This document shows, in pieces, positions 1 to 64,000 of a stretch of 64,000 bases of DNA; within the stretch, counting starts at the first letter, position 1, and each line of letters starts with the position of its first letter. Origin of the DNA: Phycicoccus sp. Soil802 (GTDB lineage: Bacteria > Actinomycetota > Actinomycetes > Actinomycetales > Dermatophilaceae); NCBI RefSeq assembly GCF_001429605.1, contig NZ_LMSS01000002.1, forward strand, positions 62,001 to 126,000, in the 5' to 3' direction. Under the pieces are notes generated by a model. That model did no database searches, had not been told where the DNA came from, and saw nothing but the letters and a program-made list of their open reading frames with translations. The position numbers and the translations under genes were made by a program.

Positions 1-1131
1 GCCACCCTCGTGCTCCCGACCCAGGGCCCCACCGAGCTGCCGCAGCTCGGCCATCAGCAACGACGACGACGAGCCCGGCCCGACCTCGGACAGGAACGCG
101 TCGACCGCCTCGTCGGGCATCCCGCCGAGCATCGCGGAATCGGACACCACGGGCGTGGGTCCTTCGGGGTCCATGTGCAGCCGCACGAGTGAGCGCGCAG
201 GCACCCGCCCGAAGGTGTCGATCTCCGGTGACAGGGCGCGCAGGTCGGCGATGGCCGCTGCGCCTGCCTCGTCCGAGCCGAGGACCGCCCCGTCGATCAC
301 GACGACCGACCGGCCACGGAGCAGCTCGGGGATGTCCGGGATCGGGGGCAGGTTGAGGACCCGGAACGACGTGGTGACGTCGTCGGGTGCACCGGGAGCC
401 CACTGGGCCCAGCGCCGCAGCACCGGCTCCGCGACCTCGCGGTCCCAGATGAGCATGCCGGCGTAGGCCGTTTCGATGGCGTAGAGCCGGAACTCGAGGG
501 CCGTGACGACGCCGAAGCTGCCGCCACCGCCGCGCAGCGCCCAGAACAGCTCGGCGTTGCGGTGGGCGTCAGCGCGCAGGTGCTCGCCGTCGGCGGTGAC
601 GAGCTCGACCGCGGTGAGGCTGTTGGTGGCCAGGCCGAGGCGCCGGGCGTACCAGCCGATGCCTCCGCCGAGGGAGTAGCCGGCGATGCCGACGTCGGGG
701 GAGCTCCCGTGCAGCGCGGCCAGGCCGTGGTCACCGGCGGGCTCGGTCGCGTGCATCCACAGCGCACCGCCCTCCACGCGGGCGATCCGGCGCACCGGGT
801 CGATGGTGACGCCGGTCATCGCCGAGGTGCGCAGCACGACGACGTCGTCGAGACCCTGCGCGACGAGAGGGCCGGCGTTGTGCCCGGTGCTCTGCGGGGC
901 GATCCGCAGGTCCGCCGCGGCGGCCGCACGGACCACCTCCTGCACCTGGGCGACGGTCCGCGGCTGGGCCACGGCGGCCGGGCGCTGGTCGAGGGCGGCG
1001 TTCCACGGGAGGCGCGCTGCGTCGTACCCCGGGTCGCCGGGAAGGTGGACCCCACCGTCGCAGAGGCCGCGCAGGGCTTCGGCGCGCCGCTGGTCAGGTC
1101 GCAGGCTGGTGGGGGTGGTCTGGCTGGTCAT
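1..1131 (-). CDS. FAD-binding (berberine-bridge type) oxidoreductase, C-terminus cut by window edge
   Basis: The reading frame runs from an ATG at 1131 off the left edge, giving 377 visible residues. It reads as a flavoprotein oxidase of the FAD_binding_4/BBE type: an N-terminal segment with PRTVAQVQEVV and RIAPQSTGHN (the FAD pyrophosphate-binding loop, about residues 55-85), followed by the SLGGGIGWYAR motif near residue 150 and LRGGGGSFGVVTALEF near 205. In this family the flavin is usually covalently held by a His; here the loop reads TGHN, consistent with at least a single attachment. The substrate cannot be told. The gene stands alone on the minus strand. Family call is firm, function open. 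Confidence 0.85.
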   Translation of the reverse strand, partial: MTSQTTPTSLRPDQRRAEALRGLCDGGVHLPGDPGYDAARLPWNAALDQRPAAVAQPRTVAQVQEVVRAAAAADLRIAPQSTGHNAGPLVAQGLDDVVVLRTSAMTGVTIDPVRRIARVEGGALWMHATEPAGDHGLAALHGSSPDVGIAGYSLGGGIGWYARRLGLATNSLTAVELVTADGEHLRADAHRNAELFWALRGGGGSFGVVTALEFRLYAIETAYAGMLIWDREVAEPVLRRWAQWAPGAPDDVTTSFRVLNLPPIPDIPELLRGRSVVVIDGAVLGSDEAGAAAIADLRALSPEIDTFGRVPARSLVRLHMDPEGPTPVVSDSAMLGGMPDEAVDAFLSEVGPGSSSSLLMAELRQLGGALGREHEGG

Positions 1132-1246
1132 GGGTGACTCCTTGTTCCGCTTCAGTTGGTGTGCGGAACACGGTGCAGCCACCCGCTTGGGCACCACTTG
1201 GTGCCGACTTGGGGTCAGTCGCACCCGAGTTGTTGCGTCGCGGTGG

Positions 1247-1945
1247 TCACCGACCCGCGGAAACCGCCCGCACCTGCCCACCAGAGGGCAACACGGGGGT
1301 GGAGGCTTCGTGCTGCGGGCGCCCGACGCGACCGGCGACATCGGCCACGACCTCCTCGAGGAGGTGGACGAGCCGGTCCGCGACGTCGGGGACGCAGGCC
1401 ACGGCGATGCCCTCCACGGCATACGCGACGGTGTGCGGGGCGGTCTGGCGGCGGTAGGTGCGCTCGCTGACGACCGCACCGCGGGCATAGCGCTCGGCCC
1501 AGGCGTGCGCCTCCGGGACCGCCGCGAACGCCGCACCACACAGGTCGTCGACGAGGTCGCGGACGCCGGGCCGCCCCGCCGCGAGCCGCTGGGCGGTCAG
1601 CAGGCCGACCGCGAGCACGCTCTGGCGGGTGGCCGGGGCCACCGGGAGAGCCGCCGCGGCGGCGCGGGTGGCGATCGCGAGGTCGAGGTCGAGGTCCGAC
1701 CCGGTCAGCCCCACGACGTCGGGGATCAGCATGACCAGCCGCCCCCGGTCGGCGTCACCCAGCGAGTCGTTGACCAGCCGGGCCAGCGACGCGAGCAGGG
1801 GGTGGGTGCAGGCCGGGTGGTCGCTCCAGCGCTCGCCGGCGAGGAAGGAGGCCAGCTCCATGAAGCAGGCACCCTTGCGCGGGTTGCGGTGCCGTCCCGC
1901 GGACAGCACGGGCACCAGCTCTGGCAGGGTCGTCACGCGGCTCAT
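1247..1945 (-). CDS. Hypothetical actinobacterial protein (232 aa)
   Basis: I do not recognise a functional family. The start at 1945 (ATG, MSRVTTLPEL) is preferred over an upstream ATG at 2044 because the upstream stretch is low-complexity Pro/Arg-rich. The protein is soluble and Ala/Val-rich, with a conserved-looking core (GRHRNPRKGACFMELASFL, then HPLLASLARLVND and RLVMLIPDVVGL) and the sequence CVPDVADRLVHLLEEVV near the C-terminus. The single Cys in the KGACFME context and the HPACTHP motif could be functional but nothing proves it. It is divergent from the gene at 2317 and separated from it by about 370 bp. Confidence 0.6.
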   Translation of the reverse strand: MSRVTTLPELVPVLSAGRHRNPRKGACFMELASFLAGERWSDHPACTHPLLASLARLVNDSLGDADRGRLVMLIPDVVGLTGSDLDLDLAIATRAAAAALPVAPATRQSVLAVGLLTAQRLAAGRPGVRDLVDDLCGAAFAAVPEAHAWAERYARGAVVSERTYRRQTAPHTVAYAVEGIAVACVPDVADRLVHLLEEVVADVAGRVGRPQHEASTPVLPSGGQVRAVSAGR

Positions 1946-2316
1946 GGCACCTCCCGGCGGGGCAGTCAGGGCCATTGCTCGTCGCGGCAGCGGCCCTGGT
2001 TCCACTATGCGCCGGGCGCCCGGCTGGCGCCACCCCTGCCCCACCCTGCCTTCCCTATCTCATCGGCCGACCCGGCCTCAGTGCTTCGGTCTAGTCCAAC
2101 CGTCCAGAAATCGGGGCACGCTGCCGGGCGTCGTGCTGGACAGCCGCGCCCAAACCACGCCATCCGCAGGGTTCTTCTCGTACCCGTGGTGGAGATCGTC
2201 TGCCCCCCACTGTCGGATGTGACGGGGGTCCGGCGGCCCCACGATGGTGGCTACCGGGAGGACGTCGCCGCAGATGCCTCCCGGACCACCATCTGGCTCG
2301 TGCAAGGGGAACCGCC
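1946..2316. other. Intergenic region between two divergent hypothetical genes
   Basis: A 371-bp stretch without a convincing gene. It should contain the divergent promoters for the genes starting at 1945 and 2317, although I cannot assign -10/-35 elements with confidence. Its only clear structure is the inverted repeat at 2243-2293 just before the plus-strand gene. Confidence 0.4.
2243..2293 (+). promoter_or_regulatory. Imperfect inverted repeat in the leader of the 2317 gene
   Basis: Left arm GATGGTGG-cta-CCGGGAGG (2243-2261) pairs with right arm CCTCCCGG-a-CCACCATC (2277-2293), giving two 8-bp helices separated by an internal bulge and a loop of about 15 nt. The hairpin ends 23 bp before the start codon at 2317. 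Without a following U-run it is unlikely to be a simple terminator; a leader attenuator or protein-binding site is inference. Confidence 0.5.
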
Positions 2317-2823
2317 ATGACGGTCATCGAACGGCTCTACGACAACGCGTGGTACGTCGCGAACGCCTCACCCGGCGCCCGTGACCTGCTCGCTGCCGAC
2401 GTCACCCGCGCCTGGATGGAGCGGGAGGCGGCTCGGGAGGACGCGGAACGTGCCCGCAGCGTCGCGAGCCTGTCCCCGGCGCGCTCGGCACTCGCCCTCT
2501 CGCTGGGCAACTCGCGGCAGGCCGGCTACGACCGGGCGCGGTCCCGGGCCGCCGAGGCCGCCCGGTGCACCGACATCGTGCTCGGCCACGCGTTCAGCGT
2601 GAAGCGCGACCTGCACTCGTCGGGCGCGATGGCGGTCGAGATCTCCTCCTGCACCCTCCTGCGGCGCGCGTCGCTGACCGCCGCCGGCCGGGGCGAGCAC
2701 TGGTCCGGCCTGTTCCACGACCCGCAGAACCGGCACGTCGGCTCGTTCTCGACGACGCTCGGCACGGACCCGTGGGACGCCTTCCACCAGGCCTGCGAGT
2801 GGATCGTCACCGGTCAGCTCTGA
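2317..2823 (+). CDS. Hypothetical protein (168 aa)
   Basis: ATG start preceded by AAGGGGAACC, a good ribosome-binding site. The protein is soluble, rich in Ala and Arg in its first half (a predicted helical segment with REAAREDAERARS) and ends in a compact, Trp-containing region (HWSGLFHDPQNRHVGSFSTT, WDAFHQACEWIV). I do not recognise the family. Its last 17 bp overlap tail-to-tail with the MmcQ/YjbR-type gene on the other strand. The inverted repeat directly upstream suggests regulated expression. Confidence 0.55.
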   Translation: MTVIERLYDNAWYVANASPGARDLLAADVTRAWMEREAAREDAERARSVASLSPARSALALSLGNSRQAGYDRARSRAAEAARCTDIVLGHAFSVKRDLHSSGAMAVEISSCTLLRRASLTAAGRGEHWSGLFHDPQNRHVGSFSTTLGTDPWDAFHQACEWIVTGQL

Positions 2824-3166
2824 GCCCAGCGAAGTAGGGCGCGGACACTGACTTGGGCACGACCATGGCCCACGCGTCGAGGACCAGCTCCGGCAGCCGG
2901 TCGAGGTCGATCGCGTCGGCCCAGGCCTCGACCCACTGGTAGCGCAGGTCGACCTGCCCGGGCAGGAAGAACACGTCGGGCTCCGACTCGACCAGGGCCG
3001 CCCGCTCCTCACGCGGGAAGGCGAAGCCCAGCTCCGTCTCGTCGCGCGAGAAGGCGAGCCACACGATGCTGCCCACCCGCCACTTCACGCGGTCGCGGAC
3101 CACCACCTCGTAGGCGCGCGGGAGCGGCGTCGCGATGCGGCGCACGTCCTCCACGGTGACTGCCAC
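2807..3166 (-). CDS. MmcQ/YjbR-family (DUF419) DNA-binding-like protein
   Basis: About 119 residues from a GTG at 3166 (VAVTVEDVRRIA). The family is recognised from the order of motifs: an N-terminal TVEDVRRIATPLPRAYEVVV, a central VKWRVGSIVWLAF strand pair, ELGFAFPREERAALVE, then FFLPGQVDLRYQWVEAW. YjbR-type proteins are small alpha/beta folds with a winged cyclophilin-like shape, often called DNA-binding, but without a demonstrated general role. GTG at 3154 is an alternative start. Convergent with the 2317 gene and 58 bp from nadE. Confidence 0.75.
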   Translation of the reverse strand: MAVTVEDVRRIATPLPRAYEVVVRDRVKWRVGSIVWLAFSRDETELGFAFPREERAALVESEPDVFFLPGQVDLRYQWVEAWADAIDLDRLPELVLDAWAMVVPKSVSAPYFAGLRADR

Positions 3167-3224
3167 CCCACCACTGTCGCATCGGGCGCCGACACCACCG
3201 TCATGCAGGAGCACTAGGCCGGAT

Positions 3225-5330
3225 TCAGTCCTCCGGGACGTTCGACCGCAGCTCGTCCAGCCACACGCGCCCGGTGACGTCGGACGGCATACGCCAGTCG
3301 CCGCGAGGTGAGAGTGACCCTCCCGCAACGACTTTCGGGCCGTTGGGCAGCGCGGAGCGCTTGAACTGGTTGCTGAAGAAGCGCTGCAGGAAGACTTCCA
3401 TCCACCGCCGGATGGTGGCGAGGTCGTATGCCGTGCGACGGCTCTCGGGGTAGCCCGCCGGCCAGTCGCCCACCTCGACGTCGGACCACGCGTGGAGGGC
3501 GAGGAAGGCGATCTTGCTGGGTCGGTAGCCACGTCGCAGCACGTGGTAGAGCGTGAAGTCCTGCAGCGCGTAGGGGCCGACGGAGTCCTCGGTGGACTGG
3601 ATCTTCTCACCCGCCCTGGCCGGCACCAGCTCGGGGCTGATCTCCTGGTCGAGGATCTCGGTGAGGGTGCCGTTGACCGCACCCTCGAACTGCGCGCTGC
3701 TGACGACCCAGCGGATCAGGTGCTGCATCAACGTCTTCGGGACGCCGCTGTTGACGCCGTAGTGCGACATCTGGTCACCCACGCCGTAGGTGCACCACCC
3801 GAGCGCGAGCTCCGAGAGGTCGCCGGTGCCGAGCACGATGCCGCCGCGCTGGTTGGCCGCCCGGAAGAGGTAGTCGGTGCGCAGCCCGGCCTGGACGTTC
3901 TCGAAGGTGACGTCGTAGACCTCCTCGCCACGGCCGAACGGGTGCCCGAGGTCGGTGAGCAGCTGGGTCGCCGCGGGCCGGATGTCGAGCTCCTCCCAGG
4001 TGATCCCGAGCGACTCCATGAGGTGGACGGCGTTGCTCTTGGTCCCCTCGGTGGTGGCGAACCCCGGCATGGTGAAGCCGACGATGTCGGTGCGCGGGCG
4101 GCCGAGCCGGTCCATCGCCTTGGCCGCGACGATCAGCGCGTGCGTCGAGTCGAGCCCACCACTCACCCCGATGACGACCTTGGGCTGCCAGGTGTCGGTG
4201 GCGATGGCGCGCAGCCGCTGCTCGAGACCGGAGACCTGGATGTTGTAGGCCTCGTAGCAGTCCAGTGCGAGCCGGGCCTCGTCGTCGGGCACGAACGGGA
4301 ACCGGTCGACCTTGCGCCGCAACCCGATGTCGCCGGTCGGCGGCTGGAGCGTGAACCCGAGGGTGCGGAAGTCCGCGCCGTCGCTGGCGTCGATGCGCTC
4401 GGCCCGACGGTTGTCATCGAAGGACCCCTGCCGGATCCGCTCCTGGCGCAGCCGGTCGAGGTCGACGTCGACGACCGTCGACCGCGGCCCGTCCGGGAAC
4501 CGCTCGCTCTCGCCGAGCAGGTCGCCGAGCTCGTAGACCATCGTCATGCCGTCCCACGACAGGTCGGTGGTCGACTCACCCGCTGACGCGGCGGCATACA
4601 GGTAGGCGGCGTTGCACCGCGCGCTCGCGGAACGCGCGAGCAGGTGGCGGTCCTCGGCGCGACCGACGGTGATCGGTGAGGCCGACAGGTTGAGCAGCAC
4701 CGTGGCGCCCGCGAGCGCGGCCTTCGCGCTCGGCGGCACGGGGACCCACATGTCCTCGCAGATCTCGACGTGGACGGCCAGCCCCGGGACGTCGTCGGCG
4801 TCGAAGACCAGGTCGGGGCCGAACGGCAGGTCGCCGTCCTCGTCGGCGCCCGGCCAGTGCGGCGCGTGGAACCAGTCGGTGCGGCTGTCGTCGCCGGCCG
4901 CGAAGTGCCGCTTCTCGTAGAACTCGCGGTAGTTGGGGAGGTTGGACTTCGGGACGACGCCGAGCACCTCGCCACGGTGGATCACGACGGCGCAGTTGAA
5001 CAGCCGGTTGCCGTGCCGGAGCGGGGCACCCACGACCACGACGGGCAGGAGTGACTTCGTGGCCGCGGCGACGGTCAGGACGGCCCGGTCCACCTCGTCG
5101 AGCAGCACGTCCTGGAGCAGCAGGTCGTCGATGGCGTAGCCCGACAGGCTCAGCTCGGGGAACAACGCCACGGCCACGCCGTCCTCGTGCAGCCCCCGCA
5201 CCTGCTCGACGATCGTCTCGGCGTTGCGCGCGGGATCGCCGGCGGCCACCGGGACCGTGCACGCGGCGACGCGGGCGAAGCCGTGGCGGTAGGCCGACGC
5301 GAAGTTCGAGGGTGCAGCCCCGGTGTCCAT
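3225..5330 (-). CDS. nadE: Glutamine-dependent NAD+ synthetase
   Basis: Cytosolic last enzyme of NAD synthesis: it amidates nicotinic acid adenine dinucleotide with ammonia from glutamine, using ATP. The 701-residue protein, close to the length of the mycobacterial enzyme, has an N-terminal nitrilase-type amidotransferase domain with the Glu-Lys-Cys triad visible (LFPELSLSGYAIDDL, VVPKSNLPNYREFYEKRHF, VEICEDMWVP with Cys near 190). A C-terminal synthetase domain follows with the PP-loop VIGVSGGLDSTHALIV. ATG 5330 (MDTGAAPSNF) is chosen because an upstream extension is low complexity. It stands alone and is divergent from the small gene at 5380. Confidence 0.95.
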   Translation of the reverse strand: MDTGAAPSNFASAYRHGFARVAACTVPVAAGDPARNAETIVEQVRGLHEDGVAVALFPELSLSGYAIDDLLLQDVLLDEVDRAVLTVAAATKSLLPVVVVGAPLRHGNRLFNCAVVIHRGEVLGVVPKSNLPNYREFYEKRHFAAGDDSRTDWFHAPHWPGADEDGDLPFGPDLVFDADDVPGLAVHVEICEDMWVPVPPSAKAALAGATVLLNLSASPITVGRAEDRHLLARSASARCNAAYLYAAASAGESTTDLSWDGMTMVYELGDLLGESERFPDGPRSTVVDVDLDRLRQERIRQGSFDDNRRAERIDASDGADFRTLGFTLQPPTGDIGLRRKVDRFPFVPDDEARLALDCYEAYNIQVSGLEQRLRAIATDTWQPKVVIGVSGGLDSTHALIVAAKAMDRLGRPRTDIVGFTMPGFATTEGTKSNAVHLMESLGITWEELDIRPAATQLLTDLGHPFGRGEEVYDVTFENVQAGLRTDYLFRAANQRGGIVLGTGDLSELALGWCTYGVGDQMSHYGVNSGVPKTLMQHLIRWVVSSAQFEGAVNGTLTEILDQEISPELVPARAGEKIQSTEDSVGPYALQDFTLYHVLRRGYRPSKIAFLALHAWSDVEVGDWPAGYPESRRTAYDLATIRRWMEVFLQRFFSNQFKRSALPNGPKVVAGGSLSPRGDWRMPSDVTGRVWLDELRSNVPED

Positions 5331-5379
5331 GGTTCCGAGTCTGTCAGAGAAGGCGCGACCGCCAGGACGGATCGCTACG

Positions 5380-5697
5380 GTGCGGGCGCTCGACATCTAC
5401 TCGGACAAGGACCCGGCGGACGTGACCGCGGACGCGATCGGCGACCTCCTGCCGTTCGAGGTCCCGTACTGGGCCGGCGAGCACGCCGAGGTCGACGACT
5501 ACCCGCATCCGTTCCACCCGTTGGAGCTGGGCGAGGCCGCGATGGCGTGGATGTTCGGCAGCTCTGGCGAGGGCGCCCCCGGCGATGCGGTCCAGCGCGA
5601 GCTCGGCGAGCTGCTCGACCCGTTCGAGGTGCCGATGCACGGGTTCCGGATCGGCGAGCCGGCACGGAAGGGACTGCTCAGCCGCCTCTTCAGCTGA
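5380..5697 (+). CDS. Small hypothetical protein (105 aa)
   Basis: Starts at a GTG (VRALDIYSDKDPADVTADAIG). Codon third positions are GC-rich as in real genes here. The protein is acidic, with FEVPYWAGEHAEVDDYPHPFHPLELGE and a Gly/Trp-containing middle, ending in ARKGLLSRLFS. I do not recognise the family. Its stop codon is part of the first palindromic repeat at 5696-5721, which could act as its terminator. Divergent from nadE with only about 50 bp between the starts, so the two share an upstream region. Confidence 0.55.
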   Translation: MRALDIYSDKDPADVTADAIGDLLPFEVPYWAGEHAEVDDYPHPFHPLELGEAAMAWMFGSSGEGAPGDAVQRELGELLDPFEVPMHGFRIGEPARKGLLSRLFS

Positions 5698-5770
5698 GAA
5701 CCGGCCAATTGCCCGGTTCTCGGCGCGCAGAGTCCCCCTGTGCGGCCCACAACCGGGCAATTGGCCGGTT
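5696..5770. repeat. Pair of near-perfect palindromes, copy 1 of a duplicated element
   Basis: Two palindromes, 5696-5721 and 5751-5770, each with the core CGG-S-CAATTG-S-CCG. The outer arms are perfect (GAGAACCGG/CCGGTTCTC in the first, AACCGG/CCGGTT in the second) and one symmetric base pair beside CAATTG is mismatched. Their 20-bp cores are also exact reverse complements of each other, so the pair can form one long hairpin with a 32-nt loop. They follow the 5380 gene directly and precede the CNBD gene; a terminator or operator role is inference. Confidence 0.8.
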
Positions 5771-5865
5771 TCCTCGGGCCAGCGGCCTGCGTTCGGTGGT
5801 GGTTGACGGGATCACGCGCGGGGTTCATCGTGTGGCGAGGGGGTCACCGGGTTCAGGGAGGCGTC

Positions 5866-6258
5866 ATGGATGCTGAGGAGCTTGCCTCGATACCGCTTCT
5901 GGCCGACCTGACCCCGGAGCAGCGGGCGATGGTCGCGGAGAAGCTGAACGAGCGCGAGGTCGACGTCGGCACCGTGCTCGCGCGCGAGGGCGACTACGCA
6001 TACAGCCTGTTCTTCGTCGTCGACGGCCTGGCCGCCGCGGCCCACGAGACCAGGCTGCTGACCACGCTGCGCCCGGGCGACTGGTTCGGGGAGATCGGGG
6101 TGCTGACCCACAGCACCCGGTCGGCGAACGTCGTCGCCCTCAGCAGGATGCGGCTGCTGACCCTGATGGCCTGGGACTTCTCCGACCTGATGCACGAGCT
6201 CCCGGCGCTCGGGACCCGGATCCGCGAGCGGGCGATGGAACGGCTCGAGCGCGACTGA
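5866..6258 (+). CDS. Cyclic-nucleotide-binding-domain protein without a DNA-binding domain
   Basis: 130 residues from ATG 5866, preceded by CAGGGAGGCG (strong ribosome-binding site). The whole protein is one Crp-type cNMP-binding beta-barrel: IPLLADLTPEQRAMVAEKL, GTVLAREGDYAYSLFFVVDG, and the phosphate-binding-cassette region LRPGDWFGEIGVL followed by RSANVVALSRMRLLTL. There is no helix-turn-helix after the hinge helix, so it cannot be a classic Crp regulator. The cassette has GEIGVLTHSTRSANV, with Glu and Arg in the positions that hold cAMP in Crp, so nucleotide binding is plausible. A receptor subunit acting on a partner is inference. Confidence 0.8.
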   Translation: MDAEELASIPLLADLTPEQRAMVAEKLNEREVDVGTVLAREGDYAYSLFFVVDGLAAAAHETRLLTTLRPGDWFGEIGVLTHSTRSANVVALSRMRLLTLMAWDFSDLMHELPALGTRIRERAMERLERD

Positions 6259-6320
6259 CCGCTCGCCCACGAGGACGGAGCCGCGCCAGAGTCTCTCGAC
6301 ATGGTCGGGGCCACAACAAC

Positions 6321-6391
6321 TTTCGGCCAACTGCCCGAAACCGTGGCTCAGATCGCGCGGCGATGCCCTGGAAGCGGGCGATTGGCCGATT
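6321..6391. repeat. Pair of palindromes, copy 2 of the duplicated element
   Basis: Two 20-bp palindromic sites, 6321-6340 (TTTCGG-C-CAACTG-C-CCGAAA) and 6372-6391 (AAGCGG-G-CGATTG-G-CCGATT), in mutually inverted orientation with the same 51-52 bp centre spacing as the pair at 5696-5770. They lie between the convergent CNBD gene and alpha/beta hydrolase gene. The symmetric mismatch next to the central hexamer is kept in all four sites. Confidence 0.75.
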
Positions 6392-6399
6392 TCTGCGGC

Positions 6400-7335
6400 T
6401 CAGCCCTGGGTGGGAAGGTGCGCGTCGAGCCACTCGACGACGGAGTCCATGACCTCGTCGCGGTTGGTCTCGTTCAGCATCTCGTGGCGACCCTCCGGCC
6501 AGAGCCGGAGCGTGACGTCACCGACCCCGAGGCGGCGCAGCTGGTCGGCCACGGCCGTCGGGCCCTTGCCCTTGTCGCCGACCGGGTCCTGTGCGCCGGA
6601 GAAGACGAAGACCGGCAGCGTCTTGGGCACCCGGCTGACCGAGGCGTCGGAGTTGATGGTGCCGAGCCCACCCAGCAGGTCGGCGAAGAAGCCGCTGGTG
6701 AAGACGTTGCCGCAGCGCTCGTCCGCGACGTACTTGTCGACCTCGGCCTCGTCCCGGGAGAGCCAGTCGAACTTCGTGCGGTTCGGCTTGAACGCCGCGC
6801 CGTACTGGCCGAAGGTCAGCTGGTCCATCAGGCCACTGGGGTGTCGCCGGCCGCGGAGCCGCGCCTGGGCGGTCGCGAGCGCCAGTCCCACCTTGCCGAG
6901 CGCACCGGGGTCGCCGGCCGTGCCGGACAGGACGAGGCCGTCGAGGTCGCCGCCGAACCGGGTCGCGTAGGACCGGCTCAGGAACGAGCCCATGCTGTGG
7001 CCGAAGAGGAAGAACGGCAGACCCGGGTTCTCCTCGCGGGCGTGGTCGCTCACGAGGTGCAGGTCCTCGACGACGGTGTCGAAGCCGTGGTCGTCGGCGA
7101 AGTAGCCGGCGTCTGCAGCGGTGCGCGCCGTGGCACCGTGGCCGCGATGGTCACCGGCGTACACGGCATACCCGGCAGCGGTGAGCCGCTCGGCGAACCG
7201 GGCGTAGCGGTCGGAGTGCTCGGCCATGCCGTGCGCGACCTGGACCACGGCCTTCGGGGGGCCGTCGGGAAGCCACCGGTTCACGTGCAGCTGGGTGCCG
7301 TCGGGGGTGGCCAGGGAGAAGCTGCTGGACTGCAT
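6400..7335 (-). CDS. Alpha/beta hydrolase, monoacylglycerol-lipase-like
   Basis: 311 residues of the Hydrolase_4 (lysophospholipase/monoglyceride lipase) type. Visible features are the oxyanion segment VQVAHGMAEHSDRYARFAE, DHRGHGATAR, the nucleophile elbow FGHSMGSFLSR (Ser about 120), the acid in PVFVFSGAQDPVGDKGKG and the catalytic His in LWPEGRHEMLNETNRDEV. There is no signal peptide, so it should be cytosolic. It probably releases fatty acids from monoacylglycerols or lysophospholipids; the exact substrate is not readable. It lies 9 bp downstream of the MOSC gene and is likely cotranscribed with it. Confidence 0.9.
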   Translation of the reverse strand: MQSSSFSLATPDGTQLHVNRWLPDGPPKAVVQVAHGMAEHSDRYARFAERLTAAGYAVYAGDHRGHGATARTAADAGYFADDHGFDTVVEDLHLVSDHAREENPGLPFFLFGHSMGSFLSRSYATRFGGDLDGLVLSGTAGDPGALGKVGLALATAQARLRGRRHPSGLMDQLTFGQYGAAFKPNRTKFDWLSRDEAEVDKYVADERCGNVFTSGFFADLLGGLGTINSDASVSRVPKTLPVFVFSGAQDPVGDKGKGPTAVADQLRRLGVGDVTLRLWPEGRHEMLNETNRDEVMDSVVEWLDAHLPTQG

Positions 7336-7344
7336 GCGCTGACC

Positions 7345-8115
7345 CTAGTGCGACGGGTTCTCCGGCGTCGCCGGGTCGCCCATCTCCACTCGCCCGGGCT
7401 GCACGACGCGGGCATCCACGCCGAAGGTGAGCAGGCCCTCGTGGCGGTCCAGGTGGGCGAGCACCGGGACGTCCCGGCGGCCGGTGGCCGGGTCGACGTC
7501 CACGACGGCGCAGCGGTCGATGCGGCGGGCCACCTCGATCGTGGCCGTCCCCACCCGCAGCCGGGTGCCCGGCTCCGGGTCCTGCTCGGCGTCGAGCGTG
7601 ATCGTGGCCCGGAACCGCTCGTCCAGTGCGATCGGTGCCGTGAGTCCCACACTCGTCATCCGCTCCGAGAGCCGGTCGAGCTCGCCGGTGGTGACGACCG
7701 AGACCGCGCCCGCCCAGACGACCTCGCCGGGCTGGGTGGCAGCCACCCGCACCGGACGACCGAGGTATGCCGCGAGCGCGGCGGTGTGCGGGCCGTCCAG
7801 GAGTCGGGCGGTGGCGGGTCGACCCCAGTAGTCAACAGTGAGCGGTGCCTCGTCGGTCGCCTTGAGTGGGCCGACGACCTCTCGACCGTCGGGCCAGCGC
7901 AGGCGCAGCTCGCCGCCGTCGCCGGTGGTGGCCTCGACGCAGGTGAGCGTCGGGTGCTCGACGGTGCGCAGCACCCGCGCGGACTGCGGGTCGACCAGGC
8001 AGAAGGCGCGGTCGCCCACCGGTCCGTCGGCCGCCAGGGTCACGGCGTCGCGGGCGAGGTGCCGGGTGCCCTTCACCGCGGCGAACCCCAGCCTGCGGAC
8101 CCGGGCGCTCGTCAT
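7345..8115 (-). CDS. MOSC-domain protein with N-terminal beta-barrel
   Basis: 256 residues from ATG 8115 (MTSARVRRLGFAAVKG). The layout is that of MOSC_N plus MOSC proteins (YcbX/mARC-like): an N-terminal barrel with VKGTRHLARDAVTLAADGPVGDRAFCLVD, then the MOSC core with ERFRATITLD and VEVARRIDRCAVVDVDPATG. In this core the Cys of RCAVVDVDP is the residue that, in MOSC enzymes, ligates molybdenum or receives sulfur. No C-terminal ferredoxin domain follows. A role in molybdenum-cofactor-dependent N-hydroxylate reduction or detoxification is family inference. Confidence 0.85.
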   Translation of the reverse strand: MTSARVRRLGFAAVKGTRHLARDAVTLAADGPVGDRAFCLVDPQSARVLRTVEHPTLTCVEATTGDGGELRLRWPDGREVVGPLKATDEAPLTVDYWGRPATARLLDGPHTAALAAYLGRPVRVAATQPGEVVWAGAVSVVTTGELDRLSERMTSVGLTAPIALDERFRATITLDAEQDPEPGTRLRVGTATIEVARRIDRCAVVDVDPATGRRDVPVLAHLDRHEGLLTFGVDARVVQPGRVEMGDPATPENPSH

Positions 8116-8228
8116 GGCGACCACGGTAGAGCCGTCCTCGCGCGATGACTTCCCGGGGCTGGCAGGGTCTGCATCGACACCACCACCCGGAACCCTGCAC
8201 CGGATCGCCCACCCAGGAAGGCCGCACC

Positions 8229-8780
8229 ATGGCACGCAAGGTCACCGCCCACCAGTTCAACTCGGTCAACGGCGTCGTCGAGTCGCCGAACGAGTGGCAG
8301 TTCGACGCGTTCGGCCCCGAGGAGGGGCAGCTGATGGGTGCGGCGATCGGGGGCATCACGGACGTCGTCATCGGCCGCAAGCTGTGGCAGGAGTGGTCGG
8401 AGTTCTGGCCCGCAGCGGGGGAGGGCGACTTCTTCGCGGGGTTCATCAACCCGGTCCGCAAGCACGTAGTCACCTCGACGCTGTCCGGTGACCTCGGCTG
8501 GAACAGCACCGTCGTCGACGGTGACCCGGTGGCCTACGTGTCGGCCCTCAAGGAGGGAGAAGGAGAAGGCGGGATCAGCGTGGTCGGCGGCATCGACACG
8601 ATCCGCTCGCTCTTCCTCGCCGGGGTGATCGACGAGCTCACCCTCACGACGCACCCCGTGGTCGGGGTCGGCCGGCGGCTGTTCGACGAGTCGGTGCCGG
8701 TCACCCGGCTCGAGCTGGTCCGCAGCCAGTCCACCCCAGCCGGCAACGCCGTCCTGACCTACGCCCTGAAGCAGGACTGA
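8229..8780 (+). CDS. Dihydrofolate-reductase-family (RibD C-terminal-like) protein
   Basis: 183 residues from ATG 8229 with AGGAAGG upstream. The family is recognised from MARKVTAHQFNSVNGVVESPNEW, VVIGRKLWQEWSEFWP, PVRKHVVTSTL and ISVVGGIDTIRSLFLAGVIDELTLTTHPVVGVGRRLF, the NADPH-binding and final-strand motifs shared by RibD_C reductases. These stand-alone actinobacterial versions are not true DHFRs, and their substrate is generally unknown. It is divergent from the MOSC gene and convergent with the acidic-protein gene. Confidence 0.85.
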   Translation: MARKVTAHQFNSVNGVVESPNEWQFDAFGPEEGQLMGAAIGGITDVVIGRKLWQEWSEFWPAAGEGDFFAGFINPVRKHVVTSTLSGDLGWNSTVVDGDPVAYVSALKEGEGEGGISVVGGIDTIRSLFLAGVIDELTLTTHPVVGVGRRLFDESVPVTRLELVRSQSTPAGNAVLTYALKQD

Positions 8781-8794
8781 CGGCGGGGAATTCC

Positions 8795-9562
8795 TCAGTC
8801 GGCCGGACGGAAACCGGCGCGCTGGGCGGCGTCGGCGTCGGTGAACCACACGTCTGGCTCCGCCTCGTCGTAGTGGTCGTGCTCCTCGGTGACGAAGGTC
8901 TTGGTGTCCTCCCAGGCCTTGACCGGGTGGCCCAGCGGCATGGCGCCGTCGTGGAGGGTGGCCGCCGAACCCACGCTGTAGCCGCCGTCCCTGACCTCGT
9001 CGAGATCGGAGACGCGGCGACCCCCCGCGGCGGATGACCCGTCGCCGTCGCCACTGTCCGTCTTGTCGGACGCACCGGTCGGCTCGCCTCCCTCGGAGAC
9101 GAGGTTGCCCTCGTCGTCGAAGACCTGCGGCCCACCGGCCTCGTCCGCGGTCCAGTCCCCGGGCTGGCGGAACTCCTCACCGGCAGCGACGTCGTGGTTG
9201 GCCGGGTCGTGCTCGGCCGCGAACTCCTCGGCCGACTTCTGCCGGTCATCCTCCGACTTCTCATCCGACTTCTCGTCCGGGCCGTCGTCCGACGCCCGTT
9301 CGGTAACCCGTTCGGTGTCCTTGTCAGGCGAGGTGGAGCTGGACGGCGTCGGGGCGGTCGGCGGTGCTGCCTCGCTGTCATCCGCATCGGAGGCGGTGTC
9401 GGCCTCCGTGTCCTCGGCCTCCGTGTCCTCGGCCTCGGTGGCGTCGGTCTTCTCGGTGGTCTCGGGTTCCACGGCCTCAGCGGTCTTCGTGGCCTCGACG
9501 GCTTCGGCCTCGTCGGGTCCGGTTGCGGCAGTAGAGCTGGCCGGCTCAGGCGTCGTGCTCAT
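8795..9562 (-). CDS. Highly acidic, disordered protein with a small conserved C-terminal domain
   Basis: 255 residues from ATG 9562. Residues 1-130 are low-complexity, rich in Glu, Asp, Thr, Ala and Ser, with short repeats such as AEDTEAEDTEADT, and are almost certainly unstructured. The last 65 residues look folded: GGYSVGSAATLHDGAMPLGHPVKAW, then a WFTDADAAQRAGFRPAD ending that resembles the WF-x-E/D-x-x-A-x-x-AGF signature of small 'sunset'-type domains. No signal peptide or membrane segment. Function unknown; an osmotic or stress role would fit the composition but is speculation. Confidence 0.6.
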   Translation of the reverse strand: MSTTPEPASSTAATGPDEAEAVEATKTAEAVEPETTEKTDATEAEDTEAEDTEADTASDADDSEAAPPTAPTPSSSTSPDKDTERVTERASDDGPDEKSDEKSEDDRQKSAEEFAAEHDPANHDVAAGEEFRQPGDWTADEAGGPQVFDDEGNLVSEGGEPTGASDKTDSGDGDGSSAAGGRRVSDLDEVRDGGYSVGSAATLHDGAMPLGHPVKAWEDTKTFVTEEHDHYDEAEPDVWFTDADAAQRAGFRPAD

Positions 9563-9693
9563 GGCGTCCTCCTTGACGAGTGCGGCGGAAGGCTCCGCTG
9601 TCGTCAGGCTATGCCCGAAAGGCGTCACTCGCAGTCCGGCGCAAGTCCCTGACCTGCAGGTTTTCCGTCAACGACGGCCTCCACGCAGGAGAG

Positions 9694-9724
9694 AAGGCCC
9701 CCAACCGGTGTGGTTGGGGGCCTT
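9694..9724 (-). terminator. Hairpin terminator after tRNA-Leu
   Basis: A perfect 13-bp stem: AAGGCCCCCAACC (9694-9706), loop GGTGT, GGTTGGGGGCCTT (9712-9724). It starts 12 bp past the 3' end of the minus-strand tRNA. The U-run is weak, but a lone hairpin this strong at this place fits an intrinsic terminator. Confidence 0.75.
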
Positions 9725-9735
9725 CACTGTCAGGG

Positions 9736-9818
9736 TGCGCGAGGGGGGATTTGAACCCCCACGCCCTTTCGGACACTGCGACCTGAACGCAGCGCGTCTG
9801 CCGTTCCGCCACTCGCGC
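9736..9818 (-). tRNA. tRNA-Leu (CAG anticodon)
   Basis: The 83-nt minus-strand sequence folds as a class II tRNA: acceptor GCGCGAG/CTCGCGC with discriminator A, D arm with GGAACGGCAGACG, anticodon stem CTGCG/CGCAG enclosing loop TTCAGGT (anticodon CAG), a long variable arm, and TPsiC loop GTTCAAATC. CCA is not encoded. It reads CUG, the main leucine codon in this GC-rich genome. Confidence 0.95.
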
Positions 9819-9993
9819 GTGGGACCGGCCAATTGTGGCGGACACCCCCCGGATTCACCAAACCGGCTCCTTGGGGGGTTTCTCCCGGCGCGCGTGAGCG
9901 ACCAGCCCAGACCAGCCGGTTACGATCGTGGACCAGACCGGACCGGCCGATGTCCGACTGGCGTCCCGGGCAACACGTGAGGAGGTGGCACCG

Positions 9994-10842
9994 ATGGGTC
10001 TGTTCGACCGCGTCGAGCAGCGTCTCGAGCGTGCCGTCAACGGTGCCTTCGCACGCGCCTTCAAGTCCGAGGTGCAGCCCGTGGAGATCGCCTCCGCGAT
10101 CCGCCGCGCCATGGACGACCGTGCCGCCGTCCTCGGCCAGGGCCGCACGATCGTGCCCAACCTGTTCACCGTGGAGCTCTCCGACACCGACTACGACCGC
10201 CTCGGCGGCTACGACGAGGAGCTCGAGGTCGAGCTGATCGCCGCCGCCCAGGAGCACGCCGAGTCGCAGCGCTACCAGCCCGGCGGACCGCTCCAGGTCA
10301 CCTTCGCCAGCGCCAACGACCTCGAGACCGGCGTCTTCCGGCTGCGCACCTCCACGGCCCGCCGCCCCGGCACCAGCCCCGGCCGGGGTGAGGAGGGGTA
10401 TGCCGCCGCGCCGGCTCCCAGCCCCGTCGCACCGGCGCCGGCCGCGCCGGCCCCGAGCCCGCGGCATACCGACGACGACGGGCTGGAGGCGACGCAGCGC
10501 CAGGCCCCGGTCGCACCCCCGGCCCAGCCGCGGCGGGTCAACCCGGCCGACCGGCCGTGGCTCGACGTCGACGGCGAGCGCTACCCGCTGATGGGCGCCA
10601 TGACGGTGCTCGGTCGCGACGACAGCGCCGACATCATCCTCGACGACCCCGGGATCTCCAGGCGGCACAGCGAGATCCGGGTGACCAACGACGGCCCGCA
10701 CCTGGTCGCGAGCATCCGCGACATGGGGTCGACCAACGGCACGTTCGTCAACAGCGAGCGGATCACCAGTCAGCGCCTGTCCGACGGGGACCGGATCACG
10801 GTGGGGCGCACCTCCGTCATCTACCGCGCCGGGCGGCGGTGA
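9994..10842 (+). CDS. fhaA: FHA-domain protein FhaA (DUF3662-FHA)
   Basis: 282 residues from ATG 9994 with GAGGAGG upstream. An N-terminal DUF3662 domain (MGLFDRVEQRLERAVNGAFARAF, VEIASAIRRAMDDRA, residues 1-120) is joined by a Pro/Ala linker to a C-terminal FHA domain (TVLGRDDSADIILDDPGISRRHSEI, then MGSTNGTFVNSERI). FHA domains bind phosphothreonine; in mycobacteria FhaA is a PknB target that tethers cell-wall synthesis factors. It is the first gene of the plus-strand operon ending with pknB. GTATGCC-type motifs lie within the linker at about 10399 and 10460. Confidence 0.95.
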   Translation: MGLFDRVEQRLERAVNGAFARAFKSEVQPVEIASAIRRAMDDRAAVLGQGRTIVPNLFTVELSDTDYDRLGGYDEELEVELIAAAQEHAESQRYQPGGPLQVTFASANDLETGVFRLRTSTARRPGTSPGRGEEGYAAAPAPSPVAPAPAAPAPSPRHTDDDGLEATQRQAPVAPPAQPRRVNPADRPWLDVDGERYPLMGAMTVLGRDDSADIILDDPGISRRHSEIRVTNDGPHLVASIRDMGSTNGTFVNSERITSQRLSDGDRITVGRTSVIYRAGRR

Positions 10843-10851
10843 TCCCCACGC

Positions 10852-11349
10852 ATGAGTGAACTCACCCTCACGATCATCCGCCTCGGGCTCCTCGTCCTCC
10901 TGTGGATCTTCGTCTTCAGCGTCGTCGGCGTGCTCCGGGGCGACCTCTACGGCACCCGGGTCGTGAGCCGCACCGCCCGCAAGCCCGCGCCCGCCGCCCG
11001 TCGGGGCGACGGCCAGGGGGCACCCCAGAAACGCCCGAAGCGGCAGCCGCACTCGACTGCTCCCCGCACCCTGGTCGTCACCGGCGGCGCACTGACCGGC
11101 ACCAGCCTGCCGTTGCGCGAGGCCGGCACCGTCATCGGCCGCAACCCCGAGTGCGCGCTGGTCCTGGACGACGACTTCGCCAGCGGTCGGCACGCGCGGA
11201 TCTTCCACCGTGACAACGCGTGGTTCGTCGAGGACCTCGGCTCCACCAACGGCACCTTCGTCGGCACCGAGCGCCTCACCGGACCGGTGCGCGTCGAGGC
11301 CGGCAGCACCCTGCGGATCGGCAAGACCGTCATCGAGCTCAGGCGATAG
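10852..11349 (+). CDS. fhaB: FHA-domain membrane protein FhaB (FipA)
   Basis: 165 residues. An N-terminal membrane anchor (LTIIRLGLLVLLWIFVFSVV, residues 6-25), a basic linker, then one FHA domain with VIGRNPECALVLDDDFAS-GRHARIF and LGSTNGTFVGTERL. Known role in actinobacteria: a phosphothreonine reader that links PknA/PknB signalling to the divisome and elongation machinery. It starts 9 bp after fhaA and ends 12 bp before pstP, so translation is coupled within the operon. Confidence 0.93.
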   Translation: MSELTLTIIRLGLLVLLWIFVFSVVGVLRGDLYGTRVVSRTARKPAPAARRGDGQGAPQKRPKRQPHSTAPRTLVVTGGALTGTSLPLREAGTVIGRNPECALVLDDDFASGRHARIFHRDNAWFVEDLGSTNGTFVGTERLTGPVRVEAGSTLRIGKTVIELRR

Positions 11350-11361
11350 GCAGCGACGACG

Positions 11362-12696
11362 ATGCCCTTCGCCTTCCACTACGCCGCGCGCTCCGACGTC
11401 GGCATGGTCCGTTCGGAGAACCAGGACTCCGGCTATGCCGGGCCGCGTCTCCTCGCGATGGCCGACGGCATGGGCGGCCACGCCGGGGGTGACATCGCGT
11501 CGTCCACCGTCATCGGCGCCCTGGTCGACCTCGACGGCGAGGCGCTGGGCAGCAAGGAAGCGAGCACCGCTCTCCTGCAACGGATCTCGGCAGCCAACGA
11601 CGAGCTCGCGGAGATGGCGAAGGCCGAGCCGCGCCTGCAGGGGATGGGCACGACGCTGATCGCCATCCTGCGCTCCCAGAACAAGCTGGTGCTGGCCCAC
11701 ATCGGCGACTCCCGCGCCTTCCTCGCCCGCGACGGCAAGCTGACCCAGATCACCAAGGACCACTCGTTCGTCCAGAGCCTCGTCGACGAGGGCCGGATCA
11801 CCGAGGACGAGGCGATCGGCCACCCGCAGCGCTCCCTCGTGACCCGCGTCCTCACCGGCCAGCAGGACGACGAGCCCGACGTGATGGTCCGCGAGGCCCG
11901 CATCGGCGACCGCTACCTGATCGCCTCCGACGGCCTCACCGACTACGTCGCGGGCGACACCATCGCCGAGATGGTCCTGGCCGGGCAGCCGCCGGGCGCC
12001 ACCGCCGACCGCCTGGTCGACCTCGCGCTGAAGGCCGGCGCACCCGACAACGTCACCATCGTCATCGGCGACGTCGTCGACCTCACCAAGGTCGCCGCCC
12101 CGCCAACCCAGCCCCAGATCGTCGGCGCCGCGGCCACCCGCACCAGGGGCACCCGGCCGATCCCGGTCACGCCGGCTGCCAAGGCGGCCGCCCTGTCGCG
12201 CGAAGCCTCCGGTGAGGAGGACGTCGAGGACGTCACCCTCGCCGAGGAGGGCCCGGCCTCGGGGCCGGGACGCTGGCTGCGCCTGATCGCCGTGCTGCTG
12301 GTCGTGCTCATCGTCGTCGGCGGGGGGGCGTATGCCGCGTACACCTGGTCGCAGCGCCAGTACTTCGTCGGCGCGCACGACGGCAACGTCGCCATCTACC
12401 AGGGGGTGACGCAGGACGTCGGCCCGATCGGCCTCTCCCACGTGAAGTCCGAGTCCGACGTCCGCGTGGCCGACCTCCCCGACTTCTACCGGACCAAGGT
12501 CGAGGACCGGGTGTCGACCGACACCCTCCAGGACGCCGAGGCACTGGTGAGCCAGCTGCGCACCGAGGCCCTGCGCTGTGCGGCCAGTCCCAGCACGTGT
12601 GACGACTCCGGCACCGGCAGCACGCCGACCACGCCGTCGACCACCACCAGTCCGACCACGACGACGTCGTCACCGTCGTCCACGACCACGCGATGA
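11362..12696 (+). CDS. pstP: PP2C-type Ser/Thr protein phosphatase PstP
   Basis: 444 residues. Cytosolic PP2C domain (about 1-240) with metal-binding motifs MADGMGGHAGGDIAS, GTTLIAILRSQNKLVLAHIGDSRAFLARDG, ASDGLTDYV and GAPDNVTIVIGD, followed by a linker, one membrane segment (LRLIAVLLVVLIVVGGGAYAA, about 305-325) and an extracellular Ser/Thr-rich tail. It removes phosphates placed by PknA/PknB on themselves and on cell-wall regulators. The stop overlaps the rodA start by 4 bp. A GTATGCC motif sits in the membrane-segment codons at about 12330. Confidence 0.96.
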   Translation: MPFAFHYAARSDVGMVRSENQDSGYAGPRLLAMADGMGGHAGGDIASSTVIGALVDLDGEALGSKEASTALLQRISAANDELAEMAKAEPRLQGMGTTLIAILRSQNKLVLAHIGDSRAFLARDGKLTQITKDHSFVQSLVDEGRITEDEAIGHPQRSLVTRVLTGQQDDEPDVMVREARIGDRYLIASDGLTDYVAGDTIAEMVLAGQPPGATADRLVDLALKAGAPDNVTIVIGDVVDLTKVAAPPTQPQIVGAAATRTRGTRPIPVTPAAKAAALSREASGEEDVEDVTLAEEGPASGPGRWLRLIAVLLVVLIVVGGGAYAAYTWSQRQYFVGAHDGNVAIYQGVTQDVGPIGLSHVKSESDVRVADLPDFYRTKVEDRVSTDTLQDAEALVSQLRTEALRCAASPSTCDDSGTGSTPTTPSTTTSPTTTTSSPSSTTTR

Positions 12697-14069
12697 CGAC
12701 GGTCTCCAGCGTCGCCCCCCGCACCCGCCGCAACGTCGAGCTGGTCCTGTTGCTGCTCGCCGTCGCGATCGTGGTGCTCGCCTACGTCAACGTCGGCCTC
12801 TCCGTCTCCGGGGCCTTCCCCCCGGGACTGGTCACGCACGGCACCGGGCTCCTGGCCATCTCGCTCGCCTTCCACCTGCTGCTGCGCTGGAAGGCCGCCT
12901 ACGCCGACCCGCTGCTGCTGCCGATCGTCACGCTGCTCAACGGCCTCGGCCTGGTGATGATCCACCGGCTCGACATCGCCGAGGGCCGAGACATCACCGA
13001 GGGACTCGCCCTGCGCCAGCTGACCTGGAGCGCCCTGGCCGTGGCGATCGCGGCCGTGGTCCTGTGGTTCCTGCGCGACCACCGGATGCTGCGCCGCTAC
13101 ACGTTCACCGCCGCGGTCGTCGGTTTCGGCCTGCTCATCCTCCCGCTGCTCCCGGGGATCGGGCGCACCGTCAACGGCTCACGCATCTGGATCGGCCTGG
13201 GGCCGTTCACCTTCCAGCCGGGTGAGGTCGCCAAGATCGTGCTGGCGGTGTTCTTCGCGGGCTACCTCGTGCAGACCCGCGACGCCCTGTCGCTGGCCGG
13301 TCGCAAGGTCCTCGGGTTCACCTTCCCGCGCGGGCGCGACCTCGGCCCGATCATCGTCGCCTGGGTGCTCAGCCTCCTCGTGCTCGTCTTCGAGAAGGAC
13401 CTCGGCTCCTCGCTCCTGCTCTTCGGTCTGTTCGTCTCGATGCTCTACGTCGCCACCGAGCGCACCTCGTGGATCGCGATCGGCATGACGTTGTTCTGCG
13501 CCGGCGCCTACGTCGCCTACCTCGCCTTCGGCCACGTGCAGGCGCGGGTGCACCTGTGGCTCGACCCGTTCGCGCCCGACCAGTCCGACCAGGTCGCCAA
13601 GGGCCTGATGGGTATGGCGGCCGGTGGCCTCCTCGGCACCGGCCTCGGTCGCGGGCGTCCCGACCTGACCTACTTCGCCGAGTCCGACTTCATCTTCCCG
13701 AGCTTCGGCGAGGAGCTGGGGCTGGTCGGCCTGTTCGCGCTGCTGGTCCTCTACGTGCTCCTCGTCGAGCGCGGCCTGCGGACCGCCCTCGGGGTGCGCG
13801 ACGGTTTCGGCAAGCTGCTCGCCAGTGGCCTGGCCTTCTCGGTGGCCCTGCAGTGCTTCGTCGTCGTCGGCGGCGTCACCCGTGTGATCCCCCTGACCGG
13901 GCTGACCATGCCGTTCCTCTCCTACGGAGGCTCCTCCCTGCTGGCCAACTGGTCCCTCGTCGCCCTGCTGCTGCGCATCAGCGACGTCGCCCGCCGACCC
14001 GTCGAGGAGGTCCGGACCGGCCCCAGCCCGTCGGGTGAGGCCAAGACCGAAGTGGTGGCGATCCGGTGA
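12693..14069 (+). CDS. rodA: SEDS peptidoglycan glycosyltransferase, RodA/FtsW family
   Basis: 458 residues with about ten hydrophobic segments and the SEDS hallmarks: RTVNGSRIWIGLGPFTFQPGEVAKIVL, a large loop with VHLWLDPFAPD, and the GVTRVIPLTGLTMPFLSYGGSSLL ending. SEDS proteins polymerise lipid II and pair with a class B PBP; here pbpA follows with a 4-bp overlap, so this is the elongation-type pair named RodA/PbpA in mycobacteria. Start ATG 12693 overlaps pstP. Confidence 0.95.
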   Translation: MTTVSSVAPRTRRNVELVLLLLAVAIVVLAYVNVGLSVSGAFPPGLVTHGTGLLAISLAFHLLLRWKAAYADPLLLPIVTLLNGLGLVMIHRLDIAEGRDITEGLALRQLTWSALAVAIAAVVLWFLRDHRMLRRYTFTAAVVGFGLLILPLLPGIGRTVNGSRIWIGLGPFTFQPGEVAKIVLAVFFAGYLVQTRDALSLAGRKVLGFTFPRGRDLGPIIVAWVLSLLVLVFEKDLGSSLLLFGLFVSMLYVATERTSWIAIGMTLFCAGAYVAYLAFGHVQARVHLWLDPFAPDQSDQVAKGLMGMAAGGLLGTGLGRGRPDLTYFAESDFIFPSFGEELGLVGLFALLVLYVLLVERGLRTALGVRDGFGKLLASGLAFSVALQCFVVVGGVTRVIPLTGLTMPFLSYGGSSLLANWSLVALLLRISDVARRPVEEVRTGPSPSGEAKTEVVAIR

Positions 14070-15523
14070 ACTCCCCGATCCGCCGCCTGTCCACCGTCGT
14101 GGCCATGCTGTTCACCGCGCTGCTCATCTCCACGACCTACATCCAGTTCGTGCAGGCCAAGTCGCTCCAGGACCGCCCGGAGAACCGGCGCACCCTGCTG
14201 GCCAACTACGCCCGCGAGCGCGGCCAGATCCTCGTCGGTGGCAAGCCGGTCGCGAAGTCGACGGCCACTGACGACGAGCTGAAGTGGCTGCGCACCTACC
14301 CGCAGGGTGAGCTCTACTCGCACCTCACCGGCTACTACTCGTTCACCTACGGCGCCGGTGGCGGCATCGAGGGGGCCGAGAACGACCTGCTGTCCGGCTC
14401 GTCGGACAAGCTCTTCTACCGCCGGGTCTCCGACATCCTCACCGGGAAGGAACAGACCGGGGCGAGCATCGAGCTCACCATCAACGCCAAGGCGCAGGCC
14501 GCGGCCGACAAGGCACTGGGCAACCAGCGCGGCGCGGTCGTCGCCATCGACCCCACCACCGGTGAGATCCTCGCGCTGGTCAGCCACCCGGCATACGACC
14601 CGGCCTCGCTGAGCAGCCACGACACCGACAAGGTCGTCGCAGCCTGGAAGCGGCTGAACGCGGACTCGACGCAGCCGATGGTGGACCGGGCCATCGCCGG
14701 CAACCTCTACCCACCGGGCTCGACCTTCAAGGTCGTCACGGCCGCGGCCGCGCTGGAGTCCGGGAAGTACACCGAGGAGAGCGTGATCCCCGGGCCGGCC
14801 GTGCTCGACCTGCCCCAGACCGACGACGACCTGCCGAACGACTTCCGCGGCTCGTGCGGCGCCAACAACAAGACGACGCTGACCCACGCGCTGGAGATCT
14901 CCTGCAACACCGCCTTCGGCTGGCTGGGCATGCAGGTCGGCGCCGACGACTTCCGGGCCCAGGCGGCCAAGTTCGGGATGGGCGACCGGCTGCAGATCCC
15001 GATGTCGGTCACGCCCAGCTCGGTGCCCGCCGAGCTCGACCAGCCGCAGCTGGCCCAGTCGGCGATCGGCCAGTACGACGTGCGGGTCACACCCCTCCAG
15101 GTCGCGATGATCTCGGCCGCCATCGCCAACAACGGCGTCGTCATGCGCCCCCACCTGGTCAAGAAGGTGACGTCGTCCGACCTCGAGGTCATCGACGAGC
15201 CCCAGCCCGAGCAGCTCTCGCAGGCCGTGTCCGCCGACACCGCCGCGGCGCTGACCCGGATGATGGAGGCGGTCGTCAAGAGCGGCACCGGCCGGGCGGC
15301 CCAGATCAGCGGGATCGACGTGGCCGGCAAGACCGGGACCGCCCAGCACGCCAAGGGCAAGCCCCCGCACGCCTGGTTCACCGGCTTCGCGCCGTCGAAC
15401 GACCCCAAGGTCGCGGTCGCGGTCGTCGTCGAGGACGGCGGCAACGCGGGCAACGAGGCCGCCGGTGGCCGGGTCGCCGCGCCGATCGCCAAGGCCGTCA
15501 TGGAAGCGGTGCTGGGCCGATGA
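14066..15523 (+). CDS. pbpA: Class B penicillin-binding protein PbpA
   Basis: 485 residues beginning GTG at 14066. One N-terminal membrane anchor (STVVAMLFTALLISTTYIQFV), a dimerisation region, then the transpeptidase domain with all three motifs: STFK (Ser about 219), SCN in LEISCNTAFGW, and KTG (Lys about 422). It cross-links peptidoglycan outside the cell together with RodA. In mycobacteria PknB phosphorylates PbpA. It overlaps rodA upstream and pknA downstream by 4 bp each. Confidence 0.96.
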   Translation: MNSPIRRLSTVVAMLFTALLISTTYIQFVQAKSLQDRPENRRTLLANYARERGQILVGGKPVAKSTATDDELKWLRTYPQGELYSHLTGYYSFTYGAGGGIEGAENDLLSGSSDKLFYRRVSDILTGKEQTGASIELTINAKAQAAADKALGNQRGAVVAIDPTTGEILALVSHPAYDPASLSSHDTDKVVAAWKRLNADSTQPMVDRAIAGNLYPPGSTFKVVTAAAALESGKYTEESVIPGPAVLDLPQTDDDLPNDFRGSCGANNKTTLTHALEISCNTAFGWLGMQVGADDFRAQAAKFGMGDRLQIPMSVTPSSVPAELDQPQLAQSAIGQYDVRVTPLQVAMISAAIANNGVVMRPHLVKKVTSSDLEVIDEPQPEQLSQAVSADTAAALTRMMEAVVKSGTGRAAQISGIDVAGKTGTAQHAKGKPPHAWFTGFAPSNDPKVAVAVVVEDGGNAGNEAAGGRVAAPIAKAVMEAVLGR

Positions 15524-16793
15524 CCTACGCACCGCAGGACCTCATCGCCGACCGCTACCGGCTGGTCGAGCGGATCGCGGCCGGTGGCATGGGCGAGGTG
15601 TGGCGGGCCCACGACGAGACCCTCGACCGCGCCGTCGCCGTCAAGGTCCTGCTGCCGGACAGCGCCCAGGACGAGGGCTTCGTCGAGCGCTTCCGCGCCG
15701 AGGCACGGCTCAGCAGCCAGCTCTCGCACCCCAACGTCGGCACGGTCCACGACTTCGGCGAGCACGACGGGCAGGCCTTCCTCGTCATGGAGCTGATGAC
15801 CGGTGTGCCGCTCTCGACCCTCATCGCCGAGCGCGCCCCGATGCCGCAGGCCGAGGTCACCGAGATCCTCCACCAGACCGCCCTGGCCCTGCAGGCCGCC
15901 CACGACGCGGGCGTGGTCCACCGCGACGTCAAGCCGGCCAACATCGTCGTGGACCCTCAGGGCTACGCCAAGCTGACCGACTTCGGCATCGCGCGCGCCC
16001 TCGGCGAGGCCTCGCTGACCCAGACCGGTGAGGTCCTGGGCACGCCCCACTACCTCGCCCCCGAGCAGGCCAAGGGCGCGCAGGCCGGTCCCCTGAGCGA
16101 CGTCTATGCGCTGGCAGTCGTCGGCTACGAGATGCTGACCGGGGAGCGACCGTTCTCCGGTGAGTCCATGGTGGCCACCGCCCTCGCCCACGTGAGCCAA
16201 CCCGCTCCGCAGCTCTCCGAGGACATCGAGGATCCCCTGCGCACGACCGTGATGGCGGGACTGGCCAAGAACCCGGCGCAGCGCCCCCAGAGCGCGGCCG
16301 AGTTCGCCGAGGCCCTGCGGCTCCCCGCGGGCGAGGCGCCGGAGCACCTGCGGGCCGGTGCGGCTGCGGCGGTCACCCCGACGATCGTGGGGACCCCGCT
16401 CGACCTGGCCCCCGACCAGCCCCTGCCGACGTCGGTGATCCCCACCTCGGCGCCACTCGGCGTCGCGGTCGCGGTCGCCACGTCGGTCGACGACACCACG
16501 GAGCACGACACCGGGGAGCACGACACCCGGCGTCCGGCCTGGCTGCTCCCCGTCGCCGCCGCGGCGGTGGTCCTCGTGGTCGTGGTCGCGGCGATCGCCC
16601 TGGGAGGTGGGGGGTCAGCGCGCACGCCGGCCGAGACGCAGCAGACGAGCACGCCGCTGGTCGCGACCACCACGCCACCGACGACGCCGTCCGCCACCAG
16701 GACGGCCACGGCGTCGCGCACCACCACAGCCACGGTTTCACCCAAGCCCTCGCCCGGAAAGGGCGACGGCAAGGGCAAGGGGGGAAGGAAGAA

Positions 16794-16797
<4 letters not shown>
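15520..16797 (+). CDS. pknA: Ser/Thr protein kinase PknA
   Basis: 425 residues from ATG 15520, overlapping pbpA by 4 bp. Kinase domain about 1-270: glycine loop RIAAGGMGEVWRA, catalytic Lys in AVAVKVL, HRDVKPANIVVD, TDFGIARALGEA, GTPHYLAPEQA. After a linker come one membrane segment (LLPVAAAAVVLVVVVAAIAL) and a short Thr/Pro-rich, finally Lys-rich, outer tail without PASTA repeats, which is the PknA arrangement. It phosphorylates growth and division proteins and acts with PknB. Confidence 0.93.
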
Positions 16798-18641
<1,844 letters not shown>

Positions 18642-18661
18642 CCCCCGACCGCAAAACGGGT

Positions 18662-19318
18662 CTAGCCGGCCGCGACCGCCCGCGCCACGCCCTCGGCGTC
18701 GTGGACCAGCGGGCTCAGGCCGGCCGAGCGGGCGACCGCGTCCTGGAGCCCGCAGCCGACCAGCCAGTTGGCGAGGATCCGGTGGCCACCCTCGGTCAGC
18801 ACGCTCTCCGGGTGGAACTGCACGCCGTGCAACGGCAGGTCGCGGTGCCGGGCGGCCATGATGATGCCCGACTCGGTGTGCCCGTTGGCGACCAGCGCGT
18901 CGGGGACGGTCGCCGGGTCGATCGTCAGCGAGTGGTAGCGGGTCGCGGTGAACGGCGACGGGAGGCCGGCCAGCACGCCGGTGTCGTCGTGGAGGACCCG
19001 GGAGGTCTTGCCGTGCAGGAGCTCGGGCGCCCGCCCGACCGTGGCGCCGACGACGACCCCGAGGGCCTGGTGGCCGAGGCAGACGCCGAGCATCGGCTGG
19101 GACCGCTCGGCACAGGCCTCGATCATCGCCATCGAGACGCCGGCCTCCTCGGGGGTCCCGGGCCCGGGGGAGATGAGCACCCCGTCGAAGTCGGCTCCAT
19201 CGGCCGGACCGAGCGCGTCGTTGCGCACGACCTCGCACTCGGCGCCCAGCTGCTGGAGGTAGCCGACGATCGTGAAGACGAAGCTGTCGTAGTTGTCGAC
19301 GACGAGGATGCGGGTCAT
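18662..19318 (-). CDS. Class I glutamine amidotransferase, anthranilate/aminodeoxychorismate synthase component II
   Basis: 218 residues of the TrpG/PabA family: MTRILVVDNYDSFVFTIVGYLQQLG, ISPGPGTPEEAG, the nucleophile segment PMLGVCLGHQALG, and GVQFHPESVLT with the catalytic His-Glu. It supplies ammonia for anthranilate or 4-amino-4-deoxychorismate synthesis. This position next to pknB, crgA and DUF881 is occupied by trpG in mycobacteria, but no trpE or pabB is nearby, so folate versus tryptophan is unresolved. Convergent with pknB, 20 bp apart. Confidence 0.9.
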   Translation of the reverse strand: MTRILVVDNYDSFVFTIVGYLQQLGAECEVVRNDALGPADGADFDGVLISPGPGTPEEAGVSMAMIEACAERSQPMLGVCLGHQALGVVVGATVGRAPELLHGKTSRVLHDDTGVLAGLPSPFTATRYHSLTIDPATVPDALVANGHTESGIIMAARHRDLPLHGVQFHPESVLTEGGHRILANWLVGCGLQDAVARSAGLSPLVHDAEGVARAVAAG

Positions 19319-19512
19319 CAGACCTCCCTGACGTGCGCGACGACCCCGGCGCTCGGGTCGACGGTGTTGTCGTTGAACGGCATCAGCGGCGCGATCCGGG
19401 GGAACACCCACACGAAGAGGACCGCGACCACGGCCAGCACCAGCACGACGGCGAGCAGCACCCGGACGAGGAGGGGACCGGGCAGCGCCCGCCAGATCGC
19501 GGAGTAGATCAT
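19318..19512 (-). CDS. Small single-span membrane protein (64 aa)
   Basis: MIYSAIWRALPGPLLVRVLLAVVLVLAVVAVLFVWVFPRI gives one strong membrane segment (about 16-38), followed by a short outer or cytosolic tail with MPFNDNTVDPSAG. It sits between the sortase gene (3 bp upstream) and the trpG-like gene (stop overlaps its start in ATGA), so it belongs to that minus-strand operon. Small proteins of this kind are found at this place in other actinobacteria; function unknown. Confidence 0.75.
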   Translation of the reverse strand: MIYSAIWRALPGPLLVRVLLAVVLVLAVVAVLFVWVFPRIAPLMPFNDNTVDPSAGVVAHVREV

Positions 19513-19515
19513 CGG

Positions 19516-20217
19516 TCAGGCCGCCTTCTTGGAGGAGCTCAGGGGAACGGTCAGGGTGCCGGCGGGGAGGCCGTCGGCGTGCGGGTACGTCTTCACGAGC
19601 TGCGCGAACACCACGTAGCGCTGCGCCGCGCTGTACTTCGGGTGGCACGCGGTCATCGTCATCCAGCGCTCCGTCGGCTTCACGCCCGGCTTGTCGGGCA
19701 CCGGCGCGACCACCTGGACGTCGGTGGGCGCCACGATCTCGTGCCGCTTCACGGCATACACGCTGTATGCCGTCTTGGTCTCGACCACGATCAGGTCACC
19801 GGTGCGCAGGGTGTCGATGTCGTGGAACGGGCGGCCGTAGGTGGTGCGGTGCCCGGCGACGGCGAAGTTGCCGACCGCGCCCGGCAGGACGGTGCCGTCG
19901 TAGTGGCCGATGCCGTCCTGGAGGATGTCGCGGCTGGTGCCCTCGAGCACCGGGCGGGCGTAGTCGGCGCCGAAGCGGGGGATCCGCACGATCGCGAACG
20001 CCGACCCGAACGGCACTGCCTTGGGCGTCTCGGTGCCCGGGGCGCTGGCCGGCGGCTTCGCGAAGTCACGGGTCAGCCGCGAGACGGTGGCGTCCTGGGT
20101 GCGGTTGGCGGTGACGTCGGTGAACCAGAGCTGCCACCCGACGAACAGGAGCAGGACGAGTCCGGCCGTGACCAACAGGTCGCCGACGATGCCGAGGGTC
20201 CAGCGGGCCAGCTTCAC
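19516..20217 (-). CDS. Class E sortase
   Basis: 233 residues: an N-terminal signal/anchor helix (LGIVGDLLVTAGLVLLLFVGW) and a sortase barrel with AIVRIPRFGADYARPVLEG, His in VAGHRTTYGRPFHDID, and the active-site Cys in MTMTACHPKYSAAQRYVVF, where the following Arg completes the triad. Class E sortases attach exported proteins, often with an LAXTG signal, to the cell wall. No substrate gene is evident beside it. It overlaps the DUF881 gene by 4 bp. A perfect 10-bp inverted octamer pair is embedded at 19751-19773. Confidence 0.92.
   Translation of the reverse strand: MKLARWTLGIVGDLLVTAGLVLLLFVGWQLWFTDVTANRTQDATVSRLTRDFAKPPASAPGTETPKAVPFGSAFAIVRIPRFGADYARPVLEGTSRDILQDGIGHYDGTVLPGAVGNFAVAGHRTTYGRPFHDIDTLRTGDLIVVETKTAYSVYAVKRHEIVAPTDVQVVAPVPDKPGVKPTERWMTMTACHPKYSAAQRYVVFAQLVKTYPHADGLPAGTLTVPLSSSKKAA
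19751..19773. repeat. Inverted pair of the CGGCATAC octamer inside the sortase gene
   Basis: ACGGCATACA (19751-19760), loop CGC, TGTATGCCGT (19764-19773): a perfect 10-bp hairpin entirely inside coding sequence. Both arms carry the octamer that is over-represented across the window. Confidence 0.85.
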
Positions 20218-20966
20218 CGGGTGGTCCTTGCTCTCTCGAGGTTGATGGAGCCCGCATAGGCGGGGAAGGTCTGCTCACGACGGGACTGCACGTCGTAGCC
20301 GACCCCGACCGCGCCGACCCACTGCTTGTAGATGGCGACCGCCGGGCTGCGATCGAGTGACGCGCGCAGGTCGGTCTGGTTGCCGATGGCAGTAATCACG
20401 TAGGGAGGGGAGTAGACCCGGCCCTGGAGGATGAGGGTGTTGCCGACGCACCGGACCGCGCTGGTGGAGATCACCCGTTGGTCCATCAGCATCATCGCCT
20501 CGGCACCGCCCTCCCAGAGGGCGTTGACGACGGCCTGGACGTCCTGCTGATGCACGACGTAGTCGTCGACCGAGATGCCGTCGGGGAGCACGGAGGGGAC
20601 GTTGCGGGCATCCGTGAGGGTGACCTGCACCGTCGGGCCCGACACCGCCTGGGTGCCGGCGGCGAGCGCGAGCTGGTCGCCCTCCCTGGTCAGCTGGGTC
20701 ACGCGCAGGTCGCCGGGCGCCTGCTGGGCGGACAGCCGGTCGACCTCGGCACGCAGCGAGGCGACCCGGGACGCCAGCGCGGAGTTCTGGCGGGTCTGCT
20801 CGCGGATCAGGCCGGGGAGGTCCCCACCGGAGGAGCGCAGATCGGTGCCGCGGGCGGTGGCCGCGCTCAGCGCGAAGAGCACGCCCGCACCCAGCGCGAC
20901 CAGGGGCACGACGGCCGACCAAGCGGTAGGGCGGCGTGTCAGCCACGTCAGCCGCTGGTCCGCCAT
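20214..20966 (-). CDS. DUF881 membrane-anchored protein
   Basis: 250 residues. N-terminal membrane anchor (AWSAVVPLVALGAGVLFALSA), a coiled-coil segment (LIREQTRQNSALASRVASLRAEVDRLSAQ), then a conserved alpha/beta domain with VQVTLTDAR, ISVDDYVVHQQDVQAVVNALWEGGAEAMMLMDQRVISTSAVRCVGNTLILQGRVYSPPYVITAIG, all typical of DUF881. Such genes lie beside crgA and sortase genes in actinobacteria and are thought to be division-associated; a precise role is not established. Confidence 0.88.
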   Translation of the reverse strand: MADQRLTWLTRRPTAWSAVVPLVALGAGVLFALSAATARGTDLRSSGGDLPGLIREQTRQNSALASRVASLRAEVDRLSAQQAPGDLRVTQLTREGDQLALAAGTQAVSGPTVQVTLTDARNVPSVLPDGISVDDYVVHQQDVQAVVNALWEGGAEAMMLMDQRVISTSAVRCVGNTLILQGRVYSPPYVITAIGNQTDLRASLDRSPAVAIYKQWVGAVGVGYDVQSRREQTFPAYAGSINLERARTTR

Positions 20967-21030
20967 GGCACTACGCTATGCCACACGTCGCGACGGTGAT
21001 GGCGCTGTCCGAGCTACGAGGAGTGTTTCC

Positions 21031-21279
21031 GTGCCTGAGTCCAAGGGTCGCGCCAAGCGCGCGTACACCCCGCCGAGCAAGCCCGCGAAGGCCAAGGTCG
21101 GGAACCCGCCCTGGTTCGTGCCGGTGATGCTGACGCTCATGGTCGTCGGCCTCCTGTGGATCGTGGTCTTCTACATCACGAGCCAGCGGTTCCCGATCGA
21201 GGCCTTCGGCCGGTGGAACCTCGGGGTCGGTTTCGGCCTGATGCTCTCCGGCTTCGCGATGACCACCCGCTGGCGCTGA
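21031..21279 (+). CDS. crgA: Cell division inhibitor/scaffold CrgA
   Basis: 82 residues from GTG 21031, preceded by a weak AGGAG. Basic N-terminus (VPESKGRAKRAYTPPSKPAKAKVGNPPWFV) and two membrane segments (VPVMLTLMVVGLLWIVVFYI and LGVGFGLMLSGFAMTTRW), the exact CrgA layout. In streptomycetes and mycobacteria CrgA modulates FtsZ ring formation and binds FtsI/FtsQ. Divergent from the DUF881 gene, as in other actinobacteria. The DnaA-box cluster begins 15 bp after its stop. Confidence 0.95.
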   Translation: MPESKGRAKRAYTPPSKPAKAKVGNPPWFVPVMLTLMVVGLLWIVVFYITSQRFPIEAFGRWNLGVGFGLMLSGFAMTTRWR

Positions 21280-21293
21280 CCGACCCTCCGGAG

Positions 21294-21352
21294 CTGTCCA
21301 CAGGGGTTGTCCACACCCGGTTGTCCACAGGGTTCTCCACAGCTGGGGACAA
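21294..21352. promoter_or_regulatory. Cluster of five DnaA boxes outside oriC
   Basis: Within 59 bp: CTGTCCACA (21294), TTGTCCACA (21307), TTGTCCACA (21321), TTCTCCACA (21333) on the plus strand and TGGGGACAA (21344) on the minus strand. Two match the actinobacterial consensus exactly and the others differ by one base. Spacing is a regular 11-14 bp. The site is about 33 kb from oriC, between convergent crgA and rhomboid genes. It could titrate or store DnaA, or regulate initiation. Confidence 0.85.
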
Positions 21353-21407
21353 ATGACAGCCGTGTAATCCACCCGGGATGGGGTGGGTTGGGGTGGGAGC
21401 CGCAGCC

Positions 21408-22289
21408 TCAGGCGAGGATGTCGGCGGGCGCCACGGCATACTTCGCGACCGCGACGGCGATGACCACGAGCAGCACGAGCACGACGCCCGGCCACTGCCA
21501 GCGGCGGCGCTCCTTCGCGGTGGTCGCGGCGATGACGCCGGCCACGGCGGCACCCGTCACCAGCCCGCCGAGGTGGGCCTGCCAGGCGATGCCCGGCACG
21601 ACGAACCCGATGACGGCGTTGAGGCCGATCGTCGCGTACATGCCGGCCGAGGACCGGCCGAGGTGCCGGTTGAGCACGAGCAGGGCACCGAAGAGGCCGA
21701 AGACGGCGCCGGAGGCACCGACGGCTCCGATGTACCACGAGCTGGGGTTGCCCGGCTGGAAGGGCACGGCCGGTGACAGCAGGAGGTAGCAGGCCGAGCC
21801 GCCGATCGCGCTGACGAGGTAGACCGCCGCATACCGGGCACCACCGAGCAGTCGCTCGAGGTACTGCGCGCCCACCATCCACAGGGCGAGCATGTTGAAC
21901 AGGATGTGGGTGATCGTGGCGTGGGCGAACGCCGAGGTGAGGAACCGCCACGGTTCGTGGGCACCGAGGTAGGGCACGAACGAGATGTCGCGGCTCAGGC
22001 CGGGGCGCGCGGTCTGGAGCACGAAGACGACGACACAGATCGCGATGATGGCGTAGGAGACCCGCGGGGTGTCGGTGACGTTGCCGCCGAACACCGTGCG
22101 GGTGGTGCGCATCGTCCTGGCCTGGGCCTTCACGCAGTCGACGCACTGGACCCCGACGGCGGCCGGGCGCTGGCAGTCCGGGCAGACCGGACGGCCGCAC
22201 CGCTGGCAGCGCACGTAGGCGACCCGGTCGGGGTGCCGCGGGCACACCGGAGGCGCCTGCTGCTGCGGGTCTGCGGTGGGCTCACTCAT
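21408..22289 (-). CDS. Rhomboid-family intramembrane serine protease with N-terminal zinc finger
   Basis: 293 residues. The N-terminus has a B-box/zinc-ribbon-like cluster (CPRHPDRVAYVRCQRCGRP, VCPDCQR, CVDCVK), then six or seven membrane segments of a rhomboid: HEPWRFLTSAFAHATITHILFNMLALW, the serine motif GASGAVFGLFGAL, and the His in WQAHLGGLVTGA. The zinc-finger plus rhomboid arrangement is common in actinobacteria. Substrates unknown. It lies between crgA and ppi, a place occupied by other membrane proteins in mycobacteria. Confidence 0.93.
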   Translation of the reverse strand: MSEPTADPQQQAPPVCPRHPDRVAYVRCQRCGRPVCPDCQRPAAVGVQCVDCVKAQARTMRTTRTVFGGNVTDTPRVSYAIIAICVVVFVLQTARPGLSRDISFVPYLGAHEPWRFLTSAFAHATITHILFNMLALWMVGAQYLERLLGGARYAAVYLVSAIGGSACYLLLSPAVPFQPGNPSSWYIGAVGASGAVFGLFGALLVLNRHLGRSSAGMYATIGLNAVIGFVVPGIAWQAHLGGLVTGAAVAGVIAATTAKERRRWQWPGVVLVLLVVIAVAVAKYAVAPADILA

Positions 22290-22333
22290 GCGTCGCGCTC
22301 CGGGGTCTCGGGGTCATCGCGGGCCATCGGCGC

Positions 22334-22365
22334 GAGGTGCCCGGCCCGTGCGGGCCGGGCACCTC
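22334..22365 (-). terminator. Strong hairpin terminator after the cyclophilin gene
   Basis: Perfect 14-bp stem with a GTGC loop: GAGGTGCCCGGCCC (22334-22347) and GGGCCGGGCACCTC (22352-22365). It lies 20 bp past the stop of the minus-strand cyclophilin gene and before the rhomboid gene. Confidence 0.8.
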
Positions 22366-22385
22366 GAACCAGGTGTCGGTCGCGG

Positions 22386-22904
22386 TCAGTCGTTGACGAC
22401 GACCGACTCGATGACAACGTCCTCGAGCGGCTTGTCGTTCGCACCCGTGGGGACGGCGGCGATCTTGTCGACGACCTCGCGGCTGGGGCCGTCGGCCACC
22501 TCACCGAAGATGGTGTGCTTGCCCTGGAGCCAGGCGGTGTTGCCGACGGTGATGAAGAACTGCGAGCCGTTGGTGCCCTTGCCCATCCGCTTGCCGGCGT
22601 TGGCCATGGCGAGCATGTAGGGCTTGGTGAAGTCCTTGTCGGGGCTGATCTCGTCGTCGAAGGTGTAGCCGGGGCCGCCGAAGCCCTGCCCCAGCGGGCA
22701 CCCGCCCTGGATCATGAAGCCCGGGATGATGCGGTGGAACACCAGCCCGTCGAAGAACGGCGTGGGGTTCGAGCGGCCGGCGTCGTCGCGGTACTCCTGC
22801 TCGCCCTTGGCCAGTCCCACGAAGTTCTTGACGGTCTTCGGGGCGTGGTCGGGGAACAGCGTGACGTTGATGTCGCCGTGGTTGGTCTTGAGGGTGACGT
22901 CCAT
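22386..22904 (-). CDS. ppiA: Peptidyl-prolyl cis-trans isomerase, cyclophilin type
   Basis: 172 residues, a single cyclophilin domain without a signal peptide, hence cytosolic. Catalytic and cyclosporin-site residues are visible: FDGLVFHRIIPGFMIQGG (the active Arg after His), GSQFFITVGNTAWLQGKHTIFGEV. ATG 22904 is preferred to ATG 22913 because the ribosome-binding site TGGAAGG lies about 8 nt from the former but only 2 nt from the latter. Same position as ppiA near gyrA in mycobacteria. Confidence 0.93.
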   Translation of the reverse strand: MDVTLKTNHGDINVTLFPDHAPKTVKNFVGLAKGEQEYRDDAGRSNPTPFFDGLVFHRIIPGFMIQGGCPLGQGFGGPGYTFDDEISPDKDFTKPYMLAMANAGKRMGKGTNGSQFFITVGNTAWLQGKHTIFGEVADGPSREVVDKIAAVPTGANDKPLEDVVIESVVVND

Positions 22905-23089
22905 GTCACGCATCCTTCCATGCGGACCCCCTCGGGATGGCTCCCAGTACCCCCACGGGCTTGCCCACCAGCGGAAACAAGGCAGGATGGGTAGGGAGAA
23001 GTCGTCCGTCCGGCGTGGGGCCGGGGCCCCACGGGGCACCGGTTCACCGGCATCACGGAGTCCAGATCCGCCAAGTCACAGGAGGCACG

Positions 23090-23890
23090 GTGTTCCGCAC
23101 CAAGACCAAGACTGAGCAGGCCACCGAGGCAGTCAGCAGCTCCGCCCAGAGCGCCGCCGACTACGCATCGTCACTCAAGGACCGGGTGGCCCCGGCCGCC
23201 GAGGTCGCCAAGGAGCGTGCCGTCCAAGCCAAGGACTGGGGCAAGCCGCACGTCGAGCACGGCATCGAAGCCGCCCGCGACTGGGCCAAGCCCCGGGTCG
23301 ACCACGGCATCGAGGTCGCCGCCCCCAAGCTGCAGGGCGCCGTCGAGGGCCTGGCCCCGAAGGTCGACACCGCGCGCGACACCATCGTCGACACCCTGCT
23401 GCCCAAGGTCGCCGAGGCCATCGCGGCCGTCGCCGCGGCCTCGGCTGCTGCGAAGACCGCTGCGGCCGACACCGCCGACCGCTCCTCCGACGCCTACTCG
23501 GTGCTCAAGGGCGACGCGGTGGCCAAGCCGCGTCGGCGCAAGGGCCGGTTCCTGCTGATCCTCGGTCTGGCCGCGGCCGTGGCCGCCGGTGTCGCGGCGT
23601 TCCGCAAGTCCGCGCCCCGCGAGGACCCGTGGGCCACGCCGCTCGACGACCCCTACACCGCGCCGACGACCGGTCGTGACTCCAGCACCAGCAAGGTCGC
23701 GAACCTCGCCGACGCCGCCAAGGACAAGGCCAGCAGCGCCGCCGAGACGGTGAAGGACAAGGCCTCCGAGGCGAAGGACAAGGCCACCGAGGCTGCGTCC
23801 GACGCCAAGGACAAGGTCACCGCCAAGGGCAAGCACGTCGCCGACGAGACCGCTGACGCCGCCGACGACGTGGCCGACAAGGTCGACTGA
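23090..23890 (+). CDS. Ala/Lys-rich membrane-spanning protein with LEA-like repeats
   Basis: 266 residues from GTG 23090 with CAGGAGGC upstream. The first 150 residues are Ala/Asp/Lys-rich amphipathic helix with repeated WxKPxVxHGIE units (DWGKPHVEHGIEAA, DWAKPRVDHGIEVA). A basic RRRKGRF leads into one membrane segment (FLLILGLAAAVAAGVAAF). The C-terminal 80 residues are 11-mer-like repeats (DKASSAAETVK, DKASEAKDKATEAA) resembling late-embryogenesis-abundant or apolipoprotein-type helices. Related DUF-level proteins occur in many actinobacteria. A membrane-protective or stress role is inference. The nested palindrome at 23908 follows as terminator. Confidence 0.75.
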   Translation: MFRTKTKTEQATEAVSSSAQSAADYASSLKDRVAPAAEVAKERAVQAKDWGKPHVEHGIEAARDWAKPRVDHGIEVAAPKLQGAVEGLAPKVDTARDTIVDTLLPKVAEAIAAVAAASAAAKTAAADTADRSSDAYSVLKGDAVAKPRRRKGRFLLILGLAAAVAAGVAAFRKSAPREDPWATPLDDPYTAPTTGRDSSTSKVANLADAAKDKASSAAETVKDKASEAKDKATEAASDAKDKVTAKGKHVADETADAADDVADKVD

Positions 23891-23907
23891 CCCGCGCACC
23901 ACTGGTT

Positions 23908-23999
23908 GCCAGCAACCTTTGCTAGCACGGATTCCTCGGAGGTGGACAGGTTGCAACCTGTCCACCTCCGAGTTTTGTTTGCTAGCAAAGCTTGCTGGC
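23908..23999. terminator. Nested 92-bp palindrome with intrinsic terminator core
   Basis: The inner part, 23935-23972, is a perfect 38-bp palindrome (arms begin CTCGGAGGTGGACAGG) followed by TTTT, a textbook Rho-independent terminator for the plus-strand gene ending 23890. It is enclosed by outer 20-bp inverted arms (23908-23927 and 23980-23999, core TTTGCTAGCA/TGCTAGCAAA) with only one mismatch, ending just before the mau-like operon. Such two-level symmetry is unusual for a simple terminator. Confidence 0.85.
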
Positions 24000-24018
24000 T
24001 CGACTACGGTTGGACCAC

Positions 24019-24558
24019 ATGTGGGACCTGGCAGCCGGACCGTTCCTCGCCGCGGCGGGGCTGCTCGTCGTGGCCGGGGGCCCCAAGGTCGTCGACCCGC
24101 TGCCCCTGGTCCGCGCGCTGCGCGGCGCAGGGGTGCCGGTCCACCGCCAGCTCGTGCGCGCGTTCGCCGTCATCGAGGTCGCCCTGGGTGCCTGGGCGCT
24201 GGTCGCACCGAGTCGGTATGCCGCGGGGCTGGTCGCCGCGGCATACCTCGTCTTCACTGCCTTCGTGGCCCGGGTGCTGGCGCGCGGCGGCGTCCTCGGG
24301 TCGTGCGGCTGCTTCGGCAAGCCTGACACCCCCGCCACCCGCACCCACCTCGTGCTCACCGCGCTGGCTGCGCTCACCGCGCTGCTGGTGGCCGTCGACC
24401 CGCCCGCCGCGGCGTGGGCCGGCGTCGACGGGACCACGGTCACCACGGCCGGCTTCGCGGTCGTCATCGGGTTCCTCGCCTGGCAGGTGCTGGCCGTCCT
24501 GCCGACGACCTCGCCCGCGGCCATCCGCACCACGACCGCTCCGACCCCGAAGGGCTGA
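24019..24558 (+). CDS. MauE/DoxX-type redox-associated membrane protein
   Basis: 179 residues with four membrane segments (residues 5-22, 46-62, 68-88 and about 150-167). The motif GSCGCFG (Cys96, Cys98) followed by a His (THLVLT) is the signature of MauE-type proteins, membrane partners of the thiol oxidoreductase MauD in disulfide formation of methylamine dehydrogenase. ATG 24019 is chosen; TACGGT at 24005-24010 is placed as a -10 for a possibly leaderless transcript. First gene of the run that ends with the cysteine-rich protein at 26697. A 12-bp inverted octamer pair lies within it. Confidence 0.85.
   Translation: MWDLAAGPFLAAAGLLVVAGGPKVVDPLPLVRALRGAGVPVHRQLVRAFAVIEVALGAWALVAPSRYAAGLVAAAYLVFTAFVARVLARGGVLGSCGCFGKPDTPATRTHLVLTALAALTALLVAVDPPAAAWAGVDGTTVTTAGFAVVIGFLAWQVLAVLPTTSPAAIRTTTAPTPKG
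24215..24247. repeat. Inverted pair of the CGGCATAC octamer inside the MauE-like gene
   Basis: GGTATGCCGCGG (24215-24226), a 9-nt loop, CCGCGGCATACC (24236-24247): perfect 12-bp arms inside a coding region. In frame it encodes RYAAGLVAAAYL, using TAT and GCA codons that are otherwise rare here. Confidence 0.88.
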
Positions 24559-24566
24559 CCCACAGA

Positions 24567-25451
24567 ATGCTTGCCGTCGTGATCGCCGAGGGCGTCGCCA
24601 TCGTGCTCCTCGGCGTGCTCGTCCTCGGACTGCTCCGCAGCCACGCCCTCATCCTCAAGGCGCTGCACGAGCTGGGCGCGGGTCTCGAGCTCGAGAAGGA
24701 GGCCGGCACCGGGGTGAGCCTGGCGACCACCGGTGGCAAGCCCGGCCCCGTGCCGGTCGAGCTGGAGACCGGCGTGGTGCAGGCCACCCGCAAGGACTCC
24801 ACCACGGCCCACGACATCGTCGGCACCGACCTCGACCGCCGCGAGCAGCAGGTCACCGTCACGACCCCCGGCACCCGCACGCTGCTGGCCTTCCTGACCA
24901 GCGGCTGCTCGGTGTGCCAGACCTTCTGGGACGAGTTCCAGGGCTCGGTCGACGTGCCGGGCGAGGGGTCGCTGCACATCATCGCCAAGGGCTCCGCCGA
25001 GGAGTCGATCTCGAGCCTGCGGGCGCTGGCCGGCGACCGCGACGTGGTGCAGTCGTCCGCGGCCTGGGTGGACTACGACATCCCCGGCTCGCCCTACTTC
25101 GTCTACGTCGAGGACGGCGTGGTCACCGGCGAGGGCTCGGCGACCACCTGGGCCCAGGTGCGTGGCCTGATGGCGCAGGGCGTCGCCGACAGCGAGGAGG
25201 CCCGCACCGCCGCGGGCCGCTCCGGCCCCGGGCTGCTCGTGGGAGACGCGATGGGAGCCGGCGGGCGCGACAACCTGTCGCGGATCGACGCCGAGCTCCT
25301 GGCCTCGGGCGTCCGCCCGGGCGACCCCAGCCTCTACCGCGCCCCGGACGAGGACTCCCTCGCGGCGCCGGGCCACCACGACCACGACCACGACCACGGG
25401 CAGGGGCACGACCACCAGACCCACGACCACACGCACCAGCACGACCACTGA
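24567..25451 (+). CDS. MauD-like thioredoxin-fold protein with membrane anchor and His-rich tail
   Basis: 294 residues from ATG 24567, 8 bp after the MauE-like gene. A membrane segment (AVVIAEGVAIVLLGVLVLGLL, residues 3-23) is followed by a thioredoxin-like domain outside the cytosol with FLTSGCSVCQTFW (Cys114, Cys117). CxVC plus this layout matches MauD, which forms or reshuffles disulfides in the methylamine dehydrogenase light chain. The last 26 residues alternate His and Asp (HHDHDHDHGQGHDH), a likely metal-binding tail not typical of MauD. Likely client: the cysteine-rich product of 26697 (inference). Confidence 0.82.
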   Translation: MLAVVIAEGVAIVLLGVLVLGLLRSHALILKALHELGAGLELEKEAGTGVSLATTGGKPGPVPVELETGVVQATRKDSTTAHDIVGTDLDRREQQVTVTTPGTRTLLAFLTSGCSVCQTFWDEFQGSVDVPGEGSLHIIAKGSAEESISSLRALAGDRDVVQSSAAWVDYDIPGSPYFVYVEDGVVTGEGSATTWAQVRGLMAQGVADSEEARTAAGRSGPGLLVGDAMGAGGRDNLSRIDAELLASGVRPGDPSLYRAPDEDSLAAPGHHDHDHDHGQGHDHQTHDHTHQHDH

Positions 25452-25452
25452 C

Positions 25453-25533
25453 ATGTCGGTGACCGCGCTCGCCCTCGCCCTGGGTCTCCCGATGGCCGCG
25501 GTCGCGGCCGTCCGGGCGACCTGGTCCCCTTGA
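25453..25533 (+). CDS. Possible 26-residue peptide between the MauD-like and membrane genes
   Basis: An ATG lies 1 bp after the MauD-like stop and opens 26 codons (MSVTALALALGLPMAAVAAV, then RATWSP) that end 9 bp before the next start. The peptide is hydrophobic, like a signal or short membrane helix. There is no clear ribosome-binding site, but reinitiation after the upstream stop is possible. It may be a real microprotein or just open spacer. Confidence 0.3.
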   Translation: MSVTALALALGLPMAAVAAVRATWSP

Positions 25534-25542
25534 GGTGAGTCG

Positions 25543-26142
25543 ATGCTCTCGAGCATCAGCCCGCTCGGCGAGCGGGCCCGACACTCCCGGTGGTGGCTGA
25601 CCACCACCGCCTACCTCCTCGGCTCACTGGTCGGGGGACTCACAGTCGGTGGGCTGGCCGCCACGCTCGGCGGGCTCCTGCCCGACGGGGTGCGCACGTC
25701 GCGCTGGACCCTCGTCGCGGTCGCCGCCCTGCTGCTGGTCGGGCTGGTCCTCGACCTGCGCAACCAGCGCTCGGTGCCGTCGTGGCGCCGCCAGGTCGAC
25801 GAGCGCTGGCTGACCCGCTACCGCGGCTGGGTCTACGGCGTCGGCTTCGGGGCGCAGCTCGGGTTCGGCCTGGTCACCATCATCACCAGCACGACGACGT
25901 ATGCCGCGGTGCTGCTGGCCGCGCTCACCGGCCACCTCGGCGCGGGGCTGGCGATCGGCGCGACCTTCGGGGTGGTCCGGGCGCTGCCGTCGCTGCTGAT
26001 GGCCCGGGTGGTCGACAGGGGCGACCTGCACCGGGTCTTCATCCGCGTCGAAAGATGGGCAAATCCGGCACGAGCCCTCGCTAAGGTGGCTCTGGGAGGA
26101 GCGGTTGTGATCGTGCTGGCCGCCGCCGCAGTTGGAAGTTGA
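25543..26142 (+). CDS. Polytopic membrane protein of the mau-like operon
   Basis: 199 residues with about five membrane segments (TTAYLLGSLVGGLTVGGLAATL, TLVAVAALLLVGLVL, GFGAQLGFGLVTIITSTTTYAAVLLAAL, LGAGLAIGATFGVVRALPSLL, ALAKVALGGAVVIVLAAAAV). The small-residue-rich helices recall CcdA/DsbD-type electron carriers, but I see no cysteines, so it cannot pass electrons by the usual thiol route. Start ATG 25543 has GAGGTGAG upstream. By position it should serve the exported cysteine-rich protein made from the last gene; that is inference. Confidence 0.65.
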   Translation: MLSSISPLGERARHSRWWLTTTAYLLGSLVGGLTVGGLAATLGGLLPDGVRTSRWTLVAVAALLLVGLVLDLRNQRSVPSWRRQVDERWLTRYRGWVYGVGFGAQLGFGLVTIITSTTTYAAVLLAALTGHLGAGLAIGATFGVVRALPSLLMARVVDRGDLHRVFIRVERWANPARALAKVALGGAVVIVLAAAAVGS

Positions 26143-26178
26143 TCGCAGTGGAGCTGACCCAGGGGAGTTGAGAGAGCT

Positions 26179-26700
26179 GTGGCTGACCACTACGGGATGC
26201 GGGCTGACGCACCCCCGGGCTGGCAGGTGGCCGTGACCCGCAGGCCCGGGATCGAGCCGGGCACCCTTACCGCTCCGGGCGCCCGCAGCGGCGCCGACGA
26301 GAGTGACGTGACCCGTCCGGTGCTGCACGCCTGCACCCGGCCGATGCCGGCCGACCGCGGCGACTTCGGCAGCAACGTCGTCGACCTGCTGGGGCCCGAC
26401 GACGTCTTCGTGGCCCTCGTCGACTACGGCACCGAGGTCGCCGACCAGGGGCTGTTCGAGCGGCAGGGGATGCCGGGGCTCGCGCCGTCGCAGTTCGGGC
26501 CGAACCGGTTGCAGCGACCGCTCCCGGGGCTGAGCGCCTCGCAGCACTTCTTCAGCTCCGGCGGCCGGGCGTTCTGCCTGTTCACCGTCGTGGGCAGCCA
26601 CGCGCGCCGGATGGCCTCCGTGCCCCGGGCCGCGGCCCTCGTCTCGACGATCAGGATCACCGACCGGGCCACCCTGGCCCGCCAGGGAGGACGACCGTGA
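26179..26700 (+). CDS. Hypothetical protein of the mau-like operon (173 aa)
   Basis: GTG start at 26179 following GGGGAGTTGAGAG. The sequence opens VADHYGMRADAPPGWQVAVTRR and includes DDVFVALVDYGTEVADQGLF and HFFSSGGRAFCLFTVVG, so it looks like a compact alpha/beta domain without signal or membrane segment. I do not recognise the family. The stop overlaps the start of the 26697 gene (GTGA), so the two proteins are made in coupled fashion. A cytosolic chaperone or quality-control factor for the Tat substrate would fit, with no direct proof. Confidence 0.65.
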   Translation: MADHYGMRADAPPGWQVAVTRRPGIEPGTLTAPGARSGADESDVTRPVLHACTRPMPADRGDFGSNVVDLLGPDDVFVALVDYGTEVADQGLFERQGMPGLAPSQFGPNRLQRPLPGLSASQHFFSSGGRAFCLFTVVGSHARRMASVPRAAALVSTIRITDRATLARQGGRP

Positions 26701-28253
26701 GCACCCTCGACGACCTCAACGCCGGGCCGGGGGGCATGGCGGGCTTCGTGTCCGCGCTGACCCGCCGGATGCGCCCGGTGTCGCGCCGCGACGTGCTGGT
26801 CGGCGCCACGGTGGCCGCCACGGCGCTGGCCACCAAACCCAAGGAGTACGCGCTCACTCCGGTCGCGGCATACGCCACCATCTGCGGACCCGGCAACACG
26901 GCGTCGAGCGGCTGGACGGTGTTCTGCTCCACGGTGAACAAGGGCGTCAACACCTGTCCGCCGGGCAGCTTCGCCGCGGGCTGGTGGAAGGCCGCCGACT
27001 CGTCCTGGTGCGGAGGCGGCTACCGCTACATCGTCGACTGCAACGCGAGCTGCTCCAAGTGCACCACCGGGTGCAGCGACGGCATGTGCGACTCCCGGTG
27101 CTGGAGCTGCTCGTGCGGCACCGGGTCGTCGGCGACCTGCGACCAGCGCCGGGTCTGCTGCAACGCCTTCCGCTACGGCCAGTGCAACACCCACGTGAAG
27201 TGCTCCGGTGGGGTGCATTGCCGGGTCGTCAGCTGCGTGCCGCCGTACAAGTTCGCGAACTGCACGACGGCGTCGCTGTCCGACAACCGCACCAGCGAGC
27301 ACAGCGCCCCGAGCCTGCCGCGCTGGGAGGCGATCACCCAGAAGTACCACGCGATGGGTGAGCAGGCGTCGTACCTCAAGGCCTCCAAGGGCCCGGTCAG
27401 CTATGTCGGCGACGGCATCGGCCGGTACGTGCTGTTCCAGGGCGGGGTCATCTACTACACGTCGAAGTACGGCGCGGTCGCCGTCACCGAGTTCATCCGC
27501 AAGATCTACTCGACCCACGGCGGACCACGCGGCGCCCGGCTCGGCTACGCCACCGCCGACATCGCGTACACCGCCGACAAGGGCTGGCTGCAGACCTTCG
27601 AGCGCGGGGCCATCACCGACTCGGCGAGCACCACGACGCAGGTCGTCTGGGGCACCCGCTGGACCATCTGGAAGGCCAACGGACGGGAGGGCGGGATCCT
27701 CGGCTACCCGACGACCGCTCCCACAGTCGGCGCCCAGGACGGGACGCTCCAGCTCTTCCAGAAGGGCGCCATCGTCGACTCCCCGTCCACCACCACCCAG
27801 GTGGTCGCCGGGTCGAGCTACTGGAAGTGGAGCCTGCTGTCGCGCGACCGCGGCCCGCTCGGCTACCCCACCGGTCCGCAGCAGACCCTGCCCGACGGCT
27901 GGATCCAGCTGTTCCAGAACGGCGCGATCTGCGGTGGTCCGGTCACGACCGAAGCCGTCCCCGCCCCGATGTACGCCCCGTGGGTCGACGCCGGGCGCGA
28001 GTCCGGCGTGCTGGGCTACCCGACCGGGCCGAGCCACACCGAACCCCGCGGGCTGGCGCAGTTCTTCCAGCGGGGTGAGCTCTGGGCGCTCGGCGCGGGG
28101 TCGCCGCCGCGTCGGGTCCACGGCGCGGTGCTGACGGAGTGGAAGTCCCAAGGGGGGGCCACCGGCAGCTACGGCTACCCGGTCACCGACACCACCCAGG
28201 CCGGCGGCGGCCGGCTCACCTGCACCTTCGAGGGCGGCACCATCACGGCCTGA
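26697..28253 (+). CDS. Tat-exported cysteine-rich methylamine-dehydrogenase light-chain-like domain fused to LGFP repeats
   Basis: 518 residues. N-terminus has a twin-arginine signal (RPVSRRDVLVGATVAATALA, Arg30-Arg31). Residues 60-190 hold 20 cysteines and resemble the methylamine dehydrogenase light chain: NTCPPGSFAAGWWKAAD then GGGYRYIVDCNASC parallels the CPPG...W...G..Y....DCC segment of MauA. Residues about 210-518 are five LGFP-type repeats (LGYATAD, LGYPTTA, two LGYPTGP, YGYPVTD), modules that bind the cell surface or wall. The second TTQ tryptophan of MauA has no clear equivalent, so amine dehydrogenase activity is doubtful. The MauE/MauD-like genes upstream probably supply its disulfides. 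Confidence 0.8.
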   Translation: MSTLDDLNAGPGGMAGFVSALTRRMRPVSRRDVLVGATVAATALATKPKEYALTPVAAYATICGPGNTASSGWTVFCSTVNKGVNTCPPGSFAAGWWKAADSSWCGGGYRYIVDCNASCSKCTTGCSDGMCDSRCWSCSCGTGSSATCDQRRVCCNAFRYGQCNTHVKCSGGVHCRVVSCVPPYKFANCTTASLSDNRTSEHSAPSLPRWEAITQKYHAMGEQASYLKASKGPVSYVGDGIGRYVLFQGGVIYYTSKYGAVAVTEFIRKIYSTHGGPRGARLGYATADIAYTADKGWLQTFERGAITDSASTTTQVVWGTRWTIWKANGREGGILGYPTTAPTVGAQDGTLQLFQKGAIVDSPSTTTQVVAGSSYWKWSLLSRDRGPLGYPTGPQQTLPDGWIQLFQNGAICGGPVTTEAVPAPMYAPWVDAGRESGVLGYPTGPSHTEPRGLAQFFQRGELWALGAGSPPRRVHGAVLTEWKSQGGATGSYGYPVTDTTQAGGGRLTCTFEGGTITA

Positions 28254-28270
28254 CCGCTCCGCAGGTTTCT

Positions 28271-28326
28271 CACCCCATTGGAACGATGTTGACGCCCGGG
28301 AGCGCCAATATCGTTCCGATTGGGTG
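28271..28326. terminator. Imperfect inverted repeat between convergent genes
   Basis: Left arm CACCCCATTGGAACGATGTTG (28271-28291, shown by its ends CACCCCATTGG and CGATGTTG) faces right arm CAATATCG...GATTGGGTG (28306-28326), about 18 of 21 bases paired around a GC-rich loop. It lies 17 bp after the LGFP gene and just before the selB stop, so it can end transcription from both sides. Confidence 0.7.
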
Positions 28327-28328
28327 GA

Positions 28329-29789
28329 TTACCGTCGCCGCACCTCGCGGGTGCCGTCCGGCAGCCGCCGGGTCACCAGCGTCGAGTCGAGCCGTTCCAG
28401 CAGCGGGACCGCGACGCGTCGTGACGTGCCCATCGCCCGGGTGGCGGCGCCGACGGTGAACGGTTGGTCGAGCTCGCGCACGACCGCCTCGGCCCGGTCC
28501 ACCGCGTCGCCGGTCAGCACGACGCCGCCGAGCCGGGTGACCTCGCCCCGGTCGGCCGCGGCAGCCAGGTCGGCGGCCGTGACCGCCCAGCCGTCGAGCT
28601 GCTCGCGCGACGGCGCCTGGAGGGGGTGCGCACCGAGCCAGGCCACCAGCGCCCGCACGCCCGGCGGGGTCTCGTCCCCCGGTTTCACGTCTCCTGGGTA
28701 TGCCGCGGGCTCGCTGCGGTCCCGCCGCCCGCCGCGGCGGGTGGGTGGGTCCACGACCCGCACCCGCGCCCCCGCGAGCACCTCGTGCCGGCCGGGGTCG
28801 CGCAGCACGGCCCGGTCGCCCACGACCAGCGGGAGCGGGTGGGCCAGACGCAGCCTGACCCGGCCGTCCGGCAGCGCCTGGGTGCGCACCGGCACTGCCG
28901 CGGTCCCGACGTGCAGGGTGAGCTCGCGGGGCAGCCGAGGGGTGGCGACGGCTGCCGGCACCAAGGTCACCGGCTCGAGGGGGACCAGGTCCACGTCGAG
29001 CACCGACGGGTGGGCCGGCCAGTGGACGTCCGTGAGCGCGGTGCCCCGGCCGACGCGGCCCACTTCGACGCCCCGCAGGTTGACCGCCACCCGAGCCGGA
29101 CCCACCACGACGGGCACGTCCTCGCCGCAGGTCTGGAGCCCTCGCACCCCCACCGCCTCGCCGTCCAGCAGCAGCTCGTCGCCCACCGCGATCCGGCCCT
29201 GCGGCAGGGTGCCGGTCGCGACCGTACCCGCGCCCCGGATGCTGAACGAGCGGTCCACCCAGAGCCGCACCGGATCATCCGGGGCCCTCGGCGCCGCGGC
29301 CGCCGCGAGCCGGCCCAGGGCAGCGCGCAGCTCGGGGAGACCGGCTCCCGTCGCCCCCGAAACCAGCACGCTCTCCGCGACCTCGACGCCGAGGGCTGCC
29401 AGCCGGTCGAGGGACTGCTCGCGGGCCGGGACCCCGTCGGCCAGGTCGCACCGGGTCACCACGAGCAGCAGGTGCTCGATGCCCAGCGCGGCGACGGCCC
29501 GGGCGTGCTCGCGGGACTGCGCCGACCAACCGTCATCCGCCGCCACCACGAACAGCACCGCGTCCACCGGACCCAGCCCGGCCAGCATGTTGCCGGTGAA
29601 GTGCTCGTGACCCGGCACGTCGACCAGGCTCACCCGCTGCCCGTCGATGTCGGTCCACGCGTAGCCGAGGTCGATGGTCAGGCCACGACGCCGCTCCTCG
29701 GCCCACCGGTCGGGCTCCTGCCCCGTGAGCAGGCGAACCAAGGTCGACTTGCCGTGGTCGACGTGCCCCGCCGTCGCGACGACAGCCAT
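28329..29789 (-). CDS. selB: Selenocysteine-specific translation elongation factor SelB
   Basis: 486 residues. GTPase domain with VATAGHVDHGKSTLVRLLTG (P-loop), GLTIDLGYAW, DVPGHEHFTGNML and TRCD, followed by EF-Tu-like barrels (SIRGAGTVATGTLPQGRI) and a shortened C-terminal winged-helix part (ending AVPLLERLDSTLVTRRLPDG). SelB carries Sec-tRNA to the ribosome at UGA codons marked by a SECIS hairpin. It is shorter than the E. coli protein (about 614 residues), so some winged-helix units are missing, which is common in actinobacteria. Follows selA by 6 bp. Confidence 0.95.
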   Translation of the reverse strand: MAVVATAGHVDHGKSTLVRLLTGQEPDRWAEERRRGLTIDLGYAWTDIDGQRVSLVDVPGHEHFTGNMLAGLGPVDAVLFVVAADDGWSAQSREHARAVAALGIEHLLLVVTRCDLADGVPAREQSLDRLAALGVEVAESVLVSGATGAGLPELRAALGRLAAAAAPRAPDDPVRLWVDRSFSIRGAGTVATGTLPQGRIAVGDELLLDGEAVGVRGLQTCGEDVPVVVGPARVAVNLRGVEVGRVGRGTALTDVHWPAHPSVLDVDLVPLEPVTLVPAAVATPRLPRELTLHVGTAAVPVRTQALPDGRVRLRLAHPLPLVVGDRAVLRDPGRHEVLAGARVRVVDPPTRRGGRRDRSEPAAYPGDVKPGDETPPGVRALVAWLGAHPLQAPSREQLDGWAVTAADLAAAADRGEVTRLGGVVLTGDAVDRAEAVVRELDQPFTVGAATRAMGTSRRVAVPLLERLDSTLVTRRLPDGTREVRRR

Positions 29790-29795
29790 CGTGAC

Positions 29796-31106
29796 CTACT
29801 CCCCGGCGTCGCGAATCGCCTGTGCCACCACCGCATCCGCGGCCGCGGGGATACACCGCAGGTCGACCAGGCAGCGGCCCCGCTCGACGCGGGCGAGGAC
29901 CGGCCGGGCGAGCAGCCGCAACGACGCGGCATACGACTCGGGGAGGGCGACCGCCCAGCCGGGCAGCGCCTGACCCGGTGCGCCGCCACCACCCACGACG
30001 CCGTCGGCGGGGACGACCGAGGCAAGTCCGTCGGGCAGGCTGGCGGCGACCGCCTCACACCGGGCGCGGAGCACCGCAGGGTCGGCCTCGAGGGCGTCCC
30101 AGACCGGGGCGCGCGGTCCGCGCAGCGTGGCCTCGAGGGCGGCCAGAGTGGTCTTGTCGGCCCGGACCGCCCGGGCCAGCGGGTGCCGACGCAGGCACGT
30201 GACGGTGTCGGAGCGGCCGAGCACCAGCCCCGCCTGGGGACCGCCGAGCAGCTTGTCGCCGCTGCAGGTCACCACTGCGGCCCCGTCAGCGAGCGAGCGT
30301 GCGGCATCGGGCTCGTCGGGCAGCAGCGGGTGCGGGCGGAGCAGGCCGCTGCCGATGTCGTGCACGACGGGCGGTCCGAGCGCCACCAGCTCAGCGACGG
30401 GGACCGCCGAGGTGAAGCCCTCCACGCGGAAGTTGCTTGGGTGCACCTTGAGGAGACAGCCGGTGGCGGGGCCGATGGCCGACTCGTAGTCGGCGAGGGT
30501 GGTGCGGTTCGTGGTGCCGACCTCACGCAGCCGCGCACCGGCGCTCGCGATCAGGTCGGGCAGCCGGAACCCGTCACCGATCTCGACCATCTCGCCACGG
30601 CTGACGACAACCTCGCGGCCGGTGGCCAGAGCGGTCGTCGCGAGCACCAGCGCGGCGGCGCCGTTGTTGACGACCAGCGCGGCCTCGGCCTCGGGGAGCA
30701 CCTCGAGGAGCGCAGCCGTCGTGCCCCGGCCCCGGGCCGAGCGCTGGCCGGTGCCGAGGTCGAGCTCGACGTCGACGGTGCCGGCCGCCGCCGCCATCGC
30801 CTCGACCGCCGCGGCCGACAGGGGTGCCCGGCCGAGGTTGGTGTGGATCACGACGCCGGTGGCGTTGAGCACCGGCGTCAGGGTGGTCGCCCGCTGGGGC
30901 AGCGCGGCCAGCGTCGCGTCGACCACGTCGTCGGGGCCGATCCGGCCGGCCCGCACCTGCTCCTGCGCCAGCTGCACGGCAGCCCGCACGACATCGCGAC
31001 CCAAGCGTGAGATCGCCTGCGCCACAGCGGGTTTGGCGAGCACGGCGTCGGTCCGGGGCACGAGGCGACGCGCGTCGAGCCCACGACCGGGCTGCGGCTG
31101 CGGCAT
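29796..31106 (-). CDS. selA: L-seryl-tRNA(Sec) selenium transferase SelA
   Basis: 436 residues from ATG 31106 (MPQPQPGRGLDARRLVPRTD). A PLP enzyme: it turns Ser-tRNA(Sec) into Sec-tRNA(Sec) with selenophosphate. Signature regions are VLNATGVVIHTNLGRAPLS, VVNNGAAALVLATTALA, SRGEMVEIGDGFRLPDL and the PLP-lysine segment VTCSGDKLLGGPQAGL. Starting the frame further upstream would run through the tRNA-Sec gene, so the ATG at 31106 is taken. It forms an operon with selB and sits 15 bp from tRNA-Sec. Confidence 0.96.
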   Translation of the reverse strand: MPQPQPGRGLDARRLVPRTDAVLAKPAVAQAISRLGRDVVRAAVQLAQEQVRAGRIGPDDVVDATLAALPQRATTLTPVLNATGVVIHTNLGRAPLSAAAVEAMAAAAGTVDVELDLGTGQRSARGRGTTAALLEVLPEAEAALVVNNGAAALVLATTALATGREVVVSRGEMVEIGDGFRLPDLIASAGARLREVGTTNRTTLADYESAIGPATGCLLKVHPSNFRVEGFTSAVPVAELVALGPPVVHDIGSGLLRPHPLLPDEPDAARSLADGAAVVTCSGDKLLGGPQAGLVLGRSDTVTCLRRHPLARAVRADKTTLAALEATLRGPRAPVWDALEADPAVLRARCEAVAASLPDGLASVVPADGVVGGGGAPGQALPGWAVALPESYAASLRLLARPVLARVERGRCLVDLRCIPAAADAVVAQAIRDAGE

Positions 31107-31121
31107 ACGCCCTCCTGTCTG

Positions 31122-31217
31122 TGGCGGAGGCGGACGGGAATCGAACCCGCCCAGCCGAGGTGCTCGGCTGCACCGGTTTTGAAGACCGGGAGGGCCACCA
31201 GGCGCCTGTACGCCTCC
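31122..31217 (-). tRNA. selC: tRNA-Sec (UCA anticodon)
   Basis: 96 nt on the minus strand, including an encoded CCA. The acceptor stem pairs GGAGGCG with CGCCTCC; the anticodon stem-loop reads CCGGTCTTCAAAACCGG with anticodon TCA, which reads UGA; the variable arm is long (GCAGCCGAGCACCTCGGCTG); and the TPsiC loop has GTTCGATTC. The extra-long acceptor-T domain and UCA anticodon are diagnostic. Located between selA and selD, completing the cassette. Confidence 0.97.
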
Positions 31218-31241
31218 GCGAGCGAGGCTAGCGTAGGGACC

Positions 31242-32240
31242 GTGACCGAACAGGGTGTGTCCGTGCGGCTGACGCAGTATGCCGCCGGGGGCGGCTGTGC
31301 CTGCAAGATCCCGCCGGGGGAGCTGGAGGAGGTCGTGCGCGGGCTGGGTGGCCAGGTCGCCGATGACCTGCTGGTCGGGCTCGACGACGGGGACGACGGC
31401 GCCGTGGTGCGGGTCGCCGACGGCACCGCGGTGATCAGCACCGCCGACTTCTTCACCCCGGTCGTCGACGACGCCTACGACTTCGGCCGGATCGTCGCCA
31501 CCAACGCGCTCAGCGACGTCTACGCGATGGGTGGTCGCCCGGTGCTCGCCATCAACCTGGTCGGCTGGCCGCGGTCGGTGCTCCCGCTCGAGCTGTTGCG
31601 CGAGGTGCTGCGCGGTGGGCTCGACGTGGCTGGTCTGGCCGGGTGCCCGGTGGCCGGGGGTCACTCGATCGATGACCCCGAGCCGAAGTACGGCATGGCG
31701 GTGACCGGTGTCGCCGACCCGGATCGCTTGCTGCGCAACGACTCTGCCCTGCCCGGGCTGCCGATCTCGCTGACCAAGCCGATCGGGGTGGGGGTGCTCA
31801 ACAACCGGCACAAGGCCACCGGTGAGGTGTTCGAGCACGCGGTCGCGTCGATGGTGTCACTCAACGACGAGGCGAGCGCTGCGGCCGTGTCGGCCGGGGT
31901 GCGGGCCGCGACCGATGTCACCGGGTTCGGGCTGTTGGGCCATCTGTTCAAGCTGCTGCGCGCCTCGGGGGTCGGGGCGGTGCTGGACTCGGCGGCCGTG
32001 CCGGTGCTGGACGGTGCGTGGGAGTCGCTGCGCGACGGGTACGTCAGCGGTGGCACCCGTCGCAACCTCGACTGGGTCCGGCCGCACCTCGACGTGGCGG
32101 GTGGGTCGGTCGACGAGGAGGTGCTGCTCATGCTCGCCGACGCCCAGACCAGCGGTGGGCTGCTGGTCGTGGGCGAGGTGCCCGGCGCAACGGTCATCGG
32201 CCACACGGTCGCGGGAGCCCCGCGGATCGAGCTCCGGTGA
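31242..32240 (+). CDS. selD: Selenide, water dikinase (selenophosphate synthetase), Cys form
   Basis: 332 residues from GTG 31242, which leaves the tRNA-Sec gene free. It makes selenophosphate from selenide and ATP. The glycine-rich active loop reads GGGCACK, with Cys19 at the catalytic position where some organisms have Sec, then Lys22. ATP and metal motifs include STADFFTPVVDDAYDFGRIVATNALSDVYAMGG, PVAGGHSIDDPEPKYGMAVTG and TDVTGFGLLGHLF. Divergent from the tRNA-Sec/selA/selB side, so the full Sec pathway sits within 4 kb. Confidence 0.96.
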   Translation: MTEQGVSVRLTQYAAGGGCACKIPPGELEEVVRGLGGQVADDLLVGLDDGDDGAVVRVADGTAVISTADFFTPVVDDAYDFGRIVATNALSDVYAMGGRPVLAINLVGWPRSVLPLELLREVLRGGLDVAGLAGCPVAGGHSIDDPEPKYGMAVTGVADPDRLLRNDSALPGLPISLTKPIGVGVLNNRHKATGEVFEHAVASMVSLNDEASAAAVSAGVRAATDVTGFGLLGHLFKLLRASGVGAVLDSAAVPVLDGAWESLRDGYVSGGTRRNLDWVRPHLDVAGGSVDEEVLLMLADAQTSGGLLVVGEVPGATVIGHTVAGAPRIELR

Positions 32241-32296
32241 ACTGCTGCTGTTCGAAAGGTCTTGTGAGTGAGTGCGGTTCGGCGCACGCTGGGGGC

Positions 32297-32617
32297 ATGG
32301 CCAGGTACGAGCTCATCGCCCACGACCGCGCCGGACGCCCGTCCGGGCGCCCGGTCTTCGTCACGGCGTCCAGCCCCGGCGAGGCGGTCATGGTGGGTGG
32401 ACCGGCGCTGCGCCGGGTCACCGAGCGCGACCGCACCCACGCCGACCTGTATGCCGTGTACCGCCACCGGCGCGTGCGCGGTCGCCGGCTGGTGGGCGCG
32501 TTCCTGCCCGACGACCCGGGTGACGGCCTGGCCGGTGTGCGCGAGCCGCGGCGCCCGCTGCCCACCCCGCCGAGCCTGCGCGCGGAAGCCGAGCGACCGG
32601 CATACCCGGACATCTGA
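32297..32617 (+). CDS. Small basic hypothetical protein (106 aa)
   Basis: ATG 32297 (MARYELIAHDRAGRPSGRPVF) with GGGGG upstream. Soluble, Arg-rich, with repeated R-x-R clusters (YRHRRVRGRRLVGAF) and a disordered Pro-rich tail (EPRRPLPTPPSLRAEAERP). The family is not recognised. It follows selD by 56 bp on the same strand but the leader between them suggests separate expression. GTATGCC and CGGCATAC motifs both occur in it. Confidence 0.5.
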   Translation: MARYELIAHDRAGRPSGRPVFVTASSPGEAVMVGGPALRRVTERDRTHADLYAVYRHRRVRGRRLVGAFLPDDPGDGLAGVREPRRPLPTPPSLRAEAERPAYPDI

Positions 32618-32687
32618 GGCAGGCTCTCCTGTGGGGACCCGGCACGCAGTAGCGTGTGCCCACCCACCCACCTTCTCGGAGGCCCCC

Positions 32688-33122
32688 GTGCCGCGCTTCT
32701 CCCACACGCTGTCCGTCAGCGCACCTCCCGCTGCGGTCTTCGCGATCGTCGACGACTTCACCAAGACTCCCCTCTGGCTGTCGCGCTGCACCGGCATCGA
32801 CAAGCTGTCCGACGGGGCGAACGACGTCGGTACCGAGCTGAAGTACCACTACGACGACGGGCGCCGCACCGGCACCATGGACGGCCAGATCATCGCGCAC
32901 GAGCCGGACCGGCACTTCGCCATGAAGTTCACCGACAAGCTGATGGATGTCACCGTCGACTTCGTCGCGGCCTCCGACGGGGTGGGCACGACGCTGACGC
33001 ACAGCATCGACATCGCCACCAAGGGGATCGGCAAGCTCTTCACCCCGCTGATCCGGCGCGACCTGCCCAAGCAGACGATGGACGCGATGACCAAGCTCAA
33101 GGCGATGGCGGAGTCGGCCTGA
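32688..33122 (+). CDS. SRPBCC (START/Bet v 1-like) lipid-binding-fold protein
   Basis: 144 residues from GTG 32688 with CTCGGAGG upstream. The fold is recognised from the order HTLSVSAPPAAVFAIVDDFTKTPLWLSRC, a central GTELKYHYDDGRRTGTMDGQII, FAMKFTDKLMDVTVDFV and the long C-terminal helix LIRRDLPKQTMDAMTKLKAMAES. Members carry hydrophobic ligands or act as small cyclases; the ligand is unknown here. Followed by a short GC-rich tandem repeat. Confidence 0.8.
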   Translation: MPRFSHTLSVSAPPAAVFAIVDDFTKTPLWLSRCTGIDKLSDGANDVGTELKYHYDDGRRTGTMDGQIIAHEPDRHFAMKFTDKLMDVTVDFVAASDGVGTTLTHSIDIATKGIGKLFTPLIRRDLPKQTMDAMTKLKAMAESA

Positions 33123-33130
33123 GCCGGGGT

Positions 33131-33173
33131 CAGCGGGGCTGAGCTGGGCTGAGCTGGGCTGGGCTGGGCTGGG
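33131..33173. repeat. Short tandem repeat GAGCTGGGCT
   Basis: Two exact GAGCTGGGCT units (33141-33160) continue into GGGCT pentamers, with a degenerate unit before them. It lies just after the SRPBCC stop and before yegP. It looks like a simple slippage repeat. Confidence 0.7.
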
Positions 33174-33252
33174 TCGCTGGGCCTGTACGCGGCATACCGG
33201 CGGCCCTAGGCTGCGAAGGTTCGCAGTCTGGTCCACTGACGGAGGTGCAGTG

Positions 33253-33435
33253 ATGGCGGGGAAGTTCGAGCTCTACCAGGACAAGGCGGGCAAGTACCGC
33301 TTCCGGCTGAAGGCCAGCAACGGCCAGGTGATCGCCGTGGGTGAGGCGTACGAGTCGAAGGCCGCGGCCGAGAACGGCATCGCCTCCGTGCAGGAGAACG
33401 CGCCGGGGGCCCCCACCGTCGAGGTCGACGGATAA
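33253..33435 (+). CDS. YegP-family (DUF1508) protein
   Basis: 60 residues from ATG 33253 with GACGGAGGTGC upstream. A single DUF1508 unit: MAGKFELYQDKAGKYRFRLKASNGQVIAVGEAYESKAAAENGI, then VQENAPGAPTVEVDG. YegP-like proteins have one or two such beta-rich units and are often induced by stress; molecular function unknown. This is the one-unit version. Confidence 0.88.
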   Translation: MAGKFELYQDKAGKYRFRLKASNGQVIAVGEAYESKAAAENGIASVQENAPGAPTVEVDG

Positions 33436-33479
33436 CCCGCCAGGGGGAGCAGTGGCGGGTCTGGGCTGCGCGCATCGCC

Positions 33480-33938
33480 GTGGTGGTGGCTGCGGTGGTG
33501 GTCTCCGTCGCGCTGTCGAAGCTGTGGACCTTCGCCAACGCGGATGACCCCGACGTCGTCGAGCAGGGCGCGATCCTGCGGATGGCCTCGTCGGCCTGCG
33601 CCCAGATGCGCGAGTCCGCCGCCGCGGCCGCGGTCGCCCCGACCGCACCGATCCCGCGTCGCGTCGGGGCGATCAACGCCCAGAACGACGCGGTGGTCGA
33701 GCTGATCACCGCGATGCAGACCCTGGGGGCGGAGCGGCTCCAGGCCGACCAGCCTGCCGCCGAGTGGGTCGAGGACTGGCAGCGGCTCGTGACCGCGCGG
33801 GATGCCTACGCGCGGTCGCTGGCCGCCGGCAAGCCGAAGCCGATGAACCTGCCGACGATCGACGGCAAGCCCTTGGTCGACCGGCTCAACAACGTCGGCC
33901 TCAACTGCCGAGTCCCCCTCGTCCTCCTCGCCCCCTGA
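33480..33938 (+). CDS. Hypothetical exported or membrane-anchored protein (152 aa)
   Basis: GTG 33480 is the first plausible start, though the frame stays open upstream to near 33432. A hydrophobic N-terminus (VVVAAVVVSVALSKLWTF) is a signal anchor. The rest is a soluble helical domain with EQGAILRMASSACAQMRESAAAAA, INAQNDAVVELITAMQTLGAERLQADQP and LNNVGLNCRVPLVLLAP; the two cysteines (in SACAQM and LNCRV) could pair outside the cell. Family not recognised. The CACTTCTGGCCA repeat begins right after its stop. Confidence 0.6.
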   Translation: MVVAAVVVSVALSKLWTFANADDPDVVEQGAILRMASSACAQMRESAAAAAVAPTAPIPRRVGAINAQNDAVVELITAMQTLGAERLQADQPAAEWVEDWQRLVTARDAYARSLAAGKPKPMNLPTIDGKPLVDRLNNVGLNCRVPLVLLAP

Positions 33939-33941
33939 CCC

Positions 33942-34105
33942 TCTCCCACTTCTGGCCACCTGTGACTCACCGGACCCCTGTTTCGGCCGATCCGTGAGGC
34001 ACCAGTGGCAACAAGTCCCGGCGGTCTCCCACTTCTGGCCACCGGTCCCTCACCGGCGGTGGATCACTGGACCGGCTTGCGCCATGGGTGGCCACGAGTG
34101 GGAGC
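33942..34105. repeat. Dispersed CCCACTTCTGGCCACC repeats, first cluster
   Basis: Exact copies of TCTCCCACTTCTGGCCACC at about 33942 and 34026, each followed six bases later by TCACCGG, and a degenerate inverted copy (GGTGGCCACGAGTGGGAG) at about 34087. Together they fill the gap between the 33480 gene and the minus-strand beta-propeller gene. Confidence 0.8.
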
Positions 34106-34106
34106 G

Positions 34107-35027
34107 TCAGCGGTCGACGACGACGACCTCGTACTCGCTCGCGGTCGGGGGCAGGCCGGTGTCGAACTTGGCGTTCACGACGGCCAGCCGGTCACCGAAC
34201 CGGGCCACCGTCGTCGGCACCTGGAAGGCGTCGCTGGTGATGACCTTGGTCAGCGACCCGGACGACAGGTCGCCGCTCAGCCGGAAGGTCGAGATCTGGT
34301 TGCTGAAGTTCTGCACCGCCCACAGGGTCCGTCCCTCGAGGAGGATTCCGTCGACGTTGGGGGTGCCCACCCCTGCGATGGTCCGGCTGGCTCCTGTCGT
34401 CGGGTCGACGACGTTGACCGCGCCCTGACCGCTGTGCGCGACGAGCAGGCTCCTGCCGTCCGCGGTCGCGGCGATGCCATTGTTGTTGAACTGACCTGTC
34501 GTGTCCGCCGCAGGCCCGCTGAGAGCCAGGGTGCGGACCGGCCCCGTCGCGGCGTGGCTGGCCGGGACGAAGTAGAGCTCGGCCGCATTGGAGTTGGTGA
34601 ACCAGGCGCCGCTCCGAGTGACGGCCACGTCGTTGATGAAGGATGTGTCGGGCGCGGCCAGCTGGTAGGTGGCGACCGAGGCCCCGGTGGCGAGGTCGTA
34701 GACATTGGCCTGACCGGTGGGCCCTCCCGCGACGAAGAGCAGGCCGTGCGCCACGTCGGCCTTCAGGCCTACCGCCACCCGGCCGGGCGGGTTGTCGATG
34801 AAGCGCTCCACGGCTCCAGTGGCCAGGTCGCCCCGGAACACGTCGCCGGCGAAGAGGTCGGTGGCGTAGAACGTCGTGCCTGCGCCCCGGGCGATCCCCT
34901 CTGTGCTCGATGCCCCGGGCAGCACGATCACCCGGTCCGTGTGAGCGCCCACGGCGGCCGGTGCGGCGAGCAGTACCACCGCGACGGTCGAGACGATCGA
35001 TCCGAGGACCGTCCGGGCTCGGAACAT
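34107..35027 (-). CDS. Secreted beta-propeller protein (SMP-30/YncE-like)
   Basis: 306 residues from ATG 35027, preceded by GAGGTGGG. A Sec signal peptide (TVLGSIVSTVAVVLLAAPAAVGA) is followed by repeated blades of the type VAVGLKADVAHGLLFVAGG, FINDVAVTRSGAWFTNSN, GIAATADGRSLLVAHSG and VDGILLEGRTLWAVQN, which match six-bladed lactonase/YncE-like propellers. No metal-binding set or covalent-anchor signal is obvious. Extracellular; ligand or enzyme activity unknown. Flanked on both sides by CACTTCTGGCCA repeats. Confidence 0.82.
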   Translation of the reverse strand: MFRARTVLGSIVSTVAVVLLAAPAAVGAHTDRVIVLPGASSTEGIARGAGTTFYATDLFAGDVFRGDLATGAVERFIDNPPGRVAVGLKADVAHGLLFVAGGPTGQANVYDLATGASVATYQLAAPDTSFINDVAVTRSGAWFTNSNAAELYFVPASHAATGPVRTLALSGPAADTTGQFNNNGIAATADGRSLLVAHSGQGAVNVVDPTTGASRTIAGVGTPNVDGILLEGRTLWAVQNFSNQISTFRLSGDLSSGSLTKVITSDAFQVPTTVARFGDRLAVVNAKFDTGLPPTASEYEVVVVDR

Positions 35028-35227
35028 ACGACCCACCTCGCTCACGACAGCCACCGCGCCACGTGCGAGGTGGACCTCAGCCAGCGTGCGCCCGCGTGGT
35101 CGGCCAGCACATCCACCAACCTGCGTAGGGAGCCCTACCAACGAGCACTTCTGGCCACCTGTGCGGGTGGGGCCGCGCAATCCGGCCAGCCGTGCGGCAT
35201 ACCTGGCCAGAAGTGGGGAGGAGATGG
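35028..35227. repeat. Upstream region with second cluster of CACTTCTGGCCA repeats
   Basis: Contains the promoter side of the beta-propeller gene, a plus-strand copy GCACTTCTGGCCACCTGTG (about 35145-35163) and a minus-strand copy CTGGCCAGAAGTGGGG (about 35203-35218), with one CGGCATAC between them. No gene seen in this stretch. Confidence 0.65.
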
Positions 35228-35300
35228 TGGAGCCAAGGGGACTCGAACCCCTAACCCCCTGCTTGCAAAGCAGGTGCGCTACCAATTGCGCCATGGCCCC
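35228..35300 (-). tRNA. tRNA-Ala (UGC anticodon)
   Basis: Minus-strand 73-nt cloverleaf: acceptor GGGGCCA pairing TGGCTCC, D arm GCGCAATTGGTAGCGC, anticodon arm CTGCTTTGCAAGCAG (loop TTTGCAA, anticodon TGC), TPsiC loop GTTCGAGTC, discriminator A. CCA is encoded at 35225-35227. With tRNA-Ile it forms the alaT/ileT pair found beside gyrA in actinobacteria. Confidence 0.96.
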
Positions 35301-35344
35301 TGGGTGTCACATGTAGGTGACAGGCGGCCAGGGCCGCCCCAGTG

Positions 35345-35464
35345 CTAGCGAGGGGAGTCGGTCGCCTCGGCCCAGAGGTCCTTCTCGGCCTTCTGGGCCT
35401 TGAGCTTCCGCTGGATTGCCGTGGCGCCGATGGCCGTCACGATGAGGAGCAGGAGCTTCTTCAT
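35345..35464 (-). CDS. DLW-39 family small protein
   Basis: 39 residues: MKKLLLLIVTAIGATAIQR, then KLKAQKAEKDLWAEATDSPR. A short hydrophobic N-terminal helix and a charged tail with the DLW motif identify the actinobacterial DLW-39 family. ATG 35464 has GCGACGG upstream. It sits between tRNA-Ala and tRNA-Ile next to gyrA, as in relatives. Likely a membrane-bound microprotein of unknown role. Too short for usual gene calling, but its conserved motif and position make it credible. Confidence 0.88.
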   Translation of the reverse strand: MKKLLLLIVTAIGATAIQRKLKAQKAEKDLWAEATDSPR

Positions 35465-35510
35465 GGGCCGTCGCCTTCCCTCGCAGAGCAACCGCGGGGA
35501 TCGGGATTGG

Positions 35511-35584
35511 TGGGCCTAACAGGACTTGAACCTGTGGCCTCTTCCTTATCAGGGAAGCGCTCTAACCGTCTGAGCTATAGGCCC
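35511..35584 (-). tRNA. tRNA-Ile (GAU anticodon)
   Basis: 74-nt minus-strand cloverleaf: acceptor GGGCCTA/TAGGCCC, D arm TAGCTCAGACGGTTAGAGC, anticodon arm CTTCCCTGATAAGGAAG (anticodon GAT), TPsiC loop GTTCAAGTC, discriminator A. CCA is not encoded. Paired with tRNA-Ala downstream of gyrA. Confidence 0.96.
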
Positions 35585-35666
35585 GTGAGCCCAATCTCCG
35601 CTGCGCCACGGGAGGTGGCGCGAGGCACGAGGTTACAGCACGCGCACACGCACTTCCAAAACGGTT

Positions 35667-35700
35667 ACCGCCCACCATCCCGAGGGGGCCGGTGGGCGGT
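35667..35700 (-). terminator. Terminator of the gyrB-gyrA-DUF3566 unit
   Basis: Perfect 10-bp stem ACCGCCCACC (35667-35676) and GGTGGGCGGT (35691-35700). On the minus strand it is followed by AACCGTTTTGG, a short U-run. It lies 47 bp past the DUF3566 stop. Confidence 0.8.
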
Positions 35701-35747
35701 TCGAGGTATGCCGCGGGGCCGGCTTCGAGGGCCCGCTAGGACCCCGG

Positions 35748-36253
35748 TCAGTCGTCGGTGAGGGTGAGCTGGAGGCCGCCGACGAGGGCCGAGCAGATGT
35801 TGTAGAGGAAGGCGCCGAGGGTCGACAGGGCGGTCAGCAGGATGACGTCGATCACCCCGATCACGATCGACAGGGACAGCACCCGGCCGAAGCCGAGGAA
35901 GTCCATGATGTCGAACGGGTTCTCCGAGTCGCTGATGATCGTCCCGACCAGGCGGTTGACCTCGCTGAAGACCCCCATGCCGGACAGGATCATCCACAGC
36001 ACGGCGACCATGACGACGCCGGCGATGCCGAGGGCGACCGAGATGAGGAACGACATCTTCATCGCCGACCACGGGTCGACCCGCGAGACCGTGAGCTTGA
36101 CCCGCCTGGCGCGGGCGGCCTGGGCAGCGGAGGGCGCACCGGCGGGACGGGCGCCGGCCGGGCGGGCACCACCCTGGGACAGGGACTGGGTCGGGCTCAC
36201 CGGAGCGGACCCTCCCTGGGGGAGGGCCGACCTGCTGGTCTGGCCTGCCGTGC

Positions 36254-36257
<4 letters not shown>
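35748..36257 (-). CDS. DUF3566 membrane protein downstream of gyrA
   Basis: 169 residues. A disordered Pro/Ala/Gly-rich N-terminus, then the DUF3566 core: [40 protein letters not shown] (first membrane segment) and [32 protein letters not shown] (second), ending in a short LTLTDD tail. The family is found right after gyrA across actinobacteria, and its function is unknown. The start overlaps the gyrA stop by 4 bp. Confidence 0.93.
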
Positions 36258-38878
<2,621 letters not shown>

Positions 38879-38949
38879 GAATTCCCTTGTCCGTCAATGC
38901 CATTCACCAGCCGTGCCATTCAAGTGCAGTGGGTATGCCGGGCGGTTGG

Positions 38950-38963
38950 GTTCCACGTGAAAC
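38950..38963. promoter_or_regulatory. parS: Near-consensus parS site between gyrB and gyrA
   Basis: GTTCCACGTGAAAC differs from the parS core GTTTCACGTGAAAC by one base. It lies in the 107-bp gyrB-gyrA gap, flanked by an inverted GTATGCCG/CGGCATAC pair (about 38934 and 38975). About 16 kb from oriC on the opposite side from the four perfect sites. Confidence 0.65.
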
Positions 38964-38985
38964 CGCGCCACGCGGCATACGAGGT

Positions 38986-41416
<2,431 letters not shown>

Positions 41417-42910
41417 TCACCCGCCGAGGGTGCGTTGGAACAGGTCGCGCACCGGCTCCGGTATGCCGTGCTCGGGCAGGGTGACCTCGTCACCGTCCGG
41501 GGGGCAGGCCACGTGGTAGGTGAAGGCGTCGGGGACGGGTCGGGTCGGTGCGGCGGCGGCCAGCGCCTCGAGGCGGTGCTCGCTGAGCAGCGTCCGCCAG
41601 CCCTCGGCGTCGTCGTCGGGCAGCTCCGCCAGCGCCACGGTGCGGGCGCGGCGCTGACCGGCCAACCCGCCGGTGCGCCGGACCTGGACCTGCGTGGCCG
41701 AGGGCACCGGCTCAGGCACCGGCTCAGGCACCGGCTCAGGCTGCGGTCCGGGCGCGGGCTGCGGCGCCGGCACCGGGGCCGGCACCGGGGCCGGTGCGTC
41801 GTCGTCGGTGGGGGCCTCGGCGGTGAGCACGCCGACCTGCTCCCAGGCCGACCGGATGGCGCTCGCCGGGGCCGACCCCGCGGCATACCGGCGCTCTGCT
41901 GCGTCGACGGTGAGCCGCGCGAACGTGGCGAAGTCGGCTGTCGCGGTCAACCGACCGCCGGTGAGCACGTCGAACCAGACCTGGCCGGCGACCTCCCACG
42001 CGGGGCCGCCGAGCGCCGTCGCCGCGAGGTAGAACGCGTGGTTGGGGATGCCCGAGTTCACGTGCACGCCGCCGTTGTCGTCGGTGGTCTCGACGTAGTC
42101 GGCCATCGTCGCGGGCTGGGGGTCGCGGCCGAGCTGGGGGTCGTCGTAGGCGGTGCCGGGAGCCTTCATCGATCGCAGCGCCACCCCCTTGACCTGCGCG
42201 GTGAACAGCCCGGCGCCGATCAGCCAGTCGGCGGAGGCGGCGTCCTGGCCGAGCGCCTGCTGCTTGACCAGCGAGCCGAACACGTCGGAGATGCTCTCGT
42301 TGAGCGCCCCCGACTGGCCCCGGTAGACGAGCGCGGCGGTGTGCTCGGTGACCCCGTGGGTGAGCTCGTGCCCGATCACGTCGACCGCGATCGTGAACCG
42401 GTTGAACACCGTGCCGTCGCCGTCGCCGAACACCATCTGGGTGCCGTCCCAGAAGGCGTTGTCGTAGCCGCGGCCGTAGTGGACCGTGCCGAGCAGCGGG
42501 AGCCCCTGCCCGTCGAGGGAGTCACGGCCGTAGGTCCGGTCGAACAGGCTCCAGGTCTGCCCGAACCCGGTGTAGGCCTCGTCGGCCGCGGGGTCACCGG
42601 TCGCCGGCTGCCCCTCGGTGCGGACCGTGGTGCCGGGGGTGGTCTGGGTGCCCTTGGCGTCGGCGATGGTGCGCTGCGGGCCGGTGCCGTCGTCGGCATG
42701 GGGGGCGGCGAGCCCGCCCTGGTGCTCGACCGGGTGGTCGGTGGTCGAGGAGGTGCGCGGCACCCCGGCGGAGCGGTGCTCGCGCAGCGTGTGGTCCCGG
42801 TCGAGCGAACGGCGAGCGCACTCCGCGACGACCTCGTCGCGGTGCCCGGTCAGTGCGGCCAGCAGGTAGGGCGGGACGATCGTGCAGGCGTGGGTGGGAC
42901 GTTCGGGCAT
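41417..42910 (-). CDS. Protealysin-like M4 metalloprotease fused to an emfourin-like inhibitor domain
   Basis: 497 residues from ATG 42910. Residues 1-50 resemble the short protealysin propeptide (CTIVPPYLLAALTG). The thermolysin-type catalytic core follows: VIGHELTHGVTEH (His181, Glu182, His185), third zinc ligand in NESISDVFG (Glu205), and the HVNSGIPNHAFYLAA active-site His. A Pro/Ala/Glu repeat linker (about 367-403) leads to a 94-residue C-terminal domain with VQVRRTGGLAGQRR, PDAFTYHVAC and IPEPVRDLF, the pattern of emfourin, the protein inhibitor of protealysins. No signal peptide. Fusion of enzyme and inhibitor is unusual; inhibitor identity by motif only. Confidence 0.85.
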   Translation of the reverse strand: MPERPTHACTIVPPYLLAALTGHRDEVVAECARRSLDRDHTLREHRSAGVPRTSSTTDHPVEHQGGLAAPHADDGTGPQRTIADAKGTQTTPGTTVRTEGQPATGDPAADEAYTGFGQTWSLFDRTYGRDSLDGQGLPLLGTVHYGRGYDNAFWDGTQMVFGDGDGTVFNRFTIAVDVIGHELTHGVTEHTAALVYRGQSGALNESISDVFGSLVKQQALGQDAASADWLIGAGLFTAQVKGVALRSMKAPGTAYDDPQLGRDPQPATMADYVETTDDNGGVHVNSGIPNHAFYLAATALGGPAWEVAGQVWFDVLTGGRLTATADFATFARLTVDAAERRYAAGSAPASAIRSAWEQVGVLTAEAPTDDDAPAPVPAPVPAPQPAPGPQPEPVPEPVPEPVPSATQVQVRRTGGLAGQRRARTVALAELPDDDAEGWRTLLSEHRLEALAAAAPTRPVPDAFTYHVACPPDGDEVTLPEHGIPEPVRDLFQRTLGG

Positions 42911-43092
42911 GGATCCATCGTGCGCTGCACGGGTGACAGCCGCGACCCGGTGGCCGGCCGAGCCGCAGCCGCGGCCCCCTGCCACCCACGATTTCCGCTG
43001 GTCAGGGCCGCGCCCAGGGTGGACACTGCCAAGTGGAAGTCGTCGCAGGGACGCGAGTGCTCGAGTGCTGCTCGTCCAGGGGAGGCTGCGAC

Positions 43093-45720
43093 GTGACCAC
43101 ACCGGCAGGGCCGGGGGAGCTGGCGGCCGAGCTGCGGGAGAGCCGTGAGCAGCTCGCCGCCGTCAACGAGGTGCTCTCGGCGGTCGGTCGCTCGGCGGGA
43201 GACCCCGAGATGGTCCTCGCCACGATCGTCGAGAGTGCGCGACGACTGTGCCGCTCGGACGCGGCACAGCTGTGCCTCCTCGACGACGAGCGCGTCTTCC
43301 AGCTGATCAAGGCGGTCGGCATCAGCGACGAGGCGATCGCCTACATCGCCGAGCACCCCCTGCCGCTGGACCGGGACACCCTGATGGGCCGCGTCGCCCT
43401 CGACCGCCGGGCCCAGCAGATCGAGGACGTCGTGGCCGACCCGGAGTACGGCCGCCTGGACCTCCAGCGGGTCGCGGGGTTCCGGACCACGATGGGCGCA
43501 CCGCTGGTCGTCGACGACGAGGTCGTCGGGGCGCTGGTGCTGTGGCGCAACCAGGTCAGCCCGTTCGCCGAGCGTGAGCTGACCATCGTGACCGCCTTCG
43601 CCGGGCAGGCGGCCCTGGCCATCAACGGCGTCCGGCTCGTGCAGGAGCTCCAGGCCGGCCGGGCCGAGCTCGCCCGCCGCGTCGACCAGCTCGAGGCCCT
43701 CGCCGAGGTGGGGGAGGCCGTCAGCTCCAGCCTCGACGTCGACGAGGTCCTCACCACGATCGTGAGCCTCGCCGTCGAGCTCTCGGGCACCGACGGTGGC
43801 TCCCTGATGGAGTTCGACGAGCAGACCCAGCTGTTCTCCGTGCGCACCACGTTCGGCACCGAACCGCGCGTGGTGCAGGCCTTGCGGGCCACCCGGATCC
43901 ACATCGACGAGACCCTCGTGGGCCGGGCCTGCCTCGAACGCTCGCCACAGCAGATCGAGGACCTCACCCGGACGGAGCGGGACCCCCACCTGGCCGTCCT
44001 GTATGCCGCGGGGTGGCGTTCCGTCGCTGCCATCCCGATGGTGCGCTCGGACCGGGTCGTCGGGGCCATGGTGGTGCGCCGCAAGTCGCCCGGGTTGCTC
44101 AGCGAGGAGACCTGCGAGGTGCTGGAGGCGTTCGCCAGCCAGTCCACGATCGCCCTGACGAATGCCCGGCTCTACCAGCAGCTGGAGCTGCAGAGCGCCG
44201 AGCTGGCCGAAGCCAGCCAGCACAAGTCGGAGTTCCTGGCCAGCATGTCGCACGAGCTGCGGACCCCGCTCAACGCGGTGATCGGCTTCTCCGAGGTGCT
44301 GCTCGAGCGGATGTTCGGGGACCTCAACGAGCGGCAGGAGGACTACCTGCGCGACATCCTCAACTCGGGCCGGCACCTGCTCGCGCTGCTCAACGACGTC
44401 CTCGACCTGAGCAAGGTCGAGGCCGGGCACATGGAGCTCGACCCCACCGAGTTCGACGTCGCCGAGACGGTGGACTACGCCCTGTCGATGGTCCGCGAGC
44501 GCGCGGTGGCGCACGGCATCACGCTGACCCGGGAGGTGGCGCCAGAGGTCGACCTGGTCCGGGCCGACGAGCTGCGGTTCAAGCAGATCCTGCTCAACCT
44601 GCTCAGCAACGCGGTGAAATTCACCCCGGACGGCGGGAGGGTCGAGGTGCGCGCCCGGGTGGTCGGCGGCGACCTCGAGCTCACCGTGTCCGACACCGGG
44701 ATGGGCATCGACCCCGCCGACCAGCAGCGGATCTTCGACTCGTTCCAGCAGGGTGGCCGCACCGCCCGCCAGGTGGAGGGCACCGGTCTCGGGCTCACCC
44801 TCACCAAGCGGATCGTCGAGCTGCACGGCGGGCGGCTCTGGCTCACCAGCGAGGTCGGCCACGGCAGCACCTTCGGCTTCTCGATCCCGCTCGACCGCAG
44901 CCTCACCGCGACCCCGCTGGCTGACCACTCGGTCGAGACCCCGGACGAGCGCCCCGTGGTGGTCGTCGTCGAGGACGACCGCAGCTCGGCGGAGCTGATG
45001 TCACTGCACCTCGAGGCCGCGGGGCTGCGCCCGGTGGCGGTGCCCAACGGACCGGATGGGCTGGCCGCAGTGCGTGAGCTGGCCCCGGCCGCCGTGATCC
45101 TCGACATCCGGCTCCCGGGGATGGACGGCTGGGACGTCCTCGGCGCGATCAAGGGCGACCCGCACACGGCGTCCACCCCCGTGGTGGTGGTCTCGGTGAT
45201 CCACGAGCGCGGGCGGGGGTTCGCGTTGGGTGCCTCCGACTACCTCGTGAAGCCCGTCGCCCGGGACGACCTGCTCGCGGCCCTCCGGCGGCTCGTCCCG
45301 CTCCCGGTCGACCAGGCCCAGCGCAAGGTGGCCGTCTTCGTTGACGACGACCCGCTGGCCCTCGAGCTGGTGCGACTGGCCCTGGAGCCGGCCGGCTGGG
45401 TGGTGCACACCTGCACCACCCCGGACGTCGCCCTGGCGCTGATCCGGACCCACCAGCCCTCGGTGGTCCTCGTCGACCTCCTCATGCCGGAGACCGACGG
45501 GTTCGAGGTGGTCGACCTGCTGCGGTCCGACCCGCAGACCGCCTCGGTCCCGGTCGTGGTCCTCACCGCCAAGACCCTCACCTCCCACGACCGCGAGCTG
45601 CTCGACGGACGGATCGAGTTCGTCACGTCCAAGAGCGCCGTCGACCTCGGGCTGCTGGCCGTGCGGCTGGCCCAGATCACCGCCGGACCGGTCCGGTCCC
45701 GCGGTCGGGAGGCGGGATGA
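43093..45720 (+). CDS. Hybrid histidine kinase, GAF-GAF-HisKA-HATPase-REC-REC
   Basis: 875 residues from GTG 43093, preceded by GGGGAGG. Two GAF sensor domains (about 25-180 and 205-365), a HisKA helix with HKSEFLASMSHELRTPLNAV (phosphorylated His387), an ATPase domain (NAVKFTPDGG, DTGMGIDP, GTGLGLTLTKRIVE), and two C-terminal receivers with phosphorylatable Asp671 (LDIRLPGMDG) and Asp795 (VDLLMPETDG). No membrane segment, so it senses something in the cytosol. First of four genes coupled by ATGA/GTGA overlaps; its phosphate probably moves to the receivers of the next two proteins. Confidence 0.93.
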   Translation: MTTPAGPGELAAELRESREQLAAVNEVLSAVGRSAGDPEMVLATIVESARRLCRSDAAQLCLLDDERVFQLIKAVGISDEAIAYIAEHPLPLDRDTLMGRVALDRRAQQIEDVVADPEYGRLDLQRVAGFRTTMGAPLVVDDEVVGALVLWRNQVSPFAERELTIVTAFAGQAALAINGVRLVQELQAGRAELARRVDQLEALAEVGEAVSSSLDVDEVLTTIVSLAVELSGTDGGSLMEFDEQTQLFSVRTTFGTEPRVVQALRATRIHIDETLVGRACLERSPQQIEDLTRTERDPHLAVLYAAGWRSVAAIPMVRSDRVVGAMVVRRKSPGLLSEETCEVLEAFASQSTIALTNARLYQQLELQSAELAEASQHKSEFLASMSHELRTPLNAVIGFSEVLLERMFGDLNERQEDYLRDILNSGRHLLALLNDVLDLSKVEAGHMELDPTEFDVAETVDYALSMVRERAVAHGITLTREVAPEVDLVRADELRFKQILLNLLSNAVKFTPDGGRVEVRARVVGGDLELTVSDTGMGIDPADQQRIFDSFQQGGRTARQVEGTGLGLTLTKRIVELHGGRLWLTSEVGHGSTFGFSIPLDRSLTATPLADHSVETPDERPVVVVVEDDRSSAELMSLHLEAAGLRPVAVPNGPDGLAAVRELAPAAVILDIRLPGMDGWDVLGAIKGDPHTASTPVVVVSVIHERGRGFALGASDYLVKPVARDDLLAALRRLVPLPVDQAQRKVAVFVDDDPLALELVRLALEPAGWVVHTCTTPDVALALIRTHQPSVVLVDLLMPETDGFEVVDLLRSDPQTASVPVVVLTAKTLTSHDRELLDGRIEFVTSKSAVDLGLLAVRLAQITAGPVRSRGREAG

Positions 45721-46100
45721 GCAGTCGGGTCGTCCTCCTCGTGGAGGACAACGAACGCAACCTCAAGCTCGCGCGCGACGTGCTGGAGTATGCCGGCTTC
45801 ACCGTCCTCGTCGCGACCACCGGTGAGGAGGCGGTCGCCACCGCCCAGAGCTCCGTCCCGGACGTCATCCTGATGGACCTCCAGCTGCCGGGGATCGACG
45901 GCCACGCGGCCCTGTCCCTCCTGCGGGCCGACTCCTCCACGTGGCACATCCCGGTGGTGGCCCTGACCGCCTTCGCCATGGCGCAGGACCGGGACCGCGC
46001 CCTCGCGGCCGGCTTCGACGGGTACCTCGAGAAGCCGATCAGTGTCCGCAGCTTCCCCGACCAGGTACGTGCCCACCTCAGAACGGAGGACCCCCGATGA
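45717..46100 (+). CDS. Single-domain response regulator (DivK-like)
   Basis: 127 residues, one receiver domain: VVLLVEDNERNLKLARDVLEYAG, the phosphoacceptor in VILMDLQLPGIDG, VALTAFAMAQDRDRALAAGFDGYLEKPI. There is no output domain, as in DivK or CheY-type shuttles. ATG 45717 overlaps the kinase stop. It may relay phosphate between the kinase and the receiver-cyclase or compete for it; inference from operon order. Confidence 0.9.
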   Translation: MSSRVVLLVEDNERNLKLARDVLEYAGFTVLVATTGEEAVATAQSSVPDVILMDLQLPGIDGHAALSLLRADSSTWHIPVVALTAFAMAQDRDRALAAGFDGYLEKPISVRSFPDQVRAHLRTEDPR

Positions 46101-47227
46101 CGACCGACGACGCCGTGATCCTGGTGGTCGACGACCTTCCGCAGAACGTGAAGCTGATGGATGCCGTCCTCACCCCGCGAGGGTTCACCGTCCACACGGC
46201 GGCGTCGGGGGAGGAGGCGCTCGAGTGGCTGGCGACGCAGGTCCCCGACCTCGTGCTCCTCGACATCCTGATGCCCGGGATCGACGGCTACGAGACCTGT
46301 CGCCAGATCCGCGCCAACGCGGCCACCTCCTTCCTGCCCGTGGTGATGGTGACTGCCAGCGGCCAGGAGCAGAAGCTGCGCGCCATCGAGGCGGGGGCCG
46401 ACGACTTCGTCACCAAGCCCTTCGAGCAGGCCGAGCTGCTGGCGCGGGTGCGCTCGCTCGTGCGGGTGAAGCGCTACCACGACACGATCGAGCGGCAGGC
46501 TGCCGAGCTGGCCGACTGGAACCGCGAGCTCGAGGCCAAGGTCGCGGCTCAGGTGACCGAGCTCGAGCGGGTCGGGCGGCTGCGCCGGTTCCTGTCGCCG
46601 CAGGTGGCCGGGCTGGTCGTCGAGAGCGGCGACGACACCTTCCTGCAGAGCCACCGCAGCGAGATCACGGCGGTCTACTGCGACCTGCGTGGCTTCACCA
46701 GCTTTGCCGAGACGGCCGAGCCGGAGGAGGTGATCTCGGTGCTGCGGGAGTACCACGAGGCGCTCGGTGACCTGGTCTTCCGGTTCGAGGGGACGCTCGA
46801 GCACTTCGCCGGTGATGGCTTGCTGGTCTTCTTCAACGACCCGATCCCGTGTCCGGATGCGCCGGAGCGCGCGGTGCGGATGGCGGTGGCGATGCGGGGC
46901 CGGGTCGCCGAGCTGGCGGAGGGCTGGCGCAGCCGCGGTCACGACCTCGGGTTCGGGGTGGGCATCGCGCAGGGTTACGCCACGCTCGGCCGGGTCGGGT
47001 TCGAGGGGCGCTACGACTACGCGGCCATCGGCACCGTGACGAACGTCAGCGCCCGGCTCTCGGACCTGGCCCAGGCGGGGCAGATCCTCGCCACCCAGCG
47101 GGTCGTGACGGGGGCGGCCGAGGTCGCGGTGACCCGCTCGCTCGGGCCGACCGAGCTGCGCGGCATCACCCGGCCGGTCGAGGTGTTCGACGTCCTCGGC
47201 CTCGACGCGGCCAGGGTCGCGCCGTGA
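46097..47227 (+). CDS. Receiver-class III nucleotide cyclase
   Basis: 376 residues. Receiver domain 1-125 (ILVVDDLPQNVKLMDAVL, LLDILMPGIDG, VTKPFEQAELLARV), a coiled-coil linker (RQAAELADWNRELEAKVAAQVTELERV), then a class III cyclase domain with both metal Asp (VYCDLRGFTSF and EHFAGDGLLVFFND) and the transition-state Asn/Arg (TVTNVSARL). The residue that normally selects adenine as Lys is His here, and its partner Asp is Thr, so ATP specificity is not certain. Phosphorylation of the receiver should set second-messenger output. Overlaps neighbours by 4 bp. Confidence 0.88.
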   Translation: MTTDDAVILVVDDLPQNVKLMDAVLTPRGFTVHTAASGEEALEWLATQVPDLVLLDILMPGIDGYETCRQIRANAATSFLPVVMVTASGQEQKLRAIEAGADDFVTKPFEQAELLARVRSLVRVKRYHDTIERQAAELADWNRELEAKVAAQVTELERVGRLRRFLSPQVAGLVVESGDDTFLQSHRSEITAVYCDLRGFTSFAETAEPEEVISVLREYHEALGDLVFRFEGTLEHFAGDGLLVFFNDPIPCPDAPERAVRMAVAMRGRVAELAEGWRSRGHDLGFGVGIAQGYATLGRVGFEGRYDYAAIGTVTNVSARLSDLAQAGQILATQRVVTGAAEVAVTRSLGPTELRGITRPVEVFDVLGLDAARVAP

Positions 47228-48789
47228 CCACGCTCGACGTCTCGCGGCCGCTGGGTGAGCTGGACGAGCAGGAGCGCAACGCGGCATACGACCGCCTGCA
47301 GAGCCGGCTGCCCGCGGTCTGGAGGTCCATGCGGCTCAACGAGCCCGGCGAGTCCGTCGTGGTGGTGCCGTCGGTGTCCCTCGACCGCGTGACGGCCAAG
47401 GTAGGGGCCATCAACCAGGCGATGGAGGAGCGCTACCTGTTCCTGTTGCTGCTGCTGCGGCAGCCCCGGCTGCGGATGGTCTACGTGACGTCGGGCCCGG
47501 TGGACCCCGCGATCGTGGAGTACTACCTCGCGCTCCTGCCGGGCGTCATCCCCAGTCACGCCCGCGCCCGCTTGTCGCTGGTGTCGGTGGGGGACCTCAC
47601 CGCCCGTCCCCTCACCGAGAAGCTGCTGGAGCGGCCCCGGATCCTCGCCGACATCGGGGCGCTCATCCCCGACCGCAGCCGCTCGCACCTGGTGCCCTAC
47701 ACGACCACGACCCTCGAGCGGGACCTCGCCCTCGAGCTCGGCATCCCCATGTACGGCGCGGATCCGCGGCACTTCGCGCTGGGGACGAAGACCGGGTGCC
47801 GGCGGCTGTTCGACGAGGCCGGTGTGGACTACCCCGCCGGCTTCGAGGACCTCCGCTCGGTCGACGCCATCGTCGACTCCCTGGCCCAGCTGCGCGCGCG
47901 CCGACCCGGCGTCGAGGAGGCGATGGTCAAGCTCAACGAGGGCGTGGCCGGCGCCGGGAACGCCCTCGTCGACCTCCGGGGACTCCCACCCACGGGGTCG
48001 CCGTCGGAGCGGGCCGACCTCGAGGGCCGGGTGCGGACGATGGAGCTGGAGGGCAAGACCGTCACGCACGACCTGTACTTCGCGAAGTTCGCCGAGCGCG
48101 CCGGCATCGTCGAGGAGCGGATCATCGGCCAGGAGGTGCTCAGCCCGAGCGTGCAGCTGCGGATCACCCCGCTCGGCGAGGTGGAGGTGCTGTCGACGCA
48201 CGACCAGATCCTCGGCGGCCCCACCGGTCAGTCCTACCTCGGGTGCCGCTTCCCGGCCGACCCCGAGTACGCGGGCACCATCACCCGGCAGGCGAGCGCG
48301 GTCGGGGCCCGACTGGCCGAGCTCGGCGTGCTGGGGCGGTTCGCGATCGACTTCGTGGTGGTCCGGCGCGGCGCCGGGTGGGAGTCGTACGCGATCGAGG
48401 TCAACCTCCGCAAGGGCGGGACCACGCACCCCTTCCTGACGCTGCAGTTCCTCACCAACGGTCGGTACGACAGCCAGACCGCGTTGTTCACGACTCCCGC
48501 CGGGCGGGAGAAGCACCTGGTCGCCACCGACCACCTCGAGGACCCCAGCCTGCGCGGCCTGCGCGTGAACGACCTCTTCGACGTCGTGGCCCGGACCGGC
48601 CTGCACTTCGACCCGGCCAGCCAGACCGGCGTCGTGTTCCACATGATCAGCTCGGTGACCGAGGCCGGCCGGGTGGGGATGACGGCGGTCGGCGACACCG
48701 CGGCGAAGGCGCAGGAGTGGTACGACAGGGCGGAGCGGATCCTCCTCTCCGAGGCCCGCTCCGCCGCCACCCCCCGATCTCTCCCCTGA
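47224..48789 (+). CDS. PGM1-related ATP-grasp peptide ligase
   Basis: 521 residues from GTG 47224. The N-terminal pre-ATP-grasp part has VVVVPSVSLDR, MEERYLFLLLLLRQPRLRMVYVTSGPVDP and LTEKLLERPRI; the ATP-grasp core has LGTKTGCRRLFDEAGVDYPAGFEDL, AMVKLNEGVAGAGNALVDL and IEVNLRKGGTTHPF (metal-binding Glu/Asn). These match PGM1, the pheganomycin peptide ligase, and its uncharacterised relatives, which join a carboxylate to an amine through an acyl phosphate. No peptide-precursor gene is nearby. Fourth gene of the kinase-cyclase operon, so its activity may be the regulated output. Confidence 0.85.
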   Translation: MTTLDVSRPLGELDEQERNAAYDRLQSRLPAVWRSMRLNEPGESVVVVPSVSLDRVTAKVGAINQAMEERYLFLLLLLRQPRLRMVYVTSGPVDPAIVEYYLALLPGVIPSHARARLSLVSVGDLTARPLTEKLLERPRILADIGALIPDRSRSHLVPYTTTTLERDLALELGIPMYGADPRHFALGTKTGCRRLFDEAGVDYPAGFEDLRSVDAIVDSLAQLRARRPGVEEAMVKLNEGVAGAGNALVDLRGLPPTGSPSERADLEGRVRTMELEGKTVTHDLYFAKFAERAGIVEERIIGQEVLSPSVQLRITPLGEVEVLSTHDQILGGPTGQSYLGCRFPADPEYAGTITRQASAVGARLAELGVLGRFAIDFVVVRRGAGWESYAIEVNLRKGGTTHPFLTLQFLTNGRYDSQTALFTTPAGREKHLVATDHLEDPSLRGLRVNDLFDVVARTGLHFDPASQTGVVFHMISSVTEAGRVGMTAVGDTAAKAQEWYDRAERILLSEARSAATPRSLP

Positions 48790-48816
48790 GGGGGTGGCCC
48801 CGAGCGCGTCATGAGC

Positions 48817-49002
48817 TCAGGCAGCGATGGTGGTGGCGTGCCGCAGCGCCTCGACGACGACCTGGTGCCAGTTCAGCTGGCTCAGGTCGGTGCGGCAGGA
48901 CGCGCTGCCGCACTCGCAGGACCACACCCACCTGCCGCGCACCTTCTGGACGACCGGGTGGTGGTGGGCGAGGTCGGGGTGGTGTCGGTGGTTCCGCTTC
49001 AT
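48817..49002 (-). CDS. Small Cys/His-rich protein (61 aa)
   Basis: ATG 49002 with GAAGGAGGCGGTC upstream, a strong ribosome-binding site. The sequence MKRNHRHHPDLAHHHPVVQK, RGRWVWSCECGSASCRTD has seven His in its first 15 residues and three Cys in CECGSASC, suggesting a zinc site. The C-terminus is a helix (LNWHQVVVEALRHATT). Family not recognised. Encoded opposite to and just after the ATP-grasp gene, divergent from the Crp-family gene. Confidence 0.65.
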   Translation of the reverse strand: MKRNHRHHPDLAHHHPVVQKVRGRWVWSCECGSASCRTDLSQLNWHQVVVEALRHATTIAA

Positions 49003-49145
49003 GACCGCCTCCTTCGTCCGTCCCTCCCGGGTGGTCCGGGTGGTCACTCCACGGTCGCGGTTGGCGACTGGACGGTCTGTGCACGGGCGGACGGAGCGAA
49101 CGTGCTCGTCGTGACACAGTGAAATCGCCTGTGGTGCACTGAGTC

Positions 49146-49802
49146 ATGGAGTGGCAGCTGCTTCGCGCCCTGACCGAGGGGGAGCGCCGTGAGGTCCTGG
49201 CCATGGCGCGGCGTCGTCAGTTCAAGCGGGGCGAGATCCTCTTCCACGAGGGTGACCCCGCCGACACGGTGCACTTCATCGCCGAGGGCCGGGTGATGGC
49301 CCGGCGGACCTCACCGATGGGCGACTCGGTGGCCTTCCGGGTGATCGGACCGGGGCGCGCGCTCGGTGACGTCGCGGTGGTGTCGACGGCCCAGCGCCGG
49401 AGCTCCACCGTGACCGCGCTCGAGCCCACGACCACCCTCAGCCTGACCTTCGGCGAGTTCGCCCAGCTCTGTGCGGCGCACCCCGGGATCCAGACCCACC
49501 TGGCCACCCTCCTCGCCGCCCGGGTGAAGCGGCTGTCCGACCACCTGCTCGAGGCGCTGTTCCTGCCCACCGACCGCAGGGTGGTGCGCCGGCTGCTCGA
49601 CCTGTGCGAGCAGTACGAAGCCGGGCCCGACCGTCCCGTCGTCATCCCCCTCACCCAGACCGACATCGCCGAGCTGGCCGGCGCCACCCGTCCGTCGACG
49701 AACCGGGTGCTGCGGGCCCTGGAGACCGAGGGCCTGCTGCGGTTGCGCCGCGGACAGGTCGAGGTCGTCGACCGAGCCGGCCTGCGCCGCAAGGACCGCT
49801 GA
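49146..49802 (+). CDS. Crp/Fnr-family transcription regulator
   Basis: 218 residues. N-terminal cNMP-binding barrel (KRGEILFHEGDPADTVHFIAEG, GPGRALGDVAVVS, QRRSSTVTALEPTTTLSL), long hinge helix, and C-terminal winged helix-turn-helix (VIPLTQTDIAELAGATRPSTNRVLRALETEGLL). Missing are the four-Cys motif of Fnr sensors and the Arg-Ser cAMP-binding pair of Crp in canonical spacing (GDVAVVSTAQRRSS), so ligand identity is open. The nearby cyclase operon makes a cyclic-nucleotide ligand plausible. Confidence 0.9.
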   Translation: MEWQLLRALTEGERREVLAMARRRQFKRGEILFHEGDPADTVHFIAEGRVMARRTSPMGDSVAFRVIGPGRALGDVAVVSTAQRRSSTVTALEPTTTLSLTFGEFAQLCAAHPGIQTHLATLLAARVKRLSDHLLEALFLPTDRRVVRRLLDLCEQYEAGPDRPVVIPLTQTDIAELAGATRPSTNRVLRALETEGLLRLRRGQVEVVDRAGLRRKDR

Positions 49803-49854
49803 CCCCGGCCGACAGCCCTCACGTCTGCTGGCAGAGCTTGGGGGTGAGGGGCGG

Positions 49855-50313
49855 TCAGCGCTGGGCCACGGCCCGCTCGAGGAGGTCGCGCACCGCCGCC
49901 GGCATGGGCACGGTGCCACGCGAGTCGCGGTCGATGTAGACGTGCACCCAGTGGCCGAGCGCGGCGATCGCGGTGTCCTCCGCGTCGAACAGGCCGAGGC
50001 CGTACGTGATGCTGCTGCGACCCAGGCGCTCCACCCGCACCCCGACGTCGAGCGGCCGCGGGTACTCCAGCTCGCGGAAGAAGCGACAGCCCGACTCGGC
50101 GACGACCCCGAGCTCGCCCCCCGCCATCGCGTCGGACTCGCCTGCGGTGATCAGCCAGGCGTTGATCGCGGAGTCGAAGAGCTCGTAGTAGACGGCGTTG
50201 TTCAGGTGGCCGTACATGTCGTTGTCCGACCAGCGCGTGGTGACCCGGGTGACGTGGTCGAAGTGCTCGCGGGTCAGGGACCGGTCCACGGACCGGTCGG
50301 CGTCGGCCGTCAT
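49855..50313 (-). CDS. Acyl-CoA thioesterase, 4HBT hot-dog family
   Basis: 152 residues. The hot-dog fold is seen from TRWSDNDMYGHLNNAVYYELFDSAINAWL, where Asp and the HLNN loop form the FcbC/YbgC-type active site, followed by VVAESGCRFFRELEYPRPLDVGVRVERLG and a final WVHVYIDRDSRGTVPMP strand. It hydrolyses acyl-CoA or acyl-carrier thioesters; chain length unknown. Convergent with the Crp-family gene, and 50 bp downstream of the dciA stop on the same strand. Confidence 0.9.
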   Translation of the reverse strand: MTADADRSVDRSLTREHFDHVTRVTTRWSDNDMYGHLNNAVYYELFDSAINAWLITAGESDAMAGGELGVVAESGCRFFRELEYPRPLDVGVRVERLGRSSITYGLGLFDAEDTAIAALGHWVHVYIDRDSRGTVPMPAAVRDLLERAVAQR

Positions 50314-50363
50314 GGTCCGATCCTAGGCAGGGAGCGGTCCGGGCCAAGCAGGAGATCCAACGC

Positions 50364-50969
50364 CTACCCGTAGGTGTCGCGTGGACCGGGTCCGGTCGAC
50401 CGGCGCGGTCCCTTCTTCCACGAGGGCGCGCTCGGACCGACGATCTTGAGGGCGGTCACGGTGTCCTTGCCGACCTCGCCCTCGAGCCGGGTCATGATCG
50501 ACGACTCGAGCAGCTTGAGCTGGGTCGCCCAGGCCGTGGAGTCGGCCCGCACGGTGAGGACCCCGAACTCGAAGGTCACCGGCGTGCAGTGCTGCGCCAC
50601 CTCCTCGCCCACGATGTCGGGCCAGCGCCCCATCACCGAACCCACGGCCACATCGACCTTCCACCCGCGGTCGGCCATCAGCCGGTCCATCTGGTCGCCC
50701 AGCAGCAGCGGGTCCCGGCGGTCGGTCGGAGCGCCCGGGGTGGGCCGCCCGATCTGCCTGCGGCGCATCGGTTTCAGCCCGGGTCGCAACCCCTTCTCGC
50801 GCGCCGCCGCACGGGCCCGCTGGAGCGCGGCCTCGGCCGCGTCGTCGACCAGGGCGGTGTCGTCGAGCAGGGATGCGTCCGCACCCGGGTCCACGTCAGG
50901 GGAGTCGTCCGGCGCCTCGCTGGTGCCGTCCCCGCCTGGCCCGCGGCCGTCGTCGGGCTCCTCACCCAC
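50364..50969 (-). CDS. dciA: DUF721 protein, DciA-type replicative helicase operator
   Basis: 201 residues from GTG 50969. An acidic disordered N-terminus ([20 protein letters not shown]), a basic middle ([13 protein letters not shown]) and the DUF721/DciA domain: [45 protein letters not shown], and [14 protein letters not shown] at the end. DciA loads or activates the DnaB helicase in bacteria lacking DnaC/DnaI. The start overlaps the recF stop by 8 bp; the recF-dciA pairing is standard in actinobacteria. Confidence 0.93.
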
Positions 50970-52164
50970 GCCGCGCCACCTCCCCGAGCGTGACCGTGAA
51001 GGTCTGGCCCACCAGGCTCTTCGGCACGTCGGCGTCGACGGCGGCGGTGATCAGCACCTGCTCGCAGTCGGCGACCATCGCGGCCAGCCGTTCGCGGCGC
51101 CCGGTGTCGAGCTCGGCGAACACGTCGTCGAGGATCAGCACCGGGTCCTCACCGAGGTCGTGCCGCAGCAGCTGGTATGCCGCGAGCTTGAGTCCCAGCG
51201 CGAACGACCAGCTCTCGCCGTGGCTGGCGTAGCCCTTCGCAGGCAGCTCGCCGAGCGACAGCACGAGGTCGTCACGGTGCGGTCCGACGAGGGAGATCCC
51301 GCGTTCGACCTCCTTGTCGCGCACCTCCTCGAAGGTGGCCAGCAGCTCGGCGCGCAGTGCCTCGATCTCGGGTACCTCACCGGCAGCGAGCGAGGCCGCG
51401 GCCGACTCGCGCAGGCTGCTCTTGTAGGAGGCCCGGGCGTCGGACTGCCCGGCGCTCACCTCGTCGTAGGCCTTGGCGAGGTAGGGGCCCAGGTCGCGCA
51501 GCAGGCGCAGCCGCGCGTAGAGCAGCTGCGACCCGACCGCGGCCAGGTGGTCGTTCCACACGTCGAGGGTGTGCAGAGCCGATGCGCGGGCGTCGTCCAC
51601 CGGTTCGTCGACAGGGCGCGACGGGGGTCGGCGCCGAGATCCCTTGCGCAGCAACGGTTGTGCCGACTTCAGCAGGGCGTTGCGCTGCTTGAGTGCCCTG
51701 TCGTAGTCGCTGCGCACGCCGGCCCACCGTGGTTGCCTCGCGACGAGCAGGTCGTCGAGGAACCGCCGCCGCTCCGAGGGGTCACCCTTGACGAGGGCCA
51801 GGTCCTCCGGTGCGAAGAGCACGGTGCGCAGGGTGCCGAGCACGTCGCGCGGCCGCGACACGGGGGAGCGCCCGAGGCGGGCGCGATTGGCCCGCCCGGG
51901 GTTGACCTCCAGCTCGAGCATGGTCTCCCGGCCATCGCGCACGACCGCCCCCCGGATGACGGCCTGCTCTGCCCCGAACCGCACCAGCGGCTGGTCGGTC
52001 GACACCCGGTGGCTCGACAGCGTCGCGAGGTAGCCGATCGCCTCGACCAGGTTGGTCTTGCCCTGCCCGTTGAGCCCGACCAGCGTGGTCACGCCCGGCT
52101 CGAGCGGCAGCTCGGCCGTGGTGTAGCTGCGGAAGTCGGAGACGGTCAGGTGCCGGACGTGCAC
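50962..52164 (-). CDS. recF: DNA replication and repair protein RecF
   Basis: 400 residues. SMC-type ATPase: [19 protein letters not shown], Walker [43 protein letters not shown], signature and Walker B in [21 protein letters not shown], then the D-loop. RecF binds gapped DNA with RecO and RecR for RecA loading. It follows gnd in the dnaN-gnd-recF-dciA run. A GTATGCCG motif lies in it at about 51176. Confidence 0.97.
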
Positions 52165-52193
52165 GGTCCTCGCTCAGGCCTGGCAGTTGGATG

Positions 52194-53255
52194 TCATCGT
52201 GCAGCACGCTTGCGCGTCGAGCCGGTGCCCGAGGAGGGCCCGGCGCTGGCGGCCTTGCGGCCCTTCGCCGCCGCCTTGGCCGCGCTCTTGGTGGGCTTCT
52301 CCTTGGGCTCCACCTTGGCCTCGACCGCCTTCTCGTGCTTGGGGGCACCGTCGGCGCGCAGCTGCTCGCCCTCGGCCACCGACATGACCTGGTGTCCGCC
52401 GAAGCCACCACGCAGCGCCGCGACGGCCTGCATGGTGGGCGACTCCTGCTGGCGGGACGCGAACCGGGAGAACAGCGAGGCCGAGATGACCGGCATCGGC
52501 ACCGAGTTGGCGATCGCCTCCTCGACCGTCCAGCGCCCCTCGCCGGAGTCGACCGTGTAGCCCGAGACGTCCTCGAGGTGCGGGTTCTTCTCCAGCGCGT
52601 CGACCAGCAGGTCGAGCAACCAGGACCGGACGACGGTGCCGCGGGTCCAGGCCTTGAAGGCGCCCGGCACGTCGGTGACGATGTCCTTGGCCTCGAGCAG
52701 CTCGTAGCCCTCGGCGTACGCGGCCATCAGGCCGTACTCGATGCCGTTGTGCACCATCTTCGCGTAGTGGCCGGCGCCGACCTTGCCCGCGTGGACGAAG
52801 CCTTCGTCGCGCGGGCCCTCGGGACGCAGCGCGTCGAAGATCGGCATCGCCTTGCGGACGTTGGCCGCAGTGCCACCGACCATCAGGCCATAGCCGTTCT
52901 CCAGACCCCAGATGCCACCGCTCACCCCGCAGTCGAGGTACGCGATCCCCTTGGTCTTCAGCAGCTTGTCGTTCTCGAAGTCATCGGTGAACCGGCTGTT
53001 GCCACCGTCGATCACCATGTCGCCCTTGTCGAGCAGCTTGGCCAGCTGGGCCACCGTGTCGGTGGTCGGCGCACCCGACGGCACCATCACCCACACCGTG
53101 CGGGGGGCGTCGAGGGCCTTGACCAGGGCGGCCAGGGTCTTGACGTCCGACACCTTCGGATCGCGGTCGAAACCCACCACCTCGTGGCCGGCGCGGCGGA
53201 TCCGCTCGCGCATGTTGCCGCCCATCTTGCCGAGACCGATCAGACCGAGCTGCAT
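52194..53255 (-). CDS. gnd: 6-phosphogluconate dehydrogenase (decarboxylating), short form
   Basis: 353 residues from ATG 53255 (MQLGLIGLGKMGGNMRERI), which opens with the Rossmann GLGKMGGNM; a longer frame would add only MKGRRL. Continuing motifs: VMVPSGAPTTDTVAQL, DGGNSRFTDD, LDCGVSGGIWGLENGYGLMVGG, and YAKMVHNGIEYGLMAAYAEGYELL with the catalytic Lys-His-Asn region. It oxidises 6-phosphogluconate to ribulose 5-phosphate, probably with NAD. About 45 residues at the C-terminus are an Ala/Lys-rich, disordered addition. Its place between dnaN and recF is shared with streptomycetes. Confidence 0.94.
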   Translation of the reverse strand: MQLGLIGLGKMGGNMRERIRRAGHEVVGFDRDPKVSDVKTLAALVKALDAPRTVWVMVPSGAPTTDTVAQLAKLLDKGDMVIDGGNSRFTDDFENDKLLKTKGIAYLDCGVSGGIWGLENGYGLMVGGTAANVRKAMPIFDALRPEGPRDEGFVHAGKVGAGHYAKMVHNGIEYGLMAAYAEGYELLEAKDIVTDVPGAFKAWTRGTVVRSWLLDLLVDALEKNPHLEDVSGYTVDSGEGRWTVEEAIANSVPMPVISASLFSRFASRQQESPTMQAVAALRGGFGGHQVMSVAEGEQLRADGAPKHEKAVEAKVEPKEKPTKSAAKAAAKGRKAASAGPSSGTGSTRKRAAR

Positions 53256-53297
53256 GAGACGACGCCCTTTCAAATGGGTGGAGCGTGTGGGTGGTGC

Positions 53298-53329
53298 GGT
53301 ATGCCGCGGAGCCGGCTGCGCGGCATACC
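53298..53329. terminator. Palindrome built from an inverted octamer pair, between dnaN and gnd
   Basis: GGTATGCCGCG (53298-53308) and CGCGGCATACC (53319-53329) are perfect inverted arms; the loop GAGCCGGCTG is itself nearly palindromic. It lies downstream of dnaN and upstream of gnd on the minus strand, so it can be a terminator, but no U-run follows. It is also the cleanest intergenic pair of the dispersed octamer. Confidence 0.65.
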
Positions 53330-53366
53330 TTCGGGTGCGGCCCGCTCAGGCTACGCCCGGGTGTGG

Positions 53367-54500
53367 TCAGCTCGCGAAGCGAACGGGCATCAGCACGTAG
53401 CGGTAGGTGGTGTCGGCCTCACCGTCCACCTCGTCCTGGCCGGACAGCACCGCCGGGCGCGACGGCTGGGTGAACGAGAACCGCGAGTAGTCGGTGCCCA
53501 CCGCGCCGAGTCCGTCGAGCAGGAACTGCGGGTTGAAGGCGATCTCGATCTCGGGCCCGGTCAGGGTGGACTCGACCGCCTCGGAGGCCTGGGCGTCGTC
53601 GCCGGTGCCCGCCTCGATGGCCACTTGGCCATCGCTGAACTTCAGTCGCACGGGGGTGTTGCGCTCGGCCACGAGGGCGACGCGCTTGACCGCCTCGATG
53701 AGCTCGGAGGTCTTGATCACGGCCTCGGTGTCGACGCTGGTCGGGAAGATCGAGGTGACCTTCGGGTACTCGCCGTCGAGCAGGCGGGTGGTGGTGCGTC
53801 GCTGTCCGGCCTCGAAGCCGACCAGGCCGTCACCGCCGGCCGAGGAGCCGAGCGCGACCTCGATCGAGCCGGAGGCACCGAGCGCCTTGGCCGTCTCGGA
53901 CAGGGTGCGGGCCGGGACCAGGGCCAGGTGGCTCGCGTCGGTGGCCTCGGGGTTCCAGGTCAGCTCGCGCATCGCCAGCCGGTAGCGGTCGGTCGCGAGG
54001 AGGGTCATCTTGTCGCCCTCGATCTCGACCCGCACGCCGGTCAGGATCGGGAGGGTGTCGCCGCGGTCGGCCGCGATCGAGACCTGGGCGACGGCCTGGG
54101 TGAACACGTCGCCGGCGATCGTGCCGCTGGCGGTCGGGGAGGTCGGCAGGGTCGGGTAGTCGTCGGCCGGCATCTGCATCAGGCTGAACCGCGACGAACC
54201 ACAGACGACCGAGACCTTGTTGCCCTCGGTCGCGACGTCGACCGGCTTGGACGGCAGGTTGCGCGAGATGTCGGCGAGCAGCCGGCCCAGCACCAGGACG
54301 GTGCCACCCTCGGCGACCTCGGCCGCGACGGTGATCTTGGCGGAGACCTCGTAGTCGAAGGCCGAGAGGGTGAGGGTGCCCTCCTCGTTCGCCTCGAGCA
54401 GCACTCCCGCCAGGACCGGCACCGGCGGACGGGCCGGGAGGCCGCGGGCCACCCACGTCACGGCATCGGCGAGGACCTCACGTTCGACCCGGAACTTCAC
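53367..54500 (-). CDS. dnaN: DNA polymerase III beta sliding clamp
   Basis: 377 residues from GTG 54500 (MKFRVEREVLADAVTWVARGLPARPPVPVLAG). Three repeated clamp domains, with VSAKITVAAEV, LGRLLADISRNLPSKPVDVATEGNKVSVVCGSSRFSLMQMPADDYPTLP and the C-terminal TYRYVLMPVRF that lines the protein-binding groove. It forms the ring that tethers DNA polymerases. Transcribed away from dnaA across the 700-bp oriC region, as in other actinobacteria. Confidence 0.98.
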   Translation of the reverse strand: MKFRVEREVLADAVTWVARGLPARPPVPVLAGVLLEANEEGTLTLSAFDYEVSAKITVAAEVAEGGTVLVLGRLLADISRNLPSKPVDVATEGNKVSVVCGSSRFSLMQMPADDYPTLPTSPTASGTIAGDVFTQAVAQVSIAADRGDTLPILTGVRVEIEGDKMTLLATDRYRLAMRELTWNPEATDASHLALVPARTLSETAKALGASGSIEVALGSSAGGDGLVGFEAGQRRTTTRLLDGEYPKVTSIFPTSVDTEAVIKTSELIEAVKRVALVAERNTPVRLKFSDGQVAIEAGTGDDAQASEAVESTLTGPEIEIAFNPQFLLDGLGAVGTDYSRFSFTQPSRPAVLSGQDEVDGEADTTYRYVLMPVRFAS

Positions 54501-55203
54501 CGTGACTACCTGCCCTTCGCGTGCGGCCCCGCCGCTGAAAACTTCAAGAATGTGATTGCGGACTGACCCTAGTGCTCACCGTGCGGTCGGCCAACCCGGA
54601 TCGGGCAATCCGCCGGGCCGGATCTCGGTGGCCGAACCTCCTGGCATTTCCGGTGTTCCTCCAGAGGGCGGGCCCAGGTTTGGTACTCGGGGCTGGATCC
54701 ATGACTAGGGAGGGGTAGTCGTTGTCATAGGGGGTGTGGATCCTGTGGACGACCGGCATCGGTGCAGGTCAGCGCGGCGCGTCCGGTGTGCACGAGAGGT
54801 GGACGGGCCGGCGGACAAGCTGGTCCGGGTTGTGGAGGCGGTCCGGCCGCCCACATGGTCTCCACACGGCATACCCGCGTTGTCCCCAGTCCCGAAGGGG
54901 TCGTGCACTCGTTGTCCACCGGTTGTCCACAGGCCTTGGGAAAAGATCATCCATTCAGACGATGGTCGTGGGGGCCGAATACATACCCACAGAGTTGTCC
55001 ACAGGTGTGGACCACGGGATCTGAGCCGCGTTTGTCCGTTTCCCGAGCATGGTCCGTGCTCGTCTGAGCACGCTCGAGGCGACTCCCGGCCAACATGTCG
55101 GGAGGATGAACAAACCTTCACAGCTGTGCACAAGCCTGTGGAGAACGTCCCGGCGACTGGGGAAGGCGCTGGGGAAGGGCCTGGCGAGCTGCCGATCGTC
55201 CGG
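54501..55203. other. oriC: Origin of replication (oriC), dnaN-dnaA intergenic region
   Basis: 703 bp without a credible gene and with many DnaA boxes. Perfect TTGTCCACA at 54923 and 54995; one-mismatch sites include TGTGGATCC (54735), TGTGGACGA (54744), TTGTCCCCA (54880), TTGTCCACC (54912), TGTGGACCA (55006), TGTGCACAA (55125) and TGTGGAGAA (55137), on both strands. Locally AT-richer stretches at about 54535-54560 and 54945-54990 could be the unwinding element. Location between dnaA and dnaN is the classical actinobacterial oriC. One CGGCATAC occurs at about 54866. Confidence 0.93.
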
Positions 55204-56706
55204 TCAGCGGGACTGCTGCTTGATCCGGTTGGTCAGCTCGGTGACCTGGTTGTAGATCGCCCGGCGCTCGGCCATCAGCTGCCGGATCTTCTTGTCGGCA
55301 TGCATGACGGTGGTGTGGTCGCGGCCGCCGAACTGCTGGCCGATCTTGGGCAGTGACAGGTCAGTGAGCTCGCGGCACAGGTACATCGCGATCTGCCGGG
55401 CGGTCACCAGGACGCGCGAGCGGGACGTGCCGCAGAGGTCCTCGATGGTCAGCCCGAAGTAGGCCGCCGTCTGGGCCATGATCGTCGCGCTGGTGATCTG
55501 GGAGCCCTGCTCGTTGGGGATCAGGTCCTTGAGCACGATCTCGGCCAGGCCCATGTCGACGCTCTGGCGGTTCAGGCTGGCGAACGCCGTGACGCGGATC
55601 AGGGCGCCCTCCAGCTCGCGGATGTTGGTCGAGATCCGGCTGGCGATGAACTCGAGCACGTCGTCGGGAGCGCTCATCCGCTCCTGGATGGCCTTCTTGC
55701 GCAGGATCGCGATGCGGGTCTCGAGGTCGGGCGGCTGCACGTCGGTGAGCAGACCCCACTCGAACCGGCTGCGCATCCGCTCCTCGAAGCCGCTCAGCAG
55801 CTTGGGCGGCAGGTCGCTGGTGATGACGACCTGCTTGTTCGCGTTGTGCAGGGTGTTGAAGGTGTGGAAGAACTCCTCCTGCGTCTGCACCTTGCCCTGG
55901 AGGAACTGGATGTCGTCGATCAGCAGCACGTCGACGTCGCGGTAGCGGCGCTGGAAGTTGCTCGCCTTGTCGTCGCGGATGCTGTTGATGAAGTCGTTGG
56001 TGAACTCCTCGGAGTTCACGTAGCGCACCTTCACGTGCGGGTAGAGGTTGCGCGCGTAGTGCCCGATCGCGTGCAGCAGGTGGGTCTTGCCCAGCCCGGA
56101 CTCGCCGTAGACGAACAGCGGGTTGTACGCCTTGGCCGGCGCCTCGGCGACGGCGACGGCGGCCGCGTGGGCGAACCGGTTGCTCGCGCCGATGACGAAG
56201 GTGTCGAAGGTGTACTTCGGGTTGAGCCGGGTTGCCGACTCGTCGGTGACGCTGAGCACCTCGTCGCGCGGGCGGCGTTGCTGCTCGGTCGCGGGCGTGA
56301 GCGCGTAGACGTTGTCGCCCTGGCCGGGCACACCCATGCCGGAGCTGATGGTGCCCTGCAGGTCCGAGCCCAGCGTGAGGACCGGGGTGCCCGCGGCCTC
56401 CTCGACGTAGCCGGTCGTGTCCTCGGTGTGGTGGGCGTCGTCGAGTGAGGTGTCGACCGTGACCGCGAGGTGGACCTGCTCCCCGAGCTGCGAGGAGAGC
56501 GCCCGGGTCACGGCGTCGCGCACGCGTTGCTCGACGACGTCCTTGGTGTAGTCGTTCGGGACCTTGACCAGGGCGGTGCCGTCGAGCAGGCCGGCCAGGC
56601 GGGCCAGCGTGAGGAACGCGCGCTCCCGAGCGGGGAGGCCGTCGGCGTCGAGGGTGGCGATGGTGTTCTGCCAGATCTGTGTGAAGTCCAGATCTGTGTC
56701 ACTCAC
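55204..56706 (-). CDS. dnaA: Chromosomal replication initiator DnaA
   Basis: 500 residues from GTG 56706 (VSDTDLDFTQIWQNTIATL). Domain I (about 1-90), an acidic flexible domain II, AAA+ domain III with GESGLGKTHLLHAIGHYA (Walker A), DVLLIDDIQFLQGK (Walker B) and the arginine finger region, and domain IV with TARQIAMYLCRELTDLSLPKIGQQFGGRDHTTVMHADKKI, whose GRDHTTV helix reads DnaA boxes. It binds the boxes on both sides of its gene. The ribosome-binding site is GGGATGTGGG. Boxes upstream at 56788-56820 suggest autoregulation. Confidence 0.98.
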   Translation of the reverse strand: MSDTDLDFTQIWQNTIATLDADGLPARERAFLTLARLAGLLDGTALVKVPNDYTKDVVEQRVRDAVTRALSSQLGEQVHLAVTVDTSLDDAHHTEDTTGYVEEAAGTPVLTLGSDLQGTISSGMGVPGQGDNVYALTPATEQQRRPRDEVLSVTDESATRLNPKYTFDTFVIGASNRFAHAAAVAVAEAPAKAYNPLFVYGESGLGKTHLLHAIGHYARNLYPHVKVRYVNSEEFTNDFINSIRDDKASNFQRRYRDVDVLLIDDIQFLQGKVQTQEEFFHTFNTLHNANKQVVITSDLPPKLLSGFEERMRSRFEWGLLTDVQPPDLETRIAILRKKAIQERMSAPDDVLEFIASRISTNIRELEGALIRVTAFASLNRQSVDMGLAEIVLKDLIPNEQGSQITSATIMAQTAAYFGLTIEDLCGTSRSRVLVTARQIAMYLCRELTDLSLPKIGQQFGGRDHTTVMHADKKIRQLMAERRAIYNQVTELTNRIKQQSR

Positions 56707-56787
56707 CGGTCCCACATCCCTTTCGACGGTCTTCGCGGATCTGCCCTGTCGCAGGGTCTGTGCTGGTCTGCCGTGCCTCAGCATGCC

Positions 56788-56820
56788 TTGTCCACATGGT
56801 TATCCACAACCTGTGGGCAA
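56788..56820. promoter_or_regulatory. DnaA-box triplet upstream of dnaA
   Basis: TTGTCCACA (56788-56796), TTATCCACA (56800-56808, the E. coli consensus) and TGTGGGCAA (56812-56820, inverted, one mismatch), packed with 3-nt gaps, 82 bp before the dnaA start. Expected effect: autoregulation of dnaA and part of the bipartite origin. Confidence 0.9.
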
Positions 56821-56990
56821 GGAACGGGACGAGGAGGGACGCTAACAACAGCGGCGGCACCTCGGCAACCGAAACGGCCGAAAATTGGCCTCCCCGGGCC
56901 AAAATCGAGGTGTGACCTCGGCGTGTCCCCGGGGCGAACCGGGACCAGCGGTGCTAAAAGCCCCGGGTATGCCGGGTGGTCAGCGCTGGT

Positions 56991-57020
56991 TTGACCCTGC
57001 CCGTCGCGCTCGCGTACCTT
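56991..57020 (+). promoter_or_regulatory. Probable promoter of rpmH-rnpA
   Basis: TTGACC (56991-56996), an 18-bp spacer and TACCTT (57015-57020) match a sigma-70-type promoter, 155 bp before rpmH. Assigned from pattern and position only. Confidence 0.5.
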
Positions 57021-57175
57021 TGACCAGGCCTGTCGGCCGCTTTCGCATGCCCGTGACGCCCCTGGATCGTCGGTGAGTCCCACCGGTGGTCGAGGCGCGG
57101 GCCTCCGATTGCGGCCGAACAGGCGCCCCAAGCACTCAGCAGGCCACCCGGGCCTGACCAGTAACGGAGATCCTC

Positions 57176-57313
57176 GTGAGCAAGCGTACTTTCCAGCCGA
57201 ACAACCGTCGTCGGGCCAAGACCCACGGCTTCCGCCTGCGCATGCGCACCCGTGCGGGCCGCGCCATCCTGTCGGCCCGCCGCGCCAAGGGCCGCTCCGA
57301 GCTCTCCGCCTGA
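57176..57313 (+). CDS. rpmH: 50S ribosomal protein L34
   Basis: 45 residues from GTG 57176, with AACGGAGATC upstream. The sequence opens [20 protein letters not shown] and continues with [23 protein letters not shown], the typical L34 pattern. It is too short for many gene callers but certain from sequence and place. First gene of the plus-strand cluster reaching parB; rnpA follows 10 bp later. Confidence 0.98.
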
Positions 57314-57323
57314 GGCCGACCCC

Positions 57324-57692
57324 GTGCTGCCCGCGGGGCACCGGCTCCGTGCGAGCTCGGACTTCGCGGCCACCTTCCGGGGGCCCAGGGGAGCCCGAGC
57401 TGGCTCCACGCTGATCGTGGTCCACGCCAACCAGGCCGACGCGCGTGCGGGACAACCGCCGCGGGTCGGTTTTGTTGTCTCCAAGGCCGTGGGCAACGCC
57501 GTGGTCCGCAACCGCACGAAGCGGCGGCTGCGCGCCCTGATGGCGGCCCGGCTCTCGGCTGTGCCCGCTGGGACGGACCTCGTCATCCGCGCGAATCCCG
57601 TTGCAGCACAAGCGAATTCGGCTTCCCTCGCGATCGAGCTCGACACCCTCCTGGCGCGGGTGTCCGCGCTGCTGGGGGCGACTCGGGCGTGA
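57324..57692 (+). CDS. rnpA: Ribonuclease P protein component
   Basis: 122 residues from GTG 57324 ([20 protein letters not shown]). The RNA-binding signature [26 protein letters not shown] is intact. It assists the RNase P RNA in removing tRNA leaders. It overlaps yidD by 4 bp. The GTG is chosen by its distance from rpmH and the length of homologues (about 120). Confidence 0.97.
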
Positions 57693-57940
57693 CCACCCTC
57701 AAGCGAGCCACCGCGGCGCCCCTGATCGGGCTGCTGCTGTTCTACCAGCGGTTCATCTCCCCGATGACGCCGCCGACCTGCCGTTACTACCCGTCCTGCT
57801 CGTCGTACGCCCTGACCGCCATCCGCCGCTTCGGACCCGTCAAGGGAACCTGGCTGGCGCTGCGGCGGTTGGGTAGGTGCCACCCGTGGGCAGCCGGCGG
57901 GGTCGACCACGTTCCTGCCCGACACGCCCACGCCGCCTAG
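57689..57940 (+). CDS. yidD: Membrane protein insertion efficiency factor YidD
   Basis: 83 residues from GTG 57689. An amphipathic helix ([20 protein letters not shown]) and the signature [41 protein letters not shown] identify YidD, which sits at the inner face of the membrane and helps YidC insert proteins. Overlaps rnpA; yidC starts 102 bp downstream. Confidence 0.97.
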
Positions 57941-58042
57941 CGGCCGGGCACCAGACCTGCCGGCCACGCGGCATACCCACCACGCGACCGGAACCACCGG
58001 TGGACCGTCACCTCGACGGGACACCACCAGATTGAGGACGAC

Positions 58043-59083
58043 ATGAGCTTCAGTGACCTGATCTACCCGTTCGAGTGGATCGTGGCGTGGATCCTGTACG
58101 GCTGGCACACCCTCTTCACGACCCTCGGCATCCCGTCGGCGTCAGGGGTGGCGTGGACGCTGTCCATCGTCGGCCTGGTGGTCGTCATGCGCGCCGCGAT
58201 GATCCCGCTGTTCGTGCGGCAGATCCACGCCTCGAGGCGGATGCAGCTCATCCAGCCCGAGATGCAGAAGATCCAGGCCAAGTACAAGGACAAGAAGGAC
58301 CCCGACTCCCGTCAGGCGATGACGCAGGAGACGATGGACCTCTACAAGCGGACCGGCACCAACCCGTTCAGCTCGTGCCTGCCGATCCTGCTGCAGTCCC
58401 CGTTCTTCTTCGGATTGTTCCGGGTCCTCAACGGCCTCAAGAAGATCTCGGACGGGACGACCGACCCGATCGGTCCGATCTCCCGCAAGCTGGCCGGTGA
58501 GGCGGAGGCATCCACCTTCTTCGGTGCGCAGCTGTCCGACCGGTTCATCGGTGCCAACAGCCTCACCGTGCAGATCGTCACCGTGGTCCTCATCATCGCG
58601 ATGTCGGCCAGCACGTTCACCACCCAGCGCCAGCTGATGATGAAGAACATGCCGGCCTCGGCACTGGACAACCCGTTCGCCAAGCAGCAGAAGATGCTGC
58701 TCTACCTGATGCCGATCTTCTTCGCGATCTCGGGTGTCAACTTCCCGATCGGTGTCCTGCTCTACTGGCTCACCACCAACGTCTGGTCGATGTGCCAGCA
58801 GTTCTACGTGATCCGCAACATGCCCGCACCCGGGTCGCAGGCCGAGAAGGCCATGCAGGAGCGCCGGCGCAAGAAGGGCAAGCCGGTCGAGGAGTTCACC
58901 GTCAAGGGCCTCGACAAGCCGACCGACGAGGCCGAGGCCCCCAAGCCCAGCGGCCAGCGCGTCCAGCCCTCCCGGAACAAGAAGAAGAAGGGTGCTGCGG
59001 CCAAGCCGGCCACCAAGGCGACCGCGAAGCCCGCGACGGCGCCCAGCGCCACCACCGACCCCAAGCCCCAGACCGACAACTGA
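58043..59083 (+). CDS. yidC: Membrane protein insertase YidC/Oxa1
   Basis: 346 residues from ATG 58043 with TTGAGGACGAC upstream. Five membrane segments of the Oxa1 core: VVVMRAAMIPLFVRQIHASRRMQLIQPEMQKIQAKYKD (groove Arg and coiled loop), SPFFFGLFRVLNG, LTVQIVTVVLIIAMSASTF, MLLYLMPIFFAISGVNFPIGVLLYWLTTN. The C-terminal 70 residues are Lys/Pro/Ala-rich and disordered, likely to touch ribosomal RNA. It inserts membrane proteins alone or with SecYEG. Confidence 0.97.
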   Translation: MSFSDLIYPFEWIVAWILYGWHTLFTTLGIPSASGVAWTLSIVGLVVVMRAAMIPLFVRQIHASRRMQLIQPEMQKIQAKYKDKKDPDSRQAMTQETMDLYKRTGTNPFSSCLPILLQSPFFFGLFRVLNGLKKISDGTTDPIGPISRKLAGEAEASTFFGAQLSDRFIGANSLTVQIVTVVLIIAMSASTFTTQRQLMMKNMPASALDNPFAKQQKMLLYLMPIFFAISGVNFPIGVLLYWLTTNVWSMCQQFYVIRNMPAPGSQAEKAMQERRRKKGKPVEEFTVKGLDKPTDEAEAPKPSGQRVQPSRNKKKKGAAAKPATKATAKPATAPSATTDPKPQTDN

Positions 59084-59094
59084 GAGTGATCACC

Positions 59095-59793
59095 ATGACC
59101 GAGCACAACGACACCGTCGTGGACGACACCCCCGCCAGCGACCAGGCCGCCGACCAGGGCGTCGACGCGACCAGCGAGACCACCGCGGCGATCGGTGCTG
59201 AGCAGGCCGACGTGACCACGGACGACGCGACCGACACCGATGCGGACGGCGACAGCGACACCGACGCAGACGCCGACAGCGAGGAGGCGGACCCGTCCGC
59301 CACCTCGCGCCGGCGTCCGGCCAAGGTGGCCGACCTCGAGCGCGAGGGCGAGGTGGCCGCCGACTTCCTCGAGACCCTGCTGGACATCGCCGACCTCGAT
59401 GGCGACATCGACGTCGACGTGGATGGCGACCGCGCCGCCGTGTCCATCGTGGACTCCGACGAAGGTCGGGTCCCCCGCCGCCTGGTCGGCCAGGACGGCA
59501 AGGTGCTGGAGGCCCTCCAGGAGCTGACTCGGCTGGCCGTGCAGTCGGCGACTGGTGAGCGCAGCCGCCTGATGCTCGACGTCGCCGGCCACCGCGCCGA
59601 GCGCCGGTCGACCCTGGTCGAGCTCGCCCACGCGGTGATCGAGCAGGTCAAGGCGACCGGCGAGAAGGCCGCCCTGGACCCGATGACGGCGTTCGAGCGC
59701 AAGGTGGTGCACGACGAGGTGCTGGCCGCAGGCCTGTCCTCGGAGTCCGACGGTGTCGAGCCGCGCCGCTTCGTCGTGATCCTCCCGGCGTGA
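59095..59793 (+). CDS. jag: Jag/KhpB RNA-binding protein (KH-R3H)
   Basis: 232 residues from ATG 59095, 11 bp after yidC. A strongly acidic, repetitive N-terminus (DTDADGDSDTDADADSEE, to about 75), then a KH domain (DIDVDVDGDRAAVSIVDSDEGRVPRRLVGQDGKVLEALQELTRLAV) and an R3H domain (FERKVVHDEVLAAGLSSESDGVEPRRFVVI). KhpB-type proteins bind RNA and affect cell-wall growth. The acidic tail is longer than in most homologues. Confidence 0.93.
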   Translation: MTEHNDTVVDDTPASDQAADQGVDATSETTAAIGAEQADVTTDDATDTDADGDSDTDADADSEEADPSATSRRRPAKVADLEREGEVAADFLETLLDIADLDGDIDVDVDGDRAAVSIVDSDEGRVPRRLVGQDGKVLEALQELTRLAVQSATGERSRLMLDVAGHRAERRSTLVELAHAVIEQVKATGEKAALDPMTAFERKVVHDEVLAAGLSSESDGVEPRRFVVILPA

Positions 59794-59812
59794 CCCGAGC
59801 GACGACCACCGT

Positions 59813-59826
59813 GTTTCACGTGAAAC
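59813..59826. promoter_or_regulatory. parS: parS site 1
   Basis: Perfect GTTTCACGTGAAAC in the jag-rsmG gap, 7 bp before the rsmG start codon. ParB clamps load here and spread over the origin region. So close to the start, ParB occupancy may also hinder rsmG expression (inference). Confidence 0.97.
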
Positions 59827-59833
59827 AGCGCGC

Positions 59834-60655
59834 ATGACATCGCACGAACGCACCGACGACGGGCGCGGGACCGGGGAGACCGGGACCGCGCCCGTCGCGG
59901 CATCAGCGACCGAGAAGTCGGCCGCGCTGGCTGCGTCGGACAGCCCCGCTGTGGCGCCGGTTGCCCCGCCGGCCGCGGCCGCGGTGTTCGGTGACCGCCT
60001 GCCGCTCGCCGAGCAGTTCGCGGCGATCCTGGCCGACACCGGGGTCTCGCACGGGCTGATCGGGCCCAGGGAGGTGCCGATCCTCTGGGACCGGCACATC
60101 CTCAACTGCGCGGTCGCCCATGCGGCCTTCCCTGAGGGCGTCGCCGTGGTGGACGTCGGGTCGGGCGCCGGGCTGCCCGGTCTCGCCCTGGCGATCGTCC
60201 GGCCCGACCTGCACCTGCACCTGGTCGAGCCGATGCTGCGCCGCACGACCTGGCTCTCGACGACGATCGAGCAGCTCGGACTCGACAACGGCACCGTGCA
60301 CCGTGGCCGCGCCGAGGAGTTCGCCGGTGTGCTGTCGGCACCCTTCGCCACCGCCCGCGCCGTCGCCCGCATCGACAAGCTGGCGCGCTGGACCTTCCCC
60401 CTCCTCCAGGACGGCGGGACGCTCGTCGCCCTGAAGGGTGGCTCGGCCGCCGAGGAGCTCGACGCGGAGCAGAAGACGCTGCGCAAGCTGGGCATGACAT
60501 CGGCCCGGATCGAGACCTACGGCGCCGACCTGCTGTCCGTGCCCACCACGACGCTCCAAGTGACGCTCGGCTCCCGCCCGACGCCGAAGGGTCGCTCCAA
60601 GGGCGCAGCCCGTCGAGCCGCCAAGGGCAAGGGCACTGCTCGACCCACTCCCTGA
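59834..60655 (+). CDS. rsmG: 16S rRNA (guanine-N7) methyltransferase RsmG
   Basis: 273 residues from ATG 59834. A disordered N-terminal extension of about 50 residues (Ala/Pro/Thr) precedes the Rossmann methyltransferase: LILWDRHILNCAV-type motif in PILWDRHILNCAVAH, VVDVGSGAGLPGLALAIVRP (SAM site) and VEPMLRRTTWL. It methylates G527 of 16S rRNA; loss gives low-level streptomycin resistance in known bacteria. The C-terminus is basic (GRSKGAARRAAKGKG). No ribosome-binding site is clear because parS occupies the space. Confidence 0.95.
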   Translation: MTSHERTDDGRGTGETGTAPVAASATEKSAALAASDSPAVAPVAPPAAAAVFGDRLPLAEQFAAILADTGVSHGLIGPREVPILWDRHILNCAVAHAAFPEGVAVVDVGSGAGLPGLALAIVRPDLHLHLVEPMLRRTTWLSTTIEQLGLDNGTVHRGRAEEFAGVLSAPFATARAVARIDKLARWTFPLLQDGGTLVALKGGSAAEELDAEQKTLRKLGMTSARIETYGADLLSVPTTTLQVTLGSRPTPKGRSKGAARRAAKGKGTARPTP

Positions 60656-60796
60656 CCAGTCGCGGCTCGAGACCGACGGTCCGCGGCCCGTCGGCGAGCG
60701 CCTGTTTTCGCTTGGGTGTGGCAGGCGCTGCCTCCCGCGTTGTGACTCTGCGGCGCCGTAGGGTTGGATGATGTCCATGGCCAACGAGGTGACTGT

Positions 60797-62116
60797 GTGA
60801 GCACAGCAACGGTGCAACTGACCCAGGGACTGCAACTGACCCAGGGACTTGGATGGCCTCAGCGGCTCGGCCGCGCCAGCACGGCGCTCGGCTGGCCGGC
60901 GTGGACCCAAGCCGCCGACGAGGCGGCTGTTTCACGTGAAACGCGGATTGAGGCGGACGCCGCCGCGGGGGCGAGCCACGCGGAACCCACCGACGTTTCA
61001 CGTGAAACCGACCCGACGGTCGAGGCGGTCCAGGAGACGACGATGGAGTCTGATGCGGTCTCCGAGGCGCCGCCACACACCGGGGACTCGGTGGCTGCGG
61101 CTGAGGCGCTGGAGGCCTTGGCCGCCGTCGTTTCACGTGAAACGGACGACCGCGAGGAGGTCGCCTCGTCGCTGCCGCAGGGCGACCGGGACACCCCGTT
61201 GGCCCGGGCGGTCGCCGCTGATGCGCGCAAGCGGATCGCCCTGACCGGCCGGGTCTTCCCGAAGCCGCCTACTACTCGCGTGCTGACCGTGGCCAACCAG
61301 AAGGGCGGGGTGGGCAAGACCACCACCACCGTCAACGTCGCCGCCGGGCTCGCGCAGGCCGGGCTCAGCGTGCTCGTCATCGACATCGACCCGCAGGGCA
61401 ATGCCAGCACCGCGCTGGGGATCGACCACCACGCGGAGGTGCCGAGCATCTACGACGTGCTGGTCGAGGGCACTCCGCTCGCGGACGTGGTGCAGGAGTG
61501 CCCCGACATCGCCGGCCTGTGGTGCGCGCCGGCCACCATCGACCTGGCGGGAGCGGAGATCGAGCTGGTCTCCCTGGTCGCCCGGGAGACCCGGCTGCAG
61601 AAGGCGATCGCCGCCTTTCTCGAGCAGGGTCCCGCCGCCGGACGCCGGGCGCCCGACTACGTGCTGATCGACTGCCCGCCCAGCCTGGGCCTGCTGACGG
61701 TCAACGCCTTCGTCGCGGCGCAGGAGGTCTTCATCCCGATCCAGTGCGAGTACTACGCCCTCGAGGGCCTCTCGCAGCTGCTCAAGAACATCGAGCTGAT
61801 CCGCAACCACCTCAACCCCACGCTGCACGTGTCGACCATCCTGCTGACCATGTACGACGGCCGCACCCGGCTGTCGGCCCAGGTCGCCGAGGAGGTGCGC
61901 AACCACTTCCCCGAGCAGGTGCTGCGCAACACGGTGCCCCGCTCGGTGCGGATCTCCGAGGCGCCGAGCCACGGCCAGACCGTGATGACCTACGACCCCA
62001 ACTCCAGCGGCGCGCTGTCCTACCTCGGCGCCGCCGCTGAGCTCGCCGACCGCGGCGCCGCCGCCACCGCCGACCACCAGACCGCATCCGCGCAGCCAGC
62101 GGCCACACGAGAGTGA
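60797..62116 (+). CDS. parA: Chromosome-partitioning ATPase ParA with long N-terminal extension
   Basis: 439 residues from GTG 60797 ([18 protein letters not shown]), with GAGGTGAC upstream. The ParA fold begins only near residue 160: [25 protein letters not shown] (deviant Walker A), [51 protein letters not shown]. The 160-residue extension is disordered and contains three in-frame parS sites, each read as VSRET, plus an 18-bp tandem repeat (QLTQGL twice). ParA moves ParB-bound origins and in actinobacteria links to polar scaffolds. Overlaps upstream of parB by none; 11 bp gap. Confidence 0.95.
60814..60849. repeat. 18-bp tandem duplication at the parA 5' end
   Basis: GCAACTGACCCAGGGACT occurs twice in direct succession (60814-60831, 60832-60849), giving QLTQGL twice. 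Being a multiple of three it keeps frame, so its copy number could vary without harm. Confidence 0.9.
60929..60942. promoter_or_regulatory. parS: parS site 2 (inside parA)
   Basis: Perfect GTTTCACGTGAAAC within the parA extension codons; read in frame as VSRET. Confidence 0.97.
60995..61008. promoter_or_regulatory. parS: parS site 3 (inside parA)
   Basis: Perfect GTTTCACGTGAAAC, 66 bp after site 2 (22 codons, in the same frame); read as VSRET. Confidence 0.97.
61130..61143. promoter_or_regulatory. parS: parS site 4 (inside parA)
   Basis: Perfect GTTTCACGTGAAAC, 135 bp after site 3 (45 codons); read as VSRET. Just before the conserved ParA fold starts. Confidence 0.97.
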
Positions 62117-62127
62117 GAGAAGAGATC

Positions 62128-63264
62128 ATGAGCGAGAAGCGTCGCGCCCTCGGCCGGGGCCTGGGTGCCCTCATCCCCAACGCCCCGACCTCCCCGAACG
62201 GCCGTCCCGTGGACGTCTTCTTCCCCGACTCGCGCCCCGGTGCCACCGCGTATGCCGGTGGGTCACCCGCGGGTGAGGGTGACCAGGGTGGGGGAATCGC
62301 CGTGGCGGACGTCGACGCGGTCGACGCCGCTGCTCCCGACCCTGCGGCCACCGGTGCCGAGGGGGCCGACCAGGCATCCGCGGAGCCGACGGCTGCCGAC
62401 GGCTTCGACCTCGCGCCGGTGCCCGGGGTGTCCTACGGCGAGATCCCGGTCGAGCAGATCCGGCCCAACCCGCGCCAGCCCCGGTCGGTCTTCGACGAGG
62501 ACGACATGGCCGAGCTGGTCCACTCGATCCGCGAGATCGGGGTGCTCCAGCCGATCGTGATCCGGCCCATTCCCGCAGGTCAGGGGCCTGACGAGCTCGA
62601 CAACGCGGCCGACGGCGTGCGCTACGAGCTGATCATGGGTGAGCGGCGCTGGCGCGCGTCACAGGAGGCCGGCAAGGCCACCGTCCCGGCCATCGTCAAG
62701 GAGACCGACGACGACGACCTCCTGCGCGACGCCCTCCTGGAGAACCTGCACCGCAGCCAGCTGAACGCGCTCGAGGAGGCCGCGGCATACCAGCAGCTGC
62801 TCGAGGACTTCGGCTGCACGCACGACGAGCTGGCCGCCCGGATCGGTCGCTCGCGACCGCAGATCTCCAACACGCTCCGGCTGCTCAAGCTCCCGCCGCT
62901 GGTCGCCCGCCGGGTCGCCGCCGGCGTCCTGTCCGCCGGTCACGCCCGGGCCCTGCTGGGGCTGTCCGACGGCGCCGCGATGGAGCGGGTCGCCCAGCGG
63001 ATCGTGGCCGAGGGGCTCAGCGTCCGCAACGTCGAGGAGATCGTGGCCGTGGGTGGGCCCGACGAGGTGGCCAAGCCGCGTCGGCCGCGGGCCGGCAACC
63101 GGCACCCCCAGCTCGACGACCTGGCGGCCCGGCTCTCCGACCGGTTCGACACCCGGGTGAACATCGCCCTGGGGCAGCGCAAGGGCAAGCTCACCGTCGA
63201 GTTCGCCTCGGTCGAGGACCTCAACCGGATCGTCGACATGTTGGGGCTCGAGCGCAGCGCCTGA
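62128..63264 (+). CDS. parB: Chromosome-partitioning protein ParB
   Basis: 378 residues from ATG 62128 ([18 protein letters not shown]), preferred over GTG 62113 because AGAGAAGAG precedes it. The N-terminal ParA-contacting region is followed by a disordered stretch, the CTP-binding domain ([72 protein letters not shown]), the helix-turn-helix ([25 protein letters not shown]) and a C-terminal dimer domain. It binds the nearby parS sites as a CTP-dependent sliding clamp. Confidence 0.97.
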
Positions 63265-63315
63265 GCGGGAAAACCGTTGGGGCAGTAGCGGATTCGCGCT
63301 GCGGTTGTGGCTGGG

Positions 63316-64000
63316 TCAGCTGTGTGAGGCGAGGTAGGCGCGCAGGTCGCCGAGTCGCAGCACCCCGGTCGTGGCGGTGTCGTCGTCGCCCATGTAGAGC
63401 CGCTGGAGGCTGACCAGGACGGCCTCGGCCAGGGTGTCGCGGAAGAGCGGGTCGGCGAGCCGAGCCGCGTCGTCGGGGTGCGAGAGGTAGCCGGCCTCGA
63501 TCCGTACCGCCGGCATCCGGGTCTGCTGGAGCAGGGCCCACGAGCGGCCGTGCGAGCGGCAGTTCTCGAGGCCGGTGCGGGCCACCACCTCGCGCAGGAC
63601 GAGGTCGGCCAGGTGCTCACCCACGGCCGACCAGGAGGTCTGGCGGTCGCGACCGAAGAAGAAGGTGGCCACCCCACTGGCATCCCCGGCGTCGTGGGAG
63701 TCGCAGTGCAGCGAGAGCACGAGGTCGGCACCGGCGTCGTTGGCCAGCGCGGCCCGCTCGTCCTCGGTGGGGGAGGTGTGCTCGGTCCGGGTGTAGACCA
63801 CGGAGACGCCGATCGCGGTCAGCCGGCCCTCGATGCGTCGGGCCAGGTCCATGACCACCTCGGACTCGACCAGCCCGTGGGCCACCGCCCCGGTGTTGCT
63901 GCCGCCGTGCCCGGGGTCGAGCACGACCGTGCGCCCGGACAGGCTGTGTCCTGAGCGACGGACGAGCTCGCGCTCGCGCAGCACGTTCGCCGAGCCGCCG
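63316..64000 (-). CDS. N-acetylmuramoyl-L-alanine amidase (Amidase_3), CwlM-type, 5' end beyond window
   Basis: 228 visible residues; the frame is still open at the right edge (GGSANVLRERELVRRSGHSLSG), so the start and probably peptidoglycan-binding domains lie outside. The Amidase_3 domain has its zinc and catalytic residues: VVLDPGHGGSNTG (His), GLVESEVVMDLARRI (Glu), LSLHCDSHD (His), VRIEAGYLSHPDDAARL (Glu). Position next to parB matches cwlM in mycobacteria, where it controls peptidoglycan precursor synthesis; here the intact zinc set suggests it may also be catalytic. Convergent with parB. Confidence 0.88.
   Translation of the reverse strand, partial: GGSANVLRERELVRRSGHSLSGRTVVLDPGHGGSNTGAVAHGLVESEVVMDLARRIEGRLTAIGVSVVYTRTEHTSPTEDERAALANDAGADLVLSLHCDSHDAGDASGVATFFFGRDRQTSWSAVGEHLADLVLREVVARTGLENCRSHGRSWALLQQTRMPAVRIEAGYLSHPDDAARLADPLFRDTLAEAVLVSLQRLYMGDDDTATTGVLRLGDLRAYLASHS

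Follow-up and report, generated by a model that had tools for sequence, protein, structure and literature searches.

The closest described counterparts of the locus analysed here are the methylamine dehydrogenase (MADH) maturation genes mauF, mauE and mauD of Paracoccus denitrificans. Homologues of MauE and MauD have also been recorded without other mau genes, in candidate RiPP clusters of Streptomyces (as given in the available text of PMC7794033). MauF is absent from the top-20 bacterial selenoprotein families tabulated in the accessible part of PMC5029168, and a literature search combining MauF with selenoproteins retrieved unrelated papers only, subscription papers falling mostly outside that search. 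In the present study we describe an operon of Phycicoccus sp. Soil802, located within a 64,000-nucleotide stretch of DNA (hereafter the window), that links MauE-, MauD- and MauF-like proteins to a Tat-exported, cysteine-rich protein. We consider it highly likely that the operon encodes a dedicated oxidative-folding pathway for this one client, in which the MauF-like partner carries selenocysteine (Sec).

The operon occupies positions 24019..28253 of the + strand and comprises five ORFs (A, B, C', D and E), separated by gaps of 8, 1 (after correction of the start of C), 36 and -4 bases. The first-pass annotation had already proposed a five-gene operon; all five ORFs proved to be real and lie on one strand, but the start assigned to C was wrong, with 30 codons missed. 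Gene A (24019..24558, +) encodes a membrane protein whose MauE-like character, first suspected from the sequence GSCGCFG, was confirmed in a profile search (PF07291, 50.6 bits, cut-off 27) and by a match of the A family HMM to Paracoccus MauE (42.5 bits). Both cysteines of its CxC motif (C96 and C98) are kept in 78/78 homologues. Gene B (24567..25451, +) encodes a membrane-anchored protein with a thioredoxin fold and a His-rich C-terminus. Its CSVC motif (C114, C117) is present as reported, the CxxC being kept in 84 of 86 homologues, but the resemblance to the MauD model TIGR02661 is weak (E 3.5e-4, 20.1 bits, which does not reach the equivalog cut-off of 188.6 bits); the B family HMM matched Paracoccus MauD with 41.0 bits.

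Analysis of 45 actinobacterial loci with sufficiently long flanks revealed that the cysteine-rich gene E is regularly adjoined by genes for the MauE-like protein (42/45), the MauD-like protein (44/45), the membrane protein C (39/45) and the 173-aa protein D (44/45), so the objection that its homologues might usually lack these partners fails. No C was detectable in the remaining six loci, one of which (L127) has E alone. Within the order, D was found in 17 genomes and a strong C in 17, all of them with E, while in the 18th genome containing E this gene lies on a 4.5-kb contig. No conserved neighbours were found beyond the cassette, the recurrent clusters reflecting synteny at the local scale or shadow ORFs, some of which overlie sel genes, and plasmid searches revealed no homologues of E.

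Gene E (26697..28253, +) encodes a protein with a Tat leader and 22 cysteines. The 20 cysteines counted earlier in residues 60-190 were all found, but the LGFP stretches number six and not five (PF08310, 130.5 bits), which places E among the LGFP cell-wall proteins. The LGFP module (27312..28253, +) is assigned to cell-wall binding by homology to the mycoloyltransferase PS1 (MytA; PMC11299179), and a PDB sequence search matched it to entry 6swz (E 7.8e-16). A beta-propeller formed by the repeats, as in the MADH heavy chain, was considered and rejected, since PMC11299179 describes a stalk-like extension. In the E family as a whole, lectin or cell-wall modules are exchangeable.

The head domain of E, with its 20 cysteines (26859..27311, +), is predicted to adopt a fold resembling the MADH light chain (pLDDT 87.2, pTM 0.83). 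At Z>=2 the list of PDB matches consisted of 20 entries, every one a MADH/AADH light chain (Z 2.3-3.0), while Foldseek gave no match to the model at E<=0.001. The light-chain profile PF02975 matched none of 67 E head domains at E<=10, and across 396 genomes of the phylum it yielded sub-threshold matches only, none of them in the E family; PDB sequence searches with the head likewise gave no MADH light-chain match and nothing useful. Thus, the similarity of residues 60-190 to the light chain, anticipated in the first-pass annotation, was seen faintly in the predicted fold and not at the level of the profile. In hhalign comparisons of E with the light chain P was 9e-5 with the Tat leader and 0.013 for the mature domains; since Cys-preserving shuffles equal the score of the mature domain in 1 to 3 of 100 cases, this link is not taken as proof. 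Taken as they stand, the models and alignments weakly support kinship of the two domains. It is possible, if rather unlikely, that the head is unrelated to the light chain and represents a convergent disulfide-rich domain taken up by the mau maturation module. The missing PF02975 and PDB sequence matches, the result of the shuffles and a Z of only about 3 would all fit such an origin, but it would leave aside the uniform composition of the fold matches, the C-x5-C, CPPG and DC motifs common to both proteins, their alignable Tat leaders, and the fact that the maturation genes are the same as for MADH.

That E is a redox enzyme related to the TTQ enzymes, with a cofactor formed from tryptophan, appears improbable. 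Trp42-Trp43 of E lie near the position of TTQ Trp57, and Asp60 near MADH Asp76, all being invariant in 67 sequences; several polar residues (R56, Y57, R97 and R122) are invariant too. However, in a Cys-pattern alignment the residue preceding C126, equivalent to TTQ Trp108, is S, T, L, I or M and never W in the 67 sequences, and the cassette has no conserved additional neighbour gene. Neither the heavy-chain profile PF06433 nor the MADH light-chain profile found a match in the window genome; as the control genomes gave no PF06433 match either, absence is only indicated. Judged from its sequence, E would not be an amine dehydrogenase, in line with the lack of MADH profile and heavy-chain matches, and the role of its head is most likely binding or structural. 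The proposal that those mau functions which form disulfides have been reused for a cell-surface protein other than a dehydrogenase was therefore supported, with a MauF-like component that had gone unnoticed now added to it. We give little credence to a broader reading, in which MauE, MauD and Sec-containing MauF constitute a general selenium-dependent export-folding module for several Tat clients, here building a new protein-derived redox cofactor at Trp42-Trp43/Asp60 of a surface protein.

The unnoticed component is encoded by C' (25453..26142, +; 229 residues). It had been described as a cysteine-free protein of 199 aa starting at 25543, which is also where a conventional annotation would begin. 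The frame in fact starts at 25453 and crosses an in-frame UGA at 25531..25533 (+; ...ATWSP-U-GESMLSSI...), so that the redox residue was missed. This UGA coincides exactly with Cys79 of Paracoccus MauF (WSPCG). The C' family HMM matched Paracoccus MauF with 66.7 bits (12.5 bits for the next-best protein of its own genome) and a Thermomicrobium homologue with 38.8 bits; the homology extends over the membrane domain and includes the WSP-[C/U]-G motif. The supposedly cysteine-free protein is thus very probably a MauF homologue carrying selenocysteine, overlooked by routine gene callers, which end the frame at the UGA. The public MauF-like gene of Thermomicrobium roseum similarly begins just past the UGA. 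UGA-type MauF occurs in other MauE/MauD clusters, namely in T. roseum and in a genome of the Kineococcus group that also encodes a true light chain (PF02975).

As regards the codon itself, 55 of 64 loci carry TGA at the MauF Cys79 position and the other nine TGC or TGT, whereas TAA and TAG do not occur. A SECIS-like hairpin (GAUGCU-CUCG-AGCAUC; 25542..25557, +), located 11 nt past the UGA, forms with 6/6 pairs in 49 of the 55 UGA loci and in 0/9 Cys loci, four of which have five pairs. The Ser codon at +7 is AGC in 55/55 UGA loci against a background of 34% (p about 1.7e-26, the sequences being related), and TCG in all three Cys loci with Ser at this site. The uniform use of AGC indicates that the hairpin is maintained through codon choice. 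Its stem is nearly invariant across the UGA loci and shows no covariation, so there are no compensatory changes to back it.

A complete sel set is present in the window downstream of the operon. It consists of selB, encoding the selenocysteine-specific elongation factor (28329..29789, -; GTP_EFTU, SelB-wing_3 and Beta-barrel_SelB domains), selA for selenocysteine synthase (29796..31100, -, with an approximate 5' boundary; PF03841, 324 bits), tRNA-Sec (selC; 31126..31217, -; found by ARAGORN; RF01852, 80.3 bits) and selD for selenophosphate synthetase (ORF as listed 31179..32240, +; AIRS and AIRS_C), whose true start is probably downstream of tRNA-Sec. In ten other loci sel genes are also close to the cassette. 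All 13 other tested UGA genomes have tRNA-Sec at >=59.9 bits, compared with one of nine Cys genomes (Fisher 2.8e-5), and the corresponding counts for SelA are 13/13 and 2/9 (2.1e-4). At >=67 bits, tRNA-Sec was detected in 18/18 client genomes versus 97/297 genomes of the order overall (p 5.6e-10). A molybdopterin-oxidoreductase search of the window genome found no in-domain stops; the usual Sec site of formate dehydrogenase lies outside the searched region.

The locus thus combines a UGA at a redox-Cys position that has Cys homologues, a SECIS-like hairpin and Sec machinery in the genome. The UGA/Cys exchange, the codon constraint on the hairpin, the distribution of tRNA-Sec and the adjacent sel genes strongly suggest that MauF-Sec is very probably a new selenoprotein, and we infer that Sec is inserted at the UGA in the cell. 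It is very improbable that the UGA is an ordinary stop, separating a 26-aa membrane micropeptide from an independently initiated MauF-like protein. An ATG follows directly at 25543 and the micro-ORF is plausible as a single-pass peptide, but a Cys codon stands at this position, within an uninterrupted frame, in nine homologues and in Paracoccus MauF, every one of the 55 stops is TGA, conservation extends over the codons that separate UGA from ATG (G-E-S), the hairpin constraint is confined to UGA loci, and this form is tracked by tRNA-Sec and SelA.

The 173-aa protein noted earlier as unknown is the product of a real gene, D (26179..26700, +), with conserved homologues. It lacks a signal peptide, and its structure model (pLDDT 90.5) matched PsbP/Mog1/LpqN-like folds (Z 5-6.6), while a PDB sequence search gave nothing useful. 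Its fold and co-occurrence with E suggest that D is likely a dedicated chaperone of E. An antagonism system, with E as secreted effector and D as immunity protein, is hardly credible: Tsi3 is among the fold matches of D (Z 6.5) and the modules of E are exchangeable, but PsbP/LpqN/Mog1 folds score level with Tsi3, D has no signal peptide, E is highly conserved, as polymorphic toxins are not, and PADLOC found no match.

Based on linkage and on the analogy with mau, E would be the substrate of A, B and C'. In the proposed pathway, cytosolic D probably holds or proofreads E, which would then leave the cell via Tat with its 20 head cysteines. On the outer side of the membrane, B, the thioredoxin resembling MauD, would swap disulfides with E and be re-oxidised by the CxC of the MauE-like A. 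The MauF-like C', a putative member of the DsbD superfamily with Sec at the conserved Cys of MauF, may pass electrons to B or receive them from it, and in this way about ten disulfides of E could be made or reshuffled. The LGFP repeats would keep the mature head, devoid of the second TTQ tryptophan, on the cell wall.

MauF-Sec is a probable addition to the selenoprotein families. It would tie selenium to the making of disulfides outside the cytoplasm in one particular client, which suggests why some aerobic actinobacteria might retain the Sec machinery. It would also offer a genetic handle on the role of MauF in MADH maturation, with Sec, Cys or Ser placed at one codon and the disulfides of the client as the read-out.

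Compared with the mau system of P. denitrificans, the operon contains homologues of all three maturation genes, likewise linked to a Tat-exported multi-disulfide protein. In contrast, MauF Cys79 is replaced by a putative selenocysteine, mauB and amicyanin are absent beside the operon, the client is fused to LGFP repeats, and there is the additional gene D. E shares with the MADH light chain MauA (PF02975) the Tat leader, a small multi-disulfide domain and the CPPG region, and the PDB entries listed for its head model are all MADH/AADH light chains, but it differs in lacking a profile match and a Trp108 equivalent, and in having 20 head cysteines and a C-terminal cell-wall module. The Streptomyces RiPP clusters resemble the operon in using MauE/MauD without the full mau set, although the available text of PMC7794033 reports no large Tat client, MauF or selenocysteine. 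Similarity to the DsbD/CcdA transmembrane electron carriers is seen in the DsbD_2 profile (PF13386, cut-off 24.9 bits), which the C' relative of locus L077 exceeds (26.6 bits) and the window protein does not (22.4 bits). The latter has the putative Sec27 as its single redox residue and no Cys, so the two-Cys shuttle cannot work as in DsbD. Finally, with DsbA-like and Prx-like selenoproteins, as described in the accessible part of PMC5029168, C' has in common a probable Sec at the site of a redox-active Cys and a UGA followed by a downstream hairpin.

The five closely packed open reading frames reported in the first-pass annotation (+ strand, 24019-28253) are present as described, except that the frame of the third, encoding the MauF-like membrane protein C, actually runs from 25453 across a UGA at 25531-25533, which would yield a product (C') carrying a predicted selenocysteine. 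The spacing between B and C is approximately 90 bases in almost every locus, and the spacer contains a short hydrophobic frame ending in WSP-stop; in the window this frame reads ...VRATWSP-UGA-GESMLSSISPLGER... and is continuous into C. The HMM of the C family matched Paracoccus MauF with 66.7 bits; within the window's own genome, the protein ranking next reached 12.5 bits. The Paracoccus sequence at the corresponding site is ...LLSTWSPCGYSSISLL..., and the UGA aligns with MauF Cys79. The codon at this position is TGA in 55 of 64 loci and TGC or TGT in the other 9; by this codon pattern, C' bears the putative Sec/Cys exchange that is the mark of selenoproteins.

Eleven nucleotides 3' of the UGA lies a hairpin (GAUGCU-N4-AGCAUC), all 6 pairs of which were found in 49/55 UGA loci versus 0/9 Cys loci (4 of the latter retain 5 pairs). 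The serine encoded by the hairpin is AGC in 55/55 UGA loci, a codon making up 34% of cassette serine codons (nominal p 1.7e-26, inflated by relatedness of the loci), while the 3 Cys loci with serine at this position all use TCG. The stem showed no covariation in the alignment. As judged from the aligned loci, hairpin and codon use nevertheless set the UGA form specifically apart from the Cys form.

Immediately after E, the window carries selB, selA, tRNA-Sec and selD, and sel genes were also found near the cassette in the homologous loci L077-L080, L085, L094, L097, L103, L114 and L143. Calls of tRNA-Sec were based on bit score rather than on the bare presence of an RF01852 match, since this model cross-matches other tRNAs at low score. 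A tRNA-Sec of at least 59.9 bits was detected in 13/13 tested UGA genomes and, of 9 Cys genomes, in Nakamurella endophytica alone; SelA was present in 13/13 versus 2/9, respectively. All 18 E-carrying genomes of the order encode a tRNA-Sec of at least 67 bits, compared with 97/297 genomes overall at about 60 bits or more (hypergeometric, 5.6e-10). Two relatives of the window genome, G235 and G691, each carry two high-scoring tRNA-Sec genes (81.6 and 76.3 bits, and 79.5 and 76.3 bits, respectively).

Gene A belongs to the MauE family (PF07291, 50.6 bits), B encodes a thioredoxin-fold protein with a weak match to the MauD model, D (173 aa) received no family assignment, and E has a Tat leader, LGFP repeats and 20 cysteines within residues 60-190. 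The window genome contains three more MauE-family matches (G000:C6:15994-16386, C4:307747-307959 and C7:140686-140952), the best of which (101.9 bits) scores above gene A. Just upstream of A (23930-23985), GGAGGTGGACAGGTTG and CAACCTGTCCACCTCC make up a long inverted repeat with a T-rich stretch after it, which looks like an intrinsic terminator serving the gene before A.

Across the 84,980 species genomes scanned, the head domain of E has 220 relatives; of these 220 loci, the 79 that scored best were fetched and read, and nearly all are from Actinomycetota. In the 45 loci with enough flank, E is accompanied by A (42), B (44), C (39) and D (44). The gene order is mostly ABCDE (27 loci), with AEBCD, BCDAE and others also occurring; thus, the cassette genes stay together while their order shifts. 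Genome-wide, among 297 genomes of the order, D and strong C matches are confined to E genomes (17 genomes each); in the 18th E genome the contig carrying E is short and ends there. This restriction, and the partners standing beside E in most of the 45 loci, settle in favour of the first-pass annotation the question of whether the Cys-rich gene usually lacks them. A second E copy without partner genes nearby, with a ricin-lectin C-terminus, was found at L127:7935-8891; the same genome carries a full cassette as well (L119).

The C-terminal modules of E are exchangeable: LGFP occurs in most, a ricin-type lectin in L127, L152 and L155, and an FG-GAP-like module in L101, L104 and L112, while L099, L113, L118 and others have none. 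The LGFP region of the window protein matches the module of mycoloyltransferase PS1, whose repeats bind cell-wall material (PMC11299179), and this likeness suggests that E is displayed on the cell surface. The model of D (pLDDT 90.5) matched PsbP/Mog1/LpqN-like folds as well as Tsi3 and Eag chaperones (Z up to 6.6), and D has no signal peptide; we infer that it is a chaperone acting before Tat export of E.

The first-pass annotation had likened residues 60-190 of E to the methylamine dehydrogenase (MADH) light chain. Sequence profiles gave no connection between the two, and a Foldseek search of the PDB with the head model (pLDDT 87.2, pTM 0.83) gave no significant match; in a second-look structure alignment, the light chains of MADH and aromatic amine dehydrogenase were the only ones listed (Z 2.3 to 3.0). 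The modelled fold therefore makes kinship probable, and no firmer given the profile result. When aligned by Cys pattern, Trp42/43 of E falls near the position of Trp57 of the Trp-derived cofactor TTQ, and the position matching Trp108 is never Trp in 67 sequences, so that, by this alignment, E is not a TTQ dehydrogenase. Searches of the window genome for mauB and mauA gave no match, and the controls gave no signal either.

Two further genomes of the 297 carry, without E, more distant MauF-like genes (3 loci), all with a UGA at the corresponding place and an adjacent MauD-like gene, and two with a MauE-like gene. In L181 (G134:C49:67500-77000; Kineococcus-group), MauE and MauD, together with a MauF-like gene whose frame is broken by a UGA (WSP-TGA-GYSL), accompany a genuine MADH light chain (5238-5921, - strand; PF02975, 102 bits) in which both TTQ Trp motifs are visible. 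L183:3471-4777 combines MauE, MauD and a UGA-containing MauF-like gene with a distinct 170-aa Tat-exported protein (10 Cys), apparently a third client type. L182 (G246:C20:259000-268000, - strand) has MauD- and MauF-like genes; in the latter, the in-frame TGA follows GSV instead of WSP and has a hairpin downstream of it (CUCAGC-GAU-GCUGAG). Thermomicrobium roseum plasmid NC_011961 (L156) encodes MauE, MauD and a MauF-like protein with WSP-TGA-GYSM (TGA at L156:10744), the annotated start being the Met after the UGA; in between its four light-chain-like places, the plasmid encodes several propeller-like proteins as well as a fusion of a propeller with MauE, and the region is an uncharacterised TTQ-like cluster.

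According to PMC7794033, Paracoccus methylamine metabolism requires MauE and MauD, and a contribution of MauE to making the light-chain disulfides has been proposed. By analogy with this mau system, B would trade disulfides with E and A would re-oxidise B. C', as a DsbD-superfamily relative with a single predicted selenol, would exchange electrons with B, and the selenol may speed exchange in a head domain of about ten disulfides; the direction of electron flow and the partners among A, B, C' and E would be those suggested by the mau system.
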